NCBI GenBank assembly: GCA_031256175.1
Contig: JAIRRC010000025.1
Span: forward strand, 1-33,504
Reading direction: 5' to 3'
Source: Rickettsiales bacterium
GTDB taxonomy: Bacteria; Pseudomonadota; Alphaproteobacteria; Rs-D84
DNA length: 33,504 nucleotides
A program made the translations under genes and the position numbers. Positions 1-33,504 of the stretch are shown here, piece by piece; the stretch's first letter is position 1, and every line of letters begins with the position of its first letter. Below the pieces are notes generated by a model. The model worked only from the letters and a program-made list of their open reading frames with translations. It was not told the DNA's origin and ran no database searches.

Positions 1-885
1 CAGAAAATCATGCTGAAACTTTGCGATGTTTTGAACTGCAAGGTATCCGACCTTTTCATAAAAGAAAACGACAACGACGCCATAAAGCACTGGCAGACCG
101 AAATGTCGCGCCGCTTCAAGGAAAACGAAAATTCCGGCCTTAAAATCTTCGGCGCGGGCTTGCGCCACATCCGAAAGGCCATCGGCAAAACAATAGTTCA
201 GGCCGCCAAAGACGCCAAGATGACCCTTTCCGTCTATCACCATATCGAAGTCGGGCAGCGCGACGTTTATGAAGACGAAATCGCCAATCTTGCCGCCATG
301 ACCGGCCGCAGCCCCGAGACCTTGATAAAGGAAATCTATCAGCTCCATGAAAACGGCAAGCTGAAAAAAGCCAAGGACGCAACCAACGACGCGCCCAAAT
401 CCATAACCATGTCCGGCGGAAACTTCGGCGGCATAAACGTCGCCGGCGTGCTATATGGCGCCAAGATGTACGAGCTTACACGCAACCGCATGATTCCGAT
501 TTTCGGCGTGCCAAGCGCCGATGGAATCGCATTCAAAAAGTCCGACGAGAAAATGATTATCGCGCCCGCCGCACTGGAAGGCCAGAACGAAATCTATGCC
601 GTCATTCCGAATTCGCGCCGCATGGGCAACGTCCTGCCGCCGCGTTCCTACGCGCTTGTCAATCCGGACGCCGCGGTGCAGTCGGGCGACCTGGCGCTGT
701 TATTGCCGAAGAATTTCGCGGACATAAAGGAAGGCGACAAGGCCGCCGCACAAATCGTTTCCGTGCGCGAGAATCCCGACGACGGCAAGCTTACCGGCCG
801 CCTGTTCAATCCGGACGAAAAAATCGCCATCGGTCCGAACAGCAAGGGAAAGCTGCATAAGATTATTCAGATTATCATTGAGTAA
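1..885 (+). CDS. Double-HTH (XRE) transcriptional regulator with S24/LexA-like C-terminal domain, 5' truncated by the window edge
   Basis: The frame is open from base 1, and the first residues (LKLCDVLNCKVSDLF) look like the last helix of an HTH_3 domain, so the real start lies upstream of the window. A second XRE-type HTH follows, from LRHIRKAIGKTI to about SPETLIKEI. The C-terminal half (IPIFGVPSADG, then YALVNPDAAVQSGDLALLL) resembles the S24 LexA/CI fold. A serine is present in PNSRRM where the catalytic Ser is expected. The region where the Lys of the Ser-Lys dyad normally sits reads AAAQIVSVR, so self-cleavage may be lost. It is probably a DNA-binding repressor; its target is unknown. 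Two palindromic repeats lie immediately downstream. Confidence 0.75.
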   Translation, partial: QKIMLKLCDVLNCKVSDLFIKENDNDAIKHWQTEMSRRFKENENSGLKIFGAGLRHIRKAIGKTIVQAAKDAKMTLSVYHHIEVGQRDVYEDEIANLAAMTGRSPETLIKEIYQLHENGKLKKAKDATNDAPKSITMSGGNFGGINVAGVLYGAKMYELTRNRMIPIFGVPSADGIAFKKSDEKMIIAPAALEGQNEIYAVIPNSRRMGNVLPPRSYALVNPDAAVQSGDLALLLPKNFADIKEGDKAAAQIVSVRENPDDGKLTGRLFNPDEKIAIGPNSKGKLHKIIQIIIE

Positions 886-892
886 GGATGAG

Positions 893-917
893 GTCCCCGG
901 TCTTCGCCGGGGATGAC
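893..917 (+). repeat. Palindromic intergenic repeat, copy 1
   Basis: The stem TCCCCGG/CCGGGGA encloses a TCTTCG loop and ends in the family signature ATGACA. It begins just after the stop of the repressor-like gene. It is one of a set of intergenic palindromes in this window whose stems differ but whose right end is conserved. Confidence 0.7.
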
Positions 918-935
918 AATGGATATATACGATTT

Positions 936-963
936 GGGATTCCCGCCGACGCGGGAATGACAA
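936..963 (+). repeat. Palindromic intergenic repeat, copy 2
   Basis: The perfect 8-bp stem ATTCCCGC/GCGGGAAT (939-946 with 951-958) has a 4-nt loop and is followed by GACAA. It lies about 20 bp from copy 1 in the same orientation. The reading frame of the next gene is open through both repeats, but that extension is repeat DNA rather than coding sequence. Confidence 0.75.
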
Positions 964-980
964 ATTGGAGAGAGAGAATT

Positions 981-1634
981 ATGAAAGACGCAAGACCGAA
1001 TGTGGCCGCGCAGCGGCTGCTGAACCTTTACCGCCAGTATCACGTCGTCGTCGGAAAATGGGCGACGCTCAATCCCGTATTCCTTAAAGAAGGCGCGCCG
1101 GAAGTTCTGGCCGAACTGGAAAAACTTTCCACCGGAAAAAAACTTTCCCAGCACATCAAGAACCTTCGCGCGGGAAAGACCGCAAGCGACGCAATCGACC
1201 CGGACCTGCTGCCCTACAACGGAATGATGGAGGTCCAAACCGGAGGCGGCGCGGCGCGCCTCGCCGAGCGCGAGATGTCGCAGCTTGCGCGCGAGCTTCA
1301 CGGATTCGTTCCCGCCGCCGAAAATTTGGAGCGCATAAAGTCCCTGCCCTTCGTGAAATCCCTTGGCGAAAACTGGCGCGACGGGATTGCCGCGGCGCTT
1401 TCGAATTCTTCCGAACTATCGGCCGCTTGGGACGTAGTTTTGAAACTGGACACCGCGACCGGGCTTTGGTTCAAGGCCGGGCGCCTATTGTCCGAAACGC
1501 CGTCGGAACGCATGCGCGCCGAGATTCAGGCGGATATGCTTCAATACGAGAATTATCTTCCGATGTTCGGCGCCGCCGGCGCGGATTTGCTTGGCCAGCT
1601 TAAAAAGGCAATCAGCGTTCAAGAGAACGAATAA
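981..1634 (+). CDS. Hypothetical protein, 217 aa, family not recognised
   Basis: I chose the ATG at 981 because a GGAG/GAGAGA purine stretch precedes it at 967-976. A GTG at 888 would add 31 residues read through two palindromic repeats. The product is soluble, with no signal peptide or membrane segment, and looks mostly helical (alternating charged and Leu/Ala positions, for example in the middle section SQLARELHGF). Third-position GC and amino-acid make-up fit a real gene. I do not recognise a family and infer no function. It is flanked by palindromic repeats on both sides and sits in the same direction as the repressor-like gene upstream. Confidence 0.65.
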   Translation: MKDARPNVAAQRLLNLYRQYHVVVGKWATLNPVFLKEGAPEVLAELEKLSTGKKLSQHIKNLRAGKTASDAIDPDLLPYNGMMEVQTGGGAARLAEREMSQLARELHGFVPAAENLERIKSLPFVKSLGENWRDGIAAALSNSSELSAAWDVVLKLDTATGLWFKAGRLLSETPSERMRAEIQADMLQYENYLPMFGAAGADLLGQLKKAISVQENE

Positions 1635-1641
1635 TGCCGGG

Positions 1642-1668
1642 ATACCGCGGTTAAACCGCGGTATGACA
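1642..1668 (+). repeat. Palindromic intergenic repeat, copy 3
   Basis: Bases 1642-1664 are a perfect 23-bp palindrome (an 11-bp arm beginning ATACCGCGG, a single central A, then the complementary arm). It ends in the shared ATGACAA. It begins 8 bp after the stop at 1634 and could also act as a transcript-end hairpin, but no T-tract follows. Confidence 0.8.
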
Positions 1669-1683
1669 ATTATATTGCGCGGC

Positions 1684-1712
1684 TTGACGCTTTTATGTTA
1701 AAATGATATATA
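1684..1712 (+). promoter_or_regulatory. Sigma70-type promoter for the small secreted protein
   Basis: TTGACG at 1684-1689, a 17-bp spacer, then TATATA at 1707-1712. It lies in an AT-rich island between two palindromic repeats, about 45 bp before the start codon at 1757. Position and spacing are good; the -10 matches consensus at 4 of 6 bases. Confidence 0.5.
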
Positions 1713-1721
1713 CAAATTGAG

Positions 1722-1746
1722 ATGCTGACCTTCGTCAGCATGACGG
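1722..1746 (+). repeat. Palindromic intergenic repeat, copy 4, in the 5' leader
   Basis: The 8-bp stem ATGCTGAC/GTCAGCAT encloses a CTTC loop, then ATGACGGG. If transcription starts at the promoter upstream, this repeat lies inside the mRNA leader, and its right end runs into the likely ribosome-binding purines (GGGGTGG) of the next gene. Confidence 0.75.
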
Positions 1747-1756
1747 GGTGGAAAAA

Positions 1757-2080
1757 ATGATGAAAAAAATATTAATGTTCTCCGTTTTTGTTTGCTCCGT
1801 TTCGGGCGGCGCCTATGCGTGGCAACTGGAAACGCAGCGGACGCTGGGCTCCGGCGAGGGGAAAAACCAGAACGTGCTTGTCAAATGCACGACCGCGTCC
1901 GGCCAGGTTTCAAGCCAGACTTGCAGCGTCAGGCGCTATGCCAAATGCCAGAAGACAAGCGGCGGCGGCAAGAATTGCAACGGATGGCAGCCTTGGTCCG
2001 ATGTTCGGAATCCAGGCCGCGGATTCACCACATGGCAGGACGCGGCGAAAACTTGCTGCGCAGCCAAAGGCCTTAAATAA
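1757..2080 (+). CDS. Small secreted protein with cysteines, family not recognised
   Basis: The start could be GTG 1748, ATG 1757 or ATG 1760. I chose 1757 because GGGGTGG ends 5 bp upstream and the GTG lies inside those purines. The N-terminus is a classic signal peptide (Met-Lys-Lys, a hydrophobic core, then cleavage near GGAYA-W), so the product is exported. The mature part is about 85 residues, basic and Trp-containing, with Cys in VKCTT, TCSV, AKCQ and NCNG and an adjacent pair in KTCCAAKG, which suggests disulphides in the periplasm. No enzyme motif is visible. A promoter and a leader-embedded palindrome precede it, and a short hairpin follows the stop. Confidence 0.65.
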   Translation: MMKKILMFSVFVCSVSGGAYAWQLETQRTLGSGEGKNQNVLVKCTTASGQVSSQTCSVRRYAKCQKTSGGGKNCNGWQPWSDVRNPGRGFTTWQDAAKTCCAAKGLK

Positions 2081-2086
2081 AAATGA

Positions 2087-2103
2087 ATCGCGCTTCGCGC
2101 GAT
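2087..2103 (+). other. Short hairpin after the secreted-protein gene
   Basis: ATCGCGC/GCGCGAT with a TTC loop begins 6 bp after the stop at 2080. There is no T-tract, so it is a weak terminator candidate at best. It may instead protect the mRNA 3' end. Confidence 0.4.
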
Positions 2104-2116
2104 AGTTTCCGCGCAA

Positions 2117-2144
2117 TGGACCCCGGCCTGTGCCGGGGTGACGA
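2117..2144 (+). repeat. Palindromic intergenic repeat, copy 5
   Basis: The 7-bp stem CCCCGGC/GCCGGGG (2121-2127 with 2132-2138) is flanked by TGGA on the left and TGACGAG on the right. These match the flanks of the other palindromes in this window. Confidence 0.7.
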
Positions 2145-2267
2145 GTTGGGTTGGGCACGTCCCGACGAATCACAGGAAAACCATCCTGTTGAAACATCAA
2201 GACATTATTCCTAATATATGAACGCAGGCGGTATGTCGAAACTGCGATTGGGCGTTGTTCCTCGTCC

Positions 2268-2450
2268 GTGTTCTACAACGACTACGAGTCCGCGGCTAAA
2301 CGCGGGCAGAACGCGGCCAACAACGTCGCGAACAACGTGGACGACAACCCGAATGAACGGGGCGCGTTCGCCGTCGCTTTCGATACTTGCAAATTTCAGG
2401 GAAAAAGTTTCGCCGACCCGGGGGACGCGGCAAGCGCCGCAGAGGCCTGA
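2268..2450 (+). pseudogene. Possible small gene or 5'-damaged gene remnant
   Basis: A 60-residue frame from a GTG at 2268 has convincing codon use (mostly C or G in third positions) and the sequence FYNDYESAAKRG through to DPGDAASAAEA. It has no credible ribosome-binding site, and the frame stays open upstream only to 2193. In a neighbouring frame, ATG 2218 or ATG 2233 starts a signal-peptide-like stretch (MSKLRLGVV). A real gene may therefore have lost its reading frame near 2255-2270. I cannot tell a remnant from a short functional gene with a weak start. Confidence 0.35.
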
Positions 2451-2496
2451 AAAACACAAGGCTGGACATATCGCCTTCTCGGGCCCTTTGGGCGAG

Positions 2497-2522
2497 GTCC
2501 CCGGTCAAGCCGGGGACGACAA
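2497..2522 (+). repeat. Palindromic intergenic repeat, copy 6
   Basis: The 8-bp stem GTCCCCGG/CCGGGGAC (2497-2504 with 2510-2517) has loop TCAAG and tail GACAA. Relative to copy 1, the outermost stem position has changed on both arms (here G-C, elsewhere an A-T style pair), so pairing is kept. A second small GC hairpin lies just to its left at 2478-2496. Confidence 0.7.
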
Positions 2523-2553
2523 TTGAAGGGTCCGGGAAAACACGACGACCGGG

Positions 2554-2600
2554 GAACCCGCCCCGCACGCTTAACCGCGGGCCGGCGGGTTCGATTTTCT
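2554..2600 (+). terminator. Terminator-like hairpin upstream of pyrG
   Basis: A 9-bp inverted repeat GAACCCGCC/GGCGGGTTC (2554-2562 with 2584-2592) has a second nested stem CCCGC/GCGGG and is followed by GATTTTCTTATT. The long GC stem plus a modest T-rich tail suggests factor-independent termination of whatever is transcribed from 2200-2550, which insulates pyrG. Confidence 0.5.
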
Positions 2601-2602
2601 TA

Positions 2603-2632
2603 TTGCGCGGGCCTGGGAATTTTTGCTAGATT
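2603..2632 (+). promoter_or_regulatory. pyrG: Candidate promoter for pyrG-comEC
   Basis: TTGCGC at 2603-2608, an 18-bp spacer, then TAGATT at 2627-2632 with TG two bases upstream of it. It is weaker than the other promoters in the window, but it lies in the only AT-rich stretch between the terminator-like hairpin and pyrG. Confidence 0.35.
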
Positions 2633-2660
2633 TTCATGGAAAAGGATTTTAGTTATCACT

Positions 2661-2687
2661 GGATACTGGCCTTCGCCAGTATGACGG
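2661..2687 (+). repeat. Palindromic intergenic repeat, copy 7, in the pyrG leader
   Basis: The 8-bp stem ATACTGGC/GCCAGTAT (2663-2670 with 2675-2682) has a CTTC loop, preceded by CTGG and followed by GACGGG. The loop and tail are the same as copy 4, but the stem is different. It ends about 20 bp before the pyrG start. Confidence 0.75.
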
Positions 2688-2705
2688 GTGAAAGGGGTAA
2701 TTCAC

Positions 2706-4346
2706 ATGCAAAGAAAATACATATTCGTAACCGGCGGCGTCGTTTCAAGCCTTGGCAAGGGCGTGGCCGCAGCTTCCATCGGCGCGCTGCTTAAATCGCG
2801 CGGCTTTTCCGTCCATATGCGCAAATTCGACCCATATCTCAACATCGACCCGGGCGCCATGAGCCCGCTTCAACACGGCGAAGTCTATGTAACCAACGAC
2901 GGATACGAAACCGACCTGGACCTTGGATACTACGAGCGGTTCCTTGAAATCCAGCTCTCGCGCAACGATTCCGTTTCCGCCGGCAAGGTCTTTTGGGAAG
3001 TCCTTAACAAAGAGCGCCGCGGCGACTATCACGGCGCGACAATCCAGCTTATTCCGCACATCACCAACCAAATCAAGGAATACATCGGCACGGAAACCAA
3101 CACCGACTTCGTCATATGCGAGCTGGGCGGCACAATCGGCGACATCGAACAGCTTGTGTTCATCGAGGCGCTGCGCCAATTCTCGAACGACATCGGGCGC
3201 GAAAACGCGATGTTCGTCCACTTGTCATACGTCCCCTACATCGCCGCCGCGAACGAAATCAAGACCAAGCCGACGCAGGCTTCCGTCCGGCTGCTTCTCG
3301 AAAAAGGCATTCAGGCCGACATGATTCTCTGCCGCACCGCGCGCGAGATGGGCGACGACGACAAGCGCAAGCTCGCCATGTTTTGCAACCTGAAACCCGC
3401 AAGCATAATCGAAGCGCCCGATTTGGACAATATATACAAGGTGCCGCTTGCCTATGAAAAACAGAATATAGTCGAGCAGATTTTACTGCACTTCGGGATG
3501 GACGCGTCGCGCAACGGGAACCTGGCGCCGCTTCAACGCATTTCGGACTATCTGGCCGCCGACGTGCCGTCCGTAAATATCGGCGTGGTCGGAAAATATT
3601 TTTCGGTGCCCGATTCCTACAAGTCGCTTTTCGAATCGCTTTTCCACGCCGGAATCGCGAACAACATCAAAGTCAAAATCCATAAAATCAACGCCGAGGA
3701 TTTGGAAAAGATGGACGAAGACGCTTTGGCCGACGCTCTCGGCACCATGGACGGCATACTCGTGCCCGGCGGTTTCGGAGAGCGCGGCATTCCGGGCAAG
3801 ATGCTCGCCGCGGGATACGCGCGCAAGAACAAGATTCCATACTTCGGCATTTGTCTCGGCATGCAGCTGGCCGTTATCGAATTCATGCGGAACGTCTGCG
3901 GAATCAAGGACGCGAACTCGACCGAGTTCACCAAGAACTGCACGCCCATCATTTCGCTTATGAGCGAATGGGAAAAAGACGGCAAGAAGGAAATCCGCAC
4001 GGAAAATTCCGACATCGGCGGGACGCTTCGCCTGGGCGCGTATCCGTGCGTGATAGCGCCCGACACTTTGGCGGCCGAAGTCTATGGGCTCATCGAGATT
4101 TCCGAGCGGCACCGACACAGGTATGAAATGGATTTATCGTTCGAAGAAATCCTCAACAAAAACGGGATGATAGTTTCGGGGAAATCGCCCGACGGCAAGC
4201 TACCCGAAATCATAGAGCTTGCCGGCCATCCATTCTTCATCGCGGGGCAATTCCATCCGGAATTCCAATCGTCGCCCTTCAATGCGCACCCGCTGTTCAA
4301 GGCTTTCGTCCGCGCGGCCGCAAAGACTTCGAACCTGCCGTTGTAA
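2706..4346 (+). CDS. pyrG: CTP synthase
   Basis: CTP synthase makes CTP from UTP, ATP and glutamine, the last step of de novo pyrimidine synthesis. At 546 residues it is normal family length. The N-terminal amidoligase domain begins KYIFVTGGVVSSLGKG (P-loop) and contains FDPYLNIDPGAMSP. The C-terminal class I glutamine amidotransferase domain has the nucleophile Cys383 in FGICLGMQ and the His517/Glu519 pair in FHPEF. The ATG at 2706 is preferred over the GTG at 2688 because AAAGGGGTAA precedes it and MQRKYIFVTGG is the family N-terminus. comEC starts on the base after its stop codon, so the two are probably cotranscribed. A palindromic repeat lies in its leader. Confidence 0.97.
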   Translation: MQRKYIFVTGGVVSSLGKGVAAASIGALLKSRGFSVHMRKFDPYLNIDPGAMSPLQHGEVYVTNDGYETDLDLGYYERFLEIQLSRNDSVSAGKVFWEVLNKERRGDYHGATIQLIPHITNQIKEYIGTETNTDFVICELGGTIGDIEQLVFIEALRQFSNDIGRENAMFVHLSYVPYIAAANEIKTKPTQASVRLLLEKGIQADMILCRTAREMGDDDKRKLAMFCNLKPASIIEAPDLDNIYKVPLAYEKQNIVEQILLHFGMDASRNGNLAPLQRISDYLAADVPSVNIGVVGKYFSVPDSYKSLFESLFHAGIANNIKVKIHKINAEDLEKMDEDALADALGTMDGILVPGGFGERGIPGKMLAAGYARKNKIPYFGICLGMQLAVIEFMRNVCGIKDANSTEFTKNCTPIISLMSEWEKDGKKEIRTENSDIGGTLRLGAYPCVIAPDTLAAEVYGLIEISERHRHRYEMDLSFEEILNKNGMIVSGKSPDGKLPEIIELAGHPFFIAGQFHPEFQSSPFNAHPLFKAFVRAAAKTSNLPL

Positions 4347-6395
4347 ATGGACAGGGTCCGCAGATTTCTCGAATCGATTTCGCCCAACCTCGCCCTGGTC
4401 GCGCCTTTCATGTTCGCTTTCGGCGCCGCGCTTTATTTCGGGCTGGAAGCGGAGCCGCTTGTCGCATGGCCGGGCGTTGTCGCGATTTTATGCGCGGCGT
4501 GCATAATCAGAATTTTTATCCTACGCGGAAAATTCCAGGCTTATAATTATGTCGCCATAATGCTGGCGCTATTCGTTCTATTCGGATTTTTCCATGCCGC
4601 GTTCTGGGCGCGGACGGCGGGCACGGAAACCATGCGGCGGCCCTGGCGCGACATCATGGTTCAGGGCCGGGTTTCCAAAATCGACTATACTTCCGACCGC
4701 GCGCGCGTCTGGCTGAAAGGCGCAACCACCGACAAGGAAACGCCGCCGATGGTCATGCGCATAACGCTTTCGCGCGAAGATTCGGCGCCCGACGTCGGCG
4801 ATGTCGTCGCGATGCGCGCCGCGCTGTATCGCGCGGGAACGCCCGACGCGCCAGGCGCCTTCGATTTCGCCAAATGGTCGTATTTCAACGGAATCGGCGC
4901 GTCGGGATACGCGCAGGAAAACCACCGCGTGATTTCCAAAACGGGCGGCGGCGCCCAAAATTATTTTCAGGATTTACGAAACAAGATTCATGCCGACATA
5001 GCGGCGCACGCTTCGCGCAATGCGACTATGCTTGCGGATTCGCTGGTGCTTGGACACTCGCGCGCCATGACGCGCATTGAGGCCGACAATATCCGCGCCG
5101 CCGGTCTGGCGCATGTGTTCACGATTTCGGGACTGCATATGACGCTGCTGGGCGGATGGTTCTTCTTCATATTCAATTTCATTTTCAAATTATTTCCGCC
5201 GATTACGCGGAATTTTTCCTCGGCCAAATTCGCGGCGGTCGCGACATGGGTCTGTCTGGCCGCCTATCTTATGATTTCGGGCGCGGGCGTCGCGACAATC
5301 CGCGCGTTTTCCATGGCAAGCCTTGGGTTTCTTGCGGCCATACTCGGGCGGCGCGCGGTGTCGCTGCGAATCCTATGCTTGTGCATGTTCGCGCTGCTGA
5401 TTCTTCGGCCGCATTATGCGCTTGAAGCCGGATTCCAGATGTCCTTCGCCGCGGCCTTCGGCCTAATATATTTCTTCGGCGGAAATCGCGAGTATGAAAA
5501 GCGGACGCGGGTTCAAAAATTAAAGCGCGCGGTTTGGCTTGTGCTTGCGACGTCGCTCATATCTACGATATTCACGATGCCTTTCGTCGCGCACCATTTC
5601 CACGCCGTGGCGCTGTATGGCGAAATCGGAAACCTGCTTTGCCTCACGATTTTTTCCGTCGTGATTTTACCGCTCACCATATTCGGAACCATCGCTTCCG
5701 CGTTCGGAAGCTTCTGGCTGCTGGAAACGGCGGCGAAAGTTTATGGATTCCTATACGAGATAATTTCATTCATCGCCGGAATGCCAAGCGCCCTGCTTTA
5801 TGTCCCAAGCATTCCGGGCTGGGCGCTCGCGCTTGTCGCTTTGGGCGGCGCGTTCATAATCCTTATGAAGAGCCGCGCGAGATGGCTTGGCGCCGCGCCG
5901 ATTGTGTTGGCGGTCATATACATTTTCGCCAAGCCCGAGCCCGTTCTTTACGCATCGCGCGACAGGGAAGTCGTCGCCGTCATGACCGACAGCGGGAATC
6001 TTCGATTCAATATGCCGCGCTCGAAGGAAAACCCGTTCGTATTCGAATCATGGTCGGGCCTCAACGCGGAACCATTTCCCGAAAGAAAAATGCGCAAGGC
6101 CTTCGGAAAAGGATTCGAGGGCGAGAAATTTTCGATGGAATGCTTGAAGCAAAGCGACACCTGTATATATAAAACGAAAAATTTCAGCGTCGGAATCGCG
6201 CTTCGTTTCACGGGTCTTGCGAAACATCTGGACCAGCTTTGCGAGAATACGGATTTCATCATAACTTACGACCGGGTCGATTATCCGAACTGCAAAGCGC
6301 GCATTATCAATGAACCGGCGCCCTTCGCGATTTATCCCGGCGGCCGCGTCAAATTCGCGCCGGCCAACCGCCTTTGGCATAATCCGCGGAAATAA
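4347..6395 (+). CDS. comEC: ComEC/Rec2-family membrane protein
   Basis: This inner-membrane channel family carries single-stranded DNA into the cytoplasm during natural transformation. The 682-residue product has N-terminal hydrophobic helices, a soluble OB-like segment (about residues 90-190), then the competence domain with the hallmark HVFTISGLHMTLLGG and many membrane spans (about residues 230-525). The last 150 residues lack the HxHxDH metallo-beta-lactamase motif of classical ComEC. They carry paired cysteines around EKFSMECLKQSDTC and QLCENTDF, as I recall for alphaproteobacterial ComEC proteins. The ATG directly follows the pyrG stop with no clear ribosome-binding site, suggesting translational coupling. 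Its 3' end overlaps convergent truA by 47 bp. Confidence 0.9.
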   Translation: MDRVRRFLESISPNLALVAPFMFAFGAALYFGLEAEPLVAWPGVVAILCAACIIRIFILRGKFQAYNYVAIMLALFVLFGFFHAAFWARTAGTETMRRPWRDIMVQGRVSKIDYTSDRARVWLKGATTDKETPPMVMRITLSREDSAPDVGDVVAMRAALYRAGTPDAPGAFDFAKWSYFNGIGASGYAQENHRVISKTGGGAQNYFQDLRNKIHADIAAHASRNATMLADSLVLGHSRAMTRIEADNIRAAGLAHVFTISGLHMTLLGGWFFFIFNFIFKLFPPITRNFSSAKFAAVATWVCLAAYLMISGAGVATIRAFSMASLGFLAAILGRRAVSLRILCLCMFALLILRPHYALEAGFQMSFAAAFGLIYFFGGNREYEKRTRVQKLKRAVWLVLATSLISTIFTMPFVAHHFHAVALYGEIGNLLCLTIFSVVILPLTIFGTIASAFGSFWLLETAAKVYGFLYEIISFIAGMPSALLYVPSIPGWALALVALGGAFIILMKSRARWLGAAPIVLAVIYIFAKPEPVLYASRDREVVAVMTDSGNLRFNMPRSKENPFVFESWSGLNAEPFPERKMRKAFGKGFEGEKFSMECLKQSDTCIYKTKNFSVGIALRFTGLAKHLDQLCENTDFIITYDRVDYPNCKARIINEPAPFAIYPGGRVKFAPANRLWHNPRK

Positions 6396-7104
6396 AATAA
6401 AGACCAGAAGCCGGCGCGGTTTGGCCCGCCGCAGCGCGGTTCTTCGCATCCAAAATCGAATTTATTTCAAGCGGTTTGCCAAGACCTATATCGACCAAAG
6501 TGCCGACCATGTTCCGCACCTGATGGTGCAGGAAAGAACGCGCGCTGAAATAAAAACTTATAATGTCGCCATTCTTTTCTATCCGGATTTCGTCCAAAGT
6601 CTTTATCGGCGATTTGGCCTGGCATTCGGTCGACCTGAAAGAATTGAAGTCATGCCGGCCCAGCAATTTTTTCGATTCGGAAACCATTCGCGCCATATCC
6701 AGTTCGCGCGGAACCCACCAGACGCGCCCCGCCATCAATTTGGACGGACTGCGGCGGTTCAAAATGTCATAGTGGTAATGTCTTTGCGCCGCTGAAAAAC
6801 GCGCGTGAAAATCGTCCGGCACGCGGCGCGCTTCAAGAACCGAAACCGGCGTTTCGCGCAGGTAAAAATTAAGCGCCGCGCGGATGGTGTCTTCGCCCTC
6901 TTCCTTCGCCATATCGAAGTGCGCGGGCATTTTTTCAGCGTGCACGCCCGCGTCGGTGCGGCCGCAGCCGACCACGTCGGACTTCTCGCCGCAGAATTCG
7001 AAGACCGCGCGTTCGACCAGGGACTGCACGCTGTCGCCCTGCTCGTTCTTCTGGAAGCCGATAAGATTCGTTCCGTCGTATTCAAGAGTTATGAGAATTC
7101 GCAT
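6349..7104 (-). CDS. truA: tRNA pseudouridine38-40 synthase
   Basis: TruA isomerises uridines 38-40 in the anticodon arm of many tRNAs. The product has 251 residues and is full length. The catalytic aspartate is Asp51 in GCGRTDAGVHA, and FLHHQVRNMVGTL and FSA(A)QRHYHYDI are family motifs. I start it at the ATG at 7104 (MRILITLEYDG), which is preceded by AAAGGGG. The longer reading frame to 7137 only adds residues overlapping fmt. It is the last gene of the thrS-rmuC-def-fmt-truA operon, overlaps the fmt 3' end by 16 bp, and runs 47 bp into comEC from the opposite side. Confidence 0.95.
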   Translation of the reverse strand: MRILITLEYDGTNLIGFQKNEQGDSVQSLVERAVFEFCGEKSDVVGCGRTDAGVHAEKMPAHFDMAKEEGEDTIRAALNFYLRETPVSVLEARRVPDDFHARFSAAQRHYHYDILNRRSPSKLMAGRVWWVPRELDMARMVSESKKLLGRHDFNSFRSTECQAKSPIKTLDEIRIEKNGDIISFYFSARSFLHHQVRNMVGTLVDIGLGKPLEINSILDAKNRAAAGQTAPASGLYFISADYAKGGWPARI

Positions 7105-7883
7105 CTGCCCCTTTGCCCGTTCATAAAATCGTTCCATGACATAGGTTTTTTCCCCGCGGGTTGAACGAGTTCTATAACAAGTTTTCCATCCGCAAGGATG
7201 GTTTTAAGGATTCGCACATCGATTCCGTTGATTTTCGTTCTGCCGCCTATGGCGCGGACTTGGTCGTGGATTTCTTGCGGCTTTTTCTTCCAGTCTATTA
7301 TAATAGACTCGCCGATTTCTTTCTTCGCATAAGTGGCTTCGCCTGTTTGAGGTATCGCGGCGGTCGGATTCGATAAAAATTCCATAAGCATGTCGCTTGC
7401 GATAGCGCTTGCCTTTATTCTGATTTCTTCCGTCGTTTCGTTTTCGCCGATTTCGAATTTTTCGCATGCGAACAGAGCGCCGGTGTCCAGGCCCAAGGCC
7501 ATTTTTTGAAGGCACACGCCGCTTTCCTTATCGCCGTTCATGATGGCGGCCGCGACCGGGTGCGCGCCCCTGTATTTCGGAAGCAGACTATAATGCACAT
7601 TCACGCACGGCGCGACGTCCAAGACGTTTTGTTTAAGTATCACGCCGTATGCGACGACGACCATATAATCCGGCTTCGGCAATTCGTGGATTTTTTCGAT
7701 GTCGGCATATACCGGAAGGTTCTTCAATTCCGCCCATAAATGCACAGGCGTTTTAGTCATGATGTTTTTGCGGCCCTGCGGTTTGGGTTCGCGCGTGAAG
7801 ACCGCGACGATTTCATGCGCGGCGGCAATCCTATCAAAAATAGGAACCACGAAGTCCGGCGTGCCCATCAGGACGACTTTCAT
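7089..7883 (-). CDS. fmt: Methionyl-tRNA formyltransferase, shortened C-terminal domain
   Basis: Fmt transfers a formyl group from 10-formyl-tetrahydrofolate to initiator Met-tRNA. The catalytic residues Asn95, His97 (NVHYSLLPKYRGAHP) and Asp133 (GLDTGAL) are all in place after the N-terminal GTPDF motif. At 264 residues it is about 50 shorter than the E. coli enzyme. The missing part is in the C-terminal tRNA-binding domain, where the strand-rich middle section is reduced, while IIDWKKKPQEIHDQVRAI and QPAGKKPMSWNDFMNG survive. It overlaps def by 4 bp (ATGA) upstream and truA by 16 bp downstream. Confidence 0.95.
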   Translation of the reverse strand: MKVVLMGTPDFVVPIFDRIAAAHEIVAVFTREPKPQGRKNIMTKTPVHLWAELKNLPVYADIEKIHELPKPDYMVVVAYGVILKQNVLDVAPCVNVHYSLLPKYRGAHPVAAAIMNGDKESGVCLQKMALGLDTGALFACEKFEIGENETTEEIRIKASAIASDMLMEFLSNPTAAIPQTGEATYAKKEIGESIIIDWKKKPQEIHDQVRAIGGRTKINGIDVRILKTILADGKLVIELVQPAGKKPMSWNDFMNGQRGRCEFS

Positions 7884-8389
7884 TGCTGGGCCTTTTTTAC
7901 CTTCGACATTATCATGGTGCGGCGAAGCGCGCTTACATGGTCGATGAAGAGAACGCCCTCCAGATGGTCGAATTCGTGCTGGATTATCCGCGCCGCTATG
8001 CCGTCGAAGACCGCGTCGCGTTCGTTTCCGTCTTCGTCCTGCCAGTTCAAACGTATTGTCGAGGGCCGCACAACGTTCGCATAGACCGGGCCGTCCGGGC
8101 CAAGCACCGACAGGCAGCCTTCCTCCATCGTTATCTCGTCGTCGGAAAATCCGGTAAGTTTCGGATTGATTATTTTAAGGACTTCGCCGCCAGCCGCAAT
8201 GCGCACCACGAACATACGGAGCCCGAGGCCAAGCTGCGGCGCGGCGAGTCCCGCGCCTTCGGACGCGAACATCGCCGCGACCATTTCGTCCAAGGTCGCG
8301 CGTATTTCATGGCTTATGATTTCGACCGGTATCGCCTTTTCGCGAAGCCGCGGGTCGCCGACCTGCAAAACTTTCGTTTTATTCTTCAT
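7880..8389 (-). CDS. def: Peptide deformylase
   Basis: It removes the N-terminal formyl group from new proteins, completing the cycle begun by the adjacent fmt. All three metal-site motifs are present in the 169-residue product: GAGLAAPQ (45-52), EGCLS with Cys92, and HEFDH with His138, Glu139 and His142. The stretch after EGCLS (VLGPDGPVYANVVRP) is a few residues longer than the common form, which may mark a type III-like or divergent loop; I am not sure of this. It overlaps rmuC by 11 bp and fmt by 4 bp, so translation of the three is probably coupled. Confidence 0.96.
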   Translation of the reverse strand: MKNKTKVLQVGDPRLREKAIPVEIISHEIRATLDEMVAAMFASEGAGLAAPQLGLGLRMFVVRIAAGGEVLKIINPKLTGFSDDEITMEEGCLSVLGPDGPVYANVVRPSTIRLNWQDEDGNERDAVFDGIAARIIQHEFDHLEGVLFIDHVSALRRTMIMSKVKKAQQ

Positions 8390-9491
8390 GTTCTATCGCG
8401 GGCTTCTTGTTCGATTGTATTCCGCTTTTGTCCTTAATCTTCGCAATCCAGCCGGCCATGTTCCCGTTGCCCTTCGATATTCTATCAAGCGCGGTGCCAT
8501 ACGATTCGTTGGCTTTTTTAAGCCTTTCACCGACGTCCGCGAAACTTTCCGTGAAGCCGACGTATTTCTCGTAAAGCTTGTTCACCATATCGACGACGCT
8601 TTCGATGTTCTTGTCGCGCTTGTCGATTTTAAGCATGGTGTCTATCGTCCGCATCATCGGGAACAACAGGGACGGCGTCGCAAGCGCGACATTGTTCTTG
8701 AAGGAATATTGGTAAAGTTCGGGCTCTTCTTCAAGCGCGGCGAGATAGGAATGTTCCAGCGGCATGAACATGAAGACATAATCCAGCTGCGAATCTTTCA
8801 GCTTGTTCTGATATTCCTTGCCGCCCAGGGTGTCGATATGCTTTTTCGTCGCGGCGACGAATTCCTTGATATATTTTTTCCTTTCGGCCGGGTCTTCCGT
8901 ATTCGCGAATTTCATATAGCTTTCCAATGACAATTTGGAATCGATAATCACGCGGCGGTTGTTCGGAAGGTTCAGGACGTAATCCGGGCGCACCGCGCGG
9001 CCGTCTTCGCCGCGCGCGAATTCTTCCTTTGAATATTCGCGACCCTCTACAAAGCCCAGTATTTCGAAAATTCGTTCCAGCTGGAATTCGCCCCAGTTGC
9101 CCTGCTGCTTCTTGTGTTTAAGCGCGTTCGCGAGGTCGGCGGCCTCCTTTTGAAGGGCGCCGCTTTGGGCAATCATATTCTTCATCTGCTCCGCGAAACT
9201 GACTTTGTTTTCCGTGAAGTTCTTAATAACGTCCTTTATTTGATTGTTAAGCGGGTCGAGCATAACGCCAAGTTTTTCCTGCTGCGTTTCCGCCACGGAT
9301 TTTTTCTGATGCTCCAACAGCTCGGCCGAAATCAATTTGAACTGGTCGGCCATCTTGGAATTCACCGCGCGGTTTTCGGCTTCAAGCGCCGCGGCCTTCT
9401 GCAACAAGATTTCGTATCTGTGCTGCGAATACATCCGGCCGATTAAGACGCCGACGACCAATGCGACAAAAGCTACCGCCATCAATTCCAT
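8379..9491 (-). CDS. rmuC: DNA recombination protein RmuC
   Basis: The RmuC family limits DNA inversions between repeats and has a nuclease-like core. The N-terminus is a single membrane anchor (MELMAVAFVALVVGVLIG). A long charged coiled coil (about residues 30-130) follows, then the RmuC domain with GNWGEFQLERIFE, RPDYVLNLP, VIIDSKLSLE and FMFMPLEHSY. The ATG at 9491 shares one base with the thrS stop (TGATG); a GTG at 9494 is the alternative. The 3' end runs 11 bp into def. The rmuC-def-fmt-truA neighbourhood is, as I recall, typical of alphaproteobacteria. Confidence 0.93.
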   Translation of the reverse strand: MELMAVAFVALVVGVLIGRMYSQHRYEILLQKAAALEAENRAVNSKMADQFKLISAELLEHQKKSVAETQQEKLGVMLDPLNNQIKDVIKNFTENKVSFAEQMKNMIAQSGALQKEAADLANALKHKKQQGNWGEFQLERIFEILGFVEGREYSKEEFARGEDGRAVRPDYVLNLPNNRRVIIDSKLSLESYMKFANTEDPAERKKYIKEFVAATKKHIDTLGGKEYQNKLKDSQLDYVFMFMPLEHSYLAALEEEPELYQYSFKNNVALATPSLLFPMMRTIDTMLKIDKRDKNIESVVDMVNKLYEKYVGFTESFADVGERLKKANESYGTALDRISKGNGNMAGWIAKIKDKSGIQSNKKPAIEHEE

Positions 9492-11242
9492 CACAGCTCC
9501 AACGATTTGGTTTTGATTTTTTCCGAAAGCTTTTCGACAAACTCTTCCAATTTGATTCCGTTAATCTGCCTGTTGTCGCGGGTGCGGATGGAAATAGTCC
9601 CGTCCGCCGCTTCCTTTTCGCCGACGATTATCATATATGGAATCTGCATCAATTGCGCGCCGCGGATTTTCTTCTGCATGCTTTCGGAAGTCAAATCCGT
9701 TTTCACGCGAAGGCCGCGGGTCGCGGTTCTGATTTCGACGGCCTGTAATTTCTTCGCCACGCCGGCGGCGTATTCGTCGAACTGGTCGGAAATCGGAATG
9801 ACAACCGCGTGGGTCGGCGCAAGCCATACCGGAAGCTTGCCGCCCAAATGCTCTATCAATATGCCAAGGAATCTTCCAAGCGAGCCGTATATTACGCGAT
9901 GGATTATAATAGGCGTTTTCTTCTGCCCGTCCCTGTCCGTATATACCGCGCCGAACCGGCCCGCAAGTTGGAAGTCCAGCTGTATGGTTCCAAGCTGCCA
10001 TTCGCGGCCTATGCTGTCGGTCATTTGTATATCGAGTTTGGGACCATAGAACGCGCCGTCCTTTTCTTTAAGCCCGAAATTGCCCGCGCCGAAGCGCGAG
10101 GTCAAGATGTCTTTCAAGATGGCTTCCGCCTTGTTCCAGGTTTCGACGTCGCCCATGAAATCGTCGGGCCGGGTCGAGAGGCTGATTTTATACTTCATTC
10201 CGAACAAGTCGTAGTATTCCTTAATCATGTCCAGGATATTGTTGTATTCGCATTCCAGCTGGTCTTCCGTGCAGAAGATATGCGCGTCGTCCTGGTTGAA
10301 TTCGAACGTGCGGAGCAAGCCGTTGATAGAGCCCGAGCTTTCATGGCGGTAAAGCATATCGGCGTCGGACAGACGATACGGCAAGTCCGTATAGCTTTTG
10401 GGCGAATGCTGATAGGCCACAATCGCGTTCGGGCACGACATCGGAGCAAGCGCGAAGACATTGTTGTCGTCTTCTTCGAATACGAACATATCGTCGCGGT
10501 AATGCGCCCAGTGTCCGCTGGTTTCGTAAAGCTCCCTCTTGTTCATCAGGGGCGAGCGGAATTCGACATAGCCGTGCGACTCGTGATAAACGGCCCAGAA
10601 ATTGTAAAGTTCCTTATACACAACCAATCCGTCCGGCAGCCAGTAAGGCACGCCAGGCGAGCGGTTGTCGAAGAAGAACAAATCCTGCGCGGGGCCGATT
10701 TTCCTATGGTCGCGGGCGGCGGCTTCCTCCATCATTTTCAAATGCGCGTCCAGTTCTTCTTTCGCGGCGAAGGCGTCGACATAAATTCTTTGCAGCATTT
10801 TGTTTTTGGAGTCGCCTTTCCAATATGCGCCCGCGAGCTTCGATATTTTGAACGCGTCTTTTGGAAGTTCCTTGGACGACGCGACGTGCGGGCCGCGGCA
10901 AAGGTCGGTGAAGTCGCGGAACTTATATACGCCGGCTTCGTCGCCCGGGATGTCCCGAAGCCATTCCAATTTATAGGGCTGGCCTTCGAAGAGTTCGGCG
11001 GCTTCCTTTTTCGAGATGGTTTTTTGTTCGAAGCGGCCGTCGGATTTTATCAGGTCCTTCATTTCCTTTTCGATTTTAGCGAAATCTTCCGGGACGAAAC
11101 GATGTTCGGTATCGAAGTCGTAATAAAACCCGTTCTCTATCGCAGGTCCCCCAGCGAATTTCACGCCGGGAAATAATTTTTGCACAGCCGCGGCCATGAC
11201 GTGGGCCAAGCTATGGCGGATTATTTCGATTTCATAAGACAT
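9491..11242 (-). CDS. thrS: Threonyl-tRNA synthetase lacking the N-terminal TGS domain
   Basis: ThrRS charges tRNA-Thr and edits mischarged Ser-tRNA-Thr. The 583-residue product starts almost directly at the editing domain, with the HxxxH pair His10/His14 (RHSLAHVM) and the later DLCRGPH. The roughly 60-residue TGS/N1 domain of the usual bacterial enzyme is absent. The class II catalytic core is complete: APMSCPN (zinc Cys), RTFEFNQDDAHIF (motif 2 and zinc His) and IIHRVIYGSLGRFLGIL (motif 3). The anticodon-binding domain closes the protein. I chose ATG 11242, preceded by AAGGAAGGG; a TTG at 11260 would add only six residues and still no TGS. It heads the operon thrS-rmuC-def-fmt-truA. Confidence 0.95.
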   Translation of the reverse strand: MSYEIEIIRHSLAHVMAAAVQKLFPGVKFAGGPAIENGFYYDFDTEHRFVPEDFAKIEKEMKDLIKSDGRFEQKTISKKEAAELFEGQPYKLEWLRDIPGDEAGVYKFRDFTDLCRGPHVASSKELPKDAFKISKLAGAYWKGDSKNKMLQRIYVDAFAAKEELDAHLKMMEEAAARDHRKIGPAQDLFFFDNRSPGVPYWLPDGLVVYKELYNFWAVYHESHGYVEFRSPLMNKRELYETSGHWAHYRDDMFVFEEDDNNVFALAPMSCPNAIVAYQHSPKSYTDLPYRLSDADMLYRHESSGSINGLLRTFEFNQDDAHIFCTEDQLECEYNNILDMIKEYYDLFGMKYKISLSTRPDDFMGDVETWNKAEAILKDILTSRFGAGNFGLKEKDGAFYGPKLDIQMTDSIGREWQLGTIQLDFQLAGRFGAVYTDRDGQKKTPIIIHRVIYGSLGRFLGILIEHLGGKLPVWLAPTHAVVIPISDQFDEYAAGVAKKLQAVEIRTATRGLRVKTDLTSESMQKKIRGAQLMQIPYMIIVGEKEAADGTISIRTRDNRQINGIKLEEFVEKLSEKIKTKSLEL

Positions 11243-11264
11243 TTTTCCCTTCCTTTTCAATGAT

Positions 11265-11293
11265 GAGATGCCCGGTCGAAGCCGGGCATGACA
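11265..11293 (+). repeat. Palindromic intergenic repeat, copy 8
   Basis: The 8-bp stem ATGCCCGG/CCGGGCAT (11268-11275 with 11282-11289) ends in ATGACA. It is the only repeat of the family seen in the - strand half of the window and fills the gap between the rplQ stop and the thrS start, both on the - strand. It could serve as a transcript-end hairpin for rplQ, but no T-tract is present. Confidence 0.75.
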
Positions 11294-11319
11294 TTTATTT
11301 CAAAATCCATCCCGGACGA

Positions 11320-11850
11320 TTAGCTTCCCGAAGCGCGGCGACGTATAGTCGGCGTTTTGGACGCGCCGCTTGCGGTCGCCTTCATGCCCTGGTCCTTGGC
11401 GACCTTGTTCACGCCCTTCGCGGCGGCGGCGCCGGATTCGTGGGATTCTTTCTTGTCGGCGGCCTTGGTCTGGCCCGCGGATTTCGCGGCCGGGTCGCGG
11501 TCGACCAATTCGATTATAGCCATCGGCGCGGCGTCGCCGTAGCGGAAGCCCGCCTTCAAGACGCGCGTGTATCCGCCCGGGCGCTTGGCATAGCGCGGCG
11601 CAAGGACTTCGAATACTTTCTTAACAAGCGTTTCGTCGCGCAGGAACGCGTTCAAATTGCGGCGGTTCGCAAGGTTGTCCACCTTGGCCTTGGTTATAAG
11701 CTTTTCAACGATAGAGCGAAGGTCTTTGGCTTTCGGCAATGTCGTCTTTATTTGCTCGCGCGTAATCAGCGCTTTCGATAGCGCGAGGAAAAGCCCCTTG
11801 CGCGCGTTGTAGTCGCGGTTGAATTTGCGGCCGGCCATCTGGTGTCTCAT
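11320..11850 (-). CDS. rplQ: 50S ribosomal protein L17 with long C-terminal extension
   Basis: L17 sits near the exit tunnel of the large subunit. The conserved core ([13 protein letters not shown], then [18 protein letters not shown] and [25 protein letters not shown]) occupies about the first 116 residues. A further 60 residues rich in Ala, Lys, Ser and Gly make the protein 176 long. Its position is unusual: rplQ normally follows rpoA directly, but here rpoA lies 2.8 kb away behind a terminator and four other genes. It has its own strong promoter at 11938-11966 and a structured leader. Confidence 0.96.
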
Positions 11851-11874
11851 GTTCGCTCCTTTGCGTTTATGCCC

Positions 11875-11940
11875 CGTGGGGATTAGACATCGCCAAAGCC
11901 CGATAGTTCGGCACTTTGGACATTTAGGTTCGTGGGGATT
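11875..11940 (-). promoter_or_regulatory. rplQ: Structured rplQ leader: hairpin between two direct repeats
   Basis: A two-tier hairpin lies at 11893-11919 (CCAAAG/CTTTGG outside, CCGA/TCGG inside, TAGT loop). It is flanked by two copies of CGTGGGGATT, at 11875-11884 and 11931-11940. The second copy overlaps the -10 box. From the promoter, the transcript would begin near 11931, so the hairpin and the inner repeat copy are in the 5' leader. The role is unknown; autoregulation is one option. Confidence 0.5.
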
Positions 11941-11966
11941 TTAACTTAGGTCCGGCGAAAAGTCAA
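11938..11966 (-). promoter_or_regulatory. rplQ: Sigma70-type promoter for rplQ
   Basis: Read on the - strand: TTGACT (11961-11966), a 17-bp spacer, TAAAAT (11938-11943). The -35 and the bases after it (TTGACTTTTCG) closely match the rpsL (TTGACTTTCGG) and rpsM (TTGACTTTCCA) promoters of this window. It explains how rplQ is expressed after separation from the rpoA operon. Confidence 0.75.
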
Positions 11967-11972
11967 GGTTTA

Positions 11973-12731
11973 TCAGCGGCAATGCTGCATGATTTCTTTC
12001 AGTTTTTCCGCATTCGCGGCGTCTATAACAAGGTCGCCTTTGTCGCCGTATTTCTTTATGCGCAGCACTTCGGACCAAACCATCTTGCGCGCGAAGAAAT
12101 TTTCCGACCAGCCGTCCCGGGACGCGTGCAGGTTCAGAAACGGAAACTTCATATCGTTCATGAAGGGGCCGTTGTAATGCGCTTCGTATGAAATCGTTTC
12201 GATTCCCACTTCGGCCGGAAGGACCGCCCGCGCCGTAAGTTTCGAACGCAGGGCATATGTGGCGTCGGACAGAACAACGATTCCGTCCGGGTTTTTCATG
12301 GATTCAAAATTCCGCGAATTCACCCAGTTTTCACGCGTGTTCAGGCTTTCGGTTTCAGTGCCGATATGCGCCGGAAGAATAAAATTTTCATCTAGCGCCT
12401 CTAATATTATATGCGATTCGGGTTTTCCCAAAATGTCCTTCCATTCGATGAAGTTCCTGCGCGACATCAGCTTCATAAGAATCGTTTCCGGCGACAGCTT
12501 CTTATAGACCGGGTTTATTCCGCCCGAAATCACGATTTTCGATTCAGGAACATTCTTCAATTCCGAAAACTTTCTTATCATGGCGTTAAGGTTGGCGATT
12601 GAACAAATGAACAGGGTTTTTCCCGACAAATCATAACTGGCGTCGGGCTGGAAGATGAAGTCCGTGGTCAGCTGTATCAGCTTGTCGCCGAATTTAGGAG
12701 TTTTAGGAAGTTTCGATATTTCGCGCCGCAT
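11973..12731 (-). CDS. DUF218 (YdcF/SanA/ElyC-like) protein
   Basis: The 252-residue product keeps the outline of the DUF218 family, whose characterised members act in envelope maintenance: KIVISGG, a Glu-containing helix (PETILMKLM), HIILEALDENF, and a TESLNTRENWVNS stretch that matches the E-x-x-S-x-N-T-x-E-N motif. The middle is longer than in small DUF218 proteins. There is no clear signal peptide or membrane anchor. Its ATG shares one base with the stop of the outer-membrane protein gene upstream (TGATG), so the two are translationally coupled. The family assignment is by motif only; the substrate is unknown. Confidence 0.55.
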   Translation of the reverse strand: MRREISKLPKTPKFGDKLIQLTTDFIFQPDASYDLSGKTLFICSIANLNAMIRKFSELKNVPESKIVISGGINPVYKKLSPETILMKLMSRRNFIEWKDILGKPESHIILEALDENFILPAHIGTETESLNTRENWVNSRNFESMKNPDGIVVLSDATYALRSKLTARAVLPAEVGIETISYEAHYNGPFMNDMKFPFLNLHASRDGWSENFFARKMVWSEVLRIKKYGDKGDLVIDAANAEKLKEIMQHCR

Positions 12732-13465
12732 CAGAACTGCACCCCGAATCTGGCGCCGACCGACATAGCGCCGTCGCTTAAATCCCTGTCCGCGCCGCCG
12801 TATGACATGACGCTTTTGAAGTTGCGCGAAACAAACGGCATGACCGCCGCCGATTTCGAAATCGCATAGACCGCGCCCAATGTCATGTCGCGGCTATACG
12901 TATATTGTGTGAAATAAAGATTATCGTAATTATCCATTATCACGTTGTAGTTGAACTCGGCGAAGACGCCCCATTTCGCGTCAAGCTGGTAAAGCACCCG
13001 GCCTTGCAGAAGAATATCGACCGCGAACCAGTTTTCAATAACTTGGATGTTCCTGTATCGGACGAAGGCGGACGCGCTCCACGACAAATGGCTGTCGGCC
13101 ACGCCATAGACCTGCGCGCCGCCTGTCGCCGCGATGTCCGCTACATTAAGCTCATACTTGCCGATAAGGTCCAGGCTGAACTCCCTGTTCGGAATCAAGG
13201 TATAATCGATTCCTATCGCGGGGTTGGTTTGGCTTGCCTGTTCCAAGAAAAAACTCAGCCTGTCGTCCACGCCGTATGCGACGCCGTTCATCGGCAGAAC
13301 GAAGCTGCCGTCCTTCAAGCCGCCCAAATCGGGCTTTATGAACGCGGGCGAAAAATACGCGACGAAGTCGCCCTTGGACGGGCTGAACGCCGGGTCCAGC
13401 GGAGTCATCGCGAAAGACTGCGACACAATCAGCGGCGCGAAAAGCGACAGGATTATTTTTTTCAT
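12731..13465 (-). CDS. Outer-membrane beta-barrel protein
   Basis: A signal peptide (MKKIILSLFAPLIVSQSFA) is followed by about 225 residues of alternating hydrophobic and polar strands rich in Tyr, Phe and Gly. The chain ends in GARFGVQF, the terminal Phe expected for Bam-dependent insertion. I count room for about 8 to 12 strands. The mature start (TPLDPAFSPSKGDFVAYFSP) is not a lipobox. The sequence does not show whether it is a channel, adhesin or structural protein. It lies 2 bp after the upstream gene's stop (13468) and is coupled to the DUF218-like gene downstream, so the three form one unit from the divergent promoter. Confidence 0.65.
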   Translation of the reverse strand: MKKIILSLFAPLIVSQSFAMTPLDPAFSPSKGDFVAYFSPAFIKPDLGGLKDGSFVLPMNGVAYGVDDRLSFFLEQASQTNPAIGIDYTLIPNREFSLDLIGKYELNVADIAATGGAQVYGVADSHLSWSASAFVRYRNIQVIENWFAVDILLQGRVLYQLDAKWGVFAEFNYNVIMDNYDNLYFTQYTYSRDMTLGAVYAISKSAAVMPFVSRNFKSVMSYGGADRDLSDGAMSVGARFGVQF

Positions 13466-13467
13466 AT

Positions 13468-13980
13468 TTACCTTCCCAGGGCCCTCATATCTTTCAGGCC
13501 TTTGTAGAAATTATTGCGCGTTTCGAAGTCCGTTGCAAGGCAAAGCGCGGCCCAGGCCAGGCCGTATTTCGAAGCGGCCGCAAGGCTTGTCAATTCGCCC
13601 GCGAAAAGCCACGGCGCTATTATGCCGCCGGCCTTCAAGGTGAAGGCGCACGATTTCGACTTGGCGTATTCCGGCGTATGGTCGAACGGGAAAACGTCCT
13701 TGTTCCCGGCGTAAAGAGCCGGGTCGATGGTGCGGAAATAAATTTCTTCCAGTCTGCCCATCTTGTCCTTTTTGAATTCTTTCTTGGCTTCGTTCAGATA
13801 ATCCATGACTTCCAAATCCGTATATTGGACGTCGTAACCATTATACATCTGGGCGCCGTATTTGGCGAAGTCGTAACGGATGGTTTCGCCCTTTATAAGG
13901 CTTTTCTTCAAGTCATCGGCAAGGGTTTGCTGAATCATGTCGAAGCGGGTTATGGTTTTCGGGGTGCGAATTTTCGGCAT
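13468..13980 (-). CDS. Unknown 170-aa protein, first gene of the island operon
   Basis: The ATG at 13980 (MPKIRTPKTITRFD) is preceded by AAAGGA and lies just after a strong promoter. The longer frame to 14133 would run through that promoter. The product is charged up to about residue 110, then has a hydrophobic segment (GGIIAPWLFAGELTSLAAA, and AWAALCLA) that could be buried or membrane-associated. The block KSCAF, followed later by KYG and RNNFY, resembles KGCAF, KHG and RNKIL in the divergently transcribed protein at 14105-14626, so the two may be distant paralogues. I do not recognise a family. Confidence 0.6.
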   Translation of the reverse strand: MPKIRTPKTITRFDMIQQTLADDLKKSLIKGETIRYDFAKYGAQMYNGYDVQYTDLEVMDYLNEAKKEFKKDKMGRLEEIYFRTIDPALYAGNKDVFPFDHTPEYAKSKSCAFTLKAGGIIAPWLFAGELTSLAAASKYGLAWAALCLATDFETRNNFYKGLKDMRALGR

Positions 13981-14012
13981 TTTATGGTCCTTTGTTGGTT
14001 TTATATATCGGC

Positions 14013-14040
14013 ATGATACAATGTTTCGTGTTTTTGTCAA
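14013..14040 (-). promoter_or_regulatory. Promoter for the - strand island operon
   Basis: Read on the - strand: TTGACA (14035-14040, with C before it), a 16-bp spacer, TATCAT (14013-14018). It lies back to back with the + strand promoter; only 8 bp separate the two -35 boxes. Confidence 0.7.
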
Positions 14041-14048
14041 GATAATAG

Positions 14049-14076
14049 TTGACAGAATAAATATTCTATTTATAAT
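14049..14076 (+). promoter_or_regulatory. Consensus promoter for the 173-aa protein gene
   Basis: Perfect TTGACA (14049-14054), a 16-bp spacer, perfect TATAAT (14071-14076). It is the best sigma70 match in the window. Its -35 and that of the opposing promoter are reverse complements forming TGTCAA-N8-TTGACA. Confidence 0.8.
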
Positions 14077-14104
14077 ACAGGAAAACAAGCCAAAAGGACG
14101 CACT

Positions 14105-14626
14105 ATGAATAAAACGCAAAATCCGTCGGTCAAGCCCGCGATTCCCTACGAACTGGACGACGCCAGCTTCGCCAAGGCCGCCCGGGTTTTAGAGCCCGGA
14201 CTTAAAGAAATTTTCGGCAAAGGCGCCAGACTTGCCGCCATACATATGTCCCAAGTCCGCGAAAAAGACCATGGCCGCGGCGAGTGCATTCCCAACTATA
14301 AGCAGGGCGAAATCCTGGCGAATCCCCTTGATTACAAATACGGAAAGGGCTGCGCCTTCCGCATGCAGATTCAGATGGCGCCGTCGGGTATGGCCGCGAC
14401 TAAGATGTCGTCTTGGTTTTTCCTTCGCGAATTTCCGGACGCCAAGCTTTGCTATAAGCATGGCTATTCATATTTCGCCGACGCCGTTGAAAACAGCCCG
14501 TCGCTGAGGAACAAGATTCTCAGCTCGTTCTATTTGAACAATGATTTCGGCCTCGACAAAAGGGAATGGAGCCCGCTGTCAAACCTTTCAGCGGTGGTCG
14601 CCGAAAGCAGACAGCGCAAGCGATAA
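14105..14626 (+). CDS. Unknown 173-aa protein of the rpoA-rplQ island
   Basis: It starts at ATG 14105, with AAAAGGA 6 bp upstream and a perfect-consensus promoter 29 bp upstream. The product is soluble, with no signal peptide, a basic C-terminus (ESRQRKR), several Cys (GECIP, KGCAF, KLCYKHG) and a Phe/Trp-rich middle (MSSWFFLREF). Its KGCAF...KHG...RNKIL pattern resembles the divergent neighbour (KSCAF...KYG...RNNFY), as if the pair arose by an old inverted duplication. Its transcript ends at the bidirectional terminator shared with rpoA. I do not recognise a family and infer no function. Confidence 0.6.
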   Translation: MNKTQNPSVKPAIPYELDDASFAKAARVLEPGLKEIFGKGARLAAIHMSQVREKDHGRGECIPNYKQGEILANPLDYKYGKGCAFRMQIQMAPSGMAATKMSSWFFLREFPDAKLCYKHGYSYFADAVENSPSLRNKILSSFYLNNDFGLDKREWSPLSNLSAVVAESRQRKR

Positions 14627-14656
14627 AAAAACCGCCCGAAAGGGCGGTTTTTTTTT
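14625..14656. terminator. Bidirectional factor-independent terminator between rpoA and the island
   Basis: The 7-bp GC stem ACCGCCC/GGGCGGT (14631-14637 with 14642-14648) has a GAAA tetraloop, an A-tract on the left (14625-14631) and a T-tract on the right (14648-14656). It can therefore stop transcription from both sides: the + strand gene ending at 14626 and the ribosomal operon ending with rpoA at 14659. Confidence 0.92.
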
Positions 14657-14658
14657 CA

Positions 14659-15687
14659 TTATTTATACGGATTCTCGAATTTCTTCGAAAGCTCGGCTAT
14701 ATTCTCGGGCGGCCAGCCGGGAACGTCCATGCCGAACGCAAGGCCCATCGCTTCCAGCTGCGCTTTGATTTCGTTCAAGGATTTGCGGCCGAAGTTCGGG
14801 GTTTTCAGCATATCGTTTTCCGTCTTTTGCACAAGCTCGCCTATATAATTCACCTTGTCGTTCTTCAAGCAATTGTTCGCGCGGACCGACAATTCCAATT
14901 CGTCCACGTGCTTCAACAATTTCGGATTGAACGGAAGCGACGCAAGGATGTCTTTCTTTTCGTCTTCCACTTCCGCCGCGACGTCCTCGAAATTGATGAA
15001 CGGATTCATCTGGTCGGCGACTATGCGCGCGGCGAAGGCCACGGCGTCTTCCGGCGAGGTCGCGCCGTTCGTCTTGACCGACAGCTGCAATTCGTCGAAG
15101 TCCACCCTTTGGCCGACGCGGGTTTCGCGGACGTCGACCGCGACGTTAAGGACCGGCGAATAAATCGAATCGACCGCGATGAAGCCAATCGGGTCGCCTT
15201 CCTTCGAATTCTGTTCGGCCGGGACGTAGCCCTTGCCGAGGCCAAGATTGATTTCCATGTTAAGGACGCCGCCTTCGGATATATGGCAAAGCACGATGTC
15301 TTTATTGATGACTTCCAGGCCGCTGCCGCATTCAATCATGCCGCTGGTCACGACCACTGGGCCCTTTGCCTTCAAGGTCGCCTTCAAATTGTTTTCCGTT
15401 TCGGCCTTGAAATAGACGCCCTTCAAGTTAAGGATGATGTCGGGCACGTCTTCCCTGATTCCCGATATGGACGAGAATTCGTGCTGGACCCCCTCTATCC
15501 GTATCGAACGCGGCGCGCAGCCCTGCAAGCTGGACAGCAGGACGCGGCGAAGCGCGGTGCCCAGAGTATGGCCAAAACCCTTTTCCAAGGGTTTCGCAAT
15601 TATGGTCGCAAGGTTCGGATTGTCGTTGTCGATTTTTATCTCAAGTTTTTTCGGCTTGCTTAAAGTCGTCCAGTTTTTTTCAATCAT
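14659..15687 (-). CDS. rpoA: RNA polymerase alpha subunit
   Basis: The 342-residue product scaffolds RNA polymerase assembly through its N-terminal domain (GFGHTLGTALRRVLLSSLQGC). Its C-terminal domain contacts UP elements and activators. The DNA-contact patch SVRANNCLKN and the helix-hairpin-helix NFGRKSLNEIK are intact. The tail GMDVPGWPPENI is the alphaproteobacterial form. It is the last gene of the 17-kb ribosomal superoperon, and its stop lies 3 bp from the bidirectional terminator. rplQ, its usual downstream partner, is not adjacent. Confidence 0.98.
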   Translation of the reverse strand: MIEKNWTTLSKPKKLEIKIDNDNPNLATIIAKPLEKGFGHTLGTALRRVLLSSLQGCAPRSIRIEGVQHEFSSISGIREDVPDIILNLKGVYFKAETENNLKATLKAKGPVVVTSGMIECGSGLEVINKDIVLCHISEGGVLNMEINLGLGKGYVPAEQNSKEGDPIGFIAVDSIYSPVLNVAVDVRETRVGQRVDFDELQLSVKTNGATSPEDAVAFAARIVADQMNPFINFEDVAAEVEDEKKDILASLPFNPKLLKHVDELELSVRANNCLKNDKVNYIGELVQKTENDMLKTPNFGRKSLNEIKAQLEAMGLAFGMDVPGWPPENIAELSKKFENPYK

Positions 15688-15729
15688 TCCAAATCCTTTC
15701 GTTATGTGTTTATAAAATTTCTACGCCGA

Positions 15730-16116
15730 TTAAACGCGGCGCGCTTTCTTCGGACGGCAGCCGTTGTGCGGCACGCGCGTCGTATCCGTAATCGAATTCA
15801 CGACCAGGCCCGCGGCGCCAAGCCCGCGAACGGCCGCTTCGCGCCCGTTGCCGGGACCGCGCATAAGGACGTCTATCGTGCGGACGCCCATGTCGGCCGC
15901 TTTCTTCGCCAAAGTTTCCGCGACGATGGACGCCGCGTAAGGCGTCGATTTCTTCGCGCTTTTGAAGCCGCTGACGCCCGACGTGCCCCAGACCAGAACC
16001 GCGCCGGAAATGTCCGTGAGCGTTATGCGGGTGTTGTTGAAGGTCGCCAAAACATGCGCGACGGCATGGCTGACTTTTCGGATTGTTTTCTTCTTGTTTG
16101 CCGGTTTTACTGCCAT
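15730..16116 (-). CDS. rpsK: 30S ribosomal protein S11
   Basis: S11 forms part of the small-subunit platform near the mRNA exit. The 128-residue product contains the family signatures HVLATFNNTRITLTDISG, DVLMRGPGNGREAAVRGL and the basic C-terminus HNGCRPKKARRV. It follows rpsM by 15 bp and precedes rpoA by 42 bp, the usual alpha-operon order without rpsD, which in alphaproteobacteria lies elsewhere. Confidence 0.98.
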   Translation of the reverse strand: MAVKPANKKKTIRKVSHAVAHVLATFNNTRITLTDISGAVLVWGTSGVSGFKSAKKSTPYAASIVAETLAKKAADMGVRTIDVLMRGPGNGREAAVRGLGAAGLVVNSITDTTRVPHNGCRPKKARRV

Positions 16117-16131
16117 TTCGATTAAGCTCCC

Positions 16132-16509
16132 TTATTTGCCTTTGCTGGCCGCGCCCGCGACCGCGATTCTTTTGCCCTTGCGCGTGCGCGCGTTGGTGCG
16201 CGTGCGCTGTCCGCGGACCGGAAGGCGGTTCCTGTGGCGGATGCCGCGATACGAGCGAAGGTCCTGCAAACGCTTTATGTTCATCGCGATTTCTTTCCTG
16301 ACGTCGCCTTCGACTTTCAGATTCTTTTCGATGTAATTGCGGATATTGATGACGTCCGTGTCGGTCAAATCCTTGGTCCGGAGCGAGTCCTTGAAGCCAA
16401 GCGCCTTTACGATTTCCTTCGCCTTTTTCGGGCCGATTCCATAGATATAAGTAAGGCTTGTTTCAACCCTTTTTTCGGTCGGGATATTCACACCTGCTAT
16501 ACGAGCCAA
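16132..16509 (-). CDS. rpsM: 30S ribosomal protein S13, TTG start
   Basis: S13 sits in the head of the small subunit and bridges to the large subunit and P-site tRNA. I start it at the TTG at 16509. This gives the canonical N-terminus [10 protein letters not shown] and a 6-bp gap to the AAAAGGAG box (16516-16523). The TTG two codons upstream (16515) would touch that box directly. The 125-residue product carries [13 protein letters not shown] and [25 protein letters not shown] (two blocks) and a basic tail. A promoter at 16536-16563 lies in the gap to secY. Confidence 0.96.
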
Positions 16510-16535
16510 GTTCAACTCCTTTTCATTGTGCGGTC

Positions 16536-16563
16536 ATTTTAACCGCTGTGCGTGGAAAGTCAA
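16536..16563 (-). promoter_or_regulatory. rpsM: Internal promoter for rpsM-rpsK-rpoA
   Basis: Read on the - strand: TTGACT (16558-16563), a 16-bp spacer, TAAAAT (16536-16541). The predicted start near 16529 leaves a leader of only about 20 nt that contains the AAAAGGAG box. It fills the 61-bp gap after secY where alphaproteobacteria usually carry adk. Confidence 0.7.
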
Positions 16564-16570
16564 CCAGATA

Positions 16571-17893
16571 TTAGACCCGGAATCGACTTTTCCTGTTGGC
16601 TTTTTTAATCACGCTGGCGTATTGCTTCGCGATTAAATGCGACTGAATCTGCGTCATGGTGTCAAGCGCAACGCCGGCCACGATAAGGACGGACGTTCCG
16701 CCTATGACGACAGGCATTCCGAAATGGGTGTTTAGGATTATCGGCACGACGCAGACCGCCACAAGGTATAAAACGCCGATAACGGTTACGCGCGAAACCA
16801 AATTATCCAAGAAATTCATTGTCTGCTCGCCCGGCCTGATGCCCGGGACATAGCCGCCGTTGTTTTTAAGGTTGTTCGCGGTTTCTTCCGAATTGAACAC
16901 GACCGCGGTCTGGAAGAACGCGAAGAACGCGACAAGGATGGTGAACAAGGCGATATAGGACCAGGTTCCGTATGTGAAGAACGCCATGACGTTCTGGACA
17001 TAGACATTGTCGCTTTGGAAAAGCTTTCCGGCGAATGCGGGCAACATCATTATCGAAGACGCGAAGACCGGGCCCATAACGCCCGACATATTGATTTTAA
17101 TCGGCAGATAGGAACTGCTTGCCTGGGCGGCGGCGGCGCCCGCGGCGGCCGTTTGGCGCGGGTATAAGATTTGAATCCGGCGCTGGGCCTGTTCGAAGAA
17201 TGCGATAAGCGCGATTATGCCAAGCACGAACGCCACGACCATCATCATCATGAAAGGCGAAACCTGTCCGACGCCGCCAAGTTCCAGCAGGCGCGCAAGG
17301 CCGTTCGGAATTTCCGCGACAATCCCCGCGAATATCAACAACGAAGCGCCCTGGCCTATGCCGCGCGCGGTTATCTGCTCGGCCAGCCACATGACGAATG
17401 TCGTGCCGCCGACCAATGCTATAACGGTTGAAATCTTGAATCCGATTCCGGGATTCATAACCGCGAAGACGCCGTTCATAGGCGCCATCGATTCAAGCCC
17501 GCCCGCGACCGCCCATGCCTGAACGGCGCAAAGCACGACCGCAAGATAGCGAGTGTATTGGTTGATTTTTATGCGACCGGATTCGCCTTCTTTGCGAAGT
17601 TCCGCCAGGCCCTTCGACGTCGCGGTCAGAAGCTGAATAACTATGCTGGCCGAGATATACGGGAATATGTTCAGCGCCATTATGCTCATACGCGACAGGC
17701 TTCCGCCCGAGAATACGTCGAACATTCCCATAAGGCCGTTGTCGCCCTGGAAGAAATGCAGAACCGCGGACGCGTTCACGCCAGGAAGCGGTATGAACGA
17801 GCCGATGCGATAGACCAGCAAGGCGCCAAGCACAAACAATATGCGCTTTTGCAGGTCGGACATCTTGGAAAACATTCCTTTGAATGCGTTCAT
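16571..17893 (-). CDS. secY: Protein translocase subunit SecY
   Basis: SecY is the channel of the SecYEG translocon in the inner membrane. The 440-residue product has the ten-helix pattern with the plug region GVNASAVLHFF, the signature NIFPYISASIVIQLL, FLDNLVSRVTVIGVLYL, and a C-terminal cytosolic tail ending KKANRKSRFRV. It follows rplO by 3 bp, with its start immediately after the rplO stop. adk, which usually comes next, is missing. Confidence 0.98.
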   Translation of the reverse strand: MNAFKGMFSKMSDLQKRILFVLGALLVYRIGSFIPLPGVNASAVLHFFQGDNGLMGMFDVFSGGSLSRMSIMALNIFPYISASIVIQLLTATSKGLAELRKEGESGRIKINQYTRYLAVVLCAVQAWAVAGGLESMAPMNGVFAVMNPGIGFKISTVIALVGGTTFVMWLAEQITARGIGQGASLLIFAGIVAEIPNGLARLLELGGVGQVSPFMMMMVVAFVLGIIALIAFFEQAQRRIQILYPRQTAAAGAAAAQASSSYLPIKINMSGVMGPVFASSIMMLPAFAGKLFQSDNVYVQNVMAFFTYGTWSYIALFTILVAFFAFFQTAVVFNSEETANNLKNNGGYVPGIRPGEQTMNFLDNLVSRVTVIGVLYLVAVCVVPIILNTHFGMPVVIGGTSVLIVAGVALDTMTQIQSHLIAKQYASVIKKANRKSRFRV

Positions 17894-17896
17894 TTA

Positions 17897-18478
17897 TTAC
17901 TTGGCCTTCTTTGCTTTCGGCGCGGCTTTGGCTTTCGGTGCGGCTTTTTTCGCGGCGGCCGGTTTCTTTTCTTCCGTCGCAGGCGCTTCGGCTTTTTCAG
18001 CCTTCGCGGCTTTCTTGCCCGGGGCGGAGATGGAGCCGCCGGCTTTCACGATGGCAGCTTCGGCCGATTTCGACCATTTCACGGCTTCGACCTTGATGGC
18101 TTTTTTCAGCTCGCCGGCGCCCAAGACTTTCAGGCCGTCTTCCGCGCGGTTAATCAATTTGGCAGCTTTCAGCGCGGCGATGTCGACGACTTTGTCGGCG
18201 GCGAGCCTTTTGTCGGCTATGGCTTTTTCGATTTTGCCGATGTTTATCTCGGCGAAATGCTTGCGGAATATATTGAAGAATCCGATTTTGTTAAGGCGGC
18301 GGTAAATCGGGGTTTGTCCGCCCTCGAACGTGATGACGCCCGACGTGCCGGAGCGCGCCTTTTGTCCCTTGTGTCCGCGGCCCGCGGTTTTGCCCTTGCC
18401 GGAACCTATGCCGCGGCCAAGGCGTTTTTTGGACGGGCGCGCGCCCGGATTGTCCATCAATGCGTTCAGTTTCGCCAT
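17897..18478 (-). CDS. rplO: 50S ribosomal protein L15 with Lys/Ala-rich tail
   Basis: L15 is a late-assembling large-subunit protein. The N-terminal basic arm RLGRGIGSGKGKTAGRGHKG and the block FEGGQTPIYRRL identify it. The usual protein is about 145-160 residues. This one has 193, because about 45 residues made almost entirely of Ala, Lys, Pro and Glu follow the core after SISAPGKKA. The tail resembles those of L17 and, more mildly, L22 and L3 here. Confidence 0.97.
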   Translation of the reverse strand: MAKLNALMDNPGARPSKKRLGRGIGSGKGKTAGRGHKGQKARSGTSGVITFEGGQTPIYRRLNKIGFFNIFRKHFAEINIGKIEKAIADKRLAADKVVDIAALKAAKLINRAEDGLKVLGAGELKKAIKVEAVKWSKSAEAAIVKAGGSISAPGKKAAKAEKAEAPATEEKKPAAAKKAAPKAKAAPKAKKAK

Positions 18479-18479
18479 T

Positions 18480-18656
18480 TTATCCCTCTATCTTTATAAT
18501 GTGTTGCACTTTCTCGACCATGCCCTTCACGGAATCGGTCAAAGGAAGCTCTTTCGATTTGCCGATGCGGCCAAGGCACAAAGCGGCCAGAATCTTCTTC
18601 TGCTTTTCCGGTATCGCGATGGAACTTTTAATTTGAGTGATTTTTACTTTTTTCAT
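18480..18656 (-). CDS. rpmD: 50S ribosomal protein L30
   Basis: This 58-residue gene is easy to miss. It starts at ATG 18656 and stops 1 bp before the rplO start. The sequence opens MKKVKITQIKSSIAIPEKQK and contains LGRIGKSKELPLTDSVKGMV, the L30 pattern of a first strand, then the IG-K/R turn and a final helix (VEKVQHII). Its place between rpsE and rplO is the conserved spc-operon position. Confidence 0.95.
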   Translation of the reverse strand: MKKVKITQIKSSIAIPEKQKKILAALCLGRIGKSKELPLTDSVKGMVEKVQHIIKIEG

Positions 18657-18667
18657 AACATTCCCTT

Positions 18668-19222
18668 TTATGCGTCAACCGAAACTTCTTTCGCCGGCTT
18701 GCCGTCGCGCGCGGCGACGATTTCGGCGACAGACTTGCCGCGGCGGGCCGCCACGGATTTCGGAGAATTCATCATGCCGAACGCGGCGAAGGCGGCGCGA
18801 ACGACGTTATACGGATTGTTGCTTCCCTTGGATTTCGAAACGACGTCCTGGACGCCAAGGCATTCGAAGACCGCGCGCATGGCGCCGCCCGCGATGATTC
18901 CGGTTCCGGGCGTGGCGCTGCGGATGATAACCTGGCCCGCGCCGAATTTCGCCTGCATATCGTGGTGAAGCGTGCGGCCTTCTTTAAGCGGCACTTGAAT
19001 CATGGCGCGCTTGGCGGCCTTGGTCGCTTTCTGGACGGCGGACTGGATTTCCAAAGCCTTGCCCAGGCCGAATCCGATTTTACCGGCCTTGTCGCCGACC
19101 ACAACCAGGGCCGAGAACGAGAAGTTCTTTCCGCCCTTGACGGTTTTCGCGACGCGGTTTATATGGACCAATTTGTCGGTAAGGTTGTCGCCTTGAAGAT
19201 TTCCGCTATTCATTTTCGCCAT
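18668..19222 (-). CDS. rpsE: 30S ribosomal protein S5
   Basis: S5 acts at the decoding centre and mRNA entrance and affects fidelity. The 184-residue product has the N-terminal dsRNA-binding-like domain ([25 protein letters not shown]) and the C-terminal fold with [19 protein letters not shown] and [12 protein letters not shown]. Its position between rplR and rpmD is standard. The C-terminal tail (SVDA) is short and unremarkable. Confidence 0.98.
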
Positions 19223-19241
19223 TTTCTATTTTCCCCTGTTG

Positions 19242-19595
19242 TTAAAATTTAAGTCCGCCTTCGCGCACCGCATCGGCCAAAGCCTTTATCCGGCCGTGAT
19301 ACTTATACGCGCCGCGGTCGAAATAGACGTCTTTGATTTTCATTTTCTTCGCGCGCTCGGCGAACGCGGCGCCGACTTTCGCCGCGCCTTCGACGGACCA
19401 GCCGTTCCCCTTGAAGCCCTTTTCGGCCGAGGAAGCGGACGCCAAAGTCTTCTGCGCGACATCGTCTATCGCCTGGACGTAGATATGGCGGCCGGTGCGG
19501 TGGACGCTGATGCGGACCTTGCCATAGTTCTTGCTTTTCGCGGCGAAGCGGTTCCTTTTAAGCCTGCGGGTGAAAGTGTCTAAGTGAAGCTTCAT
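19242..19595 (-). CDS. rplR: 50S ribosomal protein L18
   Basis: L18 binds 5S rRNA in the central protuberance. The 117-residue product shows the family layout: basic N-terminus (RRLKRNRFAAKSK), RISVHRTGRHIYVQAIDD, then VYFDRGAYKYHGRIKALADAVREGGLKF at the end (two motif blocks). It lies between rplF and rpsE with short gaps. Confidence 0.98.
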   Translation of the reverse strand: MKLHLDTFTRRLKRNRFAAKSKNYGKVRISVHRTGRHIYVQAIDDVAQKTLASASSAEKGFKGNGWSVEGAAKVGAAFAERAKKMKIKDVYFDRGAYKYHGRIKALADAVREGGLKF

Positions 19596-19610
19596 TGTCT
19601 TTGTCCTTTA

Positions 19611-20159
19611 TTATTTCTTCTTGCCTTCCTTGCGGCGCAGTGTTTCGTTCTTATAGAATATGCCCTTGCCCTTGTAAGGTTCCGGCTTTCTGACTTTCTT
19701 TATGGTGTCGGCGAACTGGCCGACTTTCTGCTTGTCGATTCCGCTTATGTTGAATTCGGTCGGCGCGACGATTTCGACGGACAGACCGGCCGGAATCGGA
19801 AGGACGACATCGTGCGAATAGCCCGCGACCAAAACCAAATCCTTGCCTTTGACGGACGCTTTGAATCCGACGCCCTTCATCGCCATTTCCTTTTTGAACC
19901 CGACGCTCGCGCCTTCGACCGCGATTTTGATGTTGCGTGTCATGGCGCCCCACATCGCGCGCGAGGCTTTGTCTTCGGCGTCCTTGGGCGACACTTCGAC
20001 CTGCTTGTCGTTTATAACGATGTCGACAAGGTCGGCGTTCTTGTGCGCGAGGCTGACTTCGTTCGTTCCCTTCGGGCCCTTGACGACGATAACGCCGCCA
20101 TTGCGCGAAACCGAAACGCCGCTTGGTATTATGACCGGATATTTTCCTGCTCTTGACAT
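19611..20159 (-). CDS. rplF: 50S ribosomal protein L6
   Basis: L6 lies near the factor-binding site of the large subunit. The 182-residue product has the tandem repeat of L6 folds (KYPVIIPSGVSV and VVKGPKG in the first; GYSHDVVLPIPAGLSVE in the second) and the C-terminal RKPEPYKGKGIFYKNE motif. It sits in normal spc-operon order after rpsH. Confidence 0.98.
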   Translation of the reverse strand: MSRAGKYPVIIPSGVSVSRNGGVIVVKGPKGTNEVSLAHKNADLVDIVINDKQVEVSPKDAEDKASRAMWGAMTRNIKIAVEGASVGFKKEMAMKGVGFKASVKGKDLVLVAGYSHDVVLPIPAGLSVEIVAPTEFNISGIDKQKVGQFADTIKKVRKPEPYKGKGIFYKNETLRRKEGKKK

Positions 20160-20177
20160 TTTAATCCATCCTTTCCG

Positions 20178-20576
20178 TTATATAACCTGGCACAAGACTT
20201 CGCCGCCCAGGTTTTCCTTGCGCGCCTTATAGTCCGCCATGATTCCTTTCGGCGTAGACACGATGACAACGCCAAGGCCGTTCAGAACTTTCGGCAATTT
20301 CGCCGATTTCGAATAGACGCGGCGGCCGGGCTTCGACACTATGCGGATTTCCTGGATGGCGCCCTGGCCCGAAACGTATTTAAGGTCGACGACGATTTCC
20401 GACTTGGCGTCCGAAACCTTCTTCGTCTTGAACCCTTCGATGAACCCTTCGTCTTTAAGGACGCCGAGGACGTTCTGGCGAAGGCTGCTGGCCGGCATCG
20501 CGACCTGGTCCTTGCCCGCGTTCTGGGCATTGCGGATTCTGGCAATCATATCGCCGATGGGATGAGTGAATGACAT
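20178..20576 (-). CDS. rpsH: 30S ribosomal protein S8
   Basis: S8 is a primary 16S rRNA binder and, in E. coli, the translational repressor of the spc operon. The 132-residue product begins THPIGDMIARIRNAQ and ends with the rRNA-contact motif STPKGIMADYKARKENLGGEVLCQ (two halves). Whether the E. coli feedback site at rplE exists here was not obvious from the sequence. Confidence 0.98.
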   Translation of the reverse strand: MSFTHPIGDMIARIRNAQNAGKDQVAMPASSLRQNVLGVLKDEGFIEGFKTKKVSDAKSEIVVDLKYVSGQGAIQEIRIVSKPGRRVYSKSAKLPKVLNGLGVVIVSTPKGIMADYKARKENLGGEVLCQVI

Positions 20577-20605
20577 TTTTTAGACCCCTTTATTATTTCC
20601 TTGTT

Positions 20606-20908
20606 TTACCAGCTGGATTTCCTGACGCCCGGAAGCATCCCGGCCGAAGCCAAAGTCCTGACCTGCTGGCGGCAAAGCCCGAACTGGCGGCTGAACCCGC
20701 GCGCGCGGCCCGTGATGGCGCAGCGGTTGTGCAGGCGCGTCGGGGCGGAATTGCGCGGAAGTTTGGCCATCTTCTTCATGGCGTCCATACGTTCTTCCGG
20801 GGTGGATTTGAGCGACATCTTGGCTTTAAGCGCGGCGCGCTTTTTCGCCAGGCCAGCCACCATCTTCATCCGCCTTTTCTGTTTCTCTATCAAAGCAGTC
20901 TTAGCCAT
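20606..20908 (-). CDS. rpsN: 30S ribosomal protein S14, zinc-free long form
   Basis: The 100-residue product is the long type of S14, which lacks the CxxC...CxxC zinc knuckle. It has KLPRNSAPTRLHNRC, RARGFSRQFGLCRQQVR and the C-terminal GMLPGVRKSSW. The long form in the spc operon fits Proteobacteria. It is adjacent to rplE and rpsH as expected. Confidence 0.98.
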   Translation of the reverse strand: MAKTALIEKQKRRMKMVAGLAKKRAALKAKMSLKSTPEERMDAMKKMAKLPRNSAPTRLHNRCAITGRARGFSRQFGLCRQQVRTLASAGMLPGVRKSSW

Positions 20909-20923
20909 TTTCCGTTCCCTTTG

Positions 20924-21475
20924 TTATTTAAGCACCAACGGCATATTGAATTTCGCCAGCAGAGCCAGCGCTTCCTTGTCCGTTTTCGCAGTTGTTCCGA
21001 TAACTATATCCATCCCGCGGATGGAGTCCATTTTATCGAAGTCGATTTCCGGGAATATAAGGTGTTCCTTTATTCCGAAGGCGTAGTTGCCGTGGCCGTC
21101 GAATTTCGATTTCGACAGGCCCTGGAAGTCCTTTATGCGCGGAAGCGCGACCATGACCAATTTATCCAAAAAGTCATACATGCGCGAACCGCGAAGGGTG
21201 ACCTTGACGCCGATGGGCTGGCCCGCGCGCAGGCGGTAAGTCGCGATGGATTTCTTCGCGTTCGTTACAACGGGTTTCTGGCCCGAAATCGCGGTCATGT
21301 CCGCGAAGGCCGCGTCCAGTTTTTTCTTGTCCGCAGCGGCGGCGCCGACGCCCATGTTCAGGACGATTTTCGACAGGCGCGGAACGGCCTGGGAATTCTT
21401 GTATCCGAATTCCTTTTTCATTTCAGGAACGATTTTGTCCTGATAGATTTTGCTTAAACGGCTTTTGTTCGACAT
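20924..21475 (-). CDS. rplE: 50S ribosomal protein L5
   Basis: L5 binds 5S rRNA and the P-site tRNA side of the central protuberance. The 183-residue product has [28 protein letters not shown]-like [31 protein letters not shown], and the terminal [18 protein letters not shown] block. It follows rplX by 9 bp. Confidence 0.98.
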
Positions 21476-21484
21476 TTACTGCTC

Positions 21485-21787
21485 CTATATTTCCGAACCG
21501 GATTTCTTCGCGACGCGGACTTTCTTATCCCCGACGATTTTGTATCCGACGCGGGTCGGCTTCTTCGTCTTCGGGTCGAGAAGCGCCACGTTGGACACGT
21601 GAATCGGACGCTCGACATCTTCGATGTGGCCGGGCTTTTCCTGGGTCGGCTTGATGTGCTTCTTGACGCGGTTCACGCCCTGGACTATGACCTTCGATTC
21701 GGCGGGCATGGCGGTAAGGACCTTGCCTTTGACGCCCTTATACTTTCCGGATATGACTATGACTTCGTCGTTTTTCTTAATCTTCAT
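21485..21787 (-). CDS. rplX: 50S ribosomal protein L24
   Basis: L24 starts large-subunit assembly and lies at the tunnel exit. The 100-residue product opens with the KOW motif ([20 protein letters not shown]), followed by [20 protein letters not shown] and [18 protein letters not shown]. It is in standard order between rplN and rplE. Confidence 0.98.
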
Positions 21788-21799
21788 TGCCGTGCCCTC

Positions 21800-22174
21800 T
21801 TATATGACTTCCGGCGCCAGAGACATAATCTTCTGCACGTCGTGTTTGTTTCTTGTTTCGCGCGCGACCGGCCCGAAGATGCGGGTGCCGATGGGCTCTA
21901 AATTGCCTTTGTTGATAAGGACGACCGCGTTGTCGTCGAAGCGTATGACCGAGCCGTCGACGCGTTTGACGTCGTATTTGGTGCGGACAATCAGCGCGCG
22001 CTGAACGGTTCCCTTCTGGACCTTGCCGCGCGGAATCGCATCCTTTATCGCGACGACTATGACGTCGCCGATGGACGCATAGCGGCGGTGGCTGCCGCCA
22101 AGGACCTTTATGCACTGGGCCTTTTTAGCGCCGCTGTTGTCGGCCACATTCAAGATTGTTTCGTTCTGTATCAT
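21800..22174 (-). CDS. rplN: 50S ribosomal protein L14
   Basis: L14 forms an intersubunit bridge. The 124-residue product begins [20 protein letters not shown] and carries the signature [20 protein letters not shown] and the C-terminal [11 protein letters not shown]. It is only slightly longer than the usual 122 residues, with a small shift around the [11 protein letters not shown] strand. Confidence 0.98.
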
Positions 22175-22192
22175 TTGCCTTAGTTCCTTTTA

Positions 22193-22465
22193 TTATTCCG
22201 CTTCGCCCGCGACCGACTTGTCCTTGGCGTGTCCGACCATTCCGACAACGACGAATCTTTTCGTCTTGGAAATCGGGCGGCTTTCCTGGATTTCGACTAT
22301 GTCGCCGACCTTGTATTTGTTGGCTTCGTCGTGGGCCTGGTATTTCTTGCTCTGCTTCACGAACTTCTTGTAAAGCGGATGGCGCTTGCGCGTGTCGACA
22401 TTGACGACGATTGTCTTGTCGGTCTTGGCGCTGATTACATTTCCCGTCAGTATGCGTTTTGGCAT
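22193..22465 (-). CDS. rpsQ: 30S ribosomal protein S17
   Basis: S17 is a primary binder of 16S rRNA with an OB fold. The 90-residue product starts [18 protein letters not shown] and includes [21 protein letters not shown] and [19 protein letters not shown]. The C-terminus ([12 protein letters not shown]) is slightly extended. It sits after rpmC as usual. Confidence 0.98.
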
Positions 22466-22477
22466 TTATGTTCCCCT

Positions 22478-22693
22478 TTACTTCTTCTTGGCCGCGGATT
22501 TTTTCATCGCGGATATTTTGGTTGCGACGCGCGCGATTTCGCGGCGGGTCTTCCGGACAAGGTGAGTCTGCTGCAACTGGCCGGCGGTCTTCTGGAAGCG
22601 CAGGTTCATCTGTTCCTTTTTAAGGTCGGTCAGCTTGCCGGACGCGGCGTCCAAGGTCAAGCTTTCGGTTTTGTTCGTTTCTTTCTTTGCCAT
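22478..22693 (-). CDS. rpmC: 50S ribosomal protein L29
   Basis: L29 is a two-helix protein at the tunnel exit next to the SRP and trigger-factor site. The 71-residue product has the helical pair with KEQMNLRFQKTAGQLQQTHLVRKTRREIARV (read in two parts), which fits the family. It is placed between rplP and rpsQ. The basic tail AMKKSAAKKK is typical. Confidence 0.97.
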   Translation of the reverse strand: MAKKETNKTESLTLDAASGKLTDLKKEQMNLRFQKTAGQLQQTHLVRKTRREIARVATKISAMKKSAAKKK

Positions 22694-22704
22694 TTCGTTT
22701 TTCC

Positions 22705-23118
22705 TTAATTAGCGTGGCGGGCGACGATTTTCGTTTTGACCGGAAGCTTTGCGGCGGCCAGGGTCAAGGCTTCGCTTGCGGTAGTTTCCGAAACGCCGTC
22801 GACTTCGAACATTATGCGTCCGGGTTTCACGCGGCAGCACCAGTATTCGATGGCGCCCTTTCCCTTACCCATGCGGACTTCGGCGGGCTTTTTGGAAACC
22901 GGGACGTCCGGGAATATGCGAATCCAAACGCGGCCTGCGCGCTTCATATGGCGCGAGATGGCGCGGCGCGCGGCTTCGATTTGGCGCGCGGTGACGCGTT
23001 CCGGGCTTTGGGCTTTAAGGCCGAAGGAACCGAACGCGAGCTCGGCGCCGCCCTTGGTGTTTCCATGAATGCGGCCCTTATGCTGCTTGCGGAATTTGGT
23101 CTTTATCGGCATCAACAT
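22705..23118 (-). CDS. rplP: 50S ribosomal protein L16
   Basis: L16 helps position A-site tRNA. The 137-residue product begins [19 protein letters not shown] and has the [10 protein letters not shown] and [18 protein letters not shown] motifs. Its ATG shares a base with the rpsC stop (TAATG), so the two are translationally coupled. Confidence 0.98.
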
Positions 23119-23846
23119 TACTGAACCTCTCTATTTTTCGGGGCGCGGTTTTCGCGGGCGCCCGTCGACGCGGCGAATTCGCGCGGCGCGGACATTTCGC
23201 GAACCAATTTTTCTTCGTTCACGACGTCGCCGGTATAGACCCAAACCTTGACGCCGATGACGCCGTAGGTGGTCTTGGCCTGAACCGAAGCGTAGTCGAT
23301 GTCGGCGCGCAGGGTGTGAAGCGGAATGCGTCCGTCGCGCATTGATTCCTCGCGCGCGATTTCGGCGCCGTTCAGGCGGCCCGACAGGGTGATTTTGATT
23401 CCCTTGGCGCCGGCTTTTTCGGCGTTCTGCATCGCCTTTTTCATGGCGCGCTTGAAGGAAACGCGGCCTTCGATTTGCTGGGCTATGGATTTGCCGACCA
23501 GCTGGGCGTTGATGTCGGCTTTCCTGACTTCGACGATGTTCACGATGACGTTGTCGTTCTTCACAAGCTTCTTGATTCCGTTCCGAAGCGCTTCGATGTC
23601 GGCGCCGTTCTTGCCGATGATGATTCCGGGGCGGCTGCTGTGGATGGTGATGACCAATTTCTTCGCAAGGCGTTCGATGACGACCTTGGCAAGACCGGCC
23701 TTGTCCAGCTTCTTTTCGAGGAAGCCGCGGATTTTATAATCTTCTATGACATAGGCGGCATAGTCCTTTTTCGACGCCGTCCAGCGCGAATCGGACGTCT
23801 TGTTTATCATAAGGCGGTTCGCTATCGGCGATACTTTCTGACCCAT
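23118..23846 (-). CDS. rpsC: 30S ribosomal protein S3
   Basis: S3 lines the mRNA entry channel and has helicase activity with S4 and S5. The 242-residue product has the type II KH domain with [11 protein letters not shown] (about residues 74-84), and the C-terminal S3 domain with [20 protein letters not shown] and [16 protein letters not shown]-terminal Arg/Asn-rich tail ([15 protein letters not shown]) ends the chain. It ends in a 1-bp overlap with rplP. Confidence 0.98.
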
Positions 23847-23847
23847 A

Positions 23848-24261
23848 TTAGTTCCCCTCTTTCTTGACTTTTTTGGCGGGCTTTTCGGCCTTCGCCTTCG
23901 GTTCGACGGATTCCAAGACCAATGTAAGGCTGGAAAACTTTTTAAGTATCGGACGCGCCGAGCCCTGTTTGCTCGGGAAAATGCGCTTCATCGTGATGGC
24001 CTTGCCGACCCAGGCTTCCTTTACTATAAGGCTGTCGGCGGACATCTTGTCGTTGTGTTCGGCGTTCGCGACGCCGGATATAAGCGATTTCTTCACGTCG
24101 CCCGCGGCGCGCTTTTTCGAAAACGTCATAACCTCTATCGCGCGGCCGACCGGAAGGCCCCTGACCTGCGCGGCGATAAGGTTCAGCTTTTGCGCGCTCG
24201 TGCGGATAAGGCGGTTAAAAACGCGCACCTGATTATCCGTCAAACCATATTTCTTTGCCAT
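23848..24261 (-). CDS. rplV: 50S ribosomal protein L22
   Basis: L22 lines the exit tunnel and gates macrolide sensitivity. The 137-residue product has SAQKLNLIAAQVRGLPVGRA and the tunnel-loop region WVGKAITMKRIFPSKQGSARP. The usual length is about 110-130; the excess is a short Lys/Ala/Glu-rich C-terminal tail (KAKAEKPAKKVKKEGN), in keeping with the tails on L15 and L17. Confidence 0.97.
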   Translation of the reverse strand: MAKKYGLTDNQVRVFNRLIRTSAQKLNLIAAQVRGLPVGRAIEVMTFSKKRAAGDVKKSLISGVANAEHNDKMSADSLIVKEAWVGKAITMKRIFPSKQGSARPILKKFSSLTLVLESVEPKAKAEKPAKKVKKEGN

Positions 24262-24276
24262 TTCACTTTTCCTTTA

Positions 24277-24573
24277 TTATTTCTTAGCCGCGGGCGCCGA
24301 AGTCGTCGCCGTCTTGTTCGCCGCATGGCCCTTGAAGACGCGCGTCGGCGCGAATTCGCCGAGCTTGTGCCCAATCATGTCTTCCACTATCGAAACCGGA
24401 ATGAACTTCTGCCCGTTGTGGACGTTGAAGGTCAGACCCACCATCTGCGGAATAATCGTCGAGCCGCGAGACCAGGTGTTAATCGGTTTCCTATCGTTCG
24501 CTTCGTTCGCCTTGGCCGCCTTCTTCAAAAGCGACGGGTGAACATACGGACCTTTCCAAACTGAACGTGCCAT
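24277..24573 (-). CDS. rpsS: 30S ribosomal protein S19
   Basis: S19 sits in the 30S head with S13. The 98-residue product begins [19 protein letters not shown] and contains [20 protein letters not shown] and [20 protein letters not shown]. It is in standard order between rplB and rplV. Confidence 0.98.
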
Positions 24574-24584
24574 CTATTAGCTCC

Positions 24585-25418
24585 TTATTTCTTCTTCGAA
24601 ACGTGGCGCGAGCGGATAATCATGCGCTGCGTGCGTTTGTTCTTTCTTGTGCGGTATCCCTTCGCCGGAACGCCGGTGCGGGAAACAGGCGTGTGGCCTT
24701 TGGACTTTCCGTTTCCGCCGCCCATCGGATGGTCGACCGGGTTCATCGCGATACCGCGGGTCGTCGGGCGTATGCCAAGCCAGCGCGCGCGGCCGGCCTT
24801 GCCCAGGCTGACGTTCCGCTGGTCGGGATTCGACACGACGCCGACGGAAGCCATGCAGTCCGAAAGGACTTTGCGCAGTTCGCCCGAGTTCATCTTTATC
24901 TGGGCATAGATTCCGTCCTTGCCCATCAATTGCACCGAACAACCGGCGGAACGGGCCAGCTGGCCGCCCTTGCCCGGCTTGATTTCGACGTTATGGACGA
25001 CGGTTCCAATCGGCATATTTTTAAGCGGCATCGCATTGCCCGGCTTTATATCCGCGAACTGGGCGGACACGACGGCATCGCCGACGGCCAATTTTTGCGG
25101 CGCCAATATATAGGCTTTGGTTTTATCCTTGTATTCGACAAGCGCGATGAAGGCCGTGCGGTTCGGGTCGTATTCCAGACGGATTACTTTCGCTTCCATG
25201 TCTTTCTTCGCGCGCTTGAAATCTATTATGCGGTATTTCTTCTTATGCCCGCCGCCCTGGTGCGGAACGACCACGTGGCCGAAATTATTGCGGCCGCCCT
25301 GCGAGGCCTTGCCCGAGGTAAGGGATTTTTCCGGCGCGCCCCTGTGCAGGCCCGACTTGTCGACAAGGACAAGTCCGCGGGTGCCGGGGGTATTTGGTTT
25401 ATAATGTTTCAGTGCCAT
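24585..25418 (-). CDS. rplB: 50S ribosomal protein L2
   Basis: L2 is needed for subunit association and peptidyl-transferase centre formation. The 277-residue product has [20 protein letters not shown], the [11 protein letters not shown] segment and the C-terminal [16 protein letters not shown] block with the conserved histidine. It is full length and unremarkable. Confidence 0.98.
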
Positions 25419-25441
25419 TTTATTTTTCCTTTTACTTGCAC

Positions 25442-25759
25442 TTACAGCTTGGCCATGACGTCGATTTTCTGATTATCGGCCAAAGTTATATACGCCTTTT
25501 TGACGGCGTTCCTGGTTCCCGTGCGACCCTTGAAAGTTTTTATCTTTCCCTTGGTGTTCACGATATTGACCTTCGCGACCTTCACCTTGTAAAGGGTTTC
25601 GACCGCTTGGGCGATTTCCTGTTTCGTCGCGTCGCTTGCGACTTCGAATGCGACGGCGTTGCTTTCGGCAAGTTTCGCGGCCTTTTCGGAAACTATCGGT
25701 TTCTTCAAGATGTCGAACGTGCGAGCAGTCGCGACCAATTTCTTTTCAAGTTTCGCCAT
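25442..25759 (-). CDS. rplW: 50S ribosomal protein L23
   Basis: L23 is the tunnel-exit docking site for trigger factor and SRP. The 105-residue product has [37 protein letters not shown] and [15 protein letters not shown]. It begins 1 bp after the rplD stop. Confidence 0.98.
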
Positions 25760-25760
25760 A

Positions 25761-26387
25761 TTACGCCCCCAGTCTTTTTTCTATCGCGGCAACCGCGTCT
25801 TTCGTCAGGACAAGGTTCGCATGGTTCAATATGTCGCGGACGTTGAGGCCGATGGTCGGCAGAACGTCGAGGTTCTTTATGTTCGAAGCGGACTTCTTGA
25901 AGTTTTCGTCCAGTTTGTCGCCGCCAACGAACAAGGCCTTCGAAAGTTTCAGATTTTTCACGGATTTCGAAAGCGCTGCGGATTTCGCCGCCGACATCTT
26001 TTCGGAATCTATCACTATAAGCGAGCCGTCTTTGGCCTTGGACGACAAAGCCATCTTCAAGCCGAGCGCGCGGATTTTCTTCGGAAGGTCGGTTGCGTGC
26101 GAATGCGGATGCGGCGCGGCCACCGGCGCGGCGCCGCCGCGCTGGTGCGGGTTATACATGGAGCCCTGGCGCGCGCGGCCGGTCTTCTTCTGCTTGAACG
26201 GCTTTTTAGTCGTGCCCGAAATGTCCGATATGGTTTTAGTCGCATGGTTGCCGCTGCGGGAATTCGATTCCTGCCAGACAACTACGCGGTGAAGTATGTC
26301 CGCGCGCGGTTCGACCGCGAATATCGCGTCGTTAAGCTCGATAGAGCCGGCGGCCTTGCCTTCAAGATTCAAAACGTTAAACTTCAT
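25761..26387 (-). CDS. rplD: 50S ribosomal protein L4
   Basis: L4 reaches into the exit tunnel and, in E. coli, represses the S10 operon. The 208-residue product has RSGNHATKTISDISGTTKKP and the tunnel loop KQKKTGRARQGS, then HPHSHATDLPKKIRALGLK. Its ATG overlaps the rplC stop by one base (TAATG). I saw no obvious copy of the E. coli L4-responsive leader upstream of rpsJ. Confidence 0.98.
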   Translation of the reverse strand: MKFNVLNLEGKAAGSIELNDAIFAVEPRADILHRVVVWQESNSRSGNHATKTISDISGTTKKPFKQKKTGRARQGSMYNPHQRGGAAPVAAPHPHSHATDLPKKIRALGLKMALSSKAKDGSLIVIDSEKMSAAKSAALSKSVKNLKLSKALFVGGDKLDENFKKSASNIKNLDVLPTIGLNVRDILNHANLVLTKDAVAAIEKRLGA

Positions 26388-27106
26388 TATTCACCCGCCT
26401 TTTCTTCGGCCTTGGGTTCCGCCGCCGGGGCCGACTTCATAATCGTCGGGACCGGAACGTCCTTCGGCAAATCTTTTTTAACGGCGTCGGTCAGGATTAT
26501 GAAGGAACCCTTCGCGCCCGGGACCGCGCCCTCTATGAATATCAAATTGTCTTCCATGTCGTGGCCGAAGACTTTCAGATTCTGGACGGATACTTTTTCG
26601 GACCCCATTTGTCCCGCCATCTTCTTGCCCTTGAACACGCGGCCCGGCCATTCGCGCATACCGGTTCCGCCCAACGAGCGATGGGCTTTAAGGACGCCGT
26701 GCGAGGCTTCCTTTCCGCCGAAGTTGTGGCGCTTCATCGCGCCTTGGAAACCCTTGCCTTTCGACACGCCCTCGGCGTCGACGAACTGGCCCTTGATGAA
26801 ATGCTGGGCGGACATATTCGTTCCGACCGGAATCATGCAGTCTTCCGACACGCGGAATTCGGAAACCTTGCGGAAGGGTTTGACGTTCTGCTTTTTCGCG
26901 GCTTCGATTTGCGGTTTGGCGACGTGCTTTTCCTTGGCCTGGTTCAGACCCATCTGGACCGCGACGTATCCGTGCTTGTCCATGGTGCGGTGGCCGACAA
27001 TCGTGCAGTCCTTGACCGCGAGAATGGTGACGGGAACCGAAGCGCCTTCGTTGTCGAACAGGCGGGTCATTCCCACTTTCTCGGTTATAAGTCCAGAGCG
27101 TTTCAT
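26387..27106 (-). CDS. rplC: 50S ribosomal protein L3
   Basis: L3 starts large-subunit assembly and reaches the peptidyl-transferase centre. The 239-residue product has GLITEKVGMTRLF at the start and RSLGGTGMREWPGRVFKGKK followed by MAGQMGS, whose Gln is the methylated residue in E. coli. The C-terminus is about 25 residues longer than in E. coli and ends in an Ala/Glu-rich stretch (SAPAAEPKAEEKAGE). Confidence 0.98.
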   Translation of the reverse strand: MKRSGLITEKVGMTRLFDNEGASVPVTILAVKDCTIVGHRTMDKHGYVAVQMGLNQAKEKHVAKPQIEAAKKQNVKPFRKVSEFRVSEDCMIPVGTNMSAQHFIKGQFVDAEGVSKGKGFQGAMKRHNFGGKEASHGVLKAHRSLGGTGMREWPGRVFKGKKMAGQMGSEKVSVQNLKVFGHDMEDNLIFIEGAVPGAKGSFIILTDAVKKDLPKDVPVPTIMKSAPAAEPKAEEKAGE

Positions 27107-27126
27107 AACTTTTCTGCCTTTATTAT

Positions 27127-27435
27127 TTACAATTTTATCTTCACATCAACTCCGGACGCCAAATCCAACTTCATCAAGGCATCGACGGTCTGAGGGGTTG
27201 GATTAACGATATAGATAACGCGCTTGTGGTTGCGTATCTCGAATTGCTCACGCGATTTCTTGTCGACGTGAGGCGAGCGGTTGATAGTAAATTTCTTTAT
27301 GTTGGTCGGCAAAGAAACAGGTCCTGCGACTTCCGCGCCGGTCCTTTTGGCGGTCTTGACGATTTCATCGACAGACGACACCAAAATCCTGTGGTCGAAG
27401 GCGCTTAGCGTTATGCGGATTTTAGAAGACAACAT
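27127..27435 (-). CDS. rpsJ: 30S ribosomal protein S10
   Basis: S10 is a 30S head protein and also the NusE transcription factor. The 102-residue product has [41 protein letters not shown] and [19 protein letters not shown]. The gap to tuf is only 22 bp with no visible promoter, so the S10 operon appears fused to the str operon. Confidence 0.98.
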
Positions 27436-27457
27436 GACCTGTTTTCCTTGCTTTGTT

Positions 27458-28645
27458 TTACTTGTTTATCTTGGTTACGACGCCTGCGCCAACGGTGCGT
27501 CCGCCTTCGCGGATAGCGAAGCGGCGGCCTTCGTCCATCGCAATCGGGGCGATGAGCTTAACCGTGAACTTCAAGTTGTCGCCCGGAAGAACCATTTCCT
27601 TGCCGGCCGGCAATTCGATGGTGCCCGTAACGTCTGTGGTCGAGAAGAAGAACTGCGGACGATAGTTCGAGAAGAACGCCGTGTGGCGGCCGCCCTCTTC
27701 CTTCGTCAGGATGTAGCATTCGGCTTCGAACTCGGTATGCGGGGTTATGGAACCCGGCTTGCAGAGAACCTGGCCGCGCTCGACTTCTTCCTTCTTCGTG
27801 CCGCGCAGCAGCAGTCCGACGTTGTCGCCGGCTTCGCCCTGGTCAAGCAGTTTGCGGAACATTTCGACGCCGGTAACGGTCGTCTTCTGGGTCGGGCGGA
27901 GGCCGACGATTTCGACTTCTTCGCCGACTTTAATCACGCCGGATTCGATACGACCGGTGACGACGGTTCCGCGGCCGGAAATCGAGAACACGTCCTCGAC
28001 CGGCATGATGAACGGCTTGTCGACCGGGCGCTGCGGCAGCGGGATATAGCTGTCAAGGGCGGCCAAAAGGCTGTCGATGGCTTCCTTGCCCAGGCCGTCG
28101 GACTTGCCTTCCAAAGCGGAAAGGGCGGAACCGCGGATAATCGGGGCCTTGTCGCCGTCGAACTTGTTCGCGGACAAAAGTTCGCGGACTTCCATTTCGA
28201 CCAGCTCCAAAAGCTCGGCGTCGTTAACCATGTCGCATTTGTTGAGGAAGACGACGATGTTCGGGATGCCGACCTGGCGCGCGAGCAGAACGTGTTCGCG
28301 GGTCTGGGGCATCGGGCCGTCGGCGGCGGACACGACCAATATCGCCCCGTCCATCTGTGCGGCGCCGGTAATCATGTTCTTCACATAGTCGGCGTGGCCC
28401 GGGCAGTCGACGTGCGCATAGTGGCGGTTGGCCGTTTCGTATTCGACGTGGGCGGTGTTGATGGTTATTCCGCGCGCCTTTTCTTCCGGCGCGTTGTCGA
28501 TGTCCTGGACTTTCTTGTTCTTGTCCGCGCCTACGCCGTAAAGGCTGACCAAAGCGGCGGTCGTGGTGGTTTTTCCATGGTCGACGTGGCCTATCGTGCC
28601 GACGTTGACGTGGGGCTTGCTTCTTATGTATTTTTCTTTTGCCAT
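27458..28645 (-). CDS. tuf: Elongation factor Tu
   Basis: EF-Tu delivers aminoacyl-tRNA to the ribosome. The 395-residue product has intact GTP-binding motifs: GHVDHGKT (19-26), DCPGHADY (80-87) and NKCD (135-138). Domains 2 and 3 follow. Two usually constant spots differ. GRxERG reads GRIESG (Ser235). The FRTTDVTG of domain 3 reads FFSTTDVTG (Ser335), which by my alignment is E. coli Arg333; GRHTPFF also reads GRHTAFF. The C-terminus GVVTKINK resembles Rickettsiales. It lies between fusA and rpsJ; I cannot tell whether a second tuf exists elsewhere. Confidence 0.98.
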
Positions 28646-28681
28646 TTCGTTCTCCTGTTTTTTTGTTTAGTTTGTTTTGAA

Positions 28682-30763
28682 TTACTTCTTGTGCTTTTTC
28701 ACGACTTCTTCCATCACGTTCGTCGGGACTTCGGCGTAGTGAGAAAGCTCCATATACGGATTGGCGCGGCCCTGGGACAGCGAGCGCAAAGTCTTCACAT
28801 ATCCGAACATCGAAGCCAGCGGGACGAATGCCTTGATTTCCTGCTCGCCGAACTGGGTTTCCATTCCGCTTATCTGACCGCGGCGGGAATTCAGGTCGCC
28901 GATGATGTCGCCGACGTATTCTTCCGGGGTCGTAACGGTAAGCGCCATGATGGGTTCCAAAAGCTTTGGGGATGCTTCGCTCATCGCTTCGCGGAACGCG
29001 GCGCGCGCCGCTATTTCAAAGCAAAGGACGTTGGAATCGACTTCATGGTATTTTCCATCGACCAATGTCGCTTTGAAATCTATTGTCGGGTAGCCGATAA
29101 TCGGACCCGTGGCCTTGGCCAGTTTTATGCCCTTTTCGACGCCGGGGATAAATTCCTTTGGAACGGCGCCGCCGACGATTTTGTTTTCAAAGACTTCGCC
29201 AGAACCGGCTTCAAGCGGTTCGAATATGATTTTCACCTGGGCGTATTGGCCCGAACCGCCGGACTGCTTTTTGTGCGTGTAGTCTTTCGTGATGGTTTTG
29301 CGGATGGTTTCGCGGTAGGCGATTTGCGGTTCGCCGACATTGGCTTCGACCTTGAATTCGCGCATAAGGCGGTCGACGATGATTTCCAAATGAAGCTCGC
29401 CGACGCCCGAGAGAATCGTCTGGCCGGATTCCTGGTCGGTGGACACGCGGAACGACGGGTCTTCCTTGGCAAGCGCCTGCAAGCCCAGGCCCATCTTTTC
29501 GATGTCGGCTTTGGTTTTCGGCTCGACCGCCAAATCCATGACGGTCGGCGGAATGTGAATCTTTTCCAATATAATCGGCTTCGATTCATCGCAAAGGGTG
29601 TCGCCCGTCAGGGTGTCTTTAAGGCCGACCAAGACGACGATGTCGCCGGCTTCGGCTTCCTTGATTTCCTCGCGGTTGTTGGCGTGCATCAGCAGCATGC
29701 GGCCCACGCGCTCGCGCCGGTCGCGCGTCGCATTGTAGACATAGGAACCGGAGCTGAGCTTGCCGGAATAAATTCTGACGAACATAAGGGAACCCACGAA
29801 CGGGTCGCTTGCGATTTTGAACGCCATGGCCGAGAAAGGCTCGGTAATGTCGGGCTTTCTTTCGTCGGCGGTTTCGCCGTCCATCTTGACGCCTTTCACC
29901 GCGGCGATGTCGTCCGGCGCGGGCAGATAATCGACGACCGCGTCAAGCAGCGGCTGAACGCCCTTGTTCTTGAAGGACGAGCCGTTAAGGACAGGAACGA
30001 ACGCCTGCTTGATTGTCGCTTTGCGGATTAATTTTTTAAGGGTCGCTTCGTCGGGCTCTTTGCCTTCCATATAAGCTTCCATAACCGCGTCGTCCATTTC
30101 GACGGCGGCTTCTATAAGTTTCGCGCGAAGTTCGACGGCTTTGTCTTCAAGCTCGGCCGGGATTTCGATTTCGACCGGATTTTCGCCGGTTTCGTCTTCC
30201 CAGATTATGCCCTTCATGCGCACCAAATCGACCACGCCCTTGTAGTCGTTTTCCGCGCCGATTGGGAAATTAAGAACGACCGGGTTTGCGCCCAGTCGTT
30301 CCCTTATCATATTAACGCAACGGAAGAAGTCGCCGCCGACGCGGTCCATCTTGTTTATAAAGCAGATGCGCGGGACATTGTAGCGGTTCGCCTGGCGCCA
30401 AACGGTTATGGTCTGGGATTGGACGCCGGAAACGGATTCGAACACCGCGACCGCGCCGTCAAGGACGCGAAGCGAGCGCTCGACTTCCATCGTGAAGTCG
30501 ACATGGCCCGGCGTGTCGATAAGATTGATTCGGTGGTCGCGCCAGAAACAGGTCGTCGCGGCGGAAGTGATGGTGATTCCGCGTTCCTTTTCCTGCTCCA
30601 TCCAGTCCATGGTGGCGCCGCCGTCGTGGACTTCGCCGACCTTGTAGGTTTTTTTCGTGAAGAACAGAATGCGTTCGGATGTCGTCGTCTTGCCGGCGTC
30701 GATGTGCGCCATGATGCCGATGTTGCGATACATATTCAATGGAACGTATTTGCCTAACGACAT
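28682..30763 (-). CDS. fusA: Elongation factor G
   Basis: EF-G drives translocation and, with RRF, ribosome recycling. The 693-residue product is full length with AHIDAGKT (19-26), DTPGHVDF and NKMDR in the G domain, followed by domains II-V. The C-terminal half includes [13 protein letters not shown] and [12 protein letters not shown]. No unusual change was apparent at the G motifs. It lies between rpsG (15 bp upstream) and tuf (36 bp downstream), the classical str order. Confidence 0.98.
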
Positions 30764-30778
30764 TCTTTTATCCTTTTA

Positions 30779-31246
30779 TTACCAGCGGAAATGGGCGAAG
30801 GCTTTGTTAGCCTCGGCCATTTTGTGGGTGTCGATTTTCTTTTTGATGGAAGCGCTGTTGCCCGCAAGGGTGTCGCGCAATTCGCCGAACAGGCGGTCTT
30901 CCATGGAACGCTCGCCGCGCTTTTTCGCAAGGGAAACCAGCCAGCGCAGGGCCAGGGTCTGCTGGCGAAGCGACGAAACTTCCACCGGAACCTGATAGGT
31001 GGCGCCGCCGACCCGGCGGCTTTTGACTTCGACCGAGGGCTTGACCGAGTCGACCGCGTCCAGCAGGCCGCGAAGCGGGTCCTTGTTGGCCTTCTTCAAT
31101 TTTTCCAGGGCGCCGTAGACGATTTTTTCGGCGACTTCCTTCTTGCCGTCTTCCATAATCGCGTTAATCAGCTTGGACACGACCTTGTTGCCGTAGACGG
31201 CGTCTTCCAGAACTTCGCGATGAACAGCAGCTTTGCGTCTTGACAT
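30779..31246 (-). CDS. rpsG: 30S ribosomal protein S7
   Basis: S7 nucleates assembly of the 30S head. The 155-residue product has [39 protein letters not shown] and the C-terminal [15 protein letters not shown], which is close to the shorter (B-strain-like) C-terminus. It follows rpsL by 10 bp. In E. coli S7 represses its own operon at the rpsL-rpsG gap, but here that gap is too short to hold the E. coli structure. Confidence 0.98.
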
Positions 31247-31256
31247 TGCCTATTCC

Positions 31257-31628
31257 TTATTTTTTACGTTTCGCGCCATACAAAGAACGTGCCTGCTTTC
31301 TGGCAGACACGCCCTGTGTATCCAAAATACCGCGGATGATGTGATAGCGAACACCCGGCAAGTCCTTGACCCTGCCGCCGCGTATGCCGACGACGGAGTG
31401 CTCTTGCAGGTTATGGCCTTCGCCAGGGATATACGCCGTAACCTCGAACCCGTTGGCCAGCTTCACGCGGGCGACTTTACGCAAGGCCGAGTTCGGCTTT
31501 TTGGGGGTCGTCGTATAAACGCGGGTGCACACGCCGCGCTTCTGCGGACAATGCTGCATGGCAGGGACCTTGTTTCGATTCGAAATTTTCTTTCGCGATT
31601 TCCGAATCAGTTGGTTGATGGTTGGCAT
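31257..31628 (-). CDS. rpsL: 30S ribosomal protein S12
   Basis: S12 controls decoding accuracy. The 123-residue product begins [14 protein letters not shown]. The ATG at 31628 is preceded by AAAGGG, and a longer frame to 31664 lacks support. The streptomycin-site lysines are both wild type: [12 protein letters not shown] and GGRVKDLPG. As first gene of the superoperon it has a leader of about 145 nt from a strong promoter at 31781-31808. Confidence 0.98.
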
Positions 31629-31678
31629 CAATAACCCTTTGTTTTGTTTGTCTTTTTCCTGCACAAAAAAACCGGGAC

Positions 31679-31735
31679 GGATTTATTCCATACATAACTG
31701 CATGGTTTATAAATCCGCTGAAAACCTTGGTTTTC
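31679..31735 (-). promoter_or_regulatory. rpsL: Structured leader of the rpsL superoperon
   Basis: Two adjacent inverted repeats lie in the leader. The first is GGATTTAT/ATAAATCC (31679-31686 with 31709-31716), with an inner CCAT/ATGG pair. The second is GAAAACC/GGTTTTC (31720-31726 with 31729-31735), with only two bases between arms, more like a protein-binding dyad than an RNA hairpin. On the RNA, the first hairpin is followed after 7 nt by a run of U's (31664-31670 complement), somewhat like an attenuator. Confidence 0.5.
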
Positions 31736-31780
31736 TTGTATTTTTTGTCTTTTCGGCCAGTTTCGCCCAAAAGATAGGTA

Positions 31781-31808
31781 ATTATAATCATGCGCCGCCG
31801 AAAGTCAA
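31781..31808 (-). promoter_or_regulatory. rpsL: Main promoter of the str-S10-spc-alpha superoperon
   Basis: Read on the - strand: TTGACT (31803-31808, preceded by C), a 16-bp spacer, perfect TATAAT (31781-31786). Transcription would begin near 31774. The next clear promoter in the same direction is 15 kb downstream, ahead of rpsM. Confidence 0.85.
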
Positions 31809-31963
31809 GCACTATTCAATGTATTTCCCTAAGTTTATCGCAGTTTGCCTTGCAATTTGACATAAGATTAATTATTGACAACCCTATTTTCATTCCTGGG
31901 AATACGACCTTATTGCGAAGCGCGCGGAAATTTCCTGTAATTGCCATACCAACGGAGGGAACC
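31809..31963. other. Intergenic spacer between divergent rpsL operon and unknown gene
   Basis: With the leader and promoter at 31629-31808, this completes the 335-bp gap. It is AT-rich and holds two direct TTGACA boxes 18 bp apart (31857-31862 and 31875-31880) pointing toward the + strand gene, but neither has a convincing -10 at the right distance. I see no ORF or repeat element here. Confidence 0.4.
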
Positions 31964-32302
31964 ATGCGCTTTTTCGAAGTCGAGCGGTTAATCGCAATAA
32001 TGAAGCTGTCGCCGTATCAGGCTTATGTCCTGCAAAACTACGGGCACAAATACAAATTGAATTCCCTTAAAAAGAAGGGCCCTGTCCTGCTGGCGCCATA
32101 CCGGAACGAAAGCGCCCGTAATTTTTCGGACGCGATACAAAGGGTGCTTATGGGCCCGCGCGCCGATTTAATCGGAAGCGACAGGATTCTCGTGCAGGGA
32201 CAGCGCGGGATAAAGGTCTATCCGGCGGGATACTTCAAGGCCAATATGGACGGCCACCGTTGCTACGCCGACCAGAACGGGAATGTGATACCGGGGAGAT
32301 GA
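31964..32302 (+). CDS. Unknown 112-aa protein
   Basis: The ATG at 31964 is preceded by GGAGGGA, the best ribosome-binding site of the accessory genes here. The N-terminal half is helical and basic (MRFFEVERLIAIMKLSPYQA, then KYKLNSLKKKG). The C-terminal half looks strand-rich (SDRILVQGQRGIKVYPAGYF, HRCYADQNGNVIPGR). There is no signal peptide or membrane segment. I do not recognise a family. It is transcribed away from the ribosomal superoperon and ends beside a degenerate palindromic repeat. Confidence 0.6.
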   Translation: MRFFEVERLIAIMKLSPYQAYVLQNYGHKYKLNSLKKKGPVLLAPYRNESARNFSDAIQRVLMGPRADLIGSDRILVQGQRGIKVYPAGYFKANMDGHRCYADQNGNVIPGR

Positions 32303-32326
32303 CCGCCCCTCCGCCGGAATGACGAG
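32302..32326 (+). repeat. Degenerate palindromic repeat, copy 9
   Basis: CCCCTCCGCCGGAATGACGAG keeps the family's right end (GGAATGACGAG) but the left arm no longer pairs well. It is probably a decayed copy. It directly abuts the unknown gene's stop and the -35 of the next promoter. Confidence 0.4.
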
Positions 32327-32327
32327 C

Positions 32328-32356
32328 TTGGAGTTATAAGATTTATTTGATATAAT
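32328..32356 (+). promoter_or_regulatory. Promoter for the RpiB-like gene
   Basis: TTGGAG (32328-32333), a 17-bp spacer, perfect TATAAT (32351-32356). The start ATG at 32380 follows a GAGGGG ribosome-binding site. Confidence 0.65.
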
Positions 32357-32379
32357 GATTGCCAAACGAGGGGACGCGC

Positions 32380-32832
32380 ATGGCAATCAACAACGACATA
32401 TCGAAAATCTATATCTCGGGCGACCATCGGGGCGTCGGACTTAAACTCTATCTTGTTCAGATGCTACGGTCGATGGGCTACGAAGTTCATGATTTGGGCG
32501 TCGACAATCCCGAAGTTATGGCCGATTTCCCGGTTGTCACCCAATGGACGACCGACGCCATGCTTAAAGACAAATTGTCGCGCGGAGTGGTCGTGTGCGG
32601 GCACGGCGGCGGCGTCGAAATCGCCGCGAACAGGTTCCGCCATATCAGGGCGACGCGCGTCAGCAATCCGGCCCAGGCCCGCGAAGACCGGATTCACGAC
32701 GACACGAATGTCATCGCCTTTGGCGCGGACGATATAGATATGGAAATGGCGCTGCTGTCGGTCCAAGCGTTTCTTGAAACGCCTTTCGACGCGGCCTTTC
32801 GACGCGTCCGCCGCATAAAGCAAATCAGCTGA
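32380..32832 (+). CDS. Divergent RpiB/LacAB-family sugar-phosphate isomerase
   Basis: The family interconverts ribose- and ribulose-5-phosphate or related sugar phosphates. The 150-residue product has the RpiB layout: ISGDHRGVGLKLYLVQML at the start, DLGVDNPEVMADFP, then VVVCGHGGGVEIAANRFRHI and the later HDDTNVIAFGADD. The catalytic Cys (VVVC) is kept, but the usual CGTG loop reads CGHG, and the HNDTN motif reads HDDTN. These changes at substrate-facing positions suggest a different substrate, so I give no gene symbol. The ATG at 32380 has a GAGGGG box; a TTG at 32359 lies inside the promoter region. Confidence 0.8.
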   Translation: MAINNDISKIYISGDHRGVGLKLYLVQMLRSMGYEVHDLGVDNPEVMADFPVVTQWTTDAMLKDKLSRGVVVCGHGGGVEIAANRFRHIRATRVSNPAQAREDRIHDDTNVIAFGADDIDMEMALLSVQAFLETPFDAAFRRVRRIKQIS

Positions 32833-32848
32833 CAGGACTTCATGCCAG

Positions 32849-32877
32849 TGGAAAGGTCCGGCGGTTTCGGGTAAGAT
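32849..32877 (+). promoter_or_regulatory. Candidate promoter for the BOF gene, possibly leaderless
   Basis: TGGAAA (32849-32854), a 17-bp spacer, TAAGAT (32872-32877). Only 6 bp separate the -10 from the ATG at 32884, so the transcript could begin at the A of ATG. No ribosome-binding purine run lies at the right distance, which fits a leaderless mRNA. Confidence 0.4.
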
Positions 32878-32883
32878 TACCGC

Positions 32884-33216
32884 ATGAGAAAATATATATC
32901 GATTTTGGCGATGGTTTTCGCGGCGGGTCCGGCTTTCGCGATAAGCGACCATATTCAGGTCGTGTCGGTCGAGAACGCGCGGCAATTCAGAAACGCTTCG
33001 GAAATAGTCATTGAAGGCAAAATAGTCCGCCATGAAGATGACGACAAATACGTTTTCACGGACGATACGGGCTCTATCGTCGTAAAGATAACGCCGGAAA
33101 AGATGAGGGAGCTTGACCTTGAAAGCGGCGACCGCGTCCGGATTCGCGGCGAAATAGAGCGGACATGGTTCGGCCGCCCAAGCGTCGGCGCAATAGAAGC
33201 CGAGGTTATAAGATAA
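32884..33216 (+). CDS. Periplasmic bacterial OB-fold (BOF, YgiW/YdeI-type) protein
   Basis: A signal peptide (MRKYISILAMVFAAGPAFA) is followed by a mature domain of about 90 residues that matches the BOF pattern: IVIEGKIVRHEDDDKYVFTD, then DTGSIVVKITPEKM and GDRVRIRGEIERTW. YgiW/YdeI relatives are linked to stress tolerance, and related OB folds bind small cationic or oligosaccharide ligands; the ligand here is unknown. The Trp in ERTWFGRPSVG is family-like. No Shine-Dalgarno sequence is visible. Confidence 0.75.
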   Translation: MRKYISILAMVFAAGPAFAISDHIQVVSVENARQFRNASEIVIEGKIVRHEDDDKYVFTDDTGSIVVKITPEKMRELDLESGDRVRIRGEIERTWFGRPSVGAIEAEVIR

Positions 33217-33231
33217 GGACAAAATATCAAT

Positions 33232-33297
33232 GTCATTCCCGTGCGGTTCGCGGCGAAGCCCGCAAGGGCGAAGACGGATGACACGGGAATCCAGGTA
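33232..33297 (-). repeat. Palindromic repeat, copy 10, reverse orientation with long loop
   Basis: ATTCCCGTG/CACGGGAAT (33235-33243 with 33282-33290) is a 9-bp stem with a 38-bp GC-rich loop. Read on the - strand it has the full family form: CCTGGATTCCCGTG at the left, CACGGGAATGACA at the right. The loop itself contains shorter GC pairings. Confidence 0.75.
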
Positions 33298-33311
33298 ATA
33301 AGCAATTTCAT

Positions 33312-33350
33312 TATTACCTGGATGGTCGGGTGGGGCCCCGACCATGACAA
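33312..33350 (+). repeat. Palindromic repeat, copy 11, head to head with copy 10
   Basis: ATGGTCGGG/CCCGACCAT (33322-33330 with 33337-33345) is a 9-bp stem that starts with CCTGG and ends in ATGACAAATGAC. The left ends of copies 10 and 11 form a further inverted repeat, CCAGGTAATA/TATTACCTGG (33291-33300 with 33312-33321), so the pair makes a three-stem structure. Confidence 0.75.
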
Positions 33351-33385
33351 ATGACAATTGAAAAAGAACGAATCAATACAGGTAT

Positions 33386-33504
33386 TTAGTCGTTGACGTT
33401 GAACAAGCGGTTGAAGACCCGCGTATTAGTCCGCACAGGATACTGGCGCCCGAGGAATCCGGTATAATCGTCCAGAATCATGCGCGAAATCATCGCGTCC
33501 GCGT
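33386..33504 (-). CDS. 3' end of an unidentified gene running off the right edge
   Basis: The - strand frame is open from the right window edge to a TAA at 33386-33388. It encodes at least 38 residues ending in RQYPVRTNTRVFNRLFNVND. Codon choice is consistent with coding. Too little is visible to name a family. Its 3' end faces the palindromic repeat pair and the BOF gene on the + strand. Confidence 0.5.
   Translation of the reverse strand, partial: ADAMISRMILDDYTGFLGRQYPVRTNTRVFNRLFNVND

Follow-up and report, generated by a model that had tools for sequence, protein, structure and literature searches.

The 33,504-nt stretch of DNA analysed here (the window) carries ten short palindromes, seven of them near its left end, and raises the question of what these elements are and how they have multiplied. 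A strict scan of the window for stems of at least 7 bp adjoining TGAC recovered nine sites, compared with 0–6 (mean 2.2) in twenty order-2 Markov simulations. Eight of the nine (894, 939, 1642, 1722, 2120, 2663, 11268 and 33322) are hairpins of the original prediction, and the other, at 32665, is imperfect and chance-like. The two remaining predicted copies, at 2497–2517 (8-bp stem, 5-nt loop, GACA tag) and 33231–33300, were confirmed by reading the sequence, so that all ten exist (Table 1). Other details of the prediction held only in part. The proposed TGGA left end is present at 2120, 2663, 33322 and, on the minus strand, 33291, but the other copies have GATGAGG, TTTGAG/GGG or GCCGGG; the stems are not strictly different in each copy, since 894 and 2497 have a TCCCCGG core in common; and the seven left-end copies, described as intergenic, all lie outside confident genes, although the one at 2497 overlaps a doubtful 102-aa ORF. 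The 894 and 939 copies fall within an ORF only with the upstream ATG at 888 as its start, not the ATG at 981. The EF-Tu/EF-G and L17 genes of the window are on the minus strand and the single elements on the plus, and the element between thrS and L17 is opposite in strand to both of these minus-strand genes. The last two copies form a head-to-head pair with a 31-nt spacer whose ends are complementary.

Table 1 Elements of the window assigned to the CGTC-tagged REPs, written as left flank / left arm-loop-right arm / tag.
Position	Strand	Element	Composition	Basis
884..918	+	CGTC-REP single	GATGAGG / TCCCCGG-tcttcg-CCGGGGA / TGACA	strict scan; curated hairpin set
929..962	+	CGTC-REP single	ACGATTTGGG / ATTCCCGC-cgac-GCGGGAAT / GACA	strict scan; E 1.6e-8; seed of model R1
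1636..1668	+	CGTC-REP single	GCCGGG / ATACCGCGGT-taa-ACCGCGGTAT / GACA	strict scan; curated hairpin set
1712..1745	+	CGTC-REP single	ACAAATTGAG / ATGCTGAC-cttc-GTCAGCAT / GACG	strict scan; seed of model R1
2110..2143	+	CGTC-REP single	CGCGCAATGG / ACCCCGGC-ctgt-GCCGGGGT / GACG	strict scan; seed of model R1
2492..2521	+	CGTC-REP single	GCGAG / GTCCCCGG-tcaag-CCGGGGAC / GACA	read by eye; too divergent for strict TGAC scan
2653..2686	+	CGTC-REP single, immediately upstream of pyrG	TTATCACTGG / ATACTGGC-cttc-GCCAGTAT / GACG	strict scan; seed of model R1
11258..11293	+	CGTC-REP single, thrS / L17 gap	CAATGATGAG / ATGCCCGG-tcgaag-CCGGGCAT / GACA	strict scan; curated hairpin set
33231..33300	-	CGTC-REP long-loop variant, left half of head-to-head pair	ATTCCCGTG/CACGGGAAT, 38-nt loop with inner hairpin	read in sequence
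33312..33349	+	CGTC-REP, right half of head-to-head pair	TATTACCTGG / ATGGTCGGG-tggggc-CCCGACCAT / GACA	strict scan and reading

The host genome (G000) is a 0.79-Mb MAG, 91.6% complete, of a tiny gut-type alphaproteobacterium. A genome-wide model search found at least 141 places at E ≤ 10, at least 131 of them at E < 7e-4, counts that are lower bounds because 150 of 548 candidates were scored; copies are thus spread across the genome and not confined to the window. A pattern search of the genome gave 33 matches, against none with the reversed pattern. The unit is ~36 nt long with sharp boundaries: a left flank of 6–12 nt precedes a stem of 7–10 bp with a loop of 3–6 nt, and GAC[AG] ends it; the other strand reads [CT]GTC-stem-loop-stem-CCA/CTC. 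In a curated set of hairpins (152 raw, 126 retained by left flank), several stem types have been amplified as single units, and throughout the genome a given left flank is tied to a stem type of its own. The claim that stems change and yet still pair was upheld in an ascertainment-neutral set: a perfect 8-bp stem was present in 56 of 65 elements picked by their flanks only, and pairing reached 95.7% of stem cells, far above the 66.6% seen in shuffles.

By their sequence, the window palindromes are identified as CGTC-tagged REPs read from the other strand, in agreement with the REP-type identity first suggested. This super-family, published in 2013, is reported to be without a dedicated transposase and includes dRS3 of Neisseria and RPE-6 of Rickettsia as CGTC-1 members (Di Nocera et al. 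2013, PMC3733652). In all curated elements the right arm is followed by GAC, either at once or after one further base, and the next base is mostly A or G; read on the other strand this gives [CT]GTC, in line with the unpaired CGTC, TGTC or CCTC tag that the family has at one end. Most have 8-bp stems with 4-nt loops or 9-bp stems with 5-nt loops, in keeping with the family form (8–9 bp, AT at the base, loop of 4–5 nt), the departures being a 7-bp TCCC type, whose loops measure 5–6 nt, the ACCC stems, and a small number of 10-bp stems with 3-nt loops. In the ACTGG, CCTGG and AATGG types the short unpaired tail, mostly CCA in the family, appears as TGG on the left side of the stem, and the GAG/GGG types have CTC/CCC tails. 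The family's want of transposase association also holds here, whereas its predominance of head-to-head dimers, a descriptive and non-defining trait (head-tail dimers are negligible; PMC3733652), does not: among the matches listed, singles outnumber head-to-head pairs by 115 to 8 in G000, and by 61 to 0 and 104 to 4 in its congeners G092 and G048.

CGTC REPs themselves being already known, the part that we did not find in print is their polarity along chromosome segments. In these three genomes, the single elements of a contig are oriented alike, with minorities of 5/106, 2/60 and 5/103 among the matches listed, compared with simulated chance means of 34.1, 20.0 and 38.9 and minima over 20,000 runs of 22, 10 and 25 (counts from the stronger matches: 131 of 141 in G000, 61 of 64 in G092, 112 of 137 in G048). 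Judged largely from titles and abstract openings, the literature holds no description of replication-linked orientation of CGTC REPs that we could find, and the text of PMC3733652 makes no mention of replichore, leading strand or lagging. Gene-linked orientation was rejected, as the nearest gene lies on the element's strand in 90 of 170 cases and 50.4% of coding bases are on the element strand.

Of the 22 contigs that had both a significant strand-composition skew and a majority orientation, 20 showed agreement in sign between the two. Gene-adjusted skew on the element strand (4-fold sites, ORFs ≥300 aa, contig G048:C4 left out) was −0.120 ± 0.007, −0.125 ± 0.006 and −0.179 ± 0.009 in the three genomes, and the strand reading [CT]GTC...CCA is the G-rich one. 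Taking replication direction from the skew, we infer that this strand is the lagging-strand template. Where orthologous gaps hold elements in both species, orientation was the same in 10 of 10 comparisons (9 distinct gaps), and flank and stem type were the same in 0 of 10. Local spread of a single copy inside its contig was rejected as an explanation by itself, because all element types are co-oriented, the sign tracks skew from one contig to the next, and the species agree at orthologous gaps. A blastn comparison of G000 with G092 and G048 for exact empty sites met intergenic DNA of ~80% identity, too diverged for target sites to be read. Among the matches listed, the dnaA contig of G000 (C46) has two pairs as well as two singles, every one of them on the same side, and the dnaA contig of G048 (C1) has no element.

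One large contig contradicts the polarity within the genus: G048:C4 (142 kb) is opposite, with seven minus and two plus singles and a strongly negative skew. Orientation also disagrees with skew on G092:C1, the skew of the window's own contig is not significant (0.009 ± 0.017), and intergenic skew (+0.022, +0.007 and −0.011 after masking) does not track coding skew. In the other genera examined, polarity is absent or reversed. Sought in four sister-genus genomes, it was established in none: G037 has the reverse sign on all five significant contigs, with coherence that falls short of significance once clusters are collapsed (P = 0.08), orientation in G104 is not coherent, and G057 and G084 hold mostly head-to-head pairs. 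In three complete single-contig genomes of other families, polarity was not significant (8/13, 16/24 and 17/33, from 150 of 322 matches listed).

Within the genus, one orientation per contig, indifference to gene strand, agreement with skew and agreement between orthologous gaps together suggest insertion into the lagging-strand template. We tentatively favour the reading, with somewhat less than an even chance of being right, that the CGTC-REP singles spread by single-stranded hairpin insertion into this template through a putative enzyme. A single-stranded copy of the element would fold as a hairpin, which would then be inserted into lagging-strand template DNA exposed at the replication fork. 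Such insertion would be IS200/IS605-like in behaviour, by a putative activity, no Y1 transposase having been found in G000, and the presumed role of the folded hairpin as substrate would explain why stem pairing persists.

The original prediction had a RAYT-like transposase move the elements, and we consider it unlikely that they are REPINs moved in trans by a REP-associated tyrosine transposase that the MAG lacks or that has been lost. Y1_Tnp, PF01797 and NF047646 had no match in G000 at its 91.6% completeness. Across 190 genomes of the order at E ≤ 0.001, PF01797 was found in 4 and NF047646, the REP-associated tyrosine transposase, in 7, with neither in G000, G092 or their congener G127. What speaks for such an enzyme is that all seven NF047646-positive genomes, including G048, are among the 97 of 190 with CGTC repeats (7/97 versus 0/93; P ~0.008, one-sided, hand calculation), and that CGTC repeats lie ~240 bp downstream of the RAYT-like gene of G048 (E 1.1e-22). 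Yet 90 of the 97 repeat-positive genomes, G000, G092 and G127 among them, have no RAYT-like gene, the RAYT genes of G048 and G160 each have inverted repeats of their own, of a different kind, at their borders, and none of the RAYT-like loci in the seven genomes is bordered by CGTC repeats. The eight head-to-head pairs among the G000 matches listed, near-fixed in spacing in the sampled part, would suit REPINs, as would the use of the lagging-strand template by IS200/IS605 enzymes (PMC6006769); CGTC repeats elsewhere, on the other hand, are likewise without a transposase (PMC3733652).

We find it quite improbable that the oriented singles descend from mobile head-to-head pairs that lost one half according to replication direction. 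The left flank of singles does equal the half-spacer of pairs (for example, ACAATTTGAG on both sides), REPIN theory derives singlets from doublets (PMC3116915), and the sister-genus genomes G057 and G084 hold mostly pairs. However, singles prevail over pairs in G000 and G092, the perfect stems of flank-chosen elements do not look like products of decay, no trace of a second half shows upstream of the 12-nt flank of singles, and within 150 nt neighbours in the same orientation number 22 against 6 head-to-head. Selection of the hairpins as polar markers used in replication, segregation or repair, with misoriented copies removed, is comparably doubtful. KOPS and Chi are models for such marks, and near-complete polarity in three species fits them, as does the retention of orientation in orthologous gaps while the element type changes; but stem sequence is free to change, the sister genus has reverse or no polarity, many genomes of the family are without any CGTC repeats, and copy number within the genus is strongly variable (5 matches from 36 candidates scored in G127, against 35–38 in the other three genomes among the matches listed). 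That the elements act as transcribed hairpins stabilising or terminating mRNAs is very improbable: orientation is indifferent to gene strand, G–T pairs, permissible under RNA selection, are nearly absent on this strand (2 of 304 stem cells), and no Rfam family matches in the window, although intergenic elements are fewer between divergent (32) than between convergent genes (54), a known REP bias (PMC3733652).

Strict chromosome orientation, independent of genes and of element type, offers a physical clue to the mechanism of spread, directing attention to single-stranded DNA at the fork. In the Alphaproteobacteria CGTC REPs are common, with 122 of 388 genomes of the class matching the repeat model, and in this genus element orientation may help to assign contigs of fragmented MAGs to the two chromosome arms.

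Compared with IS200/IS605 elements (IS608, ISDra2; PMC6006769), the likeness would lie in the hairpin as presumed substrate and in an orientation apparently tied to the lagging-strand template, whereas the elements here have no coding capacity and sit in a genome without a detected Y1 transposase. They resemble GTAG REPs and REPINs with RAYT (PMC3116915, PMC2817692) in their short hairpins, high copy number and occasional head-to-head pairs with structured spacers, but have a [CT]GTC tag rather than GTAG, singles that are intact rather than decayed, and no linked RAYT. With the CGTC-tagged REPs, mainly CGTC-1, the elements share the unpaired CGTC/TGTC end tag, the AT base of most stems, the 8-bp/4-nt or 9-bp/5-nt stem and loop, a tail of CCA type, the presence of several stem types in a genome, a position between genes and the lack of an associated transposase gene. 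They differ in that stems of 7 bp (TCCC) or 10 bp and tails of CTC type occur in some units, that same-orientation neighbours exceed head-to-head ones, and that singles predominate and follow the orientation of the chromosome.

The window makes up one contig (C2) of a MAG that has 48 contigs and 786,212 bases and is 91.6% complete. Loci related to its pyrG belong to alphaproteobacterial MAGs of gut and termite-gut origin, among them Candidatus Enterousia and bins labelled 'Rickettsiales bacterium', some of the latter presumably termite-gut bins; the pyrG on JAIRUP010000002.1 (isolate Cyl330_bin36) is 86% identical to that of the window. A strict scan combined with reading recovered all ten palindromes of the original prediction. 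The scan returned nine sites, eight of them listed palindromes; 20 simulations averaged 2.2 sites. On the opposite strand the elements read [CT]GTC-AT-stem-loop-stem-AT-CCA, and the proposal of a REP-type element was borne out: judged from this match, the window palindromes belong to the super-family of CGTC-tagged REPs that Di Nocera et al. described in 2013 (PMC3733652). The accessible portion of that paper describes these repeats as typical of Alphaproteobacteria, with 8–9 bp stems and 4–5 nt loops, and its authors report no dedicated transposase.

The genome-wide covariance search that had been proposed found copies throughout the MAG: model R1, seeded on four window copies, matched at least 141 places at E ≤ 10 and at least 131 at E < 7e-4 (150 of 548 candidates scored). 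The pattern TGGAN{16,22}ATGACA occurred 33 times and its backwards version never. Within the order, R1 had matches in 97 of 190 genomes; among high-completeness genomes of the class, the figure was 122 of 388. Hairpin scanning over 343 kb (44% of the MAG) yielded 152 raw elements, 126 after curation; they fall into several stem types, and every type has a left flank of its own. Conservation extends ~6–12 nt beyond the stem on the left (more in one type) and ~4–6 nt on the right, and the repeated unit is therefore ~36 nt.

Because choosing elements by their pairing had to be avoided, we assembled a covariation set by flank and tag at a fixed distance, ignoring pairing (65 elements, 38 distinct). 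Watson-Crick pairs made up 95.7% of stem cells, compared with 66.6% on average and 74.0% at most when 3' letters were shuffled (2000 runs) and 18.9–35.0% when the partner arm was slid; 56 of the 65 stems were perfect. There were 11 extra pair types, and wobble pairs on the strand reading TGGA...GAC occupied two cells only. Pairing so far above the shuffles means that the predicted covariation is real, but the claim of a different stem in each copy did not hold: covariation reflects a limited set of copied stem types.

Stem types of the elements and located features. G-numbers are genomes (G000, the window's MAG; G092 and G048, same genus), C-numbers contigs and L-numbers loci.
Feature	Location	Coordinates	Left flank	Stem or other sequence
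Stem type			ACAATGG	ACCCCGGC
Stem type			TTATTACTGG	ATACTGGC, ATGCTGGC, ACCCTGGC
Stem type			ACAATTTGAG	ATGCCGAC, ATGCTGAC, ATTCCGAC
Stem type			ACGATTTGAG	ATTCCCGC
Stem type			TATTACCTGG	ATGGTCGGG, ATTCCAGC
Stem type			GATGAGG	TCCCCGG, TCCCGGG
Stem type			GCCGGG	ATACCGCGG
Head-to-head pair, one half with a 38-nt loop holding its own inner hairpin	window	33231-33349
Identical block	L067 (G000:C9)	~16130-16260		palindrome TATTTGCATTAT...ATAATGCAAATA; element CCTGG-ATTCCAGC
Identical block	L161 (G092:C4)	~14960-15090		as L067
Segment of divergent raw GC skew	G048:C4	40001-80000
RAYT-type transposase gene	L183 (G048:C7)	1423-1920		bordering palindromes GGGGTCTCCTGACCCC
RAYT-type transposase gene	L184 (G160:C74)	1396-1875		long repeats on both sides, GTGGGGCGACTTTGTCCC...CCTGCCCCACC

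With head-to-head pairs removed, the single elements of one contig point one way in G000, G092 and G048. Minority orientations numbered 5 of 106, 2 of 60 and 5 of 103 singles, respectively; random assignment gave means of 34.1, 20.0 and 38.9, and none of 20,000 runs reached the observed values. Every stem type obeys the contig's orientation. Gene strand was considered as a cause and rejected: of the 170 nearest genes, 90 share the element strand, as do 50.4% of coding bases.

Where alignments of G000 with G092 or G048 left gaps between blocks, one or both genomes carried an element in 29 comparisons. Ten (nine distinct G000 gaps) had elements on both sides, with the same orientation in all ten and the same flank-and-stem type in none; 15 had one in G000 only and four in the other genome only. 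Either elements repeatedly insert in an orientation set by place, or they are swapped in place without inversion. One further G000/G092 site keeps the same element type within ~130 identical nucleotides, in surroundings ~83% identical; this block has no Rfam match. G092 also carries a unit resembling the long-loop half of the window pair, at a gap orthologous to a G000 gap.

We measured GC skew at 4-fold sites of ORFs of at least 300 aa, adjusted for gene strand and excluding G048:C4 from genome means. On the TGGA...GAC strand it was −0.120, −0.125 and −0.179 in the three genomes (all SE < 0.01); intergenic skew in the same genomes showed no such relation. Among 31 contigs, 22 combined a majority orientation with skew exceeding 2 SE, and skew and orientation agreed in 20. 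G048:C4 (+0.183 on the element strand) and G092:C1 run against the rule. The G048:C4 segment, 40 kb long, has raw skews (−0.24 and −0.20) that set it well apart from what was sampled elsewhere in the genome; its elements lie on the 'wrong' strand, and it may be foreign or misassembled. The leading nascent strand is usually the G-rich one and is identical in sequence to the lagging-strand template; the [CT]GTC end would therefore sit on that template. The window fits the replication-linked prediction in that its elements occupy the plus strand, opposite the minus-strand genes for EF-Tu and L17 and a long minus-strand ORF beside EF-Tu (putative EF-G); the window contig's own skew is not significant.

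This polarity is shown for the window's genus and not for CGTC REPs generally. In the sister genus, G037 showed the reverse relation on five significant contigs; its elements lie in G-rich clusters, and coherence after cluster collapse was not significant (P 0.08). On G037:C12, C4, C8 and C9, tandem-like clusters of ATACCGGC elements inside G-rich repeats (GATGACATGAGTGGGCGGGGG) point opposite to the genus rule. Orientation was not coherent in G104 (P 0.31), and G057 and G084 carry mostly head-to-head pairs. Complete genomes from three other families likewise hold many such pairs, with no significant polarity (8/13, 16/24 and 17/33 singles among the matches listed).

Within the window's genus, a copied, paired and tagged unit lies in one orientation per contig, independently of genes and in agreement with coding skew. 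We propose that replication direction sets this orientation, that the target of insertion would be the single-stranded lagging-strand template and that the substrate may be the folded hairpin. Selection for polar sites seems to us quite improbable as an alternative. That a RAYT moves the elements in trans is unlikely. The NCBIfam RAYT model NF047646 matched seven of 190 order genomes at E ≤ 0.001, one exceeding the cut-off, and all seven are also CGTC-repeat-positive; Y1_Tnp (PF01797) occurs in four of 190. The predicted RAYT-like mover is nevertheless unsupported: PF01797 is absent from G000, NF047646 has no match at E ≤ 0.001 in G000, G092 or the congeneric G127, and no RAYT-like locus examined in the order has CGTC repeats at its borders. 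A second group of RAYT-like frames (205–259 aa; L207, L208, L209, L211 and L212, in G057, G121, G097, G081 and G160) mostly splits the NF047646 match in two around an insertion, likewise with borders free of CGTC repeats.

The palindromes are thus known elements, and the part worth pursuing is their polarity, a replication-linked form of which we found no description of for CGTC REPs in the open-access literature searched. The RAYT-like genes of G048 and G160, which score at or above the NF047646 cut-off, resemble the TIRYTs in the accessible portion of PMC3733652 in being bordered by their own inverted repeats. Oriented singles could also arise by asymmetric decay, pairs losing one half. Singles are decayed in the REPIN model, as set out in the part of PMC3116915 available to us, whereas those of the window's genus are intact; we therefore prefer direct insertion of singles and regard asymmetric decay of pairs as rather improbable.
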